Shown piece by piece: positions 1-50,350 of a stretch of DNA of 50,350 nt. The stretch's first letter is position 1. Every line of letters starts with the position of its first letter. The DNA comes from a virus: IMG/VR virus record IMGVR_UViG_3300042882_001249, positions 1 through 50,350 of that record; one strand, written 5' to 3'. Under the pieces are notes generated by a model. That model did no database searches and was not told the DNA's origin. It saw only the letters and a program-made list of their open reading frames with translations. A program made the translations under genes and the position numbers.

Positions 1-1
1 T

Positions 2-3000
2 TTCTGTAACATTTATCTGGATCAAGTATCTGACCCCAGTACTATTGTGTTTGACGCCGTAACAGATCGGGGACCCAGAGTTTACCTAAAAGAATACGCT
101 ACAGCTTCAGATGGAAATTGCGTATCAGTTGCACAGGGTGAACAAAATCGTGGTACCAATTGGTGCTGGGATAACCAATCCAGAAGCTGGATTAAGAGCA
201 GCCAGATCAAAGATCAAATACAACAGAAGCCATTGTTTGATGTTTTTGATTTTAATGATGTGAGTTTCAGCAATCAAACGGTATATAACAGTACTAATTT
301 TGCTGGTAGCACATTGTTTGAATACAAAATAAATTCCACTGCGGCCAGTGATCCTGTTTTAAAATTTGGCATCACTTATCGAACCATTAACAATGTGGGA
401 GATATCAGTTTCTTAAATACTTTTGAAATTGACAGATTCAATTACATTGATGATGTTGAACTTGGTACCAGTCAGGACACCCCCATTAATACTGGAACTG
501 CAAAAATCGTAGATCCTTGTACTGGGCAAATCACACAATATGATGTTTGGCAACGTGTTTTGAATAATTTGGAATTATATCAAAATATAGAAATCACTGG
601 TTCAAATCTGAAGCTAAACTCAAATATCAACGCACAACTGGTTATGGGTGATGTACGCAGAGATATCAATGTTGTGCTGGAAAGTGTCAATGACATTCAA
701 GTTGGTATGGTAGTGAGTGGCGTTGGTGTTTCTGGGTTGCCCAGAGTCACAGCAGTGGACACGGTAAACAAAACAATCACACTCAGTTCATTGCAAAATA
801 TATTGGATCAAACTGAATTAACATTTAATAATGTTTTACAGTATGATATTCCTGGAAAACTTTTGGTAAAGAATACTCCTAATGCTTATAAGGATAAAAT
901 CTTTGTAGACGGAACTCAGCTATATTCTGATTTGTTTACAGTACAGCAAATGGGAGATATTATCCGGATCTCCATTAGTGTGGATGCACTGGATCCAATG
1001 AATATTCATTATCAAAATATCAGTGCCGAAAGCAAACTATTGATCAAGCTGATAGCAAACACAGTTTTACCAAATGCTTGGTTTGACGTACCCACACAAT
1101 TTGAAATAAATCCTTATAATTTCAGATCCAATGAGTTTACTCTGAGTGATCTCAAGAGTCACACCGATGCTCTGCACAGCAATCACGGTCACAGAATTAC
1201 TCCGTTGGTCACTGATAACTCACTGGGTAACATCGAACATCGAGCCAATCCTGGTTTGATCATGTTGCATGAAGGGTTCAGTGTGCTTCCCACCTTGCTG
1301 TTAACAGATACTAGGTTTGATATTGAACGTGCAATCGCCACTGCTGGTCGTGAATACGAACAATTCAAATTACAGTTTATCGAAGCCAGCAATCAAGTTG
1401 AAGCTATTGAAACATTAACCGCGGCTGCTGCTGTGGACTCCATATTCACGCTGCTAACGCAGAATAAATCTGCAGATCAGGCCTGGTACACCAGCGACAT
1501 GGTGCCATTCAATGGAAATGACATCACATACATCGTAGATGATACAGCTCAAACAGCATATGACATCAGTGATGTATTTGAAAATCAGGCCAATAACAAA
1601 GCAGTATTGGTTTACCTAAATGGTCTCCAATTGGTGCGTGGAACAGATTATGAATTTGACACAGTGTCACCAACAGTTAATATTTCAAGAACTCTCAGAG
1701 TCAATGATGAATTACGCATTGCGGAATTTGTCAATACTGATGGAAGTTTTGTACCAGTTACACCGGCCAAGCTGGGGTTAGGTCCAGTTTACATTCCAGA
1801 AATCTATATTGATGACACCTACAGAACTCCAACCCGTGTGCTTCAGGGTCATGATGGTAGTATCACCACAGCATTTAATGATTATCGTGACCAGCTGATA
1901 CTGGAATTGGAACTCAGAATCTTTAACAACATCAAATTGGACACTGATCTCTGGAACAATGTTATACAGAGTCGTGTGCAACCTGCAGGAAAATTTCGTG
2001 AACTCAACGGCACTGCTCTGTACAGCATGATTGAAGAAGCCAGCATAAGTCGTAAATATTTTTACGATTGGGTGGCCAACAATCGTGTCAATTACGCCAA
2101 TAGTGTGTACGATGAAACTGATCCATTTACTTTTAATTACAGTGACAGTAGAGATCGTATTACTAATCAAAAGTGCCTGGGTTATTGGAGAGGAATTTAT
2201 CGTGATTTTTACGATACAGATCGCCCACATACTCACCCTTGGGAAATGTTAGGCATCACTAAGAAACCCAGTTGGTGGGAATCCATTTACGGTCCTGCGC
2301 CCTATACCGGTACCAACCTAGTGTTATGGGAAGACCTCAAAAATGGCGTAAGCACTGGCGGGAATATCCGTAGTGTGTTGGGTGCCAGAACTACCAGCAT
2401 CGTAAATTATGAAAACAATACCACTTACAATCTACTGGATGCAGTTCCCGCAGACAGTGGCGGAACATTATTGCACCCCATAGACGCTTATCTGATTGGT
2501 GGATTGATCACCAGCAGCGCAAAAAATCCGTTTACGTTCAACGACAATGGACCAGCTGAAACTGCTTGGAGACGCAGTAGTTCCTACGCCTATGCTAAAT
2601 TGAATCAGAAAATTTTACAAAATCCACAGTTTATGCTGGGTACACTTTGGGATCTGGATAATTACAAACCTTATGCACTGATTGACAGTGTGGGTGTGTT
2701 TTCGGCTAGCTATGTGGGTTTCAGATATCTGGAAACTCAGTTCCCCAGCATTAACGATCTGAAGATTCACACAGTGGACACAGACGATGCAGGTGTTCCT
2801 GTGAGATGTCACAGTATACTGAACTTTGTGGTGGAAAACCTAAAATCACAGGGACAAAATCCAGTCATTTTAAAGAACGCCATTGTGAACAGCGATGTTA
2901 ACTTGGTTTACAAATTGGCAGCATTTGCTGACGTGGATAACATTCAGGTTTACGCCGAACAGAACAGTGTGCAAACACAAGGTAACACTGTGAAAGTTCC

Positions 3001-6000
3001 TCAGGAAGATTATGAATTATTGTTGAGCGAAAGTGTGCCCATTGATGTGGCTTCTTACAGTGGCGTTATCATTAGTCGTTCAGCTAACGGTTACAAAGTA
3101 ACTGGCTACGACCGCCAGTATCCTTACTTCATCATTTATCCTAGCGATGTAAACACCACACCCAAGCAGTTCCAGGTGGGATCACAGACCTACGGATATT
3201 ACACTGAATTTTTGGATAACCCATTGTATATTCCATATGATTATGAGTTTATATCCAAACAAACTGTAGTAGATTTCCTACTCAGTTATGGTGAACATTT
3301 GAAGCGCCAGGGATTTGCTTTTGAATCTCAACCGGAGCAGGATCGCATCAATTGGTTGGACGCAGCAGTGCAGTTCATCAAATGGAGTGGTTATAACTGG
3401 AGCTCAAACAACACATCTGGGCAGAGATTGAGCTTGGTACTAAATCCTGCTGCCGGAGTTTTGAAGTACACACCCGTTGCTGGAACATTGCAGAATCTGA
3501 TGTTGCCTGACAATCTGTTGTTGGATGAAAATCAGAACATCATCAGCAGTCGCGACATTGATGTTTATCGTGATCAGGATGTCACTTATGTGAACAATCT
3601 ACAACCCAACAGCACCATCAGTGCATTGAGAACCAATATTGTGAGTTACGAGCACAAACTGATTGTTAAAAATCAGACAGTGTTTGGTGACCTGATCTTT
3701 AATCCTGCACTGGGTATTCGACAAAATCGTCTGAGATTGGTGGGTCTAAAAACCAATGATTGGGATGGAACTATTAACAGTGCTGGATACCTGCTGATGT
3801 TTAGCTCAGTACCAGAATGGCAACCCAACACAGATTATTTGCAGGGAGATGTAATCAAGTACAAGAACCGTAACTATACTGCACTGGAACCTGTGATTGG
3901 TGCAACCAATTTTCAAACTGAAAAGTTCAGCATCAGTGACGTCACTTATCAAAATCGCTTGCTGCCCAGTATTGGCGCAAAGTCACTGGATCTGGAACGT
4001 GCATATGATATCAACCACAAACCCAGCATCAGTGATTTTACCAGACTGAGATCCAATGCGTTGGGTTATGTAGAAAGAACTTGGCTAGTAAATTTGGGCT
4101 TGGACCTAAACAATCAGACTGAATTCTACAGAGGTTGGATTAAGGAAAAAGGCAGTTTTAACGCAGTAGATAAGTTCACTGCTGCTGGCCAACAGGATCT
4201 ATTGGCTGATTTTACAGTTTCAGAAGAATACGCGGTAAAGTTGGGCGATTATGGTGCCACTGGTCGTACAGGTTTTGTGGAAGTTAGTTTGATAAATGAC
4301 ACAGAAAGCAATAACCCTGTGGCTGTGGAATTTGCAGACGGGCCCAACAGCACTGATTTGATCAGAGTGAGTACCACTGAACTGTATAAAAAATCTTCAA
4401 ATTGGACTACTAATTTTATCAGTAATACTGGGCAGTTAGTTAAAAATGAAGATAGATTTATTGACGCTGGACCAGTACTACCCGCTGAAATTTACAACAA
4501 AGCCAAATCAGTTACTGTGGAATACAGTGCCGAACAGGAAAATGCACTGACTTTTAACAGTTTGGAATCTTTGACCAAGACTGAAGACGTTCAGAATTTA
4601 CTTAAAAATGTGCGTTATGGTAATTGGATCTGGATTGCAGTGGACGAAACACTGACCACTGATAACAAATACAATGTGATAACTTGGAAGAATTCTGATG
4701 CTAAAATACGGCAGATTAGAAAAAATAATTCACTAAACACGTTGGAATTATATTTGGATCAGGCATTAGATATTGAAACAGATCAGATAGTAGTCATAGA
4801 TATTAACGATCTATCTCTGACTGTTCAGGGGGCATTCAAGGTTGTTAAAAATCAGGTAAACCCCACTGCTGATTATGTCAGTGTGTTGAGCGTAACATCT
4901 GATATAGTGGAGTTATACAATTTTGACACTGTGACTTATGCTGCTGATCTAGAACCCAAGTCAGTGTACATTTATGAAACACTTAGATACAACGATATTG
5001 GTAGTGCCTCGTTGAATAGAAATTTGGATAAGTTGTATTTGCCCAAGGACGGAAAATTATATGTGGACTACAATAATTTGGGATGGGCTGTGTTTGATTT
5101 CCGCGAGCCCTATGATTCTGGAAGTTCAAATTTGCCCGACAGTGAGAATCAGATTACTGGAGCTCCTGAAGGGTTGATTACCACTAGTATTGCTCAGGAC
5201 GATATCGCAAGATGGCTTTGGTTGGGCAAAGCTGATGACAACAAAGTGGTGGTTAAGAGTTTCCGAAACACCAATTTGGGTCTGGGAGTAACCGGTGATC
5301 TTGATACTTCACTGGCAACTTTTGATCCAACCACCAGCGCAAATGGTGAACGTTCAGATACTTTGAAATTGGGTACTGAGATAATAAACCTAACCAACGG
5401 TAAAGCAGCCGCAACTGGTACTGACAGTAGTAATCGCGGACAGGTATACATTTTGCAAGCAAGCAATGATGGCTATCAAGTAAATCAAATATTCCGTGGT
5501 AGTGCATCTGGTGCCTATTACGGATCCAGCATAGCTGCTTCTGACAATGGAGAATGGTTGTTTGTGGGTGAAACTATACCCAGCGGTGCAGGTAACGTCT
5601 ATGCCTACAGAAAATTCAATAGTTCAAACAGTTCATCCAGTTGGACCACAGTGGGTAACGCCTCTAGCTCATATACCATGTCTTTCACACCCGACAATCT
5701 TTACAGCATTAGGGTAAAAGTGGCTGACAGACTCAGAATACCTGTTGCGGAGTACACTCTAAGTGGCAACATGATCACATTTAGCACATCTGTTAATGCT
5801 TCCAACATTAGCGTCACTCAACTGTCAGAATATTATCAGTTGATGCAGACCATTGCTGATCCTGACGCTGCCACAGGTGGTAAATTTGGATCCAGTGTTA
5901 CTGCAAACAGTGATGCATCCACACTAGTGGTTAGCGCACCGTTCAACGGCGTTGGTAAGATTTATGTTTTCAGCCACGATGTCGAAAAGACTTTTGTGAG

Positions 6001-9000
6001 CACCACTACTGCCACAATTAATTTGGGTAGCACAGTAACCAGTGTGGAAAAGGTTGTTGTGAAAAAGAACGGTGTTACTCAGACTACTGGAACAAATTAC
6101 GTTCCAGTTGTATCAGGCGACACCACATTGGTTTTCCACGGTAACAGTCAACCAACATCCGGTACAGTTATTGAAGTGGATATGATGCAATATGATCTTG
6201 CACAAACTATAACAGGCGAAACAACTGATACTGAGTATGGACACAGTGTTGCAATCAATGGAAATTGGTTGTCAGTGGGCGTACCCAAAGTTACAAACCA
6301 AGTGGGATCAGTGACAATATCCAATCATGGCAGAATGGAATTGAGATCACTGAACAGTGAGATAAGCAACACGATCACCATTGATCAGGATGATCTGAGA
6401 CCGTTGCCCAACAACGAGTATGTCAGGGTGAATAATTGGTTGGTTAGTGCCGGCACCAGTGGCGCAATTAGCTCAGTTAGTATAAGCGGGACTGCTGGAG
6501 AACTCAGTGTATCCAGCGGAAACTATTACCAGGGACAGGCCATTGTGGTAAGTGGAACACTTACTGGAACTGGTTCAATCACTGGTTATACCAATCCCAA
6601 GACCTACTATATAGCTGCTGTGAACTCTGGAGTCAGCATAGTTATAACCGATACCTACGCTAATGCTATTTCAGGAGTCAGTTCACTCACAACAACCAGT
6701 GGAACCACTACTGGATTGACATTCACATTGCAAGCATGTGTGGATAATCTAGTAACCAATGTGAATAATCTCAGCGACTTTACTGGTGTTACTGCTGTTA
6801 AGAACCTTTTTGACACAGTGACATTCACGATCGACAGCACCAAACACAATACCGGAATCGTAACATTAGACAATGTGGCAGTTCTGCGCAATGTCAACAG
6901 CACATATGGATTGGTTCAGAATATTAATAACTTTGACATCAAGAGCAATCGTTTGGGTTCCACTGTGAAGTGGATAACAGACGGTGTGTTGGGTGTGGTG
7001 GAAAATTACACTGAATTTTTGGAAAGCACACAGACCACATTTGATAATGCCTTTAATATAGTAACCACAGTTGGTCTGGCTTTTGAAAACAGCTTAGTGC
7101 TCACACTGAATTCAGTATTTGGAATCAGAACAGGTTATCAGATGATCGGTGATGGAGTGACTGGCAGTCCTGTGGTAATTGGTGTTGACGCTGGAAGTAA
7201 CACGATCAGTGTAAACATCACACAACAGGGATTGGGCGCTGGTACTGTATTAACCTTTGTGGATCCTGGTCGTACAGATACTGCTGCCTCGAGTAAATTT
7301 GACAGCGGAACCACACTGTTCTATGACAGAGAAGCGCAGAATACTCAGAGATTGTTGCTTTATCAATTGTTAAGAACCGGCCGAAACGCTTTGGGCGCAG
7401 ATGTTGATACTGCTCAGTTGACCAGAGTAAAAACCATTCAGTACGACAAAACCAGTACACCAAATATATTTTTTACTGGCAGTCTGTACCGACTCTGGGT
7501 AGGTGATGGTTTGAGTAATGATGAATACAATAATGTCTTTGTTTATACCAACAATAACTTACTTAAAGGATGGACACTGAATCGTCAACAACAAGAGTTA
7601 CTGGAACCCAGAAGCATTTTCCGTGCCTGGATCTACGACTCCAGAACACAAGAAAAAGCTGTGGACCTGGATGTTGTTGATATAGCCAATGGTTTATTGC
7701 CTGGTGCTATTGCACAACACATTGATTACATCAGTGTTGTTGACCCAGCCAGTTACGGAATCCCAGTTTGGAGAAGTGGTTACACTTACGAAGTTGGCTC
7801 CAGAGTAATCTATAACAGTGTGGTGTACACCGCCAATGAACTCAATAATACATTGTTCTTCAACAGCGACCAGTGGACTGCTAATACTGCACAGGTTAGC
7901 AACACCGGAAGCAAATACTGGGGAGCCGCACAGGTTGGAGAAACTTGGTTTGTAACATCCAAATTGCGTAGTGTACTTTATGAACAAGGCGAACTTGCTG
8001 ATCGTATCAGCAACTACAACAGGTGGTTTAGCGATACTGAAATTGTGGTTCGTGAATGGACAGCGAGCGCAGTTCCGCCAGCAGAATATTCCAACACCGA
8101 TGGATTTGTTGATCCTGCTGCCGCTTATGTGTTTAATCCAGTTAATAATACATATTATTTCTGGGTAACAAACAAAAACACAGTGGGTAATAAACACGCT
8201 ATCAGTGCTGCTGACATCAGTCTGGGATTAGTGGATATTCAGGGCACCGGATTGCCCATGATCTCGCCTGCCACCAATAACAGTGTGATACTTTACAATG
8301 TGAAAAACTTTGTAGACAGCGCCGAATATATATTACACATTGATTATGTGATCGCTGATCATAATAATCGTTTGCACAGCGAATATCAGCTGTTGACTGA
8401 AGACAACAGCCTGGGATGGTTAAACACTCCCATCTACTACAAGATGGTGGACAGTCTGAGCGGTATCGATCAGAATAGTCAGGAAGTTCCAGACAATAAC
8501 CTCAACGCCGAAGATCGTTATGGCGTACTTTTGAGACCCAGACAGACCATGTTCAGAGATCGTGAAAAGGCTCTAAAAATTTATTTTGAAACAATAAATT
8601 CAAATCTTCGCACAGTAATAATCAGTAACATGAATACTCTGGATAATTTGAAATTACAACAGGATTACCCAGCGGTTACAGAATACCAGTTTAGAGTCCC
8701 AGACAGAGAAACTCTGTTGATCCTAAACACCAATGATTATGCTGAGAACACTCAGGTCCTGGTGGAAAAAGATCGCACTGCATTGTTTGATGGATGGAAC
8801 CTGGTAAAATTAGTCAATTCCGAATGGGAAGTTGTGAATTCACAATTCTACAACCTGAACGGTTACTGGAAGTATGTAGATTGGCAGAGTCCAGAATATC
8901 AAAACAAGCCTGCTGATTACACCATCAACCATGTTGGCTATCTGAATTCCATAGTTCCAGTGGCAGGTGAAACTGTTGAAATATTGGACAACGGTGATAG

Positions 9001-12000
9001 AAAACGTGCAGTATATCTGGTAGAAGCTGACAGTAGTTTCACACCATTGTTTATGCAAGATGGAACCATTGAATTTTTGGATATCATCTATACGCTGACT
9101 GGATCAGACGAAACAGGTTTTGACAGCACCATAGGTTTTGATAATGATCAAGCTCAGGTGATACGTCTGGTATTGGACGCATTGAACAATCACGTGTTGG
9201 TGGATCGTTTGTGTTTTGTGGCAGATCGAGCATTTTTTGCAGTGTTGAGATACGCCATACAGGAAAACAGAAATCTGGATTGGTTATTCCAGACCAGTTT
9301 CATAAACGTAAAACACAGAGTGAAAAATCTCAACAGACAAACCAATTTCCGCAGCGACGATGAACAGTTTGTTCGTGACTTTATTGAAGAAAACAAGCCC
9401 TTCCATAGTAGATTGAGAGATTACATTAACTCTTATGATCTACTGGATCAGGCTCAAGTTGCAGTAAGTGACTTTGACTTACCTGCGCTCTATGATGAAG
9501 TTTGGTACAAAGCTCAATTTGCTGGATCCGGTGGGCGTTTGAAAGCAAATCAAGCAGGGTACTTCCTGGAAGGTTACACTGGGTTAAATCTAGTAGACAA
9601 TATACTTTATATTTCTGGCTCAGGTTTGGCAAATCACGCCATGGGTACTTGGCCCAACACCAGCAAACTTTCTGCTCAAGCTCAAAATTGGGTGTTTGCT
9701 CTGAATCAATATCCACTGCAAAGAGCCACAAAATATCCAGTGAATCCAGACAGTGAAATTGGTATCGCAATCAATGGTGTTCCATTCTACAGCATAGTGG
9801 GCCGATTCAAGGATCGCTTGGTAAATGCCAACGATCTCAGTGAAGAAGAAATCTACACAGAAAACATAGCCGAAACCAATGGTTATGCTGGTCCGGATGC
9901 TGGAAACGGATACCTGACCGATAACGATGCTTACGTTTATCGCATGGATCCGGTATTGTTGTATACTAAGAATTCTGCGCAGCACAGTCCTATCCTGGGC
10001 TTTGCGCTAGACGGATACCCAATTTATGGACCATATGGTTATGCAAATTCAAACGGTACAGGTGGAATTATAAGAAACACCAGCAGTTACACTCTAAAGA
10101 GTGAACTCAGATTGGTTCAGGAAAGTATTCAGAATGGTACCAAATATGCTTCGCTGGGTTCACCCACTGGCGTATACACTGAGGATTGGCAATATGTTCC
10201 GGGCGCGGGCACACTGGACCAGCATAATGGAAGATTTGTGATAACTCCAGAATATCCATATGGAACATACGCTTATTTTGTTACCGTGGATGAAAACAAC
10301 AATCCAGTATACCCCTATATCATAGGTCCCACATTCGCCGGGGTTCCCACTGGACTCAGAATCGAATATCAGGGCCAAAGCAGCGTTCCAGTATATGACA
10401 ATGGTAGATACACGATGCCCTCAAGCCAGGACTTAGCGGTCAATGACTGGAGTTTGAGATCACCCTCGTGGTCTTTCTATAACGATTACAAGAGATTCCT
10501 ACAGAGTCCTTATCGTAATTGGTTTGACAATTATACTTACAACCTGGTAAGATTAGATTTAGCAGACGCTGGTAAAGGATATACATCAGAACCCACGATT
10601 GTGATCAGCGGTGGTGGTGGATCTGGCGCAACGGCGTCAGCAGCTATCACATCAAGTGGCCAAATTAAAGACTCGGATTTCATTATTAATATTGGTACAG
10701 GTTATACTGGTATGCCCACAATCACATTAGTGGGTGGTCAAAACGTGCCAGCTTGGAGTAATACAGTGACCTATAGTTCAGGCACTGTAGTAAGTTATAC
10801 ACCCGCTGGGGCAAGCACATTCTACTATGAATCACTTTCGGGGGTTCCGGCCGGAACATCGTTATCCAACACACTATACTGGGTAGAATTGCCACCCAAC
10901 AACAGCAAAGTGCCCAGATCTGGCGTACTAGTTCCAGTTTTGGAAAACAACTTGATAAGATCTTTTGACATTTCGATGAAATTTGATCGTGTTAAGGGTC
11001 GAGTGGAAACACATACTCTGGATAAGTTATATCTAGCCGGGGACATCGTAAGACATCAAATCAATCAGAAATTCTATATTACTGATAGCAATCTAGTGTC
11101 TGCTTCAGCTAACCAGGATCTATACAATGCGGTGAACTGGAATATACTCAACTCCTACAATACAAATGATGTGGTTGAAAATTCTGAAAACGGATTATTG
11201 TACAAAGCAACGACCAGCGTTGTGCCAGGAATCGCTATCACTAATACCAGTTACTGGGTCAGATTGACATACTGGAGAGCGATGTCTGAAACTGAAATAG
11301 TGGAATCAGATGCAGCTACTAGAATAACTGCCTTCTACACGCCAGCAAACAACATGGTCACTTCAGATCTAAAACAGTTATTGTCTGGTGCTGATTTTGC
11401 TGGAACACTGGTTGATGGATATGAATTTACACAAACTCACCCAGTGCCCACTGGAGCATTGGCTGACACTGACGATCAGGAAATAGACAATGTTTCCTTG
11501 ATGGCACAGTTTGACGCGGCACATTATTTTGGCACCGTGTTCACAAACAAGCATAGAATTCAGGGAACCAGATCTGGTAGTTTTGGTGCATCCAATATCA
11601 TCAGTGTTGGAGACGAAGACAACAACATTGTGTACACTATTCCATCAGACACCAACCCGTTGTTCACTGCTGCGGTTGCTAGATATATCAAAGTTAACAC
11701 AAACACTGGTGCTGGAAACAGTCCAGATCTGGCAGAATTAGCTTGCGGTACTCAGGATTTTACTTTTGAATTTTTCTTCAGAATCCAAACACTGGATCAA
11801 ACTCAAACATTGGTAGATAATTTCAATTCTACTCCTGACAATGGATTCAGAATTTATGTTAGTAACACCAATGAATTAAGATGTGATTATTACAACGCAT
11901 CAACCACATTAAGACAACAACTTAACGCTGGGGAAACACTCAGAGACATCTGGTATCATGTGGCTTTGGAACGTAAAGCCAATACTATGTCATTGTATCT

Positions 12001-14665
12001 GGATGGGTCACTCAGAGATAGTTATTCAGAAAGTACAGTTTCAAGTCTGAATTTTACAAGCACTGATGTGTCCTTTGGAGCTAATACTGATGATTCAGAT
12101 TTGGCCAATGTGTACATGGATGAAGTTCGTCTAACTCGTGGACTACTAAGGTACGATGCAGAAACCTATACCATACCTTCGGGTGGATTCGGAAGAAATA
12201 CTGATCAAGACGTTTATTACAATAACAACGTTTTGTTGTATGGTTTCGAGTCATTGATAAATGAAGTAGAAGATGTTGAAATCAGGTTTGCAGTTCAGGG
12301 AAATCGTAAAGCATTCGCTGATCTCGGTGTAAATCAGAAGGTACTGACTCTGCTCACTGAAAATTTTGCTACTGTGGAAAACCAAACTATTGCCACAGTT
12401 CCTTACACTGTGATCAAAACACTGGACGGCGATGTGGAAAACAGTTATGTTTTGACACTGGATAGTGTATATGATATTTTTGTGGGAATGACTGTTAGTG
12501 GCTACCAGATCGCAGGATGCCCCAAAGTGGTAGAAATCGACACAGACGCCAAAACAGTGAGATTAGATGTTAAACAAACAGTCATCGACAATGGTACCAG
12601 TTTGACATTTATACCAGTAACTGGAAAATCAGATGTACCGGCTATAACAATGGTAGCCCCCAGCATGGTTGGTGAATACAACATAATTGATGCTGGAGTC
12701 CACGCTGATTATAGTTTGGGTGTGGAAGATTTCACATTGGAATTTTGGTATAATGATCCAGTACATCAGCTGGTCAGAGACGAAACAGCCAACTCCACGA
12801 TATATCTCAGCAGTGTTGCTGGTGTGGTTTCTGGAATGAAGATGTTTACCACCACTGGCAATGTTGGAATCAACGTTAACAGTGTAAACACTGAACTGAA
12901 TACTGTGACTTTGGCGAGCACAATCACTGGTTCATTGGGTGATCAATTGAGATTTGTGAAAACCAATGCTGCCAAGACTGTGTTTGTACTGAGTGATTTT
13001 GTTACAGCCAACGTCACTGCTAATGTTTCTGCCAGCACATTGGTTGACGTTACGTCAACAGTTTCTCTCAAAACTGGAATGTATGTAAATGGTACTCAAA
13101 TTGTGGGGTCAGCTACTGAGGCGGTGACTATTGCTGACATTAACTCCAATGGAACTACTATTACGTTAAATCAAGCACAAACACTCACTGTTCCGGCAGA
13201 ATTGAAATTTAATCGCAGTAAATTTAGCCTGACAGGAGTAGTAGAAACCAACACTAGTGGTGAACACCGTGTGGTGTTCTATGTAACTGATGCCACTGGG
13301 GTAAAGCAGACCCTGTTGTCAGAATACCAGGGGTATTCAGCAACTCCAATCTATGTGGCGCTGGATCGTTATGATAGCAAATTCAAGTTATTCATAAATG
13401 GTTCATTAACACAAACAGCCTATGCACCCTGGGATTTTGGTGATGGTATTACTCCGTTGCCTCTGCTGCTCAGCAATACAACAGATCCTTTCTCAGGTAA
13501 GCTGGCTGATTTCAGAATAACCAAAGGCGTTAGCCGTTATGGTTTAAGCACACCTGTAGATACTGCAATTTCAAGTGATTTTGCTGATCAATATCTGGGA
13601 ATCAGATCAGCTGACATCACAGTGGATGGTACTGGTTTCGTCAACAATATCACCAGTGGCAGCACAGAGGAACACATACCAGGCAGACTTTATGATACAC
13701 TAAACATCAGAGTGTTTGCTAAAAATCCAGCAACACCAACCGCAAACGTTGGTATTGGATATCGAATGTTCCAAGACATGTTACAGAATGTGTATTACTA
13801 TGCTATACCAGCCAGCGGAACTACAAGTTTGGCTTCAAATTTAACAGCATACGATGATACGGTATATCTGGTTAGCGTGGCTGGATTCCCAGACACCGAC
13901 CCAGACACCAACAATCGTGGTGTGTTTTTCGTGGCAGGCGAACGAATCAGCTACTTGCACATTGACAGAACAGCCAACACAGTGAGTGGACTGCTCAGAG
14001 GAACACTGGGCACACATGTTCCCCTGATGCATTCATCAGGAACTCGTGTGGAAGTAGCTGGTGTAGCTGAACAATTTCCAGGGTCAGCAGGATCCTACGG
14101 AGTTATTGGAACAGTTAGCTCGTTGGTAACTTCCAGCAATACAGTGTCGTTGGCTACGGTTAACAATGTTTCAGTAGGCATGGCTGTGCAAAATAGTTTG
14201 ATCAGAACAAAGGCAACTGAAACATCAACAATTGGCTCAGTTAGTGTAGAAAATGCCTCTGGGATACTTGCAGGGATGAGCGTGGCTGGAGTATCAACTG
14301 GGATACCCAAGGTAGTCAGCGTGGTGGGTAACTTGGTGACTTTTGACGCCGTTCACACAGTGTTCAATGACACTTTGCTGACGTTCTTTGTTACAGTGGA
14401 CAGTGTGGACACCGTCAACAACACTGTTACATTGAGTTCACTTCAGAGTTTCAACGCCAATGAACAGATCATTTTGGGAGAAATAGTTGCAGACGCAGCT
14501 AAACCGTTTGGCAAAGTCGTTACCAATACATTAACCAATCATAGAAATACTTGGTATACACCTGGTACGGCAACAGCAGCAAACGGTGCTGGTTTAGCAG
14601 CAAGTTCCACAGAAGTTGCACAATTTCTCCTAAATAACCCAGCTCTGTTAAACTCGTTGCCATAA
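2..14665 (+). CDS. Giant multidomain virion structural protein, 5' end outside window
   Basis: The frame is open from base 2, so the GTG at 47 is not a real start; at least 4,887 residues are present. Domains recognised by eye, by nucleotide: FG-GAP-like beta-propeller repeats at about 5370-6330 (FGSSV, YGHSVAI blades); CBM5/12-like short modules (W..Y..G..V.Y...Y.A) near 3815, 7765, 10740 and 11030-11280; a YHYH-type segment ending DGYPIYGPYGY near 10010-10045; two LamG/concanavalin-like domains at about 11750-12190 and 12700-13560 (FTFEFFF, FTLEFWY). A short module of the form VGMxVSGxGVxGxPxV is repeated at least seven times (about 661, 7088, 12440, 12790, 13010, 14110, 14230, 14390). Giant proteins of this kind occur in marine T4-like phages as tail or baseplate-associated virion proteins that probably contact the cell surface. 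The exact position in the virion is inferred. Confidence 0.85.
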   Translation, partial: FCNIYLDQVSDPSTIVFDAVTDRGPRVYLKEYATASDGNCVSVAQGEQNRGTNWCWDNQSRSWIKSSQIKDQIQQKPLFDVFDFNDVSFSNQTVYNSTNFAGSTLFEYKINSTAASDPVLKFGITYRTINNVGDISFLNTFEIDRFNYIDDVELGTSQDTPINTGTAKIVDPCTGQITQYDVWQRVLNNLELYQNIEITGSNLKLNSNINAQLVMGDVRRDINVVLESVNDIQVGMVVSGVGVSGLPRVTAVDTVNKTITLSSLQNILDQTELTFNNVLQYDIPGKLLVKNTPNAYKDKIFVDGTQLYSDLFTVQQMGDIIRISISVDALDPMNIHYQNISAESKLLIKLIANTVLPNAWFDVPTQFEINPYNFRSNEFTLSDLKSHTDALHSNHGHRITPLVTDNSLGNIEHRANPGLIMLHEGFSVLPTLLLTDTRFDIERAIATAGREYEQFKLQFIEASNQVEAIETLTAAAAVDSIFTLLTQNKSADQAWYTSDMVPFNGNDITYIVDDTAQTAYDISDVFENQANNKAVLVYLNGLQLVRGTDYEFDTVSPTVNISRTLRVNDELRIAEFVNTDGSFVPVTPAKLGLGPVYIPEIYIDDTYRTPTRVLQGHDGSITTAFNDYRDQLILELELRIFNNIKLDTDLWNNVIQSRVQPAGKFRELNGTALYSMIEEASISRKYFYDWVANNRVNYANSVYDETDPFTFNYSDSRDRITNQKCLGYWRGIYRDFYDTDRPHTHPWEMLGITKKPSWWESIYGPAPYTGTNLVLWEDLKNGVSTGGNIRSVLGARTTSIVNYENNTTYNLLDAVPADSGGTLLHPIDAYLIGGLITSSAKNPFTFNDNGPAETAWRRSSSYAYAKLNQKILQNPQFMLGTLWDLDNYKPYALIDSVGVFSASYVGFRYLETQFPSINDLKIHTVDTDDAGVPVRCHSILNFVVENLKSQGQNPVILKNAIVNSDVNLVYKLAAFADVDNIQVYAEQNSVQTQGNTVKVPQEDYELLLSESVPIDVASYSGVIISRSANGYKVTGYDRQYPYFIIYPSDVNTTPKQFQVGSQTYGYYTEFLDNPLYIPYDYEFISKQTVVDFLLSYGEHLKRQGFAFESQPEQDRINWLDAAVQFIKWSGYNWSSNNTSGQRLSLVLNPAAGVLKYTPVAGTLQNLMLPDNLLLDENQNIISSRDIDVYRDQDVTYVNNLQPNSTISALRTNIVSYEHKLIVKNQTVFGDLIFNPALGIRQNRLRLVGLKTNDWDGTINSAGYLLMFSSVPEWQPNTDYLQGDVIKYKNRNYTALEPVIGATNFQTEKFSISDVTYQNRLLPSIGAKSLDLERAYDINHKPSISDFTRLRSNALGYVERTWLVNLGLDLNNQTEFYRGWIKEKGSFNAVDKFTAAGQQDLLADFTVSEEYAVKLGDYGATGRTGFVEVSLINDTESNNPVAVEFADGPNSTDLIRVSTTELYKKSSNWTTNFISNTGQLVKNEDRFIDAGPVLPAEIYNKAKSVTVEYSAEQENALTFNSLESLTKTEDVQNLLKNVRYGNWIWIAVDETLTTDNKYNVITWKNSDAKIRQIRKNNSLNTLELYLDQALDIETDQIVVIDINDLSLTVQGAFKVVKNQVNPTADYVSVLSVTSDIVELYNFDTVTYAADLEPKSVYIYETLRYNDIGSASLNRNLDKLYLPKDGKLYVDYNNLGWAVFDFREPYDSGSSNLPDSENQITGAPEGLITTSIAQDDIARWLWLGKADDNKVVVKSFRNTNLGLGVTGDLDTSLATFDPTTSANGERSDTLKLGTEIINLTNGKAAATGTDSSNRGQVYILQASNDGYQVNQIFRGSASGAYYGSSIAASDNGEWLFVGETIPSGAGNVYAYRKFNSSNSSSSWTTVGNASSSYTMSFTPDNLYSIRVKVADRLRIPVAEYTLSGNMITFSTSVNASNISVTQLSEYYQLMQTIADPDAATGGKFGSSVTANSDASTLVVSAPFNGVGKIYVFSHDVEKTFVSTTTATINLGSTVTSVEKVVVKKNGVTQTTGTNYVPVVSGDTTLVFHGNSQPTSGTVIEVDMMQYDLAQTITGETTDTEYGHSVAINGNWLSVGVPKVTNQVGSVTISNHGRMELRSLNSEISNTITIDQDDLRPLPNNEYVRVNNWLVSAGTSGAISSVSISGTAGELSVSSGNYYQGQAIVVSGTLTGTGSITGYTNPKTYYIAAVNSGVSIVITDTYANAISGVSSLTTTSGTTTGLTFTLQACVDNLVTNVNNLSDFTGVTAVKNLFDTVTFTIDSTKHNTGIVTLDNVAVLRNVNSTYGLVQNINNFDIKSNRLGSTVKWITDGVLGVVENYTEFLESTQTTFDNAFNIVTTVGLAFENSLVLTLNSVFGIRTGYQMIGDGVTGSPVVIGVDAGSNTISVNITQQGLGAGTVLTFVDPGRTDTAASSKFDSGTTLFYDREAQNTQRLLLYQLLRTGRNALGADVDTAQLTRVKTIQYDKTSTPNIFFTGSLYRLWVGDGLSNDEYNNVFVYTNNNLLKGWTLNRQQQELLEPRSIFRAWIYDSRTQEKAVDLDVVDIANGLLPGAIAQHIDYISVVDPASYGIPVWRSGYTYEVGSRVIYNSVVYTANELNNTLFFNSDQWTANTAQVSNTGSKYWGAAQVGETWFVTSKLRSVLYEQGELADRISNYNRWFSDTEIVVREWTASAVPPAEYSNTDGFVDPAAAYVFNPVNNTYYFWVTNKNTVGNKHAISAADISLGLVDIQGTGLPMISPATNNSVILYNVKNFVDSAEYILHIDYVIADHNNRLHSEYQLLTEDNSLGWLNTPIYYKMVDSLSGIDQNSQEVPDNNLNAEDRYGVLLRPRQTMFRDREKALKIYFETINSNLRTVIISNMNTLDNLKLQQDYPAVTEYQFRVPDRETLLILNTNDYAENTQVLVEKDRTALFDGWNLVKLVNSEWEVVNSQFYNLNGYWKYVDWQSPEYQNKPADYTINHVGYLNSIVPVAGETVEILDNGDRKRAVYLVEADSSFTPLFMQDGTIEFLDIIYTLTGSDETGFDSTIGFDNDQAQVIRLVLDALNNHVLVDRLCFVADRAFFAVLRYAIQENRNLDWLFQTSFINVKHRVKNLNRQTNFRSDDEQFVRDFIEENKPFHSRLRDYINSYDLLDQAQVAVSDFDLPALYDEVWYKAQFAGSGGRLKANQAGYFLEGYTGLNLVDNILYISGSGLANHAMGTWPNTSKLSAQAQNWVFALNQYPLQRATKYPVNPDSEIGIAINGVPFYSIVGRFKDRLVNANDLSEEEIYTENIAETNGYAGPDAGNGYLTDNDAYVYRMDPVLLYTKNSAQHSPILGFALDGYPIYGPYGYANSNGTGGIIRNTSSYTLKSELRLVQESIQNGTKYASLGSPTGVYTEDWQYVPGAGTLDQHNGRFVITPEYPYGTYAYFVTVDENNNPVYPYIIGPTFAGVPTGLRIEYQGQSSVPVYDNGRYTMPSSQDLAVNDWSLRSPSWSFYNDYKRFLQSPYRNWFDNYTYNLVRLDLADAGKGYTSEPTIVISGGGGSGATASAAITSSGQIKDSDFIINIGTGYTGMPTITLVGGQNVPAWSNTVTYSSGTVVSYTPAGASTFYYESLSGVPAGTSLSNTLYWVELPPNNSKVPRSGVLVPVLENNLIRSFDISMKFDRVKGRVETHTLDKLYLAGDIVRHQINQKFYITDSNLVSASANQDLYNAVNWNILNSYNTNDVVENSENGLLYKATTSVVPGIAITNTSYWVRLTYWRAMSETEIVESDAATRITAFYTPANNMVTSDLKQLLSGADFAGTLVDGYEFTQTHPVPTGALADTDDQEIDNVSLMAQFDAAHYFGTVFTNKHRIQGTRSGSFGASNIISVGDEDNNIVYTIPSDTNPLFTAAVARYIKVNTNTGAGNSPDLAELACGTQDFTFEFFFRIQTLDQTQTLVDNFNSTPDNGFRIYVSNTNELRCDYYNASTTLRQQLNAGETLRDIWYHVALERKANTMSLYLDGSLRDSYSESTVSSLNFTSTDVSFGANTDDSDLANVYMDEVRLTRGLLRYDAETYTIPSGGFGRNTDQDVYYNNNVLLYGFESLINEVEDVEIRFAVQGNRKAFADLGVNQKVLTLLTENFATVENQTIATVPYTVIKTLDGDVENSYVLTLDSVYDIFVGMTVSGYQIAGCPKVVEIDTDAKTVRLDVKQTVIDNGTSLTFIPVTGKSDVPAITMVAPSMVGEYNIIDAGVHADYSLGVEDFTLEFWYNDPVHQLVRDETANSTIYLSSVAGVVSGMKMFTTTGNVGINVNSVNTELNTVTLASTITGSLGDQLRFVKTNAAKTVFVLSDFVTANVTANVSASTLVDVTSTVSLKTGMYVNGTQIVGSATEAVTIADINSNGTTITLNQAQTLTVPAELKFNRSKFSLTGVVETNTSGEHRVVFYVTDATGVKQTLLSEYQGYSATPIYVALDRYDSKFKLFINGSLTQTAYAPWDFGDGITPLPLLLSNTTDPFSGKLADFRITKGVSRYGLSTPVDTAISSDFADQYLGIRSADITVDGTGFVNNITSGSTEEHIPGRLYDTLNIRVFAKNPATPTANVGIGYRMFQDMLQNVYYYAIPASGTTSLASNLTAYDDTVYLVSVAGFPDTDPDTNNRGVFFVAGERISYLHIDRTANTVSGLLRGTLGTHVPLMHSSGTRVEVAGVAEQFPGSAGSYGVIGTVSSLVTSSNTVSLATVNNVSVGMAVQNSLIRTKATETSTIGSVSVENASGILAGMSVAGVSTGIPKVVSVVGNLVTFDAVHTVFNDTLLTFFVTVDSVDTVNNTVTLSSLQSFNANEQIILGEIVADAAKPFGKVVTNTLTNHRNTWYTPGTATAANGAGLAASSTEVAQFLLNNPALLNSLP

Positions 14666-14668
14666 ATA
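14661..14668 (+). promoter_or_regulatory. T4-late-type promoter box CATAAATA
   Basis: CATAAATA overlaps the stop codon of the giant gene. The same GCCATAAATAA string recurs at 21094. The predicted start of transcription falls on or next to the ATG at 14675, so it would drive the 48-aa gene and the structural genes after it. Confidence 0.5.
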
Positions 14669-14674
14669 AGTTAT

Positions 14675-14821
14675 ATGAATGGTCACGAGGAAGTAGAGCA
14701 ATCCAAAAAAGATCAACCTCAATCAGACAGAGTGCAGGAAACACCTGCACTCTGGATTGAAGGGCATTTGAGAATTTTTGATCCAGAAACAAAACAACAA
14801 ATGGTAAATACGAGGGCATGA
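14675..14821 (+). CDS. Small 48-aa hypothetical protein of the structural operon
   Basis: A short open frame (starts MNGHEEVEQSK, ends MVNTRA) fills the gap between the giant gene and the next structural gene. Its stop overlaps the following start in the string GCATGATG, a usual sign of translational coupling. The N-terminal half is highly charged; the C-terminal half carries LWIEGHLRIFDPET. No Shine-Dalgarno sequence is obvious, which fits the late box lying six bases before the ATG. I do not recognise the family; position suggests a small structural or assembly factor. Confidence 0.55.
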   Translation: MNGHEEVEQSKKDQPQSDRVQETPALWIEGHLRIFDPETKQQMVNTRA

Positions 14822-15432
14822 TGAAAATAGCATTGGATATAACAGGATGGGTTAATATCAAGGACGCTCATACTGGAGAACAATTGGTTGATAAAAAGAA
14901 TGCCATCCACTATGAAAATTTTTCAGAAGCACTGGCCAAGAGCATCAGTTCTGGGCCTCTAAACGCCAATGATAGCGAAAGTGCAAGTGGGTTTATTAAA
15001 GAAATGGCTTTTGGGAATGGTGGTACTGATGTGAGTCCCACAGGAGTTATCACCTATAAAACACCCAACTATACTGGAGTCAATGCTATTCTATACAACC
15101 AGACTTATTCCAAAGTGGTTAATCAGCAATTTAGCTTGAACACAGATCCAGTTAACAACAAAATGACAGTATCGCATCTGGTGGGAAAAGCCTACACTGA
15201 TATTTTGGTAAGCTGTTTGCTTCAATACAATGAACCCACCAGTGGTCAAGCAGTATTTGATAACACCACAGACTTCAATGACACTTATGTTTTTGATGAA
15301 CTGGGATTGAAGAGTGCTGGTGGTAAATTATTAACTCATGTGATTTTTCACCCAGTGCAGAAAAGTTTAAATCGTTTGATCCAGATTGATTACACAATAA
15401 GAATTCAAACACTCACTAATTTGAGTAGCTAA
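14821..15432 (+). CDS. Putative virion structural protein (tail/baseplate region)
   Basis: A 203-aa protein beginning MKIALDITGW. Tandem ATGs lie at 14818 and 14821; the second is better spaced from the GAGG just upstream. The N-terminal region includes VDKKNAIHYENFSEALAKS and then EMAFGNGGTDV, a pattern I associate with small virion proteins next to tail-fibre genes in marine T4-like phages. It lies between the giant protein and the tail fibre, with a 16-bp gap to the latter, so the three are probably one late transcript. No enzymatic motif is visible. The role in tail or fibre attachment is inferred from position. Confidence 0.65.
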   Translation: MKIALDITGWVNIKDAHTGEQLVDKKNAIHYENFSEALAKSISSGPLNANDSESASGFIKEMAFGNGGTDVSPTGVITYKTPNYTGVNAILYNQTYSKVVNQQFSLNTDPVNNKMTVSHLVGKAYTDILVSCLLQYNEPTSGQAVFDNTTDFNDTYVFDELGLKSAGGKLLTHVIFHPVQKSLNRLIQIDYTIRIQTLTNLSS

Positions 15433-15448
15433 CCAGGGAGTTTAATAG

Positions 15449-18400
15449 ATGGCGTATACAATCAAAAGAACCAATGGAAATACCATAACAATTGACGATA
15501 ATGCGTTGATTACCACTTATGGTGTGCAATTGATTGGAAAAAATCGTCTGGGTTATGGGACTTCTTTTAATCAGAACTTTTTCCGGTTGATGGAAAATTT
15601 CAGTAACAGTTCATCACCCAGTAATCCAGTCAGTGGTCAAATTTGGTGGGACACTGCGGGATTTTTGAAAGTATATACCGGCAGTGTTTGGAAAGAAGTC
15701 AGCAGTGCATTGGTCTCAGAACCAGCGAATCCGGTTAATGGTGATTTGTGGTTGGACACTGTCAATGCTCAGCTTAAAGCGTACAACGCCAACACCAATA
15801 CCTGGATCACTATTGGACCCAGTAACACAACCAGCGGTGTACTGAATGGGTTTGTTACAGAAGCAATCACACAGGGACTCTCGACTTATTATGTTGCGAC
15901 TATGTATGTCAATGGCGTGAGACTTGCAATTCTGAGTAACGATGAATTGACCAGCACAGGAATCACTGGATTTAGTTCACTCAAAGTGGGATTAAATTTT
16001 AATACAGGATTGATAACTGGGATCTATAATGCCAATGTTACCGCAGCCACTGGTGATTTTACTGCCAACATCACTGCTGGTAATCTTATTACCAGTGGTA
16101 TCCTGAGTGTCACTGGAAACGCCAACGTGGGCAATGTTGGTGCTGGTAATGCTGTTATTTCAGGTGGAGTAGCTAGCACTTCTACTACTACTGGTGCATT
16201 AAGAGTAACTGGTGGCGTGGGCATTACTGGAAATATCAATGCTGGTGGTAACATCAGTGTGGGAAATATCTCAGCTTCGGGATCAGCGAGTGTAACAGGA
16301 AACATCAGTGCAGGAAATTTAAGTATTACAGGCGTGAGTAACCTTGGAGCCATTGCCAATGTTAGAATCACAGGCGGGTCTAGCGGATACTTATTGGCCA
16401 CTGATGGTGCAGGAAATTTGAGTTGGTTAAACCCCACTGCTGGTACCATTAATACGGGCACAATCAATCGGTTGGCATTTTATACCGGCTCCACTACACT
16501 GAGTGACACTACAGCCAATTTAACCTGGACTGGCAATACCACATTGTCTGTGTCTGGTAACATAAACAGTACTAATTTTTCTGCTACAGGAAACCTCAGC
16601 GTTTCGGGTCTGGTGGCTTTTGACACTGATGTGTTTTATTTAAACAATGTCAACAACAGAATAGGTTTGGGAACGAGCTCGCCCACATATCAAACACATA
16701 TCTATCAAAATGACTCCACTGTTGGTTCCACCACAGCCAGTGGTTTAACAACTAATACTAATCTATATAATCAACTGATTGTTTCACCTGCGTCTAACCC
16801 CACCGCTGCGTTGACTTATTATGGATCCTTCAGTGACGTATCTTACAACTCCACTGCCAACAGTCCCAATGTGAGCATACTTGGTTCATGGGTTCGTGTT
16901 TCAGGAACCAATACTGGCAATATGGCCAACATATCTGGTTCTTCAGTAACTTCCAGACTTACCAGCAGTGGTAATGTGACCACTAGTTATGGATACATCT
17001 CAAATTTATCTTTGAGTAGCACTGGTAGCGTACAAAATCATTATAGTGTTTATGTATCAAATCCATCACGCACTGGCTCTGGCAACGTAGTCAATAACTA
17101 TGGTTTGTTTATTGAAAATCAAAACACTGGTAACACCACAAACTATAGCATCTACAGCAATGGCGGAAACAATTATTTTGCTGGCAATGTTATGATTGGT
17201 ATAACTTCGCCCAGTGCTAATTTTACTGTAAACGGAACAACCAACCTAAGCCACATAGGAAATGTAAAAATCACCGGCGGGACCAGCGGTCAGTATATTC
17301 AAACTGATGGTAATGGAAATTTGAGTTTTAGTAACGTCAGTATTACAAACTTGTCTAATGGTACCAGCAATGTTGCCATATCTTCAACCAACGGTAATGT
17401 TACTACCAGTGTGGGCGGTACTGCTAATGTTTTGGTAATTACTAGCACTGGGGCTAACGTTTCTGGTACGATTAATTCCACAGGAAACGCCAATGTGGGC
17501 AATATTGGTGCTACCAGAGGCGTATTCACTAATATCAGTGGCGCCATTGAATTAGGTAGTGCGAGTCAAACCAATATCACCGCAGTGGGAACACTGACTG
17601 GACTAACGGTGTCAGGTAATATTACTGCTCAGTCCAATGTAACAGTGACCAGCAACATCACTGCTGGTAATATCAACAGTGTGAGTGGTATCCTGAGCGT
17701 CACTGGAAATGCAAATGTGGGCAATATTGGCGCTACCAATGCCAATATCACCAGCATGACCGCTACTGGTAATGTGTTCTTGGCCACTAGTAGTGGTAAT
17801 GTTGGTATTGGAACGACGAGTCCATTAACCACACTACATGTAGGTGCTGTCGGTGGTGGTGCTGGCGGTGGCCTCAACGGCGATGTCACTCTTAGTGCAG
17901 GCACCAACATGGTGTACACAGTGGCTACAAGTGGGGCGGCTCTGACCTGGAATGCAAACACCAATGGTGGAAATGCCAACACTATCATGGCTAGATTACA
18001 GCCTCGCCATGACACCAGCGGAAACTACTGCTTGGATGTGTTTTGTGGTACTTGGAACAACAATAATTCTGCTGGCACTGCTATTGCTACATTCCAGAGT
18101 ACTGGTAGGGTCGGTATTGGTAACACCTCACCCGCACATACACTGAGTGTTACTGGCACGATGAATGTGAGCGGCAACGCTAATGTGGGTAATGTTGGTG
18201 CCGGCGCTGGTGTGTTTACTGGTGCTATCACTGGTTCCACAACACTAAATGTCACAGGCAATGCCAACGTGGGTAACGTTGGTGCTGCTGCTGGTGTGTT
18301 CACGGGAAACGTATCGGCTCGAAGAATTGGCAATGTGGGTGGTGTAGCATTTACTCTACCCAGTACAGATGGGTCTTCTGGGCAAGTGTTATCCACTGAT

Positions 18401-20206
18401 GGCGCTGGAATACTAAGTTGGACCACTAATGGAACTGGTGGCGGAGGCAGTGGTAATTCAATTAGCAATGGTACTAGTTCCGTTGCTATCAGCACAACTA
18501 ATGGTAATGTAACAACCAGTGTTGCTGGTACTTCTAATGTGGTAGTTGTATCCAGTTCAGGGATCACTGTTTCAGGGACAGTTAGCACCAATAATGACAT
18601 GTTTTTTACCAAGGGATCAAGTCCTTTTATTGGCCCCAGTAATGCACAGGATCTAAGGATAGGAACAAATTCCACAGAATATATACGAATTACCTCTTCT
18701 GGTAATTTTGGTGTTGGAACAGGAAGCCCAGGCGGCCGGCTTGGGGTATTACATAACGCTGCTAGTGTTCCATATGGTATTGCTATGGATAGCTATGACG
18801 GTGCTACATTTAAAAACTCCATGATATTTGGTTGGAACACTGCTAGCAGTTTCTCTTACATGGGTAATTTTCAAAATTTCCCTCTTGCTCTTTTGACCAA
18901 CGGGGCATCAAGACTCTACATTGATAGTGGTGGCAACGTGGGTATTGGAACCACAAGCCCATCTACTGCGCTTACGGTTACTGGAACGGTTACTGCGACT
19001 ACGTTCAGCGGTTCTGGAGCATCACTTACCAGCCTTCCAGCTGGAAACTTGACTGGCACAATCCCGAGTGGTGTATTGGGTACTGGTATAATTACATCCA
19101 CAATGATTGCTGATGGTACTATAGTCAATGCTGATATTAGCGCCAGTGCTGCAATTGCGGTTTCCAAATTGGCAGCATCCACGATATCTGGTATCACATT
19201 GGGCGGTAACTTAAACACATTAACTCTGAATGTTTCCGGAACTGGATTAAGTGGGTCAACCACTTATAACGGATCTGCTGCTGCAACATTTACTGTGACT
19301 TCAAATGCAACCAGCGCCAATACAGCCAGTGCAATTGTTGCTAGAGATGCCAATGGTGATTTTAATGCTAGATATATAAATGCTACTTATTTTAATTCTA
19401 CTGATGAGGTAAGTGCTGGTACATTGACATATCTTATGGGTAAGTTTGGTGACAACTACCTACGTTCAGCAACCGCTGCAAAAGTTGCAACGTTTATCAG
19501 TGGTCAGCCAATGAACATCGTGGGAACCGCAACCAACTTGTCAACTACGAGAGCCAATTGGTCCACAAATGGTACGATCACTGCTGTTGTTGGGCAATTG
19601 TCTTGGAAGAACTTCGGCAATGGCTTCACAATTTTTGATGCATCGAATAGTACATCGCCTGACGGAACCTCAGTTAATAACACCAATGCTGCTGTTGCTT
19701 GGGCTGGATCATATCCAACTCTCATGGGTTGGGATGGGACCAGTACTTATGGTGTTAGAGTAGATTCTGCCAGAGTTGCAGACAATATATCAGCATACAC
19801 TATCGATCAAAGTGTTGGTACTGGTAATGCACCAATCTTTGCTGGTTTAACTGCAAATGGAAGAATTATCGCAAAAAGTTCACAGAGTACAGTGCTTGCG
19901 ACAGCAACTAGTTCGCTTGGCGGAATCGAAGTCGTTGGTGGCGGTGGTGGTAACGCAGCATTCCTGGCTTTCCACAGACCCGATGCGTATGCACTTTATT
20001 TTGGATTGGACGGCACTGAACTAAAAGTTGGTGGCTGGTCAATGGGTGCGGTGTCTTACGTTATTTTGAACCAAAATAACTTCACGACCTACTCCTCATC
20101 CATGTCCCCCACCTTTGCTGGTGTAACATCCACTGGCAAAATATCCGGATCAGGTACTAATTATAGATTTGTGTTACCTGTGGGAACAGACTATTGGGCT
20201 ACATAA
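15449..20206 (+). CDS. Tail fibre protein with long repetitive shaft
   Basis: A 1,585-aa protein with a good AGGGAG ribosome-binding site. The N-terminal about 140 residues contain two related modules (NPVSGQIWWDT and NPVNGDLWLDT), typical of fibre attachment domains in T4-like marine phages. The shaft is rich in G, N, S, T and V and built from recurring units: GNANVGNVGA appears at about 16115, 18175 and 18260 with NIGA variants at 17485 and 17705, and GIGTTSP-like turns recur at 16665, 17800, 18110, 18710 and 18940. Such units form trimeric beta-helical shafts. The C-terminus ends GTDYWAT and shows no peptidase S74 chaperone signature, so the receptor-binding tip is a different type. Repetition makes internal recombination likely. 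It probably acts in host recognition. Confidence 0.85.
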   Translation: MAYTIKRTNGNTITIDDNALITTYGVQLIGKNRLGYGTSFNQNFFRLMENFSNSSSPSNPVSGQIWWDTAGFLKVYTGSVWKEVSSALVSEPANPVNGDLWLDTVNAQLKAYNANTNTWITIGPSNTTSGVLNGFVTEAITQGLSTYYVATMYVNGVRLAILSNDELTSTGITGFSSLKVGLNFNTGLITGIYNANVTAATGDFTANITAGNLITSGILSVTGNANVGNVGAGNAVISGGVASTSTTTGALRVTGGVGITGNINAGGNISVGNISASGSASVTGNISAGNLSITGVSNLGAIANVRITGGSSGYLLATDGAGNLSWLNPTAGTINTGTINRLAFYTGSTTLSDTTANLTWTGNTTLSVSGNINSTNFSATGNLSVSGLVAFDTDVFYLNNVNNRIGLGTSSPTYQTHIYQNDSTVGSTTASGLTTNTNLYNQLIVSPASNPTAALTYYGSFSDVSYNSTANSPNVSILGSWVRVSGTNTGNMANISGSSVTSRLTSSGNVTTSYGYISNLSLSSTGSVQNHYSVYVSNPSRTGSGNVVNNYGLFIENQNTGNTTNYSIYSNGGNNYFAGNVMIGITSPSANFTVNGTTNLSHIGNVKITGGTSGQYIQTDGNGNLSFSNVSITNLSNGTSNVAISSTNGNVTTSVGGTANVLVITSTGANVSGTINSTGNANVGNIGATRGVFTNISGAIELGSASQTNITAVGTLTGLTVSGNITAQSNVTVTSNITAGNINSVSGILSVTGNANVGNIGATNANITSMTATGNVFLATSSGNVGIGTTSPLTTLHVGAVGGGAGGGLNGDVTLSAGTNMVYTVATSGAALTWNANTNGGNANTIMARLQPRHDTSGNYCLDVFCGTWNNNNSAGTAIATFQSTGRVGIGNTSPAHTLSVTGTMNVSGNANVGNVGAGAGVFTGAITGSTTLNVTGNANVGNVGAAAGVFTGNVSARRIGNVGGVAFTLPSTDGSSGQVLSTDGAGILSWTTNGTGGGGSGNSISNGTSSVAISTTNGNVTTSVAGTSNVVVVSSSGITVSGTVSTNNDMFFTKGSSPFIGPSNAQDLRIGTNSTEYIRITSSGNFGVGTGSPGGRLGVLHNAASVPYGIAMDSYDGATFKNSMIFGWNTASSFSYMGNFQNFPLALLTNGASRLYIDSGGNVGIGTTSPSTALTVTGTVTATTFSGSGASLTSLPAGNLTGTIPSGVLGTGIITSTMIADGTIVNADISASAAIAVSKLAASTISGITLGGNLNTLTLNVSGTGLSGSTTYNGSAAATFTVTSNATSANTASAIVARDANGDFNARYINATYFNSTDEVSAGTLTYLMGKFGDNYLRSATAAKVATFISGQPMNIVGTATNLSTTRANWSTNGTITAVVGQLSWKNFGNGFTIFDASNSTSPDGTSVNNTNAAVAWAGSYPTLMGWDGTSTYGVRVDSARVADNISAYTIDQSVGTGNAPIFAGLTANGRIIAKSSQSTVLATATSSLGGIEVVGGGGGNAAFLAFHRPDAYALYFGLDGTELKVGGWSMGAVSYVILNQNNFTTYSSSMSPTFAGVTSTGKISGSGTNYRFVLPVGTDYWAT

Positions 20207-20264
20207 TATATTTTAACACCATTGACTGCGTAATAAGTAGTTTTAGATATCCCAGGAGTTAAAC

Positions 20265-20840
20265 ATGCGCGGTCAATGGTGTTATTGGAAAAATTATTTT
20301 TCAGCAGAGTTCTGCGAAGATGTTATTAAAAAAGCACAGGAAACTTTGCCGGTACAACCAGCAACAGTCTATGGGTCTAGCAAAGACCCAATACTAAGAG
20401 AATCGTCCAGACGCAGCATGGTGCGTTGGATCAACCGAACTCCGGAATGGAGTGATCTCTACGATCAAATTACAAAAATTACCAAACAAAGCAATGATGA
20501 GTGGTTTGGGCTAGATTATACTGATTTGAAAACCATACAGTTTACTGAATATGATGCAGTTTATCAAGGAGAATTCAAATTACATCAGGACACTAATTGG
20601 GTTAATATTGAACCTATCCAACGAAAAATAACATTTGTGGTTCAGCTGTGTGATCCTGATGCATACCAGGGAGGTGATTTGACTTTCCAATATCTGTCTG
20701 AATATCCACCGGCTACGGAAATTCGTTCAAGGGGAACTGTGATATTTTTTCCCAGTTTGTTTTTTCATCAACTGAATCCCGTAACTTCGGGCATTCGATA
20801 CAGTTTAGTTGGTTGGTGGACTGGCCCAAACTGGAAATAA
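20265..20840 (+). CDS. 2-oxoglutarate/Fe(II)-dependent oxygenase (PKHD-type hydroxylase)
   Basis: A 191-aa protein with the double-stranded beta-helix signature: His107-x-Asp109 (LHQDTNW) and His168 (FFHQL) as iron ligands, and Arg178 (SGIRYSLVGWW) for 2-oxoglutarate. The N-terminal WCYWKNYFSAEFCEDVI resembles prolyl-hydroxylase-like proteins that are frequent in T4-like marine phages. It has an AGGAG site before the ATG and follows the tail fibre by 58 bp, so it may be expressed late. The substrate is unknown: a virion or host protein is plausible from location, and nucleic acid cannot be excluded. The family call is firm; the function is not. Confidence 0.85.
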   Translation: MRGQWCYWKNYFSAEFCEDVIKKAQETLPVQPATVYGSSKDPILRESSRRSMVRWINRTPEWSDLYDQITKITKQSNDEWFGLDYTDLKTIQFTEYDAVYQGEFKLHQDTNWVNIEPIQRKITFVVQLCDPDAYQGGDLTFQYLSEYPPATEIRSRGTVIFFPSLFFHQLNPVTSGIRYSLVGWWTGPNWK

Positions 20841-20866
20841 AGTTTAAATAAAATCACATACTCTGA

Positions 20867-20874
20867 TATAAATA
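20867..20874 (+). promoter_or_regulatory. T4-late-type promoter box TATAAATA
   Basis: An exact TATAAATA lies 27 bp after the oxygenase stop. No long gene follows; the next + strand terminator hairpin is at 21016, so the predicted product is a short RNA of about 160 nt. Confidence 0.5.
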
Positions 20875-20879
20875 TCTTT

Positions 20880-21042
20880 AATGGGTTTGAAGGTTGCATG
20901 TATTGCATTATGCTGGAGTTAGGTCTGCTGCAACGAAAGAAAAGTTGATGCACCCGTGACTGACGAGATACACTTGATTTTCGCCAGAAACGCTCTTTAA
21001 AACCGAGCGGTAAGAAAAGGGACACATTTGTGTCCCTTTCTT
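20880..21042 (+). ncRNA. Candidate small RNA between late promoter and terminator
   Basis: This stretch has no convincing gene (an ATG at 20881 gives only 13 codons). It is bounded by an exact late promoter box and a terminator hairpin. Inside are complementary segments: GTTGCA near 20892 with TGCAAC near 20930, and CGCTC (20991-20995) with GAGCG (21005-21009). It could equally be the 3' untranslated region of the oxygenase gene. I found no match to a known RNA class. Confidence 0.25.
21016..21042. terminator. Bidirectional hairpin terminator beside outer tmRNA-derived repeat
   Basis: AAAGGGACAC and GTGTCCCTTT form a 10-bp stem with a 4-nt loop. T-rich flanks exist on both strands (TTTCTT on +, TTTTCTT on -). 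On the - strand it directly follows the second copy of the tmRNA pseudoknot repeat, like the terminator at 21711-21743 after the first copy. Confidence 0.75.
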
Positions 21043-21083
21043 GATGAGCATTCTGTTTCCAAGGGCTCATCTAACTCATTCGG
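21042..21083 (-). repeat. 42-bp direct repeat, distal copy of tmRNA pseudoknot segment
   Basis: On the - strand it reads CCGAATGAG, then GATGAGC, CCTTGG and GCTCATC. It differs from the copy at 21743-21784 by one base; that change replaces a C-G-type pair by G-U in the putative pseudoknot, so pairing is kept. It lies outside the homing endonuclease and is followed by its own terminator hairpin. Confidence 0.9.
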
Positions 21084-21094
21084 GTGTATGATGC

Positions 21095-21102
21095 CATAAA
21101 TA
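21095..21102 (+). promoter_or_regulatory. T4-late-type promoter box CATAAATA
   Basis: The box, in the context GCCATAAATAA, matches the one at 14661. It lies 62 bp before the endonuclease ATG at 21165, inside the segment delimited by the 42-bp repeats, so the mobile gene may carry its own late promoter. Confidence 0.45.
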
Positions 21103-21164
21103 AAAATGTGGTTCGCGGTGCTCTAACACCCAACCACTCTACGGGCATTGGAGGCCCAGCAGCA

Positions 21165-21788
21165 ATGAATATTTATTATGTCTATCAGTACCTGCGATCT
21201 AAAGATTCAGATATTGCACCAGCAGGAACCCCTTATTACATAGGCAAAGGCAAACAGCAACGAGCATGGGATAGTAAACACACAATTTCATTACCATCTG
21301 ATAAATCATTGATTGTACTTGTAGCTGAACAATTAACAGAATCTGAGGCATTTGAGCTTGAGAAATTATTAATTGAACAATGGGGGCGAGTTGATATTGG
21401 CACAGGAATTTTGCGCAATAAGACAAATGGTGGTGAAGGGTCGTCTGGATTAGTTAGATCAAAAGAATCAAATGAAAAAACATCTAAATCATTAACAGGT
21501 CGCAAAAGAGGAAGATCAAAAGCATTCGGTACAAAACGAGGACCACTAAGTGAAGAGCGCAAAAATAAACTCAGAGAATCATTAAAAGGTAAGAAAAAGA
21601 AAAATCCAAGATCAGCTGAGTATAGAGAAAAACAACGTCAATCACAACTTGGTCATCCTGTTACTGAAGAAGTGCGAAGAAAAATGAGCGAATCTGCTAA
21701 ATTAAGATGGCAAAGAAAAAAGGCAGAAGCAATGCTTCTGCCTGATGAGCATTCTGTTTCCGAGGGCTCATCTAACTCATTCGGTTAG
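21165..21788 (+). CDS. GIY-YIG homing endonuclease with NUMOD3 repeats, antisense to tmRNA 3' end
   Basis: A 207-aa protein. The start at 21165 is chosen because GGAGG lies 10 bases upstream and the protein opens directly with the GIY-YIG core (NIYYVYQYL, then PYYIGKG at residues 25-31). The catalytic region continues with an RAWDSKH segment, FELEKLLIEQWG (conserved Glu) and NKTNGGEG (conserved Asn). The C-terminal half has four NUMOD3-like DNA-binding units (SNEKTSKSLTGRK, SEERKNKLRESLKG, REKQRQSQLGHP, EEVRRKMSESA). The last 17 residues (LLPDEHS onward) are encoded by the antisense of the tmRNA pseudoknot and terminator, and the TAG stop overlaps the tmRNA tag stop in antisense. It is AT-rich compared with its neighbours. 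Such enzymes cut alleles lacking the insertion and spread by repair. Confidence 0.85.
   Translation: MNIYYVYQYLRSKDSDIAPAGTPYYIGKGKQQRAWDSKHTISLPSDKSLIVLVAEQLTESEAFELEKLLIEQWGRVDIGTGILRNKTNGGEGSSGLVRSKESNEKTSKSLTGRKRGRSKAFGTKRGPLSEERKNKLRESLKGKKKKNPRSAEYREKQRQSQLGHPVTEEVRRKMSESAKLRWQRKKAEAMLLPDEHSVSEGSSNSFG
21711..21743 (-). terminator. Intrinsic terminator of the tmRNA gene
   Basis: AGGCAGAAGC and GCTTCTGCCT form a perfect 10-bp stem with a 3-nt loop, followed on the - strand by TTTTTTCTTT. It directly follows the tmRNA pseudoknot and lies inside the antisense endonuclease coding region. Confidence 0.85.
21743..21784 (-). repeat. 42-bp direct repeat, proximal copy within the tmRNA
   Basis: This copy directly follows the tag stop codon of the tmRNA. 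It forms an H-type pseudoknot in the order A-B-A'-B': CCGA, GATGAGC, TCGG, GCTCATC. The other copy is at 21042-21083. Confidence 0.9.
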
Positions 21789-22034
21789 GCTACTGCTAGC
21801 CCAGCTTCCAAGTTACCTTCGAAGCTGTATTCACCGAGATCATACCATTCGTTTGAATTGGCATTTATTAGTTCACGCTGTTACGGTAGTCGTCTGCCGG
21901 ATAGATTCCCTCTCACTAGTCCTGCCAATCGATACTTTTCAGGCCCACTCAATACACTGATATAAAATGTATTCAGTGGACCTGCCGGCATCGCAGCCGG
22001 GTCTTGCTCAGTCGTTGCTTAAGATCATCACCTA
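21744..22034 (-). ncRNA. ssrA: Circularly permuted (two-piece) transfer-messenger RNA
   Basis: tmRNA with SmpB rescues stalled ribosomes by adding a degradation tag. Reading the - strand: the acceptor piece comes first, with T-arm CCGGC/GCCGG at 22000-21985 and 3' strand CAGGUCCA ending at 21977 (discriminator A; CCA not encoded). A 30-nt intervening segment follows (21976-21947; hairpin AAUACA/UGUAUU). The coding piece starts at 21946 with GGGCCUG, which pairs completely with CAGGUCC and has the G3-U70 alanine identity pair, followed by a D-like segment GUAUCGAUUGG. The tag reading frame runs from GCC at 21862 to TAA at 21785: 25 residues, beginning ANSNEW and ending AGLAVA. A pseudoknot and terminator close the gene. 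Oddities: the T-loop has six bases (UGCGAU) rather than seven, and helix H2 was only partly resolved. The 5' limit is approximate. Confidence 0.85.
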
Positions 22035-22040
22035 TCAAAC

Positions 22041-22292
22041 TTATTTATTTTGCAAAATCTGCTCAATTAACTTTGCTCTTGTTTGTATCTCTGCTAGTTC
22101 TGTCTCCAAATGCTGAACAACATTTTCTTCAGTTATACGTTCGCCACCATATGTATACCATACAACTGTATTAGGACCCAGCAAAGCGATTGTGGTTTTG
22201 TGAGTGTTATCGTCCGAACCTTTGACCCAACAATGATGTTTGCTTTGACGGGGCAAAGTAAACACCGCATCGAAATCAAAGCACCTGATCAT
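22041..22292 (-). CDS. 83-aa hypothetical protein
   Basis: The protein starts MIRCFDFDAVFTLPR. Its start overlaps the end of the DUF2061-like gene by 17 bp, so the two are likely co-translated. The last about 30 residues (ENVVQHLETELAEIQTRAKL) are predicted to be helical, perhaps a coiled coil. I do not recognise the family. The tmRNA begins directly after its stop codon. Confidence 0.6.
   Translation of the reverse strand: MIRCFDFDAVFTLPRQSKHHCWVKGSDDNTHKTTIALLGPNTVVWYTYGGERITEENVVQHLETELAEIQTRAKLIEQILQNK
22042..22049 (-). promoter_or_regulatory. Possible late promoter box AATAAATA for the tmRNA
   Basis: AATAAATA on the - strand overlaps the stop codon of the 83-aa gene and lies just upstream of the tmRNA acceptor piece. 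Transcription would begin near 22036. Read-through from the promoter at 22472-22500 is an alternative. Confidence 0.35.
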
Positions 22293-22461
22293 TCCGACCC
22301 CACTGAATCTTCAACCAAATTCTTTCATGTGCATAGTGAACAATGGTCATTGCCAAATTCATCCATATGGCTGATTCAATCCCAGTCCACACAGCAGTAA
22401 CAATGGTTGCTGTAACTCGCCAGCTGGCTGATCTTGCTAATGTTCGTCTATGCTGTTCCAT
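22276..22461 (-). CDS. DUF2061-like small membrane protein
   Basis: A 61-aa protein with the DUF2061 pattern: RTLARSASWRVTATIVTAVW, a hydrophobic helix with polar N-cap, and the C-terminal HERIWLKIQWG. The family consists of small inner-membrane proteins of unknown function and occurs in bacteria and large phages. The ATG lies only 10 bases after a consensus TATAAT, so the mRNA may be nearly leaderless. It is first in a short unit with the 83-aa gene and perhaps the tmRNA. Confidence 0.75.
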   Translation of the reverse strand: MEQHRRTLARSASWRVTATIVTAVWTGIESAIWMNLAMTIVHYAHERIWLKIQWGRNDQVL

Positions 22462-22471
22462 GTATAATACT

Positions 22472-22500
22472 ATTATAGCTAATTAAGCAGCGGATATCAA
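22472..22500 (-). promoter_or_regulatory. Early promoter TTGATA-N17-TATAAT
   Basis: The -35 box is at 22500-22495 and the -10 at 22477-22472 with 17 nt between. It follows the terminator of the receptor-like gene and drives the DUF2061-like unit. Confidence 0.8.
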
Positions 22501-22511
22501 ACAAAATGGTA

Positions 22512-22537
22512 AAAAGGCTATGTTTCCATAGCCTTTT
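22512..22537 (-). terminator. Terminator after the receptor-like gene
   Basis: AAAAGGCTATG and CATAGCCTTTT form a perfect 11-bp stem with a GAAA tetraloop on the - strand, ending in a T-tract. It lies 11 bp after the stop of the 1,077-aa gene. Confidence 0.85.
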
Positions 22538-22548
22538 ATTTTGCCTAA

Positions 22549-25500
22549 TTAGAAGCTCAGTCGCAAACTCAATTGAATCTGTCGACTGGTTCCCAAGCCC
22601 ACTGTGCGATCCAGTGTGCTGTTGATTACACCAAATGTTGCTCCCTGAGTGGCTGCACCAAATGCTTGTCCGGGCTGCACGGTATTTGCCTGCCCGGGCT
22701 TGCTGGGAATTGCGTTGGGCAATTGAGCAGGCGGATTGGCAAAGTTAGCACGGTTGAACAAGTTATAAACTTCAGCTCGAGCAGTTAGTTGAAAATGTTC
22801 AGTAATTCGAATCTTTCTCTGCACGGTGAAATCAGTTTGGAAAAGAGCCGGACCACGCAAACTGTATCGGGAAGCGTTGCCGAATGTGCCTGGCAGTGGA
22901 GTGCTAAACGCAGCACTGTTCAAGTACAATGTGCCATTGCTCTTTACATAAGGGCTGACACCTGCCACGTAGTCCGGACGGCGAATCTGTCGACTCTGTC
23001 CGCCACCGGGTACGTTTACTACAGCCACACTGTGTACCACTCCGTTTTCTATTACCGGATTGTTGTAGTACATACCAGTGCGCTGATCTTTGTAGATTAC
23101 GTCATTTCGCACAATAAGTGGATCCAATGGCAATCCAGTGCGAGTATTAATAATACTACCCACTTGCCAATTCTTTAGTAAACCGCGAGAACCTTCGTAT
23201 AACATCACAGTGTTGAGATTGTGACGAATATCAGCCGCATTGTTGCCATAATCATATCGCCAGTTATAGGGATTGGCCACCGTGACTGTTTCGTTTGACC
23301 CACCACTGCTGCCGATTGAACGTCCCCAAGTATAGCTCACACCGTAATTAAAACCATTGCGAGTTTTTCGATTCAGTGTGGCTTGCAGAGCATTGTAGTG
23401 ATCATTGCCACCACTGGTTTTTACGTCAACTTCAGCCCAACGATCGCCAAACTGTCGAGTTACCACAGCCGCGCCAGTTGTGACATTGGTGCCCACGTTG
23501 GTAATCAAGTTGCCCAGTGTGCGAATAAACAAGTTGCGACCCAAACTGCCCACATATGCCACAGTCACAGTGTTGCTTCTGATCTGCTGCTGAACGCTGG
23601 TAGTATAGCTGTACACCGTTTCCGGCACACGATAGCCAGGATCATACGCACGCGGCTGGAATTTAAGTGTGGGACTGTTGATGTTGTAGTTGGCCACAAT
23701 TGCTTGTGTGTTAATGGGATAAGCAACTCCAGTTAGTGTGCTGCTCACACGATCTGATTCAAACGGCTGGATTAGATCTTCCGGCTGACCCGGACCATAA
23801 TAGATCCCCGATCCCACCCGAACCACAGTTTTGCCTTGCCATCGACGCGGACTCCAAGTCGAACTAAGCCTGGGACCAAAGTTAGTGCGGCTGCTACGAT
23901 AAATAGGCAGCGCCGGATCCATCAGCTGACCAGTGACTGGATTCCAAGCCACAGCTAGGTTACGCTTTTCTTTAAACACACTGTAGTATTCATATCGCAT
24001 GCCATAGTTCACAGTGATGTTGTCACGCAACTTCCATTCGTCCTGCACATATCCAATCAAAAAGTGTTGATTGAGTTCACGCTCACCGATTGCGTTGCGA
24101 TTGAACGGACTGGGCGCACTCACATCACCTAAAAATTGCACCTGTAGTGGACGATTATTGACCAAATCCTCTACGTTGGCAAAACTGTAGGTTGTGCCAC
24201 CCAGGCGATCAGTGTACAACCGAACCCAACGAGCTTCTCCGCCCATTTTGAAATTGTGGCTGCCCTGAATCCAGCTGAAGTTATCAATCAGTGCTGTGCT
24301 GGTATTGGTATAAGGCTGACCACGTCCATTGGTTGCACTGTTGCTGCGAACCAGTCCGCCAGCAGTAGCAAAGCCGGTGCCTGCGCCCTGGCTGCTGATG
24401 CCTGCAATTGCAATGCCACCTGTGAGATTTACACTGATATCAGCAGGATTAAAACCGTTGACAATGGGTGCTCTGCCCCAGGCACGAGTCTTGTAAGCAT
24501 TAATGCCCAGCTTGGCTTCATTGATTTTGGTTGGGCTAACGATCCACTGAGTGTTGAACACTGCATTTTGCGGTACTGCGGTAACATCAATACCGTTGCC
24601 AGTCACGCCCAGTGGTTGAACACTGTGGCCCTGATCTCGGAAGAAACGAGCGTACACATTGAATCGTTCAGTTAGTCTGCCGTCAATGCGTGATCCAAAG
24701 CTGGCTTCGTCCACAGACTGTGAGCGATCCAGCGCCACAACATCTGCATTGGGATCAGTGGTTGCAATATTGCCCACTGGATACAAACTCATCAGTGGCT
24801 GCACACTGGCCACAGCTCTGGCTCGTGCGCTCACACTGGGCACAGCTTCTCTAAATGGAATGCTCTGACGCTGACGCAGATTTTCATTGCTCGCAAACCA
24901 AAACCAACGATCTCGCACAATGGCTCCACCTGCGCTGGCTCCAAACTGATTCAGTCTCAGTGGATTGGTTTTTGCACCATCAAAAAAGTTGCGAGCATCC
25001 AGTGCATTGTTGCGCAGATATTCAAACACACTGCCGTGCAACTGATTGCCACCACTTTTGGTGACCACTGTGATCTGTCCACCAGTGCCTGTGCCATATT
25101 CAGCCGGATAGTTGTTGCTTTCCACACGGAATTCTTGCACATTTTCCATGCTGCTCTGCAGGCGGAAAAAGCTGCTGATCTGCCCGTTGAGATTGCCTGG
25201 GCTGCTGTCAATAATCGCACTGCCTTCTACACCATCATAACGGATAGCATTCTGTTGATTGCTGCGACCGCTAAAACGGATGTTGTCATAACTGCCACCA
25301 CCGCCGGTATTTGCACCTGGTGCCAGCAGATACAGCTGACTGAGCTGACGTCCGTTCAGCGGCAAGTTTTCCACTTCGCGTTCGCTAACGTTCACCCCCA
25401 TTTTGGCACTGGCAGTGTCTACTGCCACCACGTCGCCACCTTCCACCACAATTTCAGTTTTGATCATCTGTGGGACCAAAATAAAATTCACAGCAATCTG

Positions 25501-25782
25501 CTGACTCACTGACAGTTTGATTCCGCTGCGTTGCATGGCAGCAAATCCTGGTGCGGCTACCTTAATGGTGTAATTGGCTGCACTTAAATTGGTTAAAGTA
25601 TAGCGTCCTTCAGCGTCGCTGGTTGCCTCTCTCACGGTGCCAGTTTTTTCATTTTGCACAGTCACCATGGCGCCTGCTAAAATGGCATGTTCGCTGTCCT
25701 GAATCACACCCACGATAGCAGAAGTGTCACTCTGTGACCACAGTGCCATCACACACATAAGATGTAGAAAAAAATTTTTCAT
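22549..25782 (-). CDS. TonB-dependent-receptor-like outer-membrane protein with carboxypeptidase-regulatory domain
   Basis: A full-length 1,077-aa outer-membrane protein. Signal peptide: MKNFFLHLMCVMALWSQS. Residues about 20-110 form a CarboxypepD_reg-like beta-sandwich (GVIQDSEHAILAGAMVTVQN, DAEGRYTLTNL, YTIKVAAPGF). A plug domain follows (EREVENLPLNGRQLSQL, then NAIRYDGVEG and GQITVVTKSGGNQLHGSVFEY). The rest is barrel, with paired strands and loops and a terminal QLSLRLSF whose final Phe is the BAM recognition signal. The architecture matches Oar/CirA-like proteins that are greatly expanded in Acidobacteriota. It has an AGAGGA site before the ATG and its own terminator, so it is embedded in phage gene order and is not obviously a contig join. 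Such a gene is very unusual in a phage. Possible roles: altered host nutrient uptake, receptor masking or superinfection exclusion. All are inference. Confidence 0.85.
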   Translation of the reverse strand: MKNFFLHLMCVMALWSQSDTSAIVGVIQDSEHAILAGAMVTVQNEKTGTVREATSDAEGRYTLTNLSAANYTIKVAAPGFAAMQRSGIKLSVSQQIAVNFILVPQMIKTEIVVEGGDVVAVDTASAKMGVNVSEREVENLPLNGRQLSQLYLLAPGANTGGGGSYDNIRFSGRSNQQNAIRYDGVEGSAIIDSSPGNLNGQISSFFRLQSSMENVQEFRVESNNYPAEYGTGTGGQITVVTKSGGNQLHGSVFEYLRNNALDARNFFDGAKTNPLRLNQFGASAGGAIVRDRWFWFASNENLRQRQSIPFREAVPSVSARARAVASVQPLMSLYPVGNIATTDPNADVVALDRSQSVDEASFGSRIDGRLTERFNVYARFFRDQGHSVQPLGVTGNGIDVTAVPQNAVFNTQWIVSPTKINEAKLGINAYKTRAWGRAPIVNGFNPADISVNLTGGIAIAGISSQGAGTGFATAGGLVRSNSATNGRGQPYTNTSTALIDNFSWIQGSHNFKMGGEARWVRLYTDRLGGTTYSFANVEDLVNNRPLQVQFLGDVSAPSPFNRNAIGERELNQHFLIGYVQDEWKLRDNITVNYGMRYEYYSVFKEKRNLAVAWNPVTGQLMDPALPIYRSSRTNFGPRLSSTWSPRRWQGKTVVRVGSGIYYGPGQPEDLIQPFESDRVSSTLTGVAYPINTQAIVANYNINSPTLKFQPRAYDPGYRVPETVYSYTTSVQQQIRSNTVTVAYVGSLGRNLFIRTLGNLITNVGTNVTTGAAVVTRQFGDRWAEVDVKTSGGNDHYNALQATLNRKTRNGFNYGVSYTWGRSIGSSGGSNETVTVANPYNWRYDYGNNAADIRHNLNTVMLYEGSRGLLKNWQVGSIINTRTGLPLDPLIVRNDVIYKDQRTGMYYNNPVIENGVVHSVAVVNVPGGGQSRQIRRPDYVAGVSPYVKSNGTLYLNSAAFSTPLPGTFGNASRYSLRGPALFQTDFTVQRKIRITEHFQLTARAEVYNLFNRANFANPPAQLPNAIPSKPGQANTVQPGQAFGAATQGATFGVINSTLDRTVGLGTSRQIQLSLRLSF

Positions 25783-25869
25783 TCTTTGATTATTCCTCTT
25801 TGTTACTTACACTTTTCAAATTTACAAATAAATTACAAGTACAACACAATTTAGTTACATTTAATCAGA

Positions 25870-26103
25870 TTAAATGTTGACAATATTATTCCAGAAAGCT
25901 GCTCTGATCAACTGTTCTTGCTCAGCAGAAGTTAATGCACCATTACCGCACCGATGAGCATAACTCCACATTTCCACATTGGATAACATCTCTTGTATCT
26001 TGGCAGTGTTTCCCACTTGATAAACCAGGCATAGCTGATGCAAAAATTTTTCCATGTAGAACACTTTTTCGGATAAGGTAATTTTTGGATATTTGGTTTT
26101 CAT
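25870..26103 (-). CDS. 77-aa hypothetical protein, paralogue of the gene at 27642
   Basis: The protein is predicted to be helical and contains VGNTAKIQEMLSNVEMWSYA, then HRCGNGALTSAEQEQLI and AFW. The same pattern, WSYAHRCGNG plus LI..AFW, is in the 72-aa protein at 27642-27860, so the two are paralogues. The ATG at 26103 is preferred over the longer frame because it overlaps the upstream stop (TTATGA). Small proteins with this core occur in other T4-like phages; function unknown. Confidence 0.7.
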   Translation of the reverse strand: MKTKYPKITLSEKVFYMEKFLHQLCLVYQVGNTAKIQEMLSNVEMWSYAHRCGNGALTSAEQEQLIRAAFWNNIVNI

Positions 26104-26477
26104 AAAATACAACTCAGATTCTGACCCGGCGCTGGCATCAGTTTAAAGAACAGATCCACCCTGCGATTTGGCTCCACCCTGATATCGCGATATCGAGTAG
26201 TTCTCCAACGATCTCCTGATACAAACACGCCATACACCCCGGGCTCTAGGTCAGTGAACTTGAAAATCCCATCTGTGTTGGTTTTGTCGCAATAAGTATT
26301 TGCCTGCGGTAGATTGTTCAAATAAATCTGATAGCATATTTCCTGTTTGGGCACTGGCTTTCGATTGCAATCTAACAACTGACCCCGAATTTCTCCAGTT
26401 TCAGTCGCGGTTAGCAATTTAAAAATCAAAAATCCTTTGGCTGTAAAAGCAGAAGTTAGTGTGAATTTTGAAATCAT
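26100..26477 (-). CDS. Small protein with carboxypeptidase-regulatory-like (Cna-B type) fold
   Basis: A 125-aa protein. After a hydrophobic N-terminus (FTAKGFLIFKLLT), residues about 30-115 show a beta-sandwich pattern: GEIRGQLLDCNRKPVPKQEI, then TNTDGIFKFTDLEPGVYGVF and RRVDLFFKL. This is the same fold type as the N-terminal domain of the nearby receptor-like protein. There are four Cys in the mature part. It lies between RNA ligase and the 77-aa paralogue with overlapping ends, so it is part of that operon. It may be exported, but the N-terminus is not a clear signal peptide. Confidence 0.65.
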   Translation of the reverse strand: MISKFTLTSAFTAKGFLIFKLLTATETGEIRGQLLDCNRKPVPKQEICYQIYLNNLPQANTYCDKTNTDGIFKFTDLEPGVYGVFVSGDRWRTTRYRDIRVEPNRRVDLFFKLMPAPGQNLSCIL

Positions 26478-26485
26478 AATGACCT

Positions 26486-27652
26486 TTACTGTTCAGATGG
26501 ATTAACTGTGTTCTTTAATTTGAGTTTCAGTACATTTAAAAGATAATCGTCTGTTTGATTCAGAATCCACGCACGAGCATTCTGAAAATGACCATTCATC
26601 AAGGAAAACATTGCGCCCTGAATATCACTAGGAACCTGAGATTTAACGTATGCAGCAAAAGACTTACGGCTTGCGGCTATTTCTTCCCTGGTACCCTGGA
26701 ACACAATATCCGTACCATGTGGTTTTGCATTCTGAAAATGCTGATCAATTACCTCAGCTAACTGGTCAATTCGCTGATTCACCATGGCAAATCGATCTTT
26801 GATTTCGTCAAAATAAACAACAGCTTCGTCAGATTCACCCTGACGAATCAGATCCAGGATACCACGCAACCCTAGACTAAATCGAGAATAGTGCAAAGCC
26901 ACATACTTGGGGCTCTTGATTTTAACCCGGTTGAACTGTTGATCCACCACCACAAAGCCTTCCTGCACCAAAGGATCCAGTTGTTCAGCTGCCTGAGTGG
27001 CTGCTTGGGCTGAATTGAAATCAAAATGGCGCACACGCTGGAACCCTTCCCAAATTCTGGGATCATCCAGGTGAACCTCAACACCGTCAGCGTCACGGGC
27101 ACTCAACAACGTTACCTCGGCGGTATTGTTGCGAGTAATCACGTGGTTCTGGGGACTAACCAGTTCCCAGCAATAGGTCCAACCCGGGATCGGATTTTGC
27201 GTATTATACTTTTGATTGAAGGTTTGCCAGAAAAGATCACGGAAAGTGATGGGCCAATCGCCCACTTGGCAATTTGCACCGGGGGTTTGCTTGGTGCTCA
27301 CCATCCAGTTGCCAGCATAGTGGCACAAAATTATCAAAGATCCGTCCAACTTCTCCTGCACTCGGGCAGTGGACCAATCAATTTCAGCAGCGCCAGGTTC
27401 ACCCCAATTGAAAAACCGCAGAAAGGGGAAAGCAACCACATTCCAATTTTGGTCTTGGTCCAAAATCAAACCACGGCTCTCACGAACAATGGGGTGAGTC
27501 TTGTTTGCATAAGATTCGGTCATATGGTAAGCAAACTGCACCAGGTTGGGATGACTGGTGTCACGGGTGTAACGGATGCCCAGAGCACGGATTTCTTCTA
27601 GACCCGTAGTAGACCCACGCAATAATTTTTGAATATGCAACTCAGCGTTCAT
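26486..27652 (-). CDS. rnlA: T4 Rnl1-type RNA ligase
   Basis: A 388-aa protein, close to T4 Rnl1 (374 aa). Nucleotidyltransferase motifs: I, EKLDGS with Lys101 as the AMP acceptor; upstream RFFNWGE; IV, EGFVVVD; V, RVKIKSPKYV. It joins 5'-phosphate and 3'-OH RNA ends. With the polynucleotide kinase/phosphatase at 38273 it makes the T4 tRNA-repair pair that undoes cleavage by host anticodon nucleases such as PrrC. The start overlaps the 72-aa gene by 11 bp with a GGAGG site, so it is second in the operon from the promoter at 27866-27895. Confidence 0.9.
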   Translation of the reverse strand: MNAELHIQKLLRGSTTGLEEIRALGIRYTRDTSHPNLVQFAYHMTESYANKTHPIVRESRGLILDQDQNWNVVAFPFLRFFNWGEPGAAEIDWSTARVQEKLDGSLIILCHYAGNWMVSTKQTPGANCQVGDWPITFRDLFWQTFNQKYNTQNPIPGWTYCWELVSPQNHVITRNNTAEVTLLSARDADGVEVHLDDPRIWEGFQRVRHFDFNSAQAATQAAEQLDPLVQEGFVVVDQQFNRVKIKSPKYVALHYSRFSLGLRGILDLIRQGESDEAVVYFDEIKDRFAMVNQRIDQLAEVIDQHFQNAKPHGTDIVFQGTREEIAASRKSFAAYVKSQVPSDIQGAMFSLMNGHFQNARAWILNQTDDYLLNVLKLKLKNTVNPSEQ

Positions 27653-27860
27653 TGATCCTCCAGAAAGCCTTTTTGATTAACTCATTTTGCTGACGATCAG
27701 TTAAGGTGCCATTACCGCAACGATGAGCATAACTCCAAACATCAATGCGATCCAGCATTTCGTTAATTTTTTGAGTATTGCCAACCATACGAGACAATGA
27801 CAGAGAATGTAGAAGACATTCATACTCCTGTATTTTTTGGCGTTGTGTTGGCTTCTTCAT
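27642..27860 (-). CDS. 72-aa hypothetical protein, paralogue of the gene at 25870
   Basis: Predicted helical protein with VGNTQKINEMLDRIDVWSYA and HRCGNGTLTDRQQNELIKKAFW. The same core is found in the protein at 25870-26103, which lies at the other end of the RNA-ligase operon. It is the first gene after an early promoter, and its end is coupled to the ligase start. Function unknown. Confidence 0.7.
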   Translation of the reverse strand: MKKPTQRQKIQEYECLLHSLSLSRMVGNTQKINEMLDRIDVWSYAHRCGNGTLTDRQQNELIKKAFWRINER

Positions 27861-27865
27861 ACTTT

Positions 27866-27895
27866 ATTATAGCACTTTTTAAAGTCGTATGTCAA
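27866..27895 (-). promoter_or_regulatory. Early promoter TTGACA-N18-TATAAT
   Basis: The -35 box is at 27895-27890 and the -10 at 27871-27866. Both match consensus; the spacer is 18 nt where the others in the window have 17. It drives the RNA ligase operon. Confidence 0.85.
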
Positions 27896-27901
27896 GTCAT
27901 G

Positions 27902-27928
27902 AAAATGGGGGCCATTGGCCCCCATTTT
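27902..27928 (-). terminator. Terminator after the 354-aa secreted-protein gene
   Basis: AAAATGGGGGCC and GGCCCCCATTTT form a perfect 12-bp stem with a 3-nt loop, 10 bp after the stop codon at 27939. Confidence 0.85.
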
Positions 27929-27938
27929 GGTTTCAAGT

Positions 27939-29003
27939 TTAGAACGCTGGTTGAGTGTAGAACACACCGCGGTCCAAGTCAAACTGCAACCCAAAACCAA
28001 ACAGTGCTGGTTGGGTTCCTGTAATACGAATCGAACCAGTCTTTCCAGCAGTGAACGGCCAAGCACTGTTCACATTGGCAATATACTGTCCATTCTGTGG
28101 AACTTTGACTTTGGCAACAGTGACGCCAGTGGGAGTCAAACTCACACCCTGCTCATCAAAGAACTCAAAAGTCAGTTCTTGCTCAAAGTTCAGTGCATTG
28201 CTGATTGCAATGCCGGTGCTGTTACGGCCCACATTGTTGAACAACACCGTCAACGAACTGCGGCTGGGATGTTTCACTTCCACTGCACTTTCAAACACTG
28301 GTGAATTGTTGGCGTACACCACGTTGATGCTGGGAGTTGCACCCAAGAGAGGTTTGATCATAGCAGTACCAACTTTGAGTCCGCTGGGGTTATCCAGTGT
28401 TAGGTCCAAGTAACCGCGTGCTGGAACTGTGACACCAGGAAGATAGTTGGTTAAGAACCCATTTACTGCAAAGTTTTCTGCCAGCCCCTGTGGGTTGTAA
28501 AAACGAACTTCGCTGATGCTGGGTGAACTGGTGGTGTTCACCAAACGTACTCGAGTCTTCCAAACGTCGCCTGCTGCGATATGCGGAATCTGTCGATCGT
28601 TTGCACTGGGCAACACATAGGTGCGGCTATCAGTGACGTTTAGTGTGATGTTGAACCCCACAACCAGGCTGGGTGAATTCTGTACAAAGTTCACTGGAAT
28701 GCTGTAGGTGCCCACATTCAAGCTCTGGGCATTCACAGCCAGTTGCACTGCACCAGTGGTACCGGGCGGCAAATAACCCACCATGGGTGAGTACAAAACC
28801 ACAGCAGAGTAGTCCACAGGAACATACACACTGTATGCAAAACTGTTGGCACCAGCGGTGATGGTTACACCTGGTAAAGAAACCAACGTGTCTACTGCCT
28901 TGTCGTAGCTCACAGTAGCACCCGCAGGTGACAACGTTGGGAATGGATTAGTCTGTGCAAACGCACAGACTAGAGTAAAAAATAGTGATGAAATTAACTT
29001 CAT
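27939..29003 (-). CDS. Secreted beta-rich protein of Acidobacteriota type
   Basis: A 354-aa protein with a clear signal peptide (MKLISSLFFTLVCAFA) and an AAGGAGA site. Residues about 20-125 resemble an immunoglobulin-like repeat (GYLPPGTTGAVQLAV, GTYSIPVNF). The second half begins QIPHIAAGDVWKTRVRLVN and continues SEVRFYNPQGLAENFAVNG and FEFFDEQGVSLTPTG. This is the layout of C-terminal domains common in exported Acidobacteriota proteins. It has its own terminator and no phage-structural features. It may act in the periplasm or at the cell surface of the infected host. The family impression is from memory and unverified. Confidence 0.6.
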   Translation of the reverse strand: MKLISSLFFTLVCAFAQTNPFPTLSPAGATVSYDKAVDTLVSLPGVTITAGANSFAYSVYVPVDYSAVVLYSPMVGYLPPGTTGAVQLAVNAQSLNVGTYSIPVNFVQNSPSLVVGFNITLNVTDSRTYVLPSANDRQIPHIAAGDVWKTRVRLVNTTSSPSISEVRFYNPQGLAENFAVNGFLTNYLPGVTVPARGYLDLTLDNPSGLKVGTAMIKPLLGATPSINVVYANNSPVFESAVEVKHPSRSSLTVLFNNVGRNSTGIAISNALNFEQELTFEFFDEQGVSLTPTGVTVAKVKVPQNGQYIANVNSAWPFTAGKTGSIRITGTQPALFGFGLQFDLDRGVFYTQPAF

Positions 29004-29018
29004 GTTTTCTCCTTGTTA

Positions 29019-29318
29019 TTACTTAGTCTTAGATAAAGCGTTGAATATATTTAATTTTACTTGTTCAATGACGTTGGTGTCAATAGAATCACTTGGTTGA
29101 TTTGACCTAAAGCTCACTTGCCAACCTGAATCCAACTGCGATTTGAGCCAAGCATTTAAATCATATCTATTGGCAAATTTCATTGTGTAACCTGAATCCA
29201 GCACAGCATACTCTGTTGATTCAATCGCCACTAAACAATGGCCCGTGTATACAATTCTCAACCAACGAGTATCGCCTTGTGGATTCTCCAAACACAATGT
29301 TTGGCAATGCTCTATCAT
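29019..29318 (-). CDS. 99-aa hypothetical protein
   Basis: The protein starts MIEHCQTLCLENPQGDTRWL. Its start overlaps the preceding gene's stop (ATGA), so it is in the thyA operon. It contains AESTEY-like beta strands and LNAWLKSQLDSGWQVSF, recalling small T4-like proteins of unknown role. No motif of known function. Confidence 0.6.
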   Translation of the reverse strand: MIEHCQTLCLENPQGDTRWLRIVYTGHCLVAIESTEYAVLDSGYTMKFANRYDLNAWLKSQLDSGWQVSFRSNQPSDSIDTNVIEQVKLNIFNALSKTK

Positions 29319-29551
29319 GCAAACCTCATTATGTATTCTGTCGCATGTTCGTCTGTTAGCTCAGCCACAAACACCACACTGGATGTTCCATTATCAGGCG
29401 AACGATGTGTGAACAGTTTTATTTCATATTCGTGATTGCGCAACCATTTGTATTTATTGGTATGTTTGAACCTTTCGATCAGTTCAGCAGCTGAGTTTCC
29501 GTACAACATCCTTTCGTTAACCGTTATTTTTTCTACGGTAATCTTCTGCAT
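29315..29551 (-). CDS. 78-aa hypothetical protein
   Basis: The start at MQKITVEKITV (29551) is chosen because it lies 5 bp after the thymidylate synthase stop; a longer frame would overlap thyA. The protein ends FVAELTDEHATEYIMRFA, which resembles the D-A-hydrophobic-F ending seen in other small proteins of this phage. Function unknown. Confidence 0.6.
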   Translation of the reverse strand: MQKITVEKITVNERMLYGNSAAELIERFKHTNKYKWLRNHEYEIKLFTHRSPDNGTSSVVFVAELTDEHATEYIMRFA

Positions 29552-29556
29552 ACAAA

Positions 29557-30399
29557 TTAAACAGCCATTGGCGCTGCGATTGCAGGATGACACTGATAAT
29601 CAATCAGCTTGATATCGTTTGGTGTAAAATGGTTGATATCTTTGATATCAGGATTGAGCCACACAGTGGGTAAAGGTAGCGGAGTTCTTGTTAGCTGCTC
29701 CTTTACTTGGTCCATGTGATTATGGTAAACGTGTGCGTCTCCGATTACGTGAACAAATTCCCCAACACCTAACCCACACACTTGAGCAATCATGTGAGTG
29801 AGCAGGCTGTAGCTGGCAATATTGAACGGGATTCCCAAGAACCAATCTGCGCTGCGTTGATACATTTGACAACTGAGTTTGCCATTGCGCACGTAGAACT
29901 GACTGAGCACATGACAAGGTGGCAGACACATTTGACCCAGATCGTCAGGATTCCAAGCAGTGAGAATATGGCGACGACTGTGCGGATTGTACTGGATATC
30001 TTTGATCAGCAAGTGTAGCTGATCAATTTTGTTATTATACGAACCTCGCCAGTCTCTCCATTGTACACCATAGATGCGTCCAGCATCGCCATCAAAATCA
30101 GCATTACGGACCCAGTTAGGATCCAGTGCATTAGCATGCCATATGGTCTGTTTGCCCGTAACGCCGTGTGTGAGTTCGCTCAGTCGGTCAATGTCGCTGG
30201 AGCCTTCAATAAACCACAACAGTTCTCCCACCACAGCACGCCATGCTAGCTTTTTGGTAGTTAGTGCTGGGAATCCCTGATTGAGATCATGTCGCATCTG
30301 AACACCAAAAATACTACGGCTGCCCACCCCAGTGCGATCATCGGTATCGACGCCACTCTCCAATATGTTTTTCAATGTATCAAGATACTGTTTTTCCAT
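29557..30399 (-). CDS. thyA: Thymidylate synthase
   Basis: Converts dUMP to dTMP with methylene-tetrahydrofolate. The 280-aa protein carries the active site LPPCHVLSQFYV (catalytic Cys), RSADWFLGIPFNIASY, GDAHVYHNHMDQ and C-terminal APMAV. The N-terminus DDRTGVGSRSIFG binds phosphate. The start at 30399 (MEKQYLDTL) overlaps the end of the DHFR gene by 20 bp; a longer frame with 16 extra residues is less likely. The DHFR-TS pair supplies dTTP during phage replication, as in T4. No intron is visible. Confidence 0.95.
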   Translation of the reverse strand: MEKQYLDTLKNILESGVDTDDRTGVGSRSIFGVQMRHDLNQGFPALTTKKLAWRAVVGELLWFIEGSSDIDRLSELTHGVTGKQTIWHANALDPNWVRNADFDGDAGRIYGVQWRDWRGSYNNKIDQLHLLIKDIQYNPHSRRHILTAWNPDDLGQMCLPPCHVLSQFYVRNGKLSCQMYQRSADWFLGIPFNIASYSLLTHMIAQVCGLGVGEFVHVIGDAHVYHNHMDQVKEQLTRTPLPLPTVWLNPDIKDINHFTPNDIKLIDYQCHPAIAAPMAV

Positions 30400-30928
30400 A
30401 ATGTCTAACCCATTTTTTAATTGTGTACCGAACTCCGCTGCGAGCATCCTGGAATTTCTTTTCTACCGACAACGTATCGTCAAAATTATCAGACCATTCT
30501 GATTTGGGATAGTGAGTATCACACTCCCATGTGCCTTCTATTTCGGTGTGATAAACAATGCACGCATGTGGCATCCAGGATCTCAGAGTTTCTGCTCCGC
30601 CTATTACCCAGATATCACCGCCGTAGCATATCCAAAGCAGAAGATCTAAACAAATTTCTGGTTCTCCTTCAATATGAATGACATTTCTGTCAGCGACAAT
30701 ATCAGGATTTCTACTCCACACGATACTTTGCCTGCCAGGCAGTGGATTGTGCATATCTGGACTAGCCCAGGTTTTTCCACCCATCAGTATGTAGGCACCC
30801 ATGGTTAGATCACGAAAATTTTTTAAGTCGTCAGTAAGCCTGGGCCAGGGCATGGAACCCTGATGGCCCATGCCCCCTTGCAGGTCTGTGGCAAATATTG
30901 CATTGATGCGCGGTTTAGTTATGGTCAT
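30380..30928 (-). CDS. folA: Dihydrofolate reductase
   Basis: A 182-aa protein with DHFR features: RINAIFATDLQGGMGHQGSM with PWPRLTDDLKNFRDLT, GAYILMGGKTWASP and DIWVIGGAETLRSW. It regenerates tetrahydrofolate consumed by the adjacent thymidylate synthase. The catalytic acidic residue corresponds to the Asp in LTDDL. The start overlaps the upstream 119-aa gene by 4 bp. The C-terminus runs into the thyA start. Confidence 0.92.
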   Translation of the reverse strand: MTITKPRINAIFATDLQGGMGHQGSMPWPRLTDDLKNFRDLTMGAYILMGGKTWASPDMHNPLPGRQSIVWSRNPDIVADRNVIHIEGEPEICLDLLLWICYGGDIWVIGGAETLRSWMPHACIVYHTEIEGTWECDTHYPKSEWSDNFDDTLSVEKKFQDARSGVRYTIKKWVRHYGKTVS

Positions 30929-31284
30929 GGTAATAGATCGTCCAGTATACCACTCACTATCTGTTCAATACATCTCTGGTACTTATTGAGATCTATGATC
31001 AAGCGTATTCTTGGACCATTTGAAAAGTCTTGAATGCTTCGACTTAATAGTGCCAAGGTTTCTTGATCCAGGTTGTCAAAGGGCATTACTACATCAGGCT
31101 GCCCTGGTGTGATAAAATGAACTTCTTTGATCAGGAAAATGGGTATTGATGACTTCTCAGTTTCTTCCAGAAGAGCTTCCCAATCAGTTCCCACTTCAAA
31201 ATTCTCACGCAACTGTGGTTTTCGATTTCGCACTGTTCTTGGGTCTGCCCCTTCTGGGCGCCGCAGTAGCTTGTTTGGGTTCAC
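30925..31284 (-). CDS. 119-aa hypothetical protein, start uncertain
   Basis: The ORF from 31284 overlaps the upstream 215-aa gene by 80 bp, more than usual here, so the true start may be further in; no second good ATG was found. The core (IPIFLIKEVHFITPGQPDVV, RIRLIIDLNKYQRC) suggests an alternating strand-helix domain. It lies directly before the DHFR-TS pair with a 4-bp overlap. No family recognised. Confidence 0.5.
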   Translation of the reverse strand: MNPNKLLRRPEGADPRTVRNRKPQLRENFEVGTDWEALLEETEKSSIPIFLIKEVHFITPGQPDVVMPFDNLDQETLALLSRSIQDFSNGPRIRLIIDLNKYQRCIEQIVSGILDDLLP

Positions 31285-31852
31285 CCAACAGCTGAGCTTC
31301 GGTTTCCAAACGTTGAGCTTCAGTTAAGAGACTCTGAGCTTCAACTCTCATCCTGGCAGCCTGGGCAATTAAGTTTTGAGCCAGGTTGCTGTCGCTGAGC
31401 AGATCGGCGGTTTTTTCTGGCACAGATTGTGTCTTTTTGTTTTTAGCAGGATCACGCAATCCACTCTGCGCATCCAGTTCGGCCATTTTTTGAACAGCTT
31501 CTGATCCAGCTTCCATTTTTTTCAAAATTTCATTCAGCTCGTCTAACCGAACATTACTTTTGGTATCGGGCGTGACGATTACCTGATTGGTTGGTACCTT
31601 CTTGATCAGACCTTCTTTATGCAATGTGTGCAACATGTTTCTTCCGTCAGGCAATAGATTTCGAAACAGAGCTTCTGAAAATTCAGCAGCCTGTTGACCC
31701 ACTGCGGATTCCAAAATCTTCATCACAGCGTCGTGATAGGTTCTAGGCAGTAGGTCACTATAGCTGACCAAACACATATGCTCTTCATTGGGCACAGTGC
31801 GATAAAGAATTACTACTTTTTTATCCCCGTGACGGCCCACGTGTTTAATCAT
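31205..31852 (-). CDS. 215-aa conserved T4-like hypothetical protein
   Basis: Residues 1-110 form a compact domain (VVILYRTVPNEEHMCLVSYS, ESAVGQQAAEFSEALFRNLL, LIKKVPTNQVIVTPD) that I recognise as recurring in large T4-like phages without a known role. Residues 115-200 are predicted coiled coil (LIAQAARMRVEAQSLLTEAQ). The tail is basic and Pro/Ala-rich (PRRGRPKNSAKSK), as in DNA-binding AT-hook-like tails. It overlaps the 89-aa gene by 8 bp. Confidence 0.7.
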   Translation of the reverse strand: MIKHVGRHGDKKVVILYRTVPNEEHMCLVSYSDLLPRTYHDAVMKILESAVGQQAAEFSEALFRNLLPDGRNMLHTLHKEGLIKKVPTNQVIVTPDTKSNVRLDELNEILKKMEAGSEAVQKMAELDAQSGLRDPAKNKKTQSVPEKTADLLSDSNLAQNLIAQAARMRVEAQSLLTEAQRLETEAQLLGEPKQATAAPRRGRPKNSAKSKTTVA

Positions 31853-32114
31853 GATTTGAAACTCCTTCCAGATTTGCTGGAGCGTCCTGATCGTCAGTTA
31901 AAGGCACTTGGCCAATAGTAGTAGTGTCTTCACCGACCGGCTCATCAGACTTTATTGAACCTGACATTTCCAGGAAGGCCGTGAGTTTATCATACACGTT
32001 TCCTATGGTTGTGAATTCTTCGGCCCTGAAAGCACCACGCTGTGAACATTGTGAAACTATCTCTCGAAGAATTCTCAGGTCGTTGAGGTCTAATGTTGGT
32101 TGATTGTTCTCCAT
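31845..32114 (-). CDS. 89-aa conserved T4-like hypothetical protein
   Basis: It begins MENNQPTLDLNDLRILREIV followed by SQRGAFRAEEFTTIGNVYDK, a pattern I associate with small proteins of marine T4-like phages. The C-terminal third is acidic. AAAGGAG precedes the ATG and an AATAAATA box lies about 16 bp before that. Function unknown. Confidence 0.65.
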   Translation of the reverse strand: MENNQPTLDLNDLRILREIVSQCSQRGAFRAEEFTTIGNVYDKLTAFLEMSGSIKSDEPVGEDTTTIGQVPLTDDQDAPANLEGVSNHD

Positions 32115-32141
32115 GTTTACTCCTTTCCAATATTTATTTGC

Positions 32142-32453
32142 TTATGGAACTCTATGATTTTTTTCTAAATTGGGCAGGATCAGAGTGATAAAAGTGATAT
32201 CCACGGGATCTTCGAACCCCAAGCCCAAGTACTTGCCGCCTATCAAAGCAGAGGATACGTTGGGTCTAGGTATACAGATACGGCCTTGGGTGTGGCTCAG
32301 GACCTGTTGAATCAGATTAGAAATAACAACCGCTTCAGTGGAAGCGGTAATAATTTCTACTGGAATCGTCAGAAGTTTGAAGTGCCAAAACCATTGAGTA
32401 CACACTCTGGGGTGTTTGCAAATTTGGTTTATAATTTCGTTGTCGTTGTTCAT
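32142..32453 (-). CDS. 103-aa hypothetical protein
   Basis: The protein is hydrophobic in its centre (FKLLTIPVEIITASTEAVVI) and carries one Cys pair near the N-terminus. The ATG directly follows the T-tract of the upstream terminator, leaving no room for a ribosome-binding site, so a downstream start or a leaderless message is possible. Coding status is moderately supported only by length and position. Confidence 0.4.
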   Translation of the reverse strand: MNNDNEIINQICKHPRVCTQWFWHFKLLTIPVEIITASTEAVVISNLIQQVLSHTQGRICIPRPNVSSALIGGKYLGLGFEDPVDITFITLILPNLEKNHRVP

Positions 32454-32461
32454 AAAAAAGA

Positions 32462-32488
32462 AGGGTGCGGGACTTTCTCCCGCACCCT
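32462..32488 (-). terminator. Terminator after the VWA/metallopeptidase gene
   Basis: AGGGTGCGGGA and TCCCGCACCCT form a perfect 11-bp stem with a 5-nt loop, followed on the - strand by TTCTTTTTT. Confidence 0.9.
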
Positions 32489-32494
32489 GTTTGT

Positions 32495-33778
32495 TTAGTC
32501 TTCGTACTTTACTGTGACACCATGCGGTGCAACTACGTCACATCCACCATGCACAATAAACAACGTATCGCAGTAGTTAGGATCACCAAACCCGTCGCCG
32601 GTATACATGTCAGTCATCATAATGAACAACTTGGGTTCGATATTGTTCGCCTTCATCCATTCCCAGTTTACATTAAAGCTGGTGCCACCACCGCCCTTGA
32701 TCTGGTACTCAGTAACACTGCGGCCATCGTCACTGGTAAAGGTGTCGTGACTGTAAACTTCAGTATCAAAGCACCAAACCTGAATACGGTAACCATCAAA
32801 CTGCTGCATGATGCCCTGGATCTCGCTGAGGAAGTCACGAGCCTCTTTATCGCCAATGGAACCACTCATGTCCAGTGCCACGCAAACGTCAATCTGCTGA
32901 TCCACCACCATGCCTGGGATCACAGCGTCCAATTCCCAACCCTTGCGGCTGGGCACCAACCAGCTGTAGTCGCTGAGCACAGTGCTTTCAATCCGCTGGC
33001 GCAACAGCTCGCGCCAGTTCATCTTGGGCTCAGTGAGCTCCTTGATCAGGCGCTGAACGCCTGCCGGCAACTGCCCAGCCTGGCACTGCTTGGCAGCGTT
33101 GATCACCGCTTCGCGGATCTCGTCGCGAATAGCCTTCTTTTCTTCTTCGCTGAGGCTGGGACGGCCCGGGCGTTTTTTATCGCCGTTGTTTTCACCGTCG
33201 CCTTCGCCCTCGCCTTCATCATCGCCGTCCATGTGATCATCCAGCACTTGATCCAGCAGATCCTGGATGTTGATCTTCTTGGCATTCTTGAACAAGTGAT
33301 CGTACACTTCTTCAGAACTCCAACCAGTGTACTGACGGTCATAAAGTGCCGGCACTGTGGTAATCAGCTCGCCAACCTTGGCGGTCACCAGTTCCTGGTT
33401 CACCACGTAGTCAGCAGCAATGTTGTGAAGCTGAGGATCACGATCGCCACGGCGTTCCATGTGATCGTAAACCACGTGCAACACTTCGTGTCCAAACAAA
33501 AACTCAACTTCAGCAGGGCGGAGGGCCTTGATAAAGGCATGATTGTAGTAGAAGTGACGCCCGTCAGTGGCAGCAGTGGGGCACCACTCATCAGCTGGGG
33601 TCAGCTTCAAACGAGCACTGATGTTGCCAAAAAATGGTTGCTTCAACAACAGTGCAATTCTAGCCGTAATCAGCTTTTCCTTCACCTGCTCAGCCAGCGA
33701 CTTGTCAATGGGTTTGTCGGTGCAGTAGGTTTCAAACTGCTTGTCTTTGCGAGTTTTTTTGGTAGTAGCGGTGCTCAT
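32495..33778 (-). CDS. Metallopeptidase-like and VWA-domain protein (DUF2201 type)
   Basis: A 427-aa protein. The N-terminal domain has a zinc-peptidase-like site H97-E-V-L-H101 (FLFGHEVLHVVYDH) followed by NIAADYVVNQEL. Residues about 180-205 are an Asp/Glu/Gly-rich acidic linker. The C-terminal VWA domain has the MIDAS motif D303-x-S305-x-S307 (ALDMSGSIGD) and GGGGTSF. This architecture is the usual partner of MoxR AAA+ ATPases; one is encoded nearby at 34443. Together they probably act as a chaperone or remodelling complex; phage targets are unknown. It has its own consensus promoter and terminator. Base composition is GC-richer than that of the small genes around it, as in the MoxR gene. 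Confidence 0.85.
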   Translation of the reverse strand: MSTATTKKTRKDKQFETYCTDKPIDKSLAEQVKEKLITARIALLLKQPFFGNISARLKLTPADEWCPTAATDGRHFYYNHAFIKALRPAEVEFLFGHEVLHVVYDHMERRGDRDPQLHNIAADYVVNQELVTAKVGELITTVPALYDRQYTGWSSEEVYDHLFKNAKKINIQDLLDQVLDDHMDGDDEGEGEGDGENNGDKKRPGRPSLSEEEKKAIRDEIREAVINAAKQCQAGQLPAGVQRLIKELTEPKMNWRELLRQRIESTVLSDYSWLVPSRKGWELDAVIPGMVVDQQIDVCVALDMSGSIGDKEARDFLSEIQGIMQQFDGYRIQVWCFDTEVYSHDTFTSDDGRSVTEYQIKGGGGTSFNVNWEWMKANNIEPKLFIMMTDMYTGDGFGDPNYCDTLFIVHGGCDVVAPHGVTVKYED

Positions 33779-33796
33779 GTTGTCCTTTACTCTTTT

Positions 33797-33825
33797 AGTA
33801 TAGCAAATTTGATAGAACGTGTCAA
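33797..33825 (-). promoter_or_regulatory. Early promoter TTGACA-N17-TATACT
   Basis: The -35 box is at 33825-33820 and the -10 at 33802-33797. It lies 19 bp before the VWA gene. The -10 region and spacer are nearly identical to those at 34316-34344. Confidence 0.9.
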
Positions 33826-33826
33826 C

Positions 33827-34306
33827 TTATCTGCCAGTACAAAGTTCCAACTGGTCCTGATCATTGGCACAGAACCCCTCAATAAAGATATGGTGATCAT
33901 CACCGCTTTTCTTGATAGCAAGGTCAGCAGCACGCCACAAATCCACCCAAGTGAGTCCTGTGATAGGAATCAATACAACCTTTCCTCCCCAATGATTCTG
34001 GTACACCAGTACTGATTGAGAATACCCATGTGGGTGGGTGAGATCGTCGACATCGTATAGGCTCCAGCGGGAGTAAAAATCGTTGGAATTTTGAATGGTT
34101 TCGTAGTGGTCGGATTTGAGTTCAAATGCTTGATCGTCCTGTTGGTAGGCACCAGCCAAACCTTTTTCAAACTTAGCAATGATATTGGCTATTGCGACGG
34201 TGTGGTTTTGGTCTGGAGTCATTGTGCCCTGCAGGGACCTCAGTTCACACAGAGCATTGTGGATAGTGGAAAAATCTTGGCTGTTGATTGTGGGGTTGCA
34301 GTTCAT
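33827..34306 (-). CDS. 159-aa hypothetical protein between the VWA and MoxR genes
   Basis: The start at MNCNPTINSQDFS (34306) is chosen because the longer frame translates the promoter. It has LQGTMTPDQNHTVAIANIIA, then HPHGYSQSVLVYQN and VLIPITGLTWVDLWRAADLA. It resembles small phage proteins of unknown role. It is transcribed from its own promoter and lies between the two genes of a MoxR-VWA system, so a linked role is possible but unproven. Confidence 0.65.
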   Translation of the reverse strand: MNCNPTINSQDFSTIHNALCELRSLQGTMTPDQNHTVAIANIIAKFEKGLAGAYQQDDQAFELKSDHYETIQNSNDFYSRWSLYDVDDLTHPHGYSQSVLVYQNHWGGKVVLIPITGLTWVDLWRAADLAIKKSGDDHHIFIEGFCANDQDQLELCTGR

Positions 34307-34315
34307 TACTCTTTT

Positions 34316-34344
34316 AGTATAGCAAATTTGATAGAACGGATCAA
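34316..34344 (-). promoter_or_regulatory. Early promoter TTGATC-N17-TATACT
   Basis: The -35 box is at 34344-34339 and the -10 at 34321-34316; its spacer and -10 match the promoter at 33797-33825. Confidence 0.85.
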
Positions 34345-34385
34345 CCAAAAACAATGGAAAATTGTTACTAATCACAACAGACGAA

Positions 34386-34411
34386 TGCGGGCTTGGTTTC
34401 CCAAGCCCGCA
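34386..34411 (-). terminator. Terminator after the MoxR gene
   Basis: TGCGGGCTTGG and CCAAGCCCGCA form a perfect 11-bp stem with a GAAA loop on the - strand. The T-tract is weak (TTCGTCTGTTG). Confidence 0.7.
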
Positions 34412-34442
34412 TCGTGTAGCAGGGACACAACTCCCTGGAGTA

Positions 34443-35546
34443 CTATCGGTTATTACCTACTGCGATGATGTACTTGCCAAACCGCTTGTGGAACTCTTCA
34501 AAGCTCTTGAGCCGGCTGGGCTCAATGGGCAGCTTGTAGTTCACCAGCGCCACCCGAGCACCCATCACAGTGAGCTCAGTCTCGAAGTTCTTCATCATGA
34601 ACTTCAGGAAGTTGTCAGCCATGTCGTGGAACACACCCTTGCCCACGTTGTTTTTCTGAGCTTCCTGCAGCTCGTAGCACATGCTGATCACCAGGCTGTA
34701 CTTGGCGCTCATCTCAGCAGTCTTGAGGTCAGTAACCTTGCCGCTGAGGATGTCACTGGGGTCGGGCAAGTTTTCTGCAAACTTGCGGTGAGCCATGAAC
34801 TGAACCGCAATACCTTCGCCCACCGTACCAGCAGCCAAGTCGCTGAGCTCTTCGTTAGTGATCGATTCGTCAACCAACAGGTCGCTGAGGAACTTCCAGC
34901 TTCGCGGAGTAGCAAAACTCCGGCTGGAGCTCTTGGGATCGAAGTCGAACAGGTCGTTCTTGCGGAAGTTCAGGTAGCCCACAATGTCCTTGTGGACGTT
35001 GTGATCCACAGCCCAGTCGAACCAGGTCTGGAAGTCAACGCGAACTTCGAGGTGGACGAAGCGATTGGCCAGCGGAGTGGGCATGCGGAACGTAACGCCC
35101 TTGTCGCTTTCGCGGTTGCCAGCAGCCACCACAACCACGTTGTCGGGCAGCACATACTTGCCCACTCGGCGGTTCAGAACCAGCTGGTAAGCCGCAGCCT
35201 GCACAGCCGGGGCAGCAGAGTTCATTTCGTCCAGGAACAGCACCACAACCGGATACTTGGCTGCAAACTCCTGCGTGGGAAGATCAACCGGCGGAGCCCA
35301 GTCCATCAACCCGGTCTCCTTGTTATAAAACGGGATACCCACGATGTCAGTGGGCTGCCGGATGCCCAAGCGGAAGTCCATCATCACGCCGCCCATGCTT
35401 TCGGCAATCTGTTCAATCAGTTCGCTCTTGCCAACTCCGGGAGGGCCCCACAGGAACACCGGACGCTGGACTTTCAAACAACGCATGATCCGGCTACGAG
35501 CCTCAGTCAGCGTCACCGTACGGGCATCAATCATCTTAGCACTCAT
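34443..35546 (-). CDS. MoxR-family AAA+ ATPase
   Basis: A 367-aa protein with Walker A GPPGVGKSE (Lys40), GIRQPTDIVGIPFY, Walker B VVVLFLDEMNSA (Asp106, Glu107), sensor-1 region VVVVAAGNRESD and LANRFVHLEV. It hydrolyses ATP to remodel partner proteins; MoxR ATPases usually pair with VWA proteins, here 32495-33778. It has its own promoter at 35591 and a terminator, so partner dosage can be set independently. No catalytic residue appears missing. Its GC content is higher than average for the window. Confidence 0.9.
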   Translation of the reverse strand: MSAKMIDARTVTLTEARSRIMRCLKVQRPVFLWGPPGVGKSELIEQIAESMGGVMMDFRLGIRQPTDIVGIPFYNKETGLMDWAPPVDLPTQEFAAKYPVVVLFLDEMNSAAPAVQAAAYQLVLNRRVGKYVLPDNVVVVAAGNRESDKGVTFRMPTPLANRFVHLEVRVDFQTWFDWAVDHNVHKDIVGYLNFRKNDLFDFDPKSSSRSFATPRSWKFLSDLLVDESITNEELSDLAAGTVGEGIAVQFMAHRKFAENLPDPSDILSGKVTDLKTAEMSAKYSLVISMCYELQEAQKNNVGKGVFHDMADNFLKFMMKNFETELTVMGARVALVNYKLPIEPSRLKSFEEFHKRFGKYIIAVGNNR

Positions 35547-35590
35547 AAATTCTGTATCTCCTTGTGTGTTGTGTTTTCTACTACTCTTTT

Positions 35591-35619
35591 AGTCTAGCAA
35601 ATCGGCCTTGTTGTGTCAA
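35591..35619 (-). promoter_or_regulatory. Early promoter TTGACA-N17-TAGACT
   Basis: The -35 box is at 35619-35614 and the -10 at 35596-35591, upstream of the MoxR gene. Confidence 0.85.
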
Positions 35620-35622
35620 CTA

Positions 35623-35844
35623 TTAGGCCAAAGTTTCTTCTTCGGCAGCATCAAACTCGGGAGTAAACCAAAGTCGGCTGCAACGGTCCAACCCAGCGGG
35701 TATTACTGAATCCAAATCCTGGAACTCTTGGCTGATTTGATCCAGGGATCGATAAAAATCAGACATGTCTTGATGATCTTCAAACCCAGAAACTTCTTCG
35801 CACTGAACATCAGTGAGGAAGGAGCAAAGTTCGTTGTTTTCCAT
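35623..35844 (-). CDS. 73-aa acidic hypothetical protein
   Basis: The start at MENNELCSFLTD (35844) is chosen because an upstream promoter lies inside the longer frame. The protein is strongly acidic (VQCEEVSGFEDHQDMSDFY, EFDAAEEETLA). Small acidic early proteins are common in phages, some as inhibitors or DNA mimics, but nothing here shows a target. Confidence 0.6.
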   Translation of the reverse strand: MENNELCSFLTDVQCEEVSGFEDHQDMSDFYRSLDQISQEFQDLDSVIPAGLDRCSRLWFTPEFDAAEEETLA

Positions 35845-35883
35845 GTTTTTGTCTCCAATGTGGTGTGTGTCTGCTACTCTGTT

Positions 35884-35912
35884 ATGATAGCAAACTGTCT
35901 CAGCCGTGTCAA
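35884..35912 (-). promoter_or_regulatory. Early promoter TTGACA-N17-TATCAT
   Basis: The -35 box is at 35912-35907 and the -10 at 35889-35884, upstream of the 73-aa gene. Confidence 0.85.
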
Positions 35913-35926
35913 CCAAATCACAAAAA

Positions 35927-36553
35927 TTAAGTTGATAGCACTCGCCACATTTTTTGCTTTTCCTTAAAGTCCCGCATGGCAGGCCAATCATCAGCCCACA
36001 GTGTGATGCCAGTTGAGTAGCTCTGCGGACCACCGCCGCCGCCCCTATCGCAATTCACTATGGTGCCATCAAACATCTCAGTAACGAAGCTGGAGAAACT
36101 GCCTTTGTAACTAAAATCCAGCCTAAACCCCCAACCTGGGTAGGTGGTGGGTAGATCAGATTTACGTTCCCAATTTTTAACACCATTGCGGGGGCAGGAA
36201 TGTGAATTTCTGGGTTCCTCCCAGTCTGGAGTAGTTTGGCGGCAACTGACGCTGATCAGTGTGGGAAGTACGGTTTTTTTTAGTTTACGATTTGGATTCC
36301 AACGTCTATTATAGATTGCATGATTCCTGAGCGCAAAAACATCCCAATTGTCCTTAAACCATTTTTCAAATTCCTCAGTGGTTTGAACATTTTGTGCAGC
36401 CCATTCAAATATTTGATCAGATTGATTTATTACACGTTGAATATCACGCCGAAAACTCAGAAGAGTGCGAAGTTCTCTAAGGTGGACCATATATTTTTGG
36501 TCGCACTCAAACAGTTTTTGGGTCCAGGGGCATTTTCTAACGGTGATTTTCAT
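35927..36553 (-). CDS. 208-aa hypothetical protein
   Basis: The protein starts MKITVRKCPWTQKLFE, an N-terminus that recurs in T4-like phage proteins. It has a helical middle (RDIQRVINQSDQIFEWAAQN) and a Gly/aromatic-rich C-terminal part (YPGWGFRLDFSYKGSF, CDRGGGGGPQSYSTGITLW). The start directly follows the GIY-YIG stop with 1 bp between, so the two are co-transcribed. No catalytic motif recognised. Confidence 0.65.
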   Translation of the reverse strand: MKITVRKCPWTQKLFECDQKYMVHLRELRTLLSFRRDIQRVINQSDQIFEWAAQNVQTTEEFEKWFKDNWDVFALRNHAIYNRRWNPNRKLKKTVLPTLISVSCRQTTPDWEEPRNSHSCPRNGVKNWERKSDLPTTYPGWGFRLDFSYKGSFSSFVTEMFDGTIVNCDRGGGGGPQSYSTGITLWADDWPAMRDFKEKQKMWRVLST

Positions 36554-36554
36554 A

Positions 36555-36875
36555 TTAAGCCAGGTTCAGTTGGGGATTAAGGTCACGGATAATCTCACGT
36601 TCACGGGCGTAGGCCGCAGCACGACCACGCAGAGTTTCTACCACGCTGTATTCAAACGCTTCCACGCCATATTTGCGCATGGCGTTGTAGAGCGGCCAGG
36701 ATTTTTGCTCGCTCCGGCAGCGGCTCTGGTGTTTCTTCCAGCGATCGCAAACACTCTTCAGTGCCGTGCTCTGGGTACGAGCAGTGATTCCGATGTAGAT
36801 CTGGTCGTTGACTTGCAACTGATAGATAACGTAGGAGCGGTCGCAGCGTTTACGGCGTCTGGTTTTTTGTTCCAT
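36555..36875 (-). CDS. Small GIY-YIG nuclease domain protein
   Basis: A 106-aa protein consisting mainly of a GIY-YIG core: SYVIYQLQVNDQIYIGIT, the SVCDRWKKHQSRC helix and LYNAMRKYGVEAFEYSVVET, then the ERE..R.LNPQLNLA end with the conserved Glu and Asn. The start is at 36875 because the longer frame translates the promoter. There is no NUMOD or other DNA-binding tail, unlike the homing enzyme at 21165, and its base use matches the neighbours. It may be a domesticated phage nuclease rather than a mobile one. Confidence 0.8.
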   Translation of the reverse strand: MEQKTRRRKRCDRSYVIYQLQVNDQIYIGITARTQSTALKSVCDRWKKHQSRCRSEQKSWPLYNAMRKYGVEAFEYSVVETLRGRAAAYAREREIIRDLNPQLNLA

Positions 36876-36884
36876 TACTCTTTT

Positions 36885-36913
36885 ATGATAGCAAACGATG
36901 ACCAAAAGGTCAA
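36885..36913 (-). promoter_or_regulatory. Early promoter TTGACC-N17-TATCAT
   Basis: The -35 box is at 36913-36908 and the -10 at 36890-36885, upstream of the GIY-YIG gene. Confidence 0.85.
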
Positions 36914-36937
36914 CCTGATCACACACTTTCGAGAGAA

Positions 36938-36983
36938 AACCTGCTGATCTCAGAACTGGTAAGTTCAGCAAAATCAGCAGGTT
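36938..36983 (-). terminator. Terminator after the 87-aa gene
   Basis: AACCTGCTGAT and ATCAGCAGGTT form an 11-bp stem around a 24-nt region with its own small hairpin, followed on the - strand by TTTTCTCTC. Confidence 0.75.
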
Positions 36984-36988
36984 AGAAT

Positions 36989-37252
36989 TTAGTAAATTTT
37001 GAGCTTGCGGTTAATGCTGATCACTTGGCGATTCAGTTTGAGGATTTGGTGTTTGATCTGATTCTTTAGCTCAGCTTCCTGTTGACTCTGGGTCCCAACG
37101 GACTTGTTAAACTCAGTCAGAGTCTGAATTTCAGAAACCAGCCCGGATCTTTTGCACAACATCATGTAGCGTGTGGGGTCAATTGTCACGGGAGTCTTGC
37201 GCTCTTGTTCCAATCTCTGCGTCATCGTGTCAATCTGCTGTTGGTGTACCAT
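36989..37252 (-). CDS. 87-aa coiled-coil protein
   Basis: Almost wholly helical and charged (QQIDTMTQRLEQERK, QSQQEAELKNQIKHQILKLN). It is likely to oligomerise. It has its own promoter and terminator. No known family recognised. Confidence 0.65.
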   Translation of the reverse strand: MVHQQQIDTMTQRLEQERKTPVTIDPTRYMMLCKRSGLVSEIQTLTEFNKSVGTQSQQEAELKNQIKHQILKLNRQVISINRKLKIY

Positions 37253-37284
37253 GTGTTTTCCTTTGGTTTAACTGCTACCTTATT

Positions 37285-37313
37285 ATGATAGCAGATCCTG
37301 GACAGCGGGTCAA
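37285..37313 (-). promoter_or_regulatory. Early promoter TTGACC-N17-TATCAT
   Basis: The -35 box is at 37313-37308 and the -10 at 37290-37285, upstream of the 87-aa gene. Confidence 0.85.
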
Positions 37314-37318
37314 CCAGA

Positions 37319-37717
37319 TTAGCCTATCACTGTGCAACCCTGCTCAGTCAATTCTGTAATCAGCTGCTGGCGCTTGAGAGGGTCAAACACGTTGAATTCG
37401 CACCGCCCCTTGTAACGAGCATCATCCAGCAGATCCTTAATTTCCTTCAAACCCATGTTGGTGTAGGTACGCACAACCTTAATACAGTTGATGAAGTTGG
37501 TACCAACACCAGTGATCACAACCTTTTGGAAATCGCCCGTTAGCATGCGCATGAGCAAATCGTTCTTCAAGTTGGGATGAATGGTATCAGCCAACACACC
37601 CCAAGCGTCATTGGCTGCGTCTGCGCCAGCAATTTCAGCCAGAGTGCGCAACAGTGTATGGCTGGCGATAATCAAGTTGGCTCGCTGATTAGTTGTGAGA
37701 GTATCGTAGTTGATCAT
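37319..37717 (-). CDS. Ribosomal protein bL12 C-terminal-domain-like protein
   Basis: A 132-aa protein. Residues about 65-130 match the L7/L12 C-terminal fold: QKVVITGVGTNFINCIKVVR, then YTNMGLKEIKDLLDDAR, a Gly-rich turn and the helix LKRQQLITELTEQGCTVIG. In the ribosome this domain recruits translation factors. The N-terminal helical part (NQRANLIIASHTLLRTLAEI) is not the usual bL12 dimerisation domain, so this is a phage variant. The start overlaps the 82-aa gene stop (TAATG). It may tune translation of phage messages or simply reuse the fold. Confidence 0.7.
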   Translation of the reverse strand: MINYDTLTTNQRANLIIASHTLLRTLAEIAGADAANDAWGVLADTIHPNLKNDLLMRMLTGDFQKVVITGVGTNFINCIKVVRTYTNMGLKEIKDLLDDARYKGRCEFNVFDPLKRQQLITELTEQGCTVIG

Positions 37718-37965
37718 TAGATTTTCTCCAGTTTGAACTCAGCTCGGTCCAAAATATCAGCCCAAGTGTTATGATAAAGTATAGCATGTTCAGCAGCTTG
37801 GGGGTTGAGCTCTCGTTTTTTCGAAGTCATCCAGTCTAACGCCCACATTAAATGACTAGTGTGCGCTTGCTGAAGAACCGCTTCATAGGTATTTTGTGCA
37901 AGCTCTGCCATATCCGAACAAGGAGAGTCAATTTCTACATCAATTGTGATTCGATACTTGCTCAT
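37717..37965 (-). CDS. 82-aa hypothetical protein, second of tandem paralogues
   Basis: It begins MSKYRITIDVEIDSPCSDMA and ends ADILDRAEFKLEKI. The neighbour at 37972-38220 has the same frame of residues at both ends, so they arose by tandem duplication. Its stop overlaps the bL12-like start. Function unknown. Confidence 0.7.
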   Translation of the reverse strand: MSKYRITIDVEIDSPCSDMAELAQNTYEAVLQQAHTSHLMWALDWMTSKKRELNPQAAEHAILYHNTWADILDRAEFKLEKI

Positions 37966-37971
37966 AATACC

Positions 37972-38220
37972 TTAAATCTTCTCCAGTTTGAACTCAGCTC
38001 GGTCCAAAACGTCAGCCCAGTTTTTGTGATACGCAATGGATTGTTTAGTAGCATCAGGATTGCGGACATGCAGATCAGACATCAACCACTCCGTCACCCG
38101 ATGTAAATGGCTGATACTTGCTTCTTTAAGAATTGCATTTGCAGTTTCCTGCGTGAGCGCAATCATATCATTGTGTGGAGGATTGATTTCCAGATTGATC
38201 GTAACGCGGTATTTGCTCAT
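37972..38220 (-). CDS. 82-aa hypothetical protein, first of tandem paralogues
   Basis: It begins MSKYRVTINLEINPPHNDMI and ends ADVLDRAEFKLEKI, matching the next gene. A beta hairpin followed by helices is likely. It is driven by the promoter at 38227-38255. Function unknown. Confidence 0.7.
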   Translation of the reverse strand: MSKYRVTINLEINPPHNDMIALTQETANAILKEASISHLHRVTEWLMSDLHVRNPDATKQSIAYHKNWADVLDRAEFKLEKI

Positions 38221-38226
38221 GTTTTT

Positions 38227-38255
38227 AGTGTAGCGTGGTTGAAATCATTTGTCAA
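38227..38255 (-). promoter_or_regulatory. Early promoter TTGACA-N17-TACACT
   Basis: The -35 box is at 38255-38250 and the -10 at 38232-38227. The -35 lies within an imperfect palindrome (GTGGTTGAC/GTCAACCAC), a possible operator. Confidence 0.85.
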
Positions 38256-38272
38256 CCACGCTACAATTTGCG

Positions 38273-39169
38273 CTAAAATTCGTCCCGATCAATCACACCG
38301 CAACGGAAAACTGGTAGACCCAGAGGAGTCCAGCATTCCCTAACGACGGCCGCCCGGTCATCAAACACCGCCAGCACACTGTACTGATCTTTGACGTGTT
38401 GCATGTACAAATCGCGCTTGACTTCACTGTCACGCCGGCGATCGGTTGCAGCTCGCATGAACAGCAGGTAGTCTGACAGTTTGCACTTTTCATCCAAATA
38501 ACGTTCAGTTTCACTCTGACATTTGGCGCTGCGGCCGCTCATAAAAATCACCTTGCAACCCTCGCTGATTTGCAGTGCTCGCACCGTTCGGAGTACATGC
38601 TCACGCACTGCATCATTGTAAACCAAGTGCTCGTCATAAGGTCCACGGTCAACCATTTCAGCTACGGTGCCGTCGATGTCCACAATGATTGCTTTGGTTA
38701 AATTGGGATTCTGATCCCAACGAGGCAGAGCACCTTCTGCAGGGCGCGGGCTGAACTTGCGATACATATCGCGTATGACCTTTTCACCCACCTGAGCCTT
38801 GCCCTCACGCTGAGCATCACGCTGCACACATTCCTCTACCGAAACGTGCTGAAAATCCACCAGCTCAGTTTCGTAGCCGATGCTTTCACAAAAATCCACA
38901 ATCTGCTTGCGAGTTTTGGGGTTCATGTGTGTGTTGTCTACAATAACGTCATGCCCTTTAAAATGAGCAGTTTGAATCATCAGCTCACGCTGGCAGCGAA
39001 CGTAATTTTCCACAGTGGGCGTCCACTTGTCAATCTTTTCACGCTCCATGTATTCAGCACGTATGGAATCGTTGTTCACAATCACCGTGTTGGGATTGTG
39101 TTCAACATACTCTCTGGCCCAGGTGCTCTTGCCGCTGCCGGGCAGTCCAACTGTGATCTTTGCCTTCAT
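38273..39169 (-). CDS. pseT: T4-type polynucleotide kinase 3'-phosphatase
   Basis: A 298-aa protein, the same size as T4 Pnkp (301 aa). The N-terminal kinase has the P-loop GLPGSGKST (Lys14, Ser15), NNDSIR with the likely catalytic Asp34, and an Arg-rich lid (CVQRDAQREG). The C-terminal HAD phosphatase has IIVDIDGTVA (Asp164, Asp166), VIFMSGRSAKC and VFDDRAAVV. It converts 2',3'-cyclic phosphate and 5'-OH ends into ligatable ones for the RNA ligase at 26486, restoring cleaved tRNAs. The two repair genes are 10.6 kb apart, each with its own promoter. Confidence 0.93.
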   Translation of the reverse strand: MKAKITVGLPGSGKSTWAREYVEHNPNTVIVNNDSIRAEYMEREKIDKWTPTVENYVRCQRELMIQTAHFKGHDVIVDNTHMNPKTRKQIVDFCESIGYETELVDFQHVSVEECVQRDAQREGKAQVGEKVIRDMYRKFSPRPAEGALPRWDQNPNLTKAIIVDIDGTVAEMVDRGPYDEHLVYNDAVREHVLRTVRALQISEGCKVIFMSGRSAKCQSETERYLDEKCKLSDYLLFMRAATDRRRDSEVKRDLYMQHVKDQYSVLAVFDDRAAVVRECWTPLGLPVFRCGVIDRDEF

Positions 39170-39175
39170 ATTCTT

Positions 39176-39204
39176 ATGCTAACGCCTTTCTGTTTAAATG
39201 TCAA
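39176..39204 (-). promoter_or_regulatory. Early promoter TTGACA-N17-TAGCAT
   Basis: The -35 box is at 39204-39199 and the -10 at 39181-39176. The -35 overlaps the end of the upstream 73-aa gene. Confidence 0.8.
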
Positions 39205-39415
39205 CCTTGTCAGGATATACAGTGATTGGCACGATTCTCCATTGTTCATCGGGTGCTTTGGATTGAACGTATTCCAATGTTCTTTGCGCCTGCTGCTGAT
39301 CACCGTAGTGAATTTCGCTGCTGTGAATAGTGTATACTCTGAGTCGGTCACTGTTGGGCCAATGGGTGGCTATACAGAAATTAAATTCCGGGTTTGTAGA
39401 TTTTTGCATGTTCAC
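39194..39415 (-). CDS. 73-aa hypothetical protein
   Basis: It begins MNMQKSTNPEFNFCIATHW and has EHWRIVPITVYPDKVDI-type ending (DEQWRIVPITVYPDKVD). GGAGTGAAC precedes the ATG. It overlaps the upstream gene by 35 bp. Small unknown of T4-like type. Confidence 0.6.
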   Translation of the reverse strand: MNMQKSTNPEFNFCIATHWPNSDRLRVYTIHSSEIHYGDQQQAQRTLEYVQSKAPDEQWRIVPITVYPDKVDI

Positions 39416-39734
39416 TCCAGATTAATATAAACCACATCGCATGTTGTTCAGTACGGAACCAAAGTATAACTTCTGAGATCGAAAAATGTTTTCTGCCCCA
39501 ATCCACTGTGTGTTGCCATCCCTGCTGCTGAAACCAAAGTATATACTTTTCTCGCGATCTGATATAATACCATTCGTTAAACGGTATTTCAACCAAGTAC
39601 TGAGGTTCTAGAAGGCTCATTTTCGCATCTTTTTGTACAATTTTGGCATGTTCACTGTGGGCTCGATAATAAATTCTACCGTTTTCATCAATGATTTTGA
39701 AATATATCAGGTTAACGCTCCACACACAATTCAA
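39381..39734 (-). CDS. Hypothetical protein, up to 117 aa, start uncertain
   Basis: The only start for the full frame is TTG at 39734; the first ATG is at 39620 (MSLLEPQYLVEIP). The upstream part (IYFKIIDENGRIYYRAHSEH) looks like genuine protein, which favours the TTG or an unusual start. The C-terminus FRTEQHAMWFILIWSEH resembles the endings of other small proteins here (for example at 41375). Function unknown. Confidence 0.5.
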   Translation of the reverse strand: MNCVWSVNLIYFKIIDENGRIYYRAHSEHAKIVQKDAKMSLLEPQYLVEIPFNEWYYIRSREKYILWFQQQGWQHTVDWGRKHFSISEVILWFRTEQHAMWFILIWSEHAKIYKPGI

Positions 39735-39924
39735 AGAATGTCATAAACTGCGCCATGCTCTCACGCGATCCTATCACCAGCATGCTGCAATCACGCTCCA
39801 CAATCACACCAACTCCAGGAAAATCCTGCAACATTGTGTGCATGCGTTTGCCAATTTCGGAATCCACCACAAAAGCCATTCGGTCTGGTGTAAGTTCAGT
39901 TGGGCCTTTCATGGAGTTTTTCAT
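39712..39924 (-). CDS. 70-aa hypothetical protein
   Basis: It begins MKNSMKGPTELTPDRMAFVV and continues GKRMHTMLQDFPGVGVIVER and MAQFMTFFELCVER. An alpha-beta fold is likely. It is adjacent to the inserted endonuclease remnant on the opposite strand. Function unknown. Confidence 0.6.
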   Translation of the reverse strand: MKNSMKGPTELTPDRMAFVVDSEIGKRMHTMLQDFPGVGVIVERDCSMLVIGSRESMAQFMTFFELCVER

Positions 39925-39939
39925 TTATTATTAATTAGG

Positions 39940-40444
39940 ATGACGAATGGAAAAGCAAAAATGATGATGAGTTTTGCTTTGCGGGCAATGCGTTCTTGGA
40001 GAAATAAAAATCATAAACGATATAAAATATCGTCCATATGGTACGAATTAAGCAAAGTTACTAAGATTTCTCATTCTGAAGAATCTCGAAAGAAGATTAG
40101 CGAGTCTGGATTAGGCAGAGTTCCGTGGAACAAAGGATCAAAAGGAAACATTCCCTGGAACAAAGGAAAAGTTGGTGTTTCAGAAGAGACTCGAGAAAAA
40201 AATGAGTAAAGCAGCGTCGAGCCGAAAGCAATCTCAAGAAACTATCCAAAAACGAAGTAATGCTGTTCGAGCCAAAAAATTAGATCCTAGTTATCAGAGA
40301 CCAAAAATTTCACAGGAACTAAGAGATCAAATTTCTGCTAAATTAAAAGGAAGAAAGTTATCTCCTGAAACATTAGCGAAGCGAAAGTCAACAGTTGAAA
40401 AGAAAAAATTAGAAAAATTATCTCAAAAATTTTCCGAAGATTAA
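39940..40444 (+). pseudogene. NUMOD3-containing homing-endonuclease remnant, frameshifted
   Basis: A + strand gene in a - strand region. The first frame (ATG 39940) carries NUMOD3 units HSEESRKKISESGLGRVPWN, NIPWNKGKVGV and SEETREK, then stops at 40209. The continuation SKAASSRKQSQETIQKR and SQELRDQISAKLKGRKLS is in the next frame. Removing one A from the A7 run near 40198-40204 gives SEETREKMSKAASSRK, a regular NUMOD3 unit, so a single-base change split the gene. No GIY-YIG or HNH catalytic core is present, so it is probably a remnant. It is strongly AT-rich. Its end overlaps the Toprim gene end by 27 bp in antisense. Confidence 0.7.
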
Positions 40445-40930
40445 GTTAAACTGCTCATCAGACAATGAACCAACATCTTCTTTTTCTGGAAGATATATTA
40501 CTTCGTTACCGTATTTGGCTAATTTTTTACCAGCAGAATCTCCATCGCAAACTGCAATTAATTTGTGTGGTAACACACTAATCCAATTACGCAAATGTTT
40601 TGGGTCATTTGAAATGACTGCTATAGACTGCAAGCCGTGCCACGATAATCGGCAAGAATCAAATACGCCCTCTACTAGGAACAGATCACCGCCCCGCCAA
40701 TCCACACTCTCCAAACCCCACACACCCACCTTGTTCTCGCCAAACCAAGTGTGATAGCGGGTATGCTCGCCATTGTTGTGCAAACGTGGTGCACCGGGCT
40801 CGTACTTTTGGTAGCCCACCATTTGCCCACTGAAATTCCACATGGCAAAGGTTGCGCTCACACCTTCCTCAATCCATACTCCACTGTATCGATCAGGATC
40901 AAACCAGCGGCTCAGTAGATGTTCGCGCAT
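40418..40930 (-). CDS. Toprim-domain protein, primase-like
   Basis: A 170-aa protein with a Toprim core: DLFLVEGVFDSCRL (catalytic Glu), AVISNDPKHL and LIAVCDGDSAGKKLAKYG (DGD metal site). The N-terminal part (GVSATFAMWNFSGQMVGYQK, RYHTWFG) is like the region before Toprim in small phage primase-type proteins. It is much shorter than T4 gp61 (342 aa) and has no visible zinc finger, so it may be a primase subunit or related factor. The end overlaps the inserted + strand gene by 27 bp, so its original C-terminus may have been altered. Confidence 0.75.
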   Translation of the reverse strand: MREHLLSRWFDPDRYSGVWIEEGVSATFAMWNFSGQMVGYQKYEPGAPRLHNNGEHTRYHTWFGENKVGVWGLESVDWRGGDLFLVEGVFDSCRLSWHGLQSIAVISNDPKHLRNWISVLPHKLIAVCDGDSAGKKLAKYGNEVIYLPEKEDVGSLSDEQFNLIFGKFLR

Positions 40931-40936
40931 AATCTT

Positions 40937-40965
40937 ATATTAGCACATTAGGAATCAGATGTCAA
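40937..40965 (-). promoter_or_regulatory. Early promoter TTGACA-N17-TAATAT
   Basis: The -35 box is at 40965-40960 and the -10 at 40942-40937. The start codon at 40930 is 6 bases from the -10, so the message would be leaderless or a later start is used. Confidence 0.8.
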
Positions 40966-41175
40966 TCAGATTAAAAATTTCATCAAAAACAGCAGATGCT
41001 TCTGATCGTCCACAATTTCATATGATTCATATGTTGGTTCGAGTAGTCTCACACCAAATTTATCTTCCAACCATTCATCAAAATGTTTTGTATTCTGAAT
41101 GTATTTTACATTGGAGTCCTTGTACATGTCATAAAAATATTCAGATGCTCTCACAATGCGACAAAATTGTGTCAT
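40966..41175 (-). CDS. 69-aa hypothetical protein
   Basis: It begins MTQFCRIVRASEYFYDMYKD and contains HFDEWLEDKFGVRLLEP and a hydrophobic end LLFLMKFLI. This layout (short alpha-beta, hydrophobic end) is shared with the 73-aa protein at 41375. Function unknown. Confidence 0.55.
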   Translation of the reverse strand: MTQFCRIVRASEYFYDMYKDSNVKYIQNTKHFDEWLEDKFGVRLLEPTYESYEIVDDQKHLLFLMKFLI

Positions 41176-41181
41176 ATTTTG

Positions 41182-41352
41182 TTACACTTTATAATCTACA
41201 ATTTCAATTTCAAACTCACCGGTCTGTTTATGGGAAGATTCCAGCTGTCGTGATCGTCTGTATTCTACTGCTTGATCATAGTCTGCAAAGGCTTGCTCAA
41301 TTACCTGAATCTGATTGGCTTGAGTGAAAACAACTAGATAGATTTTATTCAT
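41182..41352 (-). CDS. 56-aa hypothetical protein
   Basis: A short gene with GGAGAGGAAATG-type leader (GGAG 11 bases before ATG 41352). It begins MNKIYLVVFTQANQIQVIEQ, continues AFADYDQAVEYRRSRQ and ends FEIEIVDYKV. A beta-alpha-beta fold is likely. It sits in line between genes of the same strand. Function unknown. Confidence 0.6.
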   Translation of the reverse strand: MNKIYLVVFTQANQIQVIEQAFADYDQAVEYRRSRQLESSHKQTGEFEIEIVDYKV

Positions 41353-41374
41353 AAACATTTCCTCTCCAAATTTA

Positions 41375-41596
41375 TTAGATCATCAATTTCATCCAAGCAG
41401 CGTCTGATTCTCTTTCAAAGAGCACAGTGATGAACTTGCTGTGAGCTTGGTATCTGTAAGGACCAAAATTTTGCTTGGCAAATTCTTCAAATGCAGCTGA
41501 CAAATATGCTCGTCCAGCATAAACAACAAAATTACCAGACCGAGTAGTTACCCATTTAGAATCAATTGGGAGTCGAACTTTGTGTAGTCTGTGCAT
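41375..41596 (-). CDS. 73-aa hypothetical protein
   Basis: It begins MHRLHKVRLPIDSKWVTTRS and ends FITVLFERESDAAWMKLMI. The ending F..E.DA.W..L is a signature I associate with small proteins of T4-like phages and recurs at 39381. Function unknown. Confidence 0.6.
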   Translation of the reverse strand: MHRLHKVRLPIDSKWVTTRSGNFVVYAGRAYLSAAFEEFAKQNFGPYRYQAHSKFITVLFERESDAAWMKLMI

Positions 41597-41597
41597 G

Positions 41598-41864
41598 TTA
41601 GTTAGATAAAATCTTCCACATTAATTCGGCGTCAGTCATCATGTTTTTCCTGCGATTCTTTGCCCACTCTGTTTCAACACCAGCCAACCGTTCCAGCTGC
41701 ATGCGAGATCCACTGAGTGAACTGTAGCATTTATGGTACAATTTGCCTTTGAACACAATGCGTGGACTGTAATCGTCTGCTATGTAGCCCACTCGATCGC
41801 CGTTCACGTAGAGGGTCCAATAACTTCTGCCGCCTCTTTTAGTCCTCTTCCAAGTTGCGTTCAT
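41598..41864 (-). CDS. 88-aa hypothetical protein
   Basis: The start at MNATWKRTKRGGRSY (41864) is preferred over GTG at 41882, which would fall at the transcription start predicted from the promoter. It is basic, with YWTLYVNGDRVGYIADDYS and the helix DAELMWKILSN. Function unknown. Confidence 0.6.
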   Translation of the reverse strand: MNATWKRTKRGGRSYWTLYVNGDRVGYIADDYSPRIVFKGKLYHKCYSSLSGSRMQLERLAGVETEWAKNRRKNMMTDAELMWKILSN

Positions 41865-41890
41865 ATTTTTAAATTGGACCACTCAATTTA

Positions 41891-41919
41891 AGTATAATAT
41901 TATCAGTAGTCAGTGTCAA
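41891..41919 (-). promoter_or_regulatory. Early promoter TTGACA-N17-TATACT
   Basis: The -35 box is at 41919-41914 and the -10 at 41896-41891, directly after the stop of the upstream 132-aa gene. Confidence 0.85.
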
Positions 41920-42318
41920 TCACACACCAGCCAAAAATTGGGTCAGATTGTTGCCACACAGAGTTAACCAGAAACTGGCTTTTGAATCAAATATCCAGAT
42001 ACTTTGTAATGTCTGTTGTTTGAGACCGTTAGAGCTAGTGATTATAAACCAGGGAAAATTCATGCGATACAGGGACTGTGTTAGTTTGGGGGTCATTATG
42101 AGATTTTGATCTGTCAGCGTACATTTGAATGATGGAATAAATTCTGGTTTACAAAGCATCTGCCTCAATCCTGGCATACTAAGTCTCCATTTGTGACTGT
42201 CAATGGAGTTGTGCCACCATATTTGTTTGTATGACTTCAGTGTGGTGTTATCAGGCATCAGGCGATTTTTTTCCTGATAATGCTGATACATCTGCTCACT
42301 GAATTCATCTCTGGTCAT
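41920..42318 (-). CDS. 132-aa hypothetical protein
   Basis: It begins MTRDEFSEQMYQHYQEKNRL and is rich in aromatic and Leu residues. Its start overlaps the previous stop by 4 bp (ATGA). No motif recognised. Confidence 0.6.
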   Translation of the reverse strand: MTRDEFSEQMYQHYQEKNRLMPDNTTLKSYKQIWWHNSIDSHKWRLSMPGLRQMLCKPEFIPSFKCTLTDQNLIMTPKLTQSLYRMNFPWFIITSSNGLKQQTLQSIWIFDSKASFWLTLCGNNLTQFLAGV

Positions 42319-42599
42319 GGGAAAATCTGTTGTCCTTGGTTCAGCAATACCACAGTAAAATCCTGACTGTCAAATAGTGTATTCAATTTTCGAGCCAGGT
42401 TCACGGCATGACCAGGATTAGCAAAACTGGTTTTTCGATACTTCGGTCCTGGATAGCTGATCAATGTATTCACTGTTTTGAGGTTTATGGGCTGGCCCTG
42501 GTAGAACACCGCCCAGATCCCCTGACTTGCTAAAATCTGTTCACTACGATAAAGTCCCTGTGATTTTTCTATAAGAATTTGAGGTTTAGGTCGGCTCAT
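42315..42599 (-). CDS. 94-aa hypothetical protein
   Basis: It begins MSRPKPQILIEKSQGLYRSE and contains VNTLISYPGPKYRKTSFANP followed by a helix (HAVNLARKLNTLFDS). It is the first gene after a late-type box at 42620 and is coupled to the 132-aa gene. Function unknown. Confidence 0.65.
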   Translation of the reverse strand: MSRPKPQILIEKSQGLYRSEQILASQGIWAVFYQGQPINLKTVNTLISYPGPKYRKTSFANPGHAVNLARKLNTLFDSQDFTVVLLNQGQQIFP

Positions 42600-42619
42600 T
42601 GATAAAAATCTCTCTGAGG

Positions 42620-42627
42620 TATTTATA
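42620..42627 (-). promoter_or_regulatory. T4-late-type promoter box TATAAATA
   Basis: An exact TATAAATA on the - strand between two genes; the ATG at 42599 is 20 bases downstream. It suggests that the 42599-41920 gene pair is expressed late, apart from its early neighbours. Confidence 0.5.
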
Positions 42628-42633
42628 GAAAAA

Positions 42634-42837
42634 TTACCAAGTTCCGCCGTTTAAACCTCCAGAAGAATCAGGCTTTTGAGCCAGGAGTTGATTTTGCAGT
42701 GCAGATATTTTATCCAGCAATGCAAATACTTCATTATGCAGCAAACGAGCTTCAGTAGCAGTCAGAGTAATATTACTGGTTCGGTTTAGGTTCAGTAACT
42801 TTACTCGATCATTGAGCAGTTTGATATAAGGGGTCAT
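42634..42837 (-). CDS. 67-aa conserved T4-like hypothetical protein
   Basis: It begins MTPYIKLLNDRVKLLNLNRT and continues NITLTATEARLLHNEVFALL, a helical pattern I recall from T4-like phages. The C-terminus is Gly-rich (SSGGLNGGTW). It overlaps the upstream gene by 29 bp. Function unknown. Confidence 0.65.
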   Translation of the reverse strand: MTPYIKLLNDRVKLLNLNRTSNITLTATEARLLHNEVFALLDKISALQNQLLAQKPDSSGGLNGGTW

Positions 42838-43291
42838 TTTGGATAATTTGATGGCGTGCTAACAGATCCTGTTTGTTCATGTAGGGGCCGTAATAGCTGT
42901 ACCGATCCAGCGTGATCAGTTTGGGGCAGAACATTCTTTTCCAACCCTGTTTGTTTACCAAATAATATCCGGCACACAATTTACTCTTGCTATCTGCGTC
43001 AGAAGTAAACAGCGGCAGACGACGATGAACATCGAATTCAGGATTGTGTGCTGGGTTGCGAGTTGGATAACCAAAAACATCACAGGATTTTTCTGGTTTG
43101 GTTACTGTGATTTCCTGCCATTCGATGTCAAAATCATGCTCAATGTCTTTGAGTTTCTGAAACTGTTTGGTACCATTGGGAGTTTGTAGAACTACGCCTT
43201 GTGCATTGACGGTGATGTTACCTACCTTGCGGCCATTGTGTTGTACAATCCAGAATGTGTCGGAAACATTTTTGGCTGTTAGCTTAGACAT
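42809..43291 (-). CDS. 160-aa hypothetical protein
   Basis: Beta-rich N-terminus (FWIVQHNGRKVGNITVNAQG), then SKSKLCAGYYLVNKQGW and FCPKLITLDRYSYYGPYM, a C-terminal block I associate with conserved T4-like phage proteins. Three Cys are present in all. It overlaps the next gene upstream by 8 bp. Function unknown. Confidence 0.65.
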   Translation of the reverse strand: MSKLTAKNVSDTFWIVQHNGRKVGNITVNAQGVVLQTPNGTKQFQKLKDIEHDFDIEWQEITVTKPEKSCDVFGYPTRNPAHNPEFDVHRRLPLFTSDADSKSKLCAGYYLVNKQGWKRMFCPKLITLDRYSYYGPYMNKQDLLARHQIIQNDPLYQTAQ

Positions 43292-43475
43292 CTGAGTTTT
43301 CCTCCTTGTTGGATGAATTGTTTTCTATTAGGTTTGTGGCTCTGATAAATCCCTGATTCCAGCCACGCAAATACCCAGCATAACTGGAACAAAAAGCCAA
43401 TGTGAGTAATGGTGCTAACTCTCTTAGCAATTGAGATGTTTGAAAATTGCCAGTGAACAAATCTTGTAAGGTCAT
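43284..43475 (-). CDS. 63-aa protein with one hydrophobic segment
   Basis: It begins MTLQDLFTGNFQTSQLL and has a segment (LAPLLTLAFCSSYAGYL) that may be a membrane helix or a buried helix. The C-terminus is polar (SSNKEENSDV). It is coupled to the 160-aa gene. Function unknown. Confidence 0.55.
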   Translation of the reverse strand: MTLQDLFTGNFQTSQLLRELAPLLTLAFCSSYAGYLRGWNQGFIRATNLIENNSSNKEENSDV

Positions 43476-43476
43476 A

Positions 43477-43854
43477 TTATTTTTCTGGTATTCCTGCGGA
43501 CAAACTGGCGATGACCACCAGTTGCTCTAGTGAGTCTGTAAATGTTTTGAGTGCGTCAGCAACTGCGGGCGAATCTTGTGCTTGTTGACGCCAGATATCC
43601 TGTTGTTTTCTTTGTTTGTGAATCCATTCCACGATTTCTCTTCCACGAATATTCCATGAAATACTATAGTGAGTATTGGGTATTTGATGCCACAGCCCGT
43701 TGGACACGAATCCCAGTCCATACCCTTCTCTCCAGCGTACCTCTCTGAGAGAGTCTGAAATATAATCAGTACAGATACTACTAATGGTAGTATCTGTACT
43801 GGTTACTTCGATAAGACCAGTGTTATCCTGGATATAAATTGATCTAGTGCTCAT
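43477..43854 (-). CDS. 125-aa hypothetical protein with strong hairpin in its coding region
   Basis: The start at MSTRSIYIQDNTGLIE (43854) is chosen for its 4-bp overlap (ATGA) with the RNase H stop; the longer frame runs into that gene. It has a beta-rich N-terminal half and a helical C-terminal half (WIHKQRKQQDIWRQQAQ). The early coding region holds a 15-bp perfect inverted repeat (43767-43801). Function unknown. Confidence 0.65.
   Translation of the reverse strand: MSTRSIYIQDNTGLIEVTSTDTTISSICTDYISDSLREVRWREGYGLGFVSNGLWHQIPNTHYSISWNIRGREIVEWIHKQRKQQDIWRQQAQDSPAVADALKTFTDSLEQLVVIASLSAGIPEK
43767..43801. repeat. Perfect 15-bp inverted repeat inside the 125-aa gene
   Basis: CAGTACAGATACTAC and GTAGTATCTGTACTG are separated by five bases. 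A second, shorter palindrome (CTCTCTGAGAGAG) lies at 43741-43753. In mRNA these would form two adjacent hairpins about 60-110 bases after the start codon. Confidence 0.9.
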
Positions 43855-44837
43855 TCTGGTAATGCTGCTCCCAGTATTTGGCCCCAAGTGGAGGCCTGTT
43901 CGCTCAATCGGTTGAGATCAAAACGACCACAAAACTTCAAAAACTGAGCTCCCACCATGGGGCGGTTCAGCGATTGAACTGAGTTGATTGTTTGTTGTAT
44001 TTTTTCACGAATATGATCAGGTTGAGCACTGAGATCCACCAGAACTCGGTTGCGATGATAATCATCCAGTACACGATGCTCGTTGCCCTCGTGATCCACC
44101 CAACGCTGAAGCATCAGGTTGTTCCAGGCCCAGCCCTGAATTTTACGGTCAGCAAATGCTTCAGTCAGACCCACTTTGTTTTTTGAACCCTTGGTTCGCA
44201 CGCCCGGATAGGCGCTGAACACGTTGTCAGTGGTGTCGCCGCGTATACACTTTTCAAACAGCAACCATTCAGGATCAGGTGTAGTTTTGGGCAAGCCAGT
44301 CTTGCGATCTTTCACTGGCTTGCCCAGACGATCAAAGATGCCTTCCAGAGTAATTAACTCTTCAGAAACACCATTGTACTGGCGAACATTGGGAGCCAAC
44401 AGTTGAACATAATCGCTGTCACTGCTCACAATCACATGCTGATCATTGGGTCGGGATTGAATCCATCCAGCAATGAGATCATCAGCTTCCAATGCAGAGT
44501 TTTGTAGCACAGTGACATTGGTGCGATCTCGCAGGAATGCAGCCAATGAATCGTTTGCATCCCAGAACATCTGATCTTCAGCCTGCTGGGCAGGAGTGGC
44601 TGCGTTGCGAGCATCAACACGGTTGCGTTTGTAGGGTTGATAAAAATCTTTGCGCCAGGAGCGACCCTCTAGTGCAATTACCACATGATTGGCCCGATGT
44701 TGCCGCCAACAACTGGCAATGCTGCTCAGTGTTACGTGGATAGCCAATCCCACTTTTTCTTCTGGGGATTGAGCCTTGTGTGCTGAATGCCGAGCACGGT
44801 AGAACGTATTTGCCAAATCTACAATCAGAAATGTCAT
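43851..44837 (-). CDS. rnh: T4 RNase H-like 5'-3' exonuclease (FEN family)
   Basis: A 328-aa protein with the PIN/FEN acidic residues: LIVDLANTFYR (Asp7), YKRNRVDAR, SALEADDLIAGW, VIVSSDSDYVQLL and CIRGDTTDNVF. It removes RNA primers and flaps during lagging-strand synthesis, as T4 RNase H (305 aa) does. It is the first gene after a consensus promoter (TTGACA-N17-TATAAT) with a very short leader. Confidence 0.9.
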   Translation of the reverse strand: MTFLIVDLANTFYRARHSAHKAQSPEEKVGLAIHVTLSSIASCWRQHRANHVVIALEGRSWRKDFYQPYKRNRVDARNAATPAQQAEDQMFWDANDSLAAFLRDRTNVTVLQNSALEADDLIAGWIQSRPNDQHVIVSSDSDYVQLLAPNVRQYNGVSEELITLEGIFDRLGKPVKDRKTGLPKTTPDPEWLLFEKCIRGDTTDNVFSAYPGVRTKGSKNKVGLTEAFADRKIQGWAWNNLMLQRWVDHEGNEHRVLDDYHRNRVLVDLSAQPDHIREKIQQTINSVQSLNRPMVGAQFLKFCGRFDLNRLSEQASTWGQILGAALPE

Positions 44838-44843
44838 AAAAGT

Positions 44844-44872
44844 ATTATAGCAATTATTGATATCAATGTCAA
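44844..44872 (-). promoter_or_regulatory. Early promoter TTGACA-N17-TATAAT
   Basis: The -35 box is at 44872-44867 and the -10 at 44849-44844; both are exact consensus. The ATG is at 44837, 6 bases after the -10, so the message would be nearly leaderless. Confidence 0.9.
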
Positions 44873-45309
44873 CCGATTTCGGTTCGGCCGTTACCTAAAT
44901 CTCTACGAGTCACTCGGTTGGTGGGATCGGCTTGATCCTGCTCCCAGGTTTCATCTACAACATGCCGGCAGATACCTCTGAACCATTGATCCACTAATTG
45001 TTCTTCAGTTTCCCCCTGATAACCACTTACCAACAGTTGTTTGATAAAGTATTCATTCCAGTCCAATTCAAAACTCCCCAGTGTGGGATTTTTGGGATCA
45101 AAGTCCAGACCCAACACATTCACATAAGGACGTTTTTCAGCAGTGGCTTGTTCTTTGGCACTCAACACCGCAGGTTCAGGTTTGGGCTTGGGAATTCGCT
45201 TGGCCCTGGGTTTGGCTGGTTTCGGTGTTTCAGCTGGAGGTCCAGGCTCAGGCAATGGCTCAGAGTTCCAGGGCCAACGTATCTGTGCAAATTTACTGAG
45301 AATGGGCAT
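44869..45309 (-). CDS. 146-aa protein with proline-rich linker
   Basis: The start at MPILSKFAQIRWPW (45309) follows a GGAG six bases upstream; longer in-frame starts lie at 45321 and 45354. Residues about 17-50 are Pro/Lys-rich (PEPGPPAETPKPAKPRAKR). The C-terminal domain (NVLGLDFDPKNPTLGSFELD, QLVDQWFRGICRHVVDE) is conserved in my memory of T4-like phages, role unknown. Confidence 0.65.
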   Translation of the reverse strand: MPILSKFAQIRWPWNSEPLPEPGPPAETPKPAKPRAKRIPKPKPEPAVLSAKEQATAEKRPYVNVLGLDFDPKNPTLGSFELDWNEYFIKQLLVSGYQGETEEQLVDQWFRGICRHVVDETWEQDQADPTNRVTRRDLGNGRTEIG

Positions 45310-45341
45310 TACCGACTCCATTTCATTATTTTTAGCATATT

Positions 45342-46099
45342 TTATAGCCCCCACTTTGTTACTAAATTGTAACCTGCTTTTTTAATTTGATTTTCTATCA
45401 ACATAGTTTTTTCGTACAAATCTTTCATTTTAACTTTAAGAATAGGGTGAATTAGTTCTGGATCAAAAGTGTAAATGCATCCATGCCAAAATTTTCCATG
45501 ATATAAAAATACTGTATTTGTTTCAGGATCAAAACCATCAACGCTATACTTTATATCTTCTAACCATTTTTGCCTAACTGGTACCTCCAATGAGTCTAAC
45601 CATTTTGTTTCATTTTTTGAAACGAATCTTGCTCTTCCTGCATCAAATTGCTTTTTTCTTGCAATTTTTATCATCTTTAGTCCTGCATTACGTTTGTTTT
45701 CTTTACCACAATGAGGACATCCAACTCCGACATTTAACGAACTCATCCATTGACTAAAATATAAATTATGCTTCTTACAGAATATATTGTGTAGTTTTCT
45801 ATCATCTAATAAAAAAGAATCTTTAAAACACAATTCCTTTAAGATAGATTTATATTTTTGTTTTCTATCGTCAAGAGTAACTTTGACTTTTCCCTTTTTT
45901 TCTTCGTGATATCCTTTTTTACAACAATGTCTATTTGGTTTAAGTAAACGATATGCGTAAATCTCATTTGTTCCATGATGTTGACATTCAACAGTAACTT
46001 TATTCTCCACTCCTTTGTACTCGGACAAAATTTTTATCTTAGGGTTAACTTCAGCAACTTTTTTATGAACTCGTCATGAGTATAAGAACCTTTTTTCAT
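45342..46099 (-). pseudogene. PD-(D/E)XK-type homing endonuclease, apparent 1-nt frameshift near start
   Basis: The main frame (from a TTG at 46028) contains two Cys/His modules of the type common in phage homing enzymes (KVTVECQHHG; IFCKKHNLYFSQW with VGCPHCGKEN) and a nuclease core: NETKWLDSLEV, VDGFDPETNTVFLYHGKFWH. The expected N-terminus, MKKGSYTHDEFIKK then VAEVNPKIKILSEY, is present from ATG 46099 but needs one extra A in the A6 run near 46059-46064. The gene is strongly AT-rich, unlike its neighbours, and lies between queE and the 146-aa gene. The start codon is held in a 14-bp hairpin. It could be intact if the frameshift is a sequencing error. Confidence 0.75.
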
Positions 46100-46140
46100 A
46101 TCCCCATCCTTTCACAAATATTTAGTAAAGGATGGGGATA
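46099..46140. promoter_or_regulatory. Perfect 14-bp hairpin at the endonuclease start
   Basis: TATCCCCATCCTTT and AAAGGATGGGGATA flank a 14-nt loop. In - strand mRNA the 3' arm covers the GGGG/GGAT ribosome-binding region and touches the ATG. T4 homing genes often use such hairpins to block translation from early read-through RNA. Confidence 0.7.
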
Positions 46141-46143
46141 TTT

Positions 46144-47023
46144 TTACTTAGACCAACTATTTCCCCACAGATCCACATGCAGTCGAGGACTGTAGTAGTA
46201 ACCACGACGCATGGCTTCTTCAGCAATATTGAACTTGTTTCCGTTGTAGATAACATCCACACCACCCACTGGCATCACATAAACAGGTCCCACGAAACCA
46301 GCAGCACGATATTCTGCCACTGCTTGATCAGCTTCAGCAAAATGTTCAGGAGAATCCACTACGAACTTCAGATAAGCAAATCCGTAATTTTCATAGGAAG
46401 CCACAACGTCAGGTTTGATAGCATCACTCCAACTCTCACCACTTGCGCTGAGTTTGGGACTTACGCTAAACGTGAAACACGAGTCGCCTTCAAACTGACC
46501 AGTGATAAACCTGCCCAAGTCCTGATGAATTTTTTGTGTACCGTTGGTTTCAAAAGTCACATTGCGTAATCCATGCGTGTTTTCATTGTCCAAAATCGCA
46601 GGGTACATACTCTGCCAGCCCAGCAAAGGTTCACCGCCTGTGATCACCAAATGTACATCGTTGCCATTGGGTTGAATCCATGTGTTATTGGGTAACAGTT
46701 CGTTGAACCGCTCTCGCAATTGTTCTATTGAGTAATCTGGGCTGAGGTGGCGGAATTCTGGGTAGATACTGGCATAAGTATCACAACCAGTACTAACCAG
46801 TGGCAAGTCATCAAACACTTTAAACTGATCAATATTTTTGATAACATCGGCTACTTCGGGATTATACTTGTCAGTTACTGGAGTACTGCACCCAAATGAC
46901 TTGCAACGAAAATTGCATCCAAAAGTTCGCATGAAGATGCTGGGCACTCCAACGTATCGGCCTTCACCTTGTAGACTAAAAAAAAAAAATTTCCGAGACC
47001 TTAATAGTTCGGTTATTACGCAT
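46144..47023 (-). CDS. queE: 7-carboxy-7-deazaguanine synthase (radical SAM), frame broken by a T12 run
   Basis: The continuous frame from 46947 is 267 aa and carries the cluster motif MRTFGCNFRCKSFGC, GGEPLLGWQ, NVTFETNGTQK and VMPVGGVD. QueE converts 6-carboxytetrahydropterin to CDG in 7-deazaguanine synthesis. The conserved N-terminus lies upstream: ATG 47023 with AAAGGA, reading MRNNRTIKVSEIF and then, after the T-run, SLQGEGRYVGVPSIF. The 12-T run (46978-46989) puts these in different frames; 11 or 8 T would join them (the family motif is EIFFSLQGEG). So the gene is either slippage-regulated, mutated or misread. It lies in a group with queD. Confidence 0.85.
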
Positions 47024-47065
47024 ATTAAATTTTTTCCTTTAGTTATGTTTCTGCTTACTATAATA

Positions 47066-47071
47066 ATTATA
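47066..47071 (-). promoter_or_regulatory. Possible -10 box TATAAT upstream of queE
   Basis: TTTGCTATAAT resembles the -10 region of the other early promoters, but I find no matching -35 at 16-18 nt, so this is tentative. Confidence 0.35.
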
Positions 47072-47411
47072 GCAAATTTTTAAGTTCTAAAAATTTTTTT
47101 TCATCCAAAATTACATACAAATCTTGGACCAAATGCCATTCGTATATATTGATGTTTTTGATTTTACCAGTCTTAACATGTTGACATTTGAACAGATATT
47201 TTTTGTTACCTAGCGACAAATGCACATTTTTGTCAAACTGATCTTGTGGGACCTGTGATCGAATCCCTGTTTGTTTATTGATTATATTGATCTTACCAGC
47301 ACAAGGTCCAGCGTAACGTTCTTTGTTGTTTAGAACTTGATCTCTTGAAATTTGTACATATTGACCGGTTGACTTATCTAAAACTGTAGTGAGATTTTTA
47401 GTAACTCCCAC
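47067..47411 (-). CDS. 114-aa protein with endonuclease-associated repeat, perhaps a remnant
   Basis: It has two similar units (TTVLDKSTGQYVQISRDQVL and INIINKQTGIRSQVPQDQFD) of a kind found as accessory repeats in phage homing endonucleases. There is no nuclease core. The frame is open upstream to the previous gene's stop but the only start is GTG 47411, so the 5' part may be lost. It is AT-rich. It is probably a decayed mobile gene or a solo domain. Confidence 0.5.
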   Translation of the reverse strand: MGVTKNLTTVLDKSTGQYVQISRDQVLNNKERYAGPCAGKINIINKQTGIRSQVPQDQFDKNVHLSLGNKKYLFKCQHVKTGKIKNINIYEWHLVQDLYVILDEKKFLELKNLL

Positions 47412-47457
47412 ATATCTTACCCCATCAAAAGGTGAAGGAGAATTTTTAATAAGAACG

Positions 47458-47694
47458 TCAAAAATGTTTAGTTGTTAACAAAAGGCCTAGCAATAGTAGC
47501 ACAATGAAGAAAGCGTTTAGAAGATAAAGGCTGGGCTCGCGCATGCGCCACCCAGCCCAAATCCATCCTATACTACCCAGTATGCCCACTAGTTTGTTTA
47601 ACGGAGTAACATCAAACGCAGTAAGTGTGACACCCACCGCAGTGAGAATAGTACCTAACCATTTAACATAGTTGTCTAGTTGGCTTTGTTTCAT
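47458..47694 (-). CDS. Small membrane protein, three hydrophobic segments
   Basis: A 78-aa protein with helices at about residues 12-30 (WLGTILTAVGVTLTAF), 34-50 (LVGILGSIGWIWAGW) and 55-75 (LYLLNAFFIVLLLLGLLLTT). Like small membrane proteins next to queD or lysis genes in marine T4-like phages; a holin role is possible but unsupported. It starts 2 bp after the queD stop. Confidence 0.65.
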   Translation of the reverse strand: MKQSQLDNYVKWLGTILTAVGVTLTAFDVTPLNKLVGILGSIGWIWAGWRMREPSLYLLNAFFIVLLLLGLLLTTKHF

Positions 47695-47695
47695 A

Positions 47696-48121
47696 TCACA
47701 CCGTTACAGTGGCTTTGCACTTGCGTGTTTCTTCAATGTCCACAGCAATCAATCTCACACCAGTGTCCTTCAGTTGTTCCGGGCCCACTGTTTCAATCAG
47801 ATACTGTCCCATGTTTTCAGCTGTAGGATTAAACGGCACAATCACGGTGCCCTGAGGGTCCAGTTTCTTGAGTTCCAGACTCCAGGGATCCTGTTGCCAC
47901 ACAAGGAACTTGTGATCCCACTGTAGTTCTAGCCATTCACACAGATAATTTTTGATTGCAGAGAAATCCATTACCCGGCCCACTGTGTCCAATTTATCAG
48001 CTTCCACTGTGAAGTGGATACGATAGTTGTGGCCATGTAAGTGGGCGCATTTGGATTCATGGCCATATACTCGATGGCCGGTGGAAAAGTCGTGATAACG
48101 ACTTGCAGTAATTTTAGGCAT
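47696..48121 (-). CDS. queD: 6-carboxytetrahydropterin synthase
   Basis: A 141-aa protein of the QueD/PTPS family. Zinc ligands are His16 (FSTGHRV) and His29/His31 (HLHGHNY); Cys25 is the likely catalytic base. Also present: GRVMDFSAIKNYL, LQWDHKFL and the C-terminal DIEETRKCKATV. It turns dihydroneopterin triphosphate into the QueE substrate. Neither GTP cyclohydrolase nor QueC is in this window, so the route depends on other phage genes or the host. In phages these enzymes often feed 7-deazaguanine DNA modification that blocks restriction. TAGGAGAC precedes the ATG, and a structured leader lies upstream. Confidence 0.92.
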   Translation of the reverse strand: MPKITASRYHDFSTGHRVYGHESKCAHLHGHNYRIHFTVEADKLDTVGRVMDFSAIKNYLCEWLELQWDHKFLVWQQDPWSLELKKLDPQGTVIVPFNPTAENMGQYLIETVGPEQLKDTGVRLIAVDIEETRKCKATVTV

Positions 48122-48153
48122 TAGTTGAATGTCTCCTATGTTAATTGTAACAC

Positions 48154-48197
48154 GAGCAGCGGAATTTTTTAAGAGGGACGATGCCCAAAGTCCTCTT
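48154..48197 (-). promoter_or_regulatory. Possible preQ1-I-like pseudoknot in the queD leader
   Basis: On the - strand: AAGAGGAC pairs with GUCC-C-UCUU (48197-48190 with 48179-48171), followed by AAAAAA; loop GGGCA (48186-48182) can pair with UGCUC (48158-48154). This is an H-type pseudoknot with an A-rich third loop, the topology of preQ1-I riboswitches, placed before a 7-deazaguanine gene. The loop sequence does not match the consensus closely. Confidence 0.35.
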
Positions 48198-48202
48198 GTC
48201 TT

Positions 48203-48970
48203 TTACTTATCTTTTTCAATAATACACACAGGAATTGGTTGCATCTTGTGCTGATTCGCAGTGTGAAAGCGATTGTAAATAGTTAGCACTTCCTGTTGCC
48301 GAGGCGTGGGATTCTGAGGATTGGGATTTTCCATGGCCCACTCCAGTTCATCATAACTGGCGCAAAGTTGATCGCCGTCAGTGCGGCCATCATCCCACAA
48401 CCCATCGGTGGGAGCGGCATCAATGATTCCCTGGTTCAATCCCAGCTCACGTGCTAGGGCATATACTTCACTCTTGTAGAGATCTCCAATGGGGCTGATA
48501 TCCACGCCACCGTCACCCCACTTGGTGTAGAACCCCACACCAAAGTCTTCTACTCGATTACCCGTGCCCACCACAATACCTTGTTTGCTCTGAGCAATCT
48601 GATATAGAGTGATCATCCTGAAGCGGCTACGACTGTTGGCAAAGGCCAGATTGCTGGTAAATTCTGACCCCAAAGATTGCTCAACTTCTTTAGAAAAAGA
48701 ATCAAAGGCGTCAGTGAGGTTGATGTATAACCCAGTAACATTGGGATATCTGTCAGTTAACCAACTGATATGAGCTTGGGCTCTGAGATTTTCCACGACG
48801 TTTTGACGAATGGGCATACTCACGGCATAGACGGGCACTCCGGTCTGTGCGCACAAGGCGCTGACCACTGCACTGTCGATGCCTCCACTAACTCCCACGA
48901 CCAGACTTTTTAGTTGATGTTTGTTGAGGTAGTCCTGAATCCAGGTCACAATCTGTGTTTGAATATTCAT
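48203..48970 (-). CDS. nadE: NH3-dependent NAD synthetase
   Basis: A 255-aa protein with the PP-loop VGVSGGIDSAVVS (residues 25-37), GTGNRVEDFGVGFYTKWGDG, DISPIGDLYKSEVYALAREL and DGLWDDGRTDGDQ. It amidates nicotinate adenine dinucleotide to NAD with ATP and ammonia. No glutaminase domain is fused. The length is typical of the short family. In a phage it may restore NAD depleted by infection or by NAD-consuming defence systems (inference). The start lies 1 bp after the preceding stop. Confidence 0.92.
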   Translation of the reverse strand: MNIQTQIVTWIQDYLNKHQLKSLVVGVSGGIDSAVVSALCAQTGVPVYAVSMPIRQNVVENLRAQAHISWLTDRYPNVTGLYINLTDAFDSFSKEVEQSLGSEFTSNLAFANSRSRFRMITLYQIAQSKQGIVVGTGNRVEDFGVGFYTKWGDGGVDISPIGDLYKSEVYALARELGLNQGIIDAAPTDGLWDDGRTDGDQLCASYDELEWAMENPNPQNPTPRQQEVLTIYNRFHTANQHKMQPIPVCIIEKDK

Positions 48971-48971
48971 G

Positions 48972-49340
48972 TTATTGTCCTTTTCTATAGGGTCTTATCA
49001 ATGATACTACGTTACAACCGTAATGATGGGCTAGAATTTCTGCCATGCGTCTGGCGCCCACTGGGTTAAGACTATGTACTGTGGGAGGATTCACCGGCCA
49101 GCAATCGTTGGCCTCCATCCAGCGCACCACATCTAATCCAGTTTTTTCTGTATACTGTCTGGGGTTTACGTTAGAATCGTAATGTTCCCATGCGAGGTCG
49201 TGATCAAGGCTACAATTGACCACGGTATAGTTTTCTAAAATTTCAATGGCTTCGCTGTAGTCTAGTGCCACACGCCATCCTCCCACAAACGGGCAAGGTC
49301 TTACGTCATCTAACCACAGGTTAGTTTTTGGTTTGTTCAT
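48972..49340 (-). CDS. Receiver-like protein of the cyclic-phosphate-processing type (cREC)
   Basis: A 122-aa protein with NLWLDDVRPCPFVGGWRVAL, an acidic pair Asp11-Asp12, then VVNCSLDHDLAWE (Asp at the phosphorylation-site-like position) and DVVRWMEAND with VHSLNPVGARRM. This matches a receiver-fold family proposed to act on cyclic nucleotides or RNA ends. It overlaps the 128-aa gene by 4 bp and precedes nadE by 1 bp. A role near RNA repair or signalling is conjecture. Confidence 0.65.
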   Translation of the reverse strand: MNKPKTNLWLDDVRPCPFVGGWRVALDYSEAIEILENYTVVNCSLDHDLAWEHYDSNVNPRQYTEKTGLDVVRWMEANDCWPVNPPTVHSLNPVGARRMAEILAHHYGCNVVSLIRPYRKGQ

Positions 49341-49723
49341 ACTTTATATCCGTTCTTTTCCACCCATGCTAGCAGTTCTTTGAAGTCAACAGACAAACAA
49401 TTGCTCAGAGGACTTTCCTTGTAGCGTGATTGTTTACCGTAAGGGAATCCCAACTCCAATCGTTTAAAAGGGTTTAGCAAAGTTTTAAACTGATTACGTT
49501 CGGCAGACTCCATTGCACCACAAATCAAACACTGGCGATATTCGTCGTGCCCATCGTCATAATCCCAACTATAGCTGCCCTTGTACTCACTACAAATCAC
49601 AACCACTTGTTTGTGTTTGCACTGAATCATTTGCACTGCTAGTGCAGCTGATGCTTGCTGTTTGATTTCGTCAGTTTGTTTTTTCTGTTGCCTAATGGCT
49701 TTGGCTAATTGTCTATCTGTCAT
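49337..49723 (-). CDS. 128-aa protein with a possible zinc-binding site
   Basis: Helical N-terminus (DRQLAKAIRQQKKQTDEI), then IQCKHKQ, a hydrophobic strand VVVICSEY and RQCLICGAMES: Cys-x-His plus Cys-x-x-Cys could bind zinc. It is the first gene of the nadE unit, starting close to the divergent region before 49785. Function unknown. Confidence 0.6.
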   Translation of the reverse strand: MTDRQLAKAIRQQKKQTDEIKQQASAALAVQMIQCKHKQVVVICSEYKGSYSWDYDDGHDEYRQCLICGAMESAERNQFKTLLNPFKRLELGFPYGKQSRYKESPLSNCLSVDFKELLAWVEKNGYKV

Positions 49724-49771
49724 TTATTACTATAAGTTTAACAGTAACTCAGTATAAAGTAAAGTAATTTG

Positions 49772-49779
49772 AATAAATA
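49772..49779 (+). promoter_or_regulatory. T4-late-type promoter box AATAAATA
   Basis: The box is 5 bases before the ATG at 49785. With usual T4 late spacing the transcript would start on the ATG itself. The arrangement is like that at 14661-14675. Confidence 0.45.
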
Positions 49780-49784
49780 AACAT

Positions 49785-50350
49785 ATGCGATTCACGGAAT
49801 TTTTAGCTGAACTCAGACGAAAAGAAAAACAAAAGTCACCTGAGCCCAAATATCAGGAACTGGGTCACCCTGCTGCTATTGAATATCTCAAAGGCCGTGA
49901 CCTCAGCAAATACGTGATAACTATGACTGATTTGCCCAAAGTGGGTGTTAACCCCGGATCCACATATAACACTCCCCTGGGCATCTATTTCTATCCAGCC
50001 GATTATTATGTGGTCGTGCGAGGCAGAGTGCCTTTTCAAGCTGATGCCAACTACATCAATATTCTGCAATTGACAACCAATAAAATCTTATATCTGAATC
50101 AAATGGATACAACCTCAATGACTGCTGCGCTCGATAAACTCAAACAGTTGCCCGCAGTTAAAAACCTTTCAGCTGATCAAAATATTGATCGGCTGATCAA
50201 AGATGCAGATCATAAGGCCAGAAAAAAATCAGAGCCAGGAAAATTTTGGTATGTGTTGTGGAAACTGAGTAACCTGCTAGCTGCACACAACTACAAATAT
50301 GCTGATGAACAAGCTCATAGTGTGTGGAATTACTTGTTCAGGCAACTGGG
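49785..50350 (+). CDS. Hypothetical late protein, 3' end outside window
   Basis: The frame is open from ATG 49785 to the window edge, at least 188 residues. It begins MRFTEFLAELRRKEKQ and contains TMTDLPKVGVNPGSTYNTP followed by LGIYFYPADYYVV and VPFQADANYINIL. The segment N-T-P-x-G-I-Y-x-Y-P is one I recall from uncharacterised proteins of large marine T4-like phages. It opens a new + strand late unit, divergent from the nadE operon. No catalytic motif identified. Confidence 0.7.
   Translation, partial: MRFTEFLAELRRKEKQKSPEPKYQELGHPAAIEYLKGRDLSKYVITMTDLPKVGVNPGSTYNTPLGIYFYPADYYVVVRGRVPFQADANYINILQLTTNKILYLNQMDTTSMTAALDKLKQLPAVKNLSADQNIDRLIKDADHKARKKSEPGKFWYVLWKLSNLLAAHNYKYADEQAHSVWNYLFRQL

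Follow-up and report, generated by a model that had tools for sequence, protein, structure and literature searches.

A complete TonB-dependent transporter gene in T4-like phages, probably tied to the phosphate-starvation response of the host

The transporter gene and its phage setting

The DNA analysed here (the window) comprises an entire IMG/VR record of 50,350 bp, in which an intact open reading frame, unbroken from its ATG start to the C-terminal ...LRLSF and stop codon, encodes a TonB-dependent transporter (TBDR; Table 1). The N-terminal sequence, MKNFFLHLMCVMALWSQ, is hydrophobic and signal-peptide-like on inspection. Pfam matched PF13620 (CarboxypepD_reg) at residues 23-102 (E 2e-18) and PF25183 (OMP_b-brl_4) up to residue 1070 (E 9e-131), and the Pfam Plug model PF07715 gave no score, the plug being seen in the structural model and in the fold matches. 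The AlphaFold model, of moderate confidence (pLDDT 70, pTM 0.68), comprised an N-terminal helix, a beta-sandwich, a plug-like region and long barrel strands, and its best 50 Foldseek matches in the PDB were all TonB-dependent transporters (PirA, FusA, FepA, SusC and others), with E-values reaching 6.5e-23. The barrel is of the 22-stranded type, the strand number being inexact, and ends in the aromatic residue Phe. KTEIVVEGG, between the extension and the plug, is TonB-box-like and conserved among the phage copies. PHROGs and NCBIfam offered no specific name for the protein, which, judged by its domains and predicted fold, is an Oar-type TonB-dependent transporter. The initial annotation had described a full-length receptor with plug and terminal Phe and proposed structure prediction as a check, and both the domain matches and the predicted fold bear it out. 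The terminator that it assigned to the gene is no more than plausible: 3' of the stop codon there is a hairpin whose arms measure 11 bp, but terminator-like hairpins around the gene were as a class not above shuffle expectation.

Table 1 Positions of the transporter gene, its parts and other features of the window.
Feature	Positions	Strand	Basis
TBDR gene, 1077 aa	22549..25782	(-)	ORF, Pfam, structure prediction, Foldseek
Signal-peptide-like N-terminus, residues 1-17	25732..25782	(-)	Sequence inspection; helix in model
N-terminal extension (CarboxypepD_reg), residues about 21-102	25477..25722	(-)	PF13620, E 2e-18
Plug-like domain, residues about 128-245, best-conserved part	25048..25401	(-)	Model
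Beta-barrel, residues about 246-1077, final Phe	22552..25047	(-)	PF25183, model, PDB fold matches
Hairpin 3' of stop codon, possible terminator	22512..22537	(-)	11-pair stem
Pho-box-like direct repeat TGTAAT-N5-TGTAA, 40 bp 5' of ATG	25822..25837	(-)	Repeat search, motif model
Stretch with GIY-YIG-like NUMOD3 gene	21042..22460		
70-80-aa protein family, first copy	25870..26112	(-)	
Small CarboxypepD_reg protein, 125 aa	26100..26477	(-)	PF13620 just above cut-off
70-80-aa protein family, second copy	27642..27860	(-)	
Secreted phage protein	27939..29003	(-)	Signal-like N-terminus
QueE-like, QueD-like and NAD synthase genes	46144..48970	(-)	

The contig encodes a giant virion protein of 4872 amino acids, an Rnl1-type RNA ligase, thymidylate synthase, DHFR, PNK, a primase, an exonuclease, QueE-like and QueD-like proteins and an NAD synthase. 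The genes for the QueE-like radical SAM protein, the PTPS/QueD-like protein and the NAD synthase (weakly QueC-like too) are clustered and, by sequence, possibly form a 7-deazaguanine pathway. The stretch with the NUMOD3 gene, which separates the tail-fibre genes from the TBDR gene, differs from that of the near-identical strain L002 and seems recombinogenic.

A survey of related phage contigs, which the initial annotation had recommended, found the gene in eight other viral records, giving nine IMG/VR records at identities of 100%, 85% and 72%. In 3300031857_000635 the gene is 100% identical (rounded), within a 13.5-kb alignment at 99.7% that covers the gene and its upstream side. The 85% identical copy in 3300005805_000306 is syntenic, with the order ATPase, VWA, DHFR, thyA, secreted protein, Rnl1, CarboxypepD_reg protein, small protein and TBDR retained. 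In six more records, the longest of 89 and 124 kb, the gene is 72-73% identical and flanked by an Hsp20-like gene and a lysozyme-/DNA polymerase-/RecA-/DnaB-like cluster, named by sequence reading; the nine records display three flanking arrangements. The TBDR family was not found in 46 related phage records picked by their ATPase gene, many of which are fragments. Among INPHARED phages, the sole TBDR match was partial (28% identity, on a 6-kb fecal fragment), and there was no near match to the giant virion gene.

Several neighbouring genes are shared with these relatives. A family of 70-80-aa proteins with the motif SYAHRxGNG...LI.KAFW lies directly beside the TBDR gene in both main phage groups (L003, 9677-9928; L038, about 13137-13346), with two copies in the window. 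The 125-aa protein, a second and small CarboxypepD_reg protein, is about 55% conserved in L003. The secreted protein (also L003, 6796-7860; L038, 5123-6142; and L121) is 75%, 49% and about 41% conserved in related phages; its model, of low confidence, consists of beta-sandwiches only, and its best match in 250 Bryobacterales genomes is only 30% identical.

The secreted protein bears on whether the TBDR might export a phage or host protein, of which this one would be an example, in the manner of Oar and PopC. Myxococcus xanthus Oar, a cellular protein, shares the PF13620 extension, plug and barrel and is required for secretion of the protease PopC (PMC6434023), and the secreted phage protein co-occurs in five of the eight other TBDR records. 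Three TBDR records nevertheless lack the secreted protein, and the L046 and L047 fragments contain it without a TBDR, so that it was rejected as an obligatory partner and an exporter is very unlikely.

Origin, selection and exchange

In a maximum-likelihood tree, six phage rows formed one clade (100/100) nested in the Bryobacterales (Acidobacteriota) orthologue group, as sister to the cellular copies L155 and L156 (99/99); the initial annotation had proposed a search against Acidobacteriota proteins. With scoring limited to the top three candidates in each genome, 70 of 250 Bryobacterales genomes contained a TBDR match with E < 1e-150, usually one each, the best match being 57% identical. The phylogeny is best explained by a single acquisition from a Bryobacterales lineage before the sampled phages diverged. 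The hosts of the phages are probably Acidobacteriota; a host search by DNA matches in 257 genomes returned short or low-identity matches only and no convincing spacer.

Comparison of the window with L003 gave a dN of 0.106 and a dS of 1.19 for the TBDR gene, and none of eight further genes examined in this pair was as well conserved. With dN/dS of about 0.09-0.11, the phage TBDR is under strong purifying selection. The tree, the nine records and the selection together indicate a host-derived gene fixed in phage genomes. Between L038 and L041 (9901-13133), the gene and about 45 bp upstream share 95.2% DNA identity, whereas the genes beside it share only 30-82% of amino acids. Because the high identity is confined to the TBDR gene amid diverged flanks, we attribute it to a recent and clean exchange of this single gene.

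These data also bear on the concern, raised in the initial annotation, that the locus might be an assembly chimera or host DNA within the contig. The nearest cellular homologues are indeed acidobacterial, but the closest one found is no nearer than the 57% match above, homologues at 85% and 72% reside in phages and are under codon-level selection, and the nine viral records derive from different samples with three flanking arrangements. For the gene family, independent assemblies and divergent phages carrying the TBDR refute chimerism and contamination, the probability of which for the contig itself we regard as negligible.

Conservation is uneven along the protein. The plug of the window TBDR is 97% identical to that of L003, 90% to that of L038 and 85% to that of the cellular L155, and is the best-conserved region; the barrel is only 56% identical to that of L155. 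This pattern fits a transporter opened by TonB and poorly fits a mere surface decoy. It weighs against receptor replacement or superinfection exclusion, whereby the phage TBDR would displace, dilute or mask a host TBDR that the phage itself or its competitors use as receptor. TBDRs such as FhuA commonly serve as phage receptors, some phages are known to make proteins that inactivate them (PMC11436027), and an arms race would fit the transfer of the gene from phage to phage. The most conserved part is nevertheless the plug and not the surface, even in comparison with cells, a dN/dS of about 0.1 carries no diversifying signal, and exclusion leaves unexplained the Pho-type promoter and the pho/pst neighbours of the orthologues described below; we consider it unlikely.

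Pho-box-like promoter repeats and pho/pst neighbourhoods

The neighbourhoods of 22 cellular TBDR copies were read. The three nearest to the phage TBDR by identity (L155, L156 and L157) all stand head-to-head with one gene for a response regulator and one for a histidine kinase. Among NCBIfam models the regulator scored best against PhoB and the kinase against PnpS, with PhoR among its three best, and no score reached the equivalog cut-off. The L174 copy is divergent to pstSCAB, and so is the L007 copy, although a porin-like gene separates the two; the L164 copy adjoins pstS (PstS model above cut-off) and the L169 copy adjoins a PhoR-like kinase. Overall, phoRB-like or pst genes adjoin the TBDR gene in 7 of the 22 copies; about 15 are not beside pho/pst genes, many of them lying near rpsG-fusA or atp genes. 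Around other TBDRs (18 loci, 341 kb), neither pstS nor pstB was found, and PhoB/PhoR matches were only 30-36% identical. Next to the phage TBDR gene, a search of the neighbours showed neither a phosphatase gene nor a pst gene.

An unsupervised, de novo motif search on the 22 cellular orthologue promoters yielded AAtATTcATCgatCTGTAACgG, a direct repeat spaced 11 bp, which is the geometry of the PhoB box recognised by E. coli PhoB. With near relatives kept out of training and a threshold of 10 bits, the motif was present in 21/22 orthologue promoters versus 5/149 other ORFs (p 8e-14) and in 8 of 11 independent pstS promoters (p 2e-5), p-values that disregard shared ancestry beyond the clusters removed. 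The three background matches above 11 bits corresponded to two phoB genes and one pstS, and among promoters of unrelated TBDRs the motif occurred in 1/15. Taken with the neighbourhoods, this places the cellular counterpart of the phage gene in the predicted Pho regulon. A transporter for another nutrient, such as an oligosaccharide or a metal chelate, might merely be co-regulated in some hosts; TBDR ligands are hard to predict by sequence and the majority of cellular copies are not beside pho/pst genes, but the motif is found in the orthologue promoters regardless of their neighbours, and we view this alternative as unlikely.

Pho-box-like sites of differing strength also precede phage TBDR genes. 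The window repeat, TGTAATttattTGTAAA, is the sole TGTAA-N6-TGTAA in the entire 50 kb, where 0.24 would be expected by chance; L003 carries this repeat too, at the corresponding position 5' of its TBDR gene. When a 22-bp motif model trained on cells only was applied to the phages, the TBDR promoters of L038 (18.1 bits) and L003 (13.8 bits) were the top of all positions in their loci, and that of L041 scored 13.0 bits, with 1/27 other ORF upstreams as high. The window site is weak by this model (7.9 bits; 6/52 other ORF upstreams as high).

Three related jumbo phage records (L213, L214 and L215; 286-364 kb), found by their ATPase gene, encode PstS-like proteins that share 40-43% identity with PstS of Bryobacterales. 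Each pstS gene is preceded by a TTGTAAC-N4-TTGTAAT repeat (TTGTAACaaaaTTGTAAT or TTGTAACacgcTTGTAAT), and no other site in the locus resembles a Pho box more closely. The TBDR family was not found in these three records and, conversely, no PstS-like protein was found in nine records with the TBDR or the secreted protein, which are fragmentary contigs. The TBDR and the phage pstS may be alternative solutions.

A candidate phosphorus-acquisition gene at the outer membrane

Plug conservation combined with the Pho link makes phosphorus acquisition the leading explanation, and the phage TBDR is probably an auxiliary gene of this kind, under control of the host PhoR-PhoB system and acting at the outer membrane. 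We likewise favour the view that some T4-like phages carry and exchange a complete TBDR tied to the phosphate-starvation regulator of the host, through which phosphorus compounds would be imported during infection. Under phosphorus starvation, the Pho-box-like repeat 5' of the gene would be a binding site for activated PhoB of the host; the product would be exported via Sec, enter the outer membrane through BAM and draw its energy from host TonB-ExbBD. The Pho link speaks to regulation and not to substrate; the ligand would most likely be organic or polymeric phosphorus too large for porins, which would feed phage DNA synthesis. PhoB binding, expression, substrate and benefit to the phage are steps that we infer. 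Among the functions offered in the initial annotation, nutrient uptake gains support and is narrowed to phosphorus stress by the orthologue neighbours and promoters; masking or replacing the receptor and excluding competing phages, for which no positive evidence was found, are less likely.

The closest parallel is the pstS of cyanophages (Kyanoviridae), controlled by host PhoBR (PMC10976474). Both are host-derived genes of T4-like phages with a role in phosphorus acquisition, a probable one for the TBDR, but the cyanophage Pho boxes are recognised by the host regulator whereas regulation of the TBDR is predicted, PstS is a periplasmic binding protein and not an outer-membrane TonB-dependent transporter, and the hosts of the TBDR phages are probably Acidobacteriota. 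Soil phages carry 17 kinds of phosphorus-acquisition genes (Pst, Pit, Phn, Ugp, PhoD, PPa, PhoBRU and others; PMC10987575), which have purifying selection and, probably, phosphorus supply in common with the TBDR; that catalogue makes no mention of TonB. Low-phosphate-induced TBDRs and PusCD are described in Flavobacterium, one TBDR being an orphan with PF13620 (PMC8115612); with their Pho-type response and the PF13620 orphan they are a possible parallel to the phage gene, but they are cellular and from Bacteroidetes.

In the literature searched (open-licence papers), no full-length phage TBDR was found. The only phage 'TonB-dependent receptor' met there, that of pelagiphage Skadi-1 (PMC10504331, OP131302), was discarded as a precedent, its annotated genes of 447 bp and 249 bp being too short for plug and barrel.

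By its sequence features, the phage TBDR would represent a Pho-controlled type of phosphorus-acquisition gene at a new cellular site. The phage genes of this kind known so far act in the periplasm or cytoplasm or as secreted enzymes, and a complete TBDR would extend the takeover of host metabolism by phages to the cell surface, by means of the very protein class that phages use as receptors. The analysis also connects a large subfamily of acidobacterial TBDRs with phosphate stress, puts forward a Pho-box consensus for Bryobacterales and gives a clue to which hosts a group of uncultured T4-like phages may infect.
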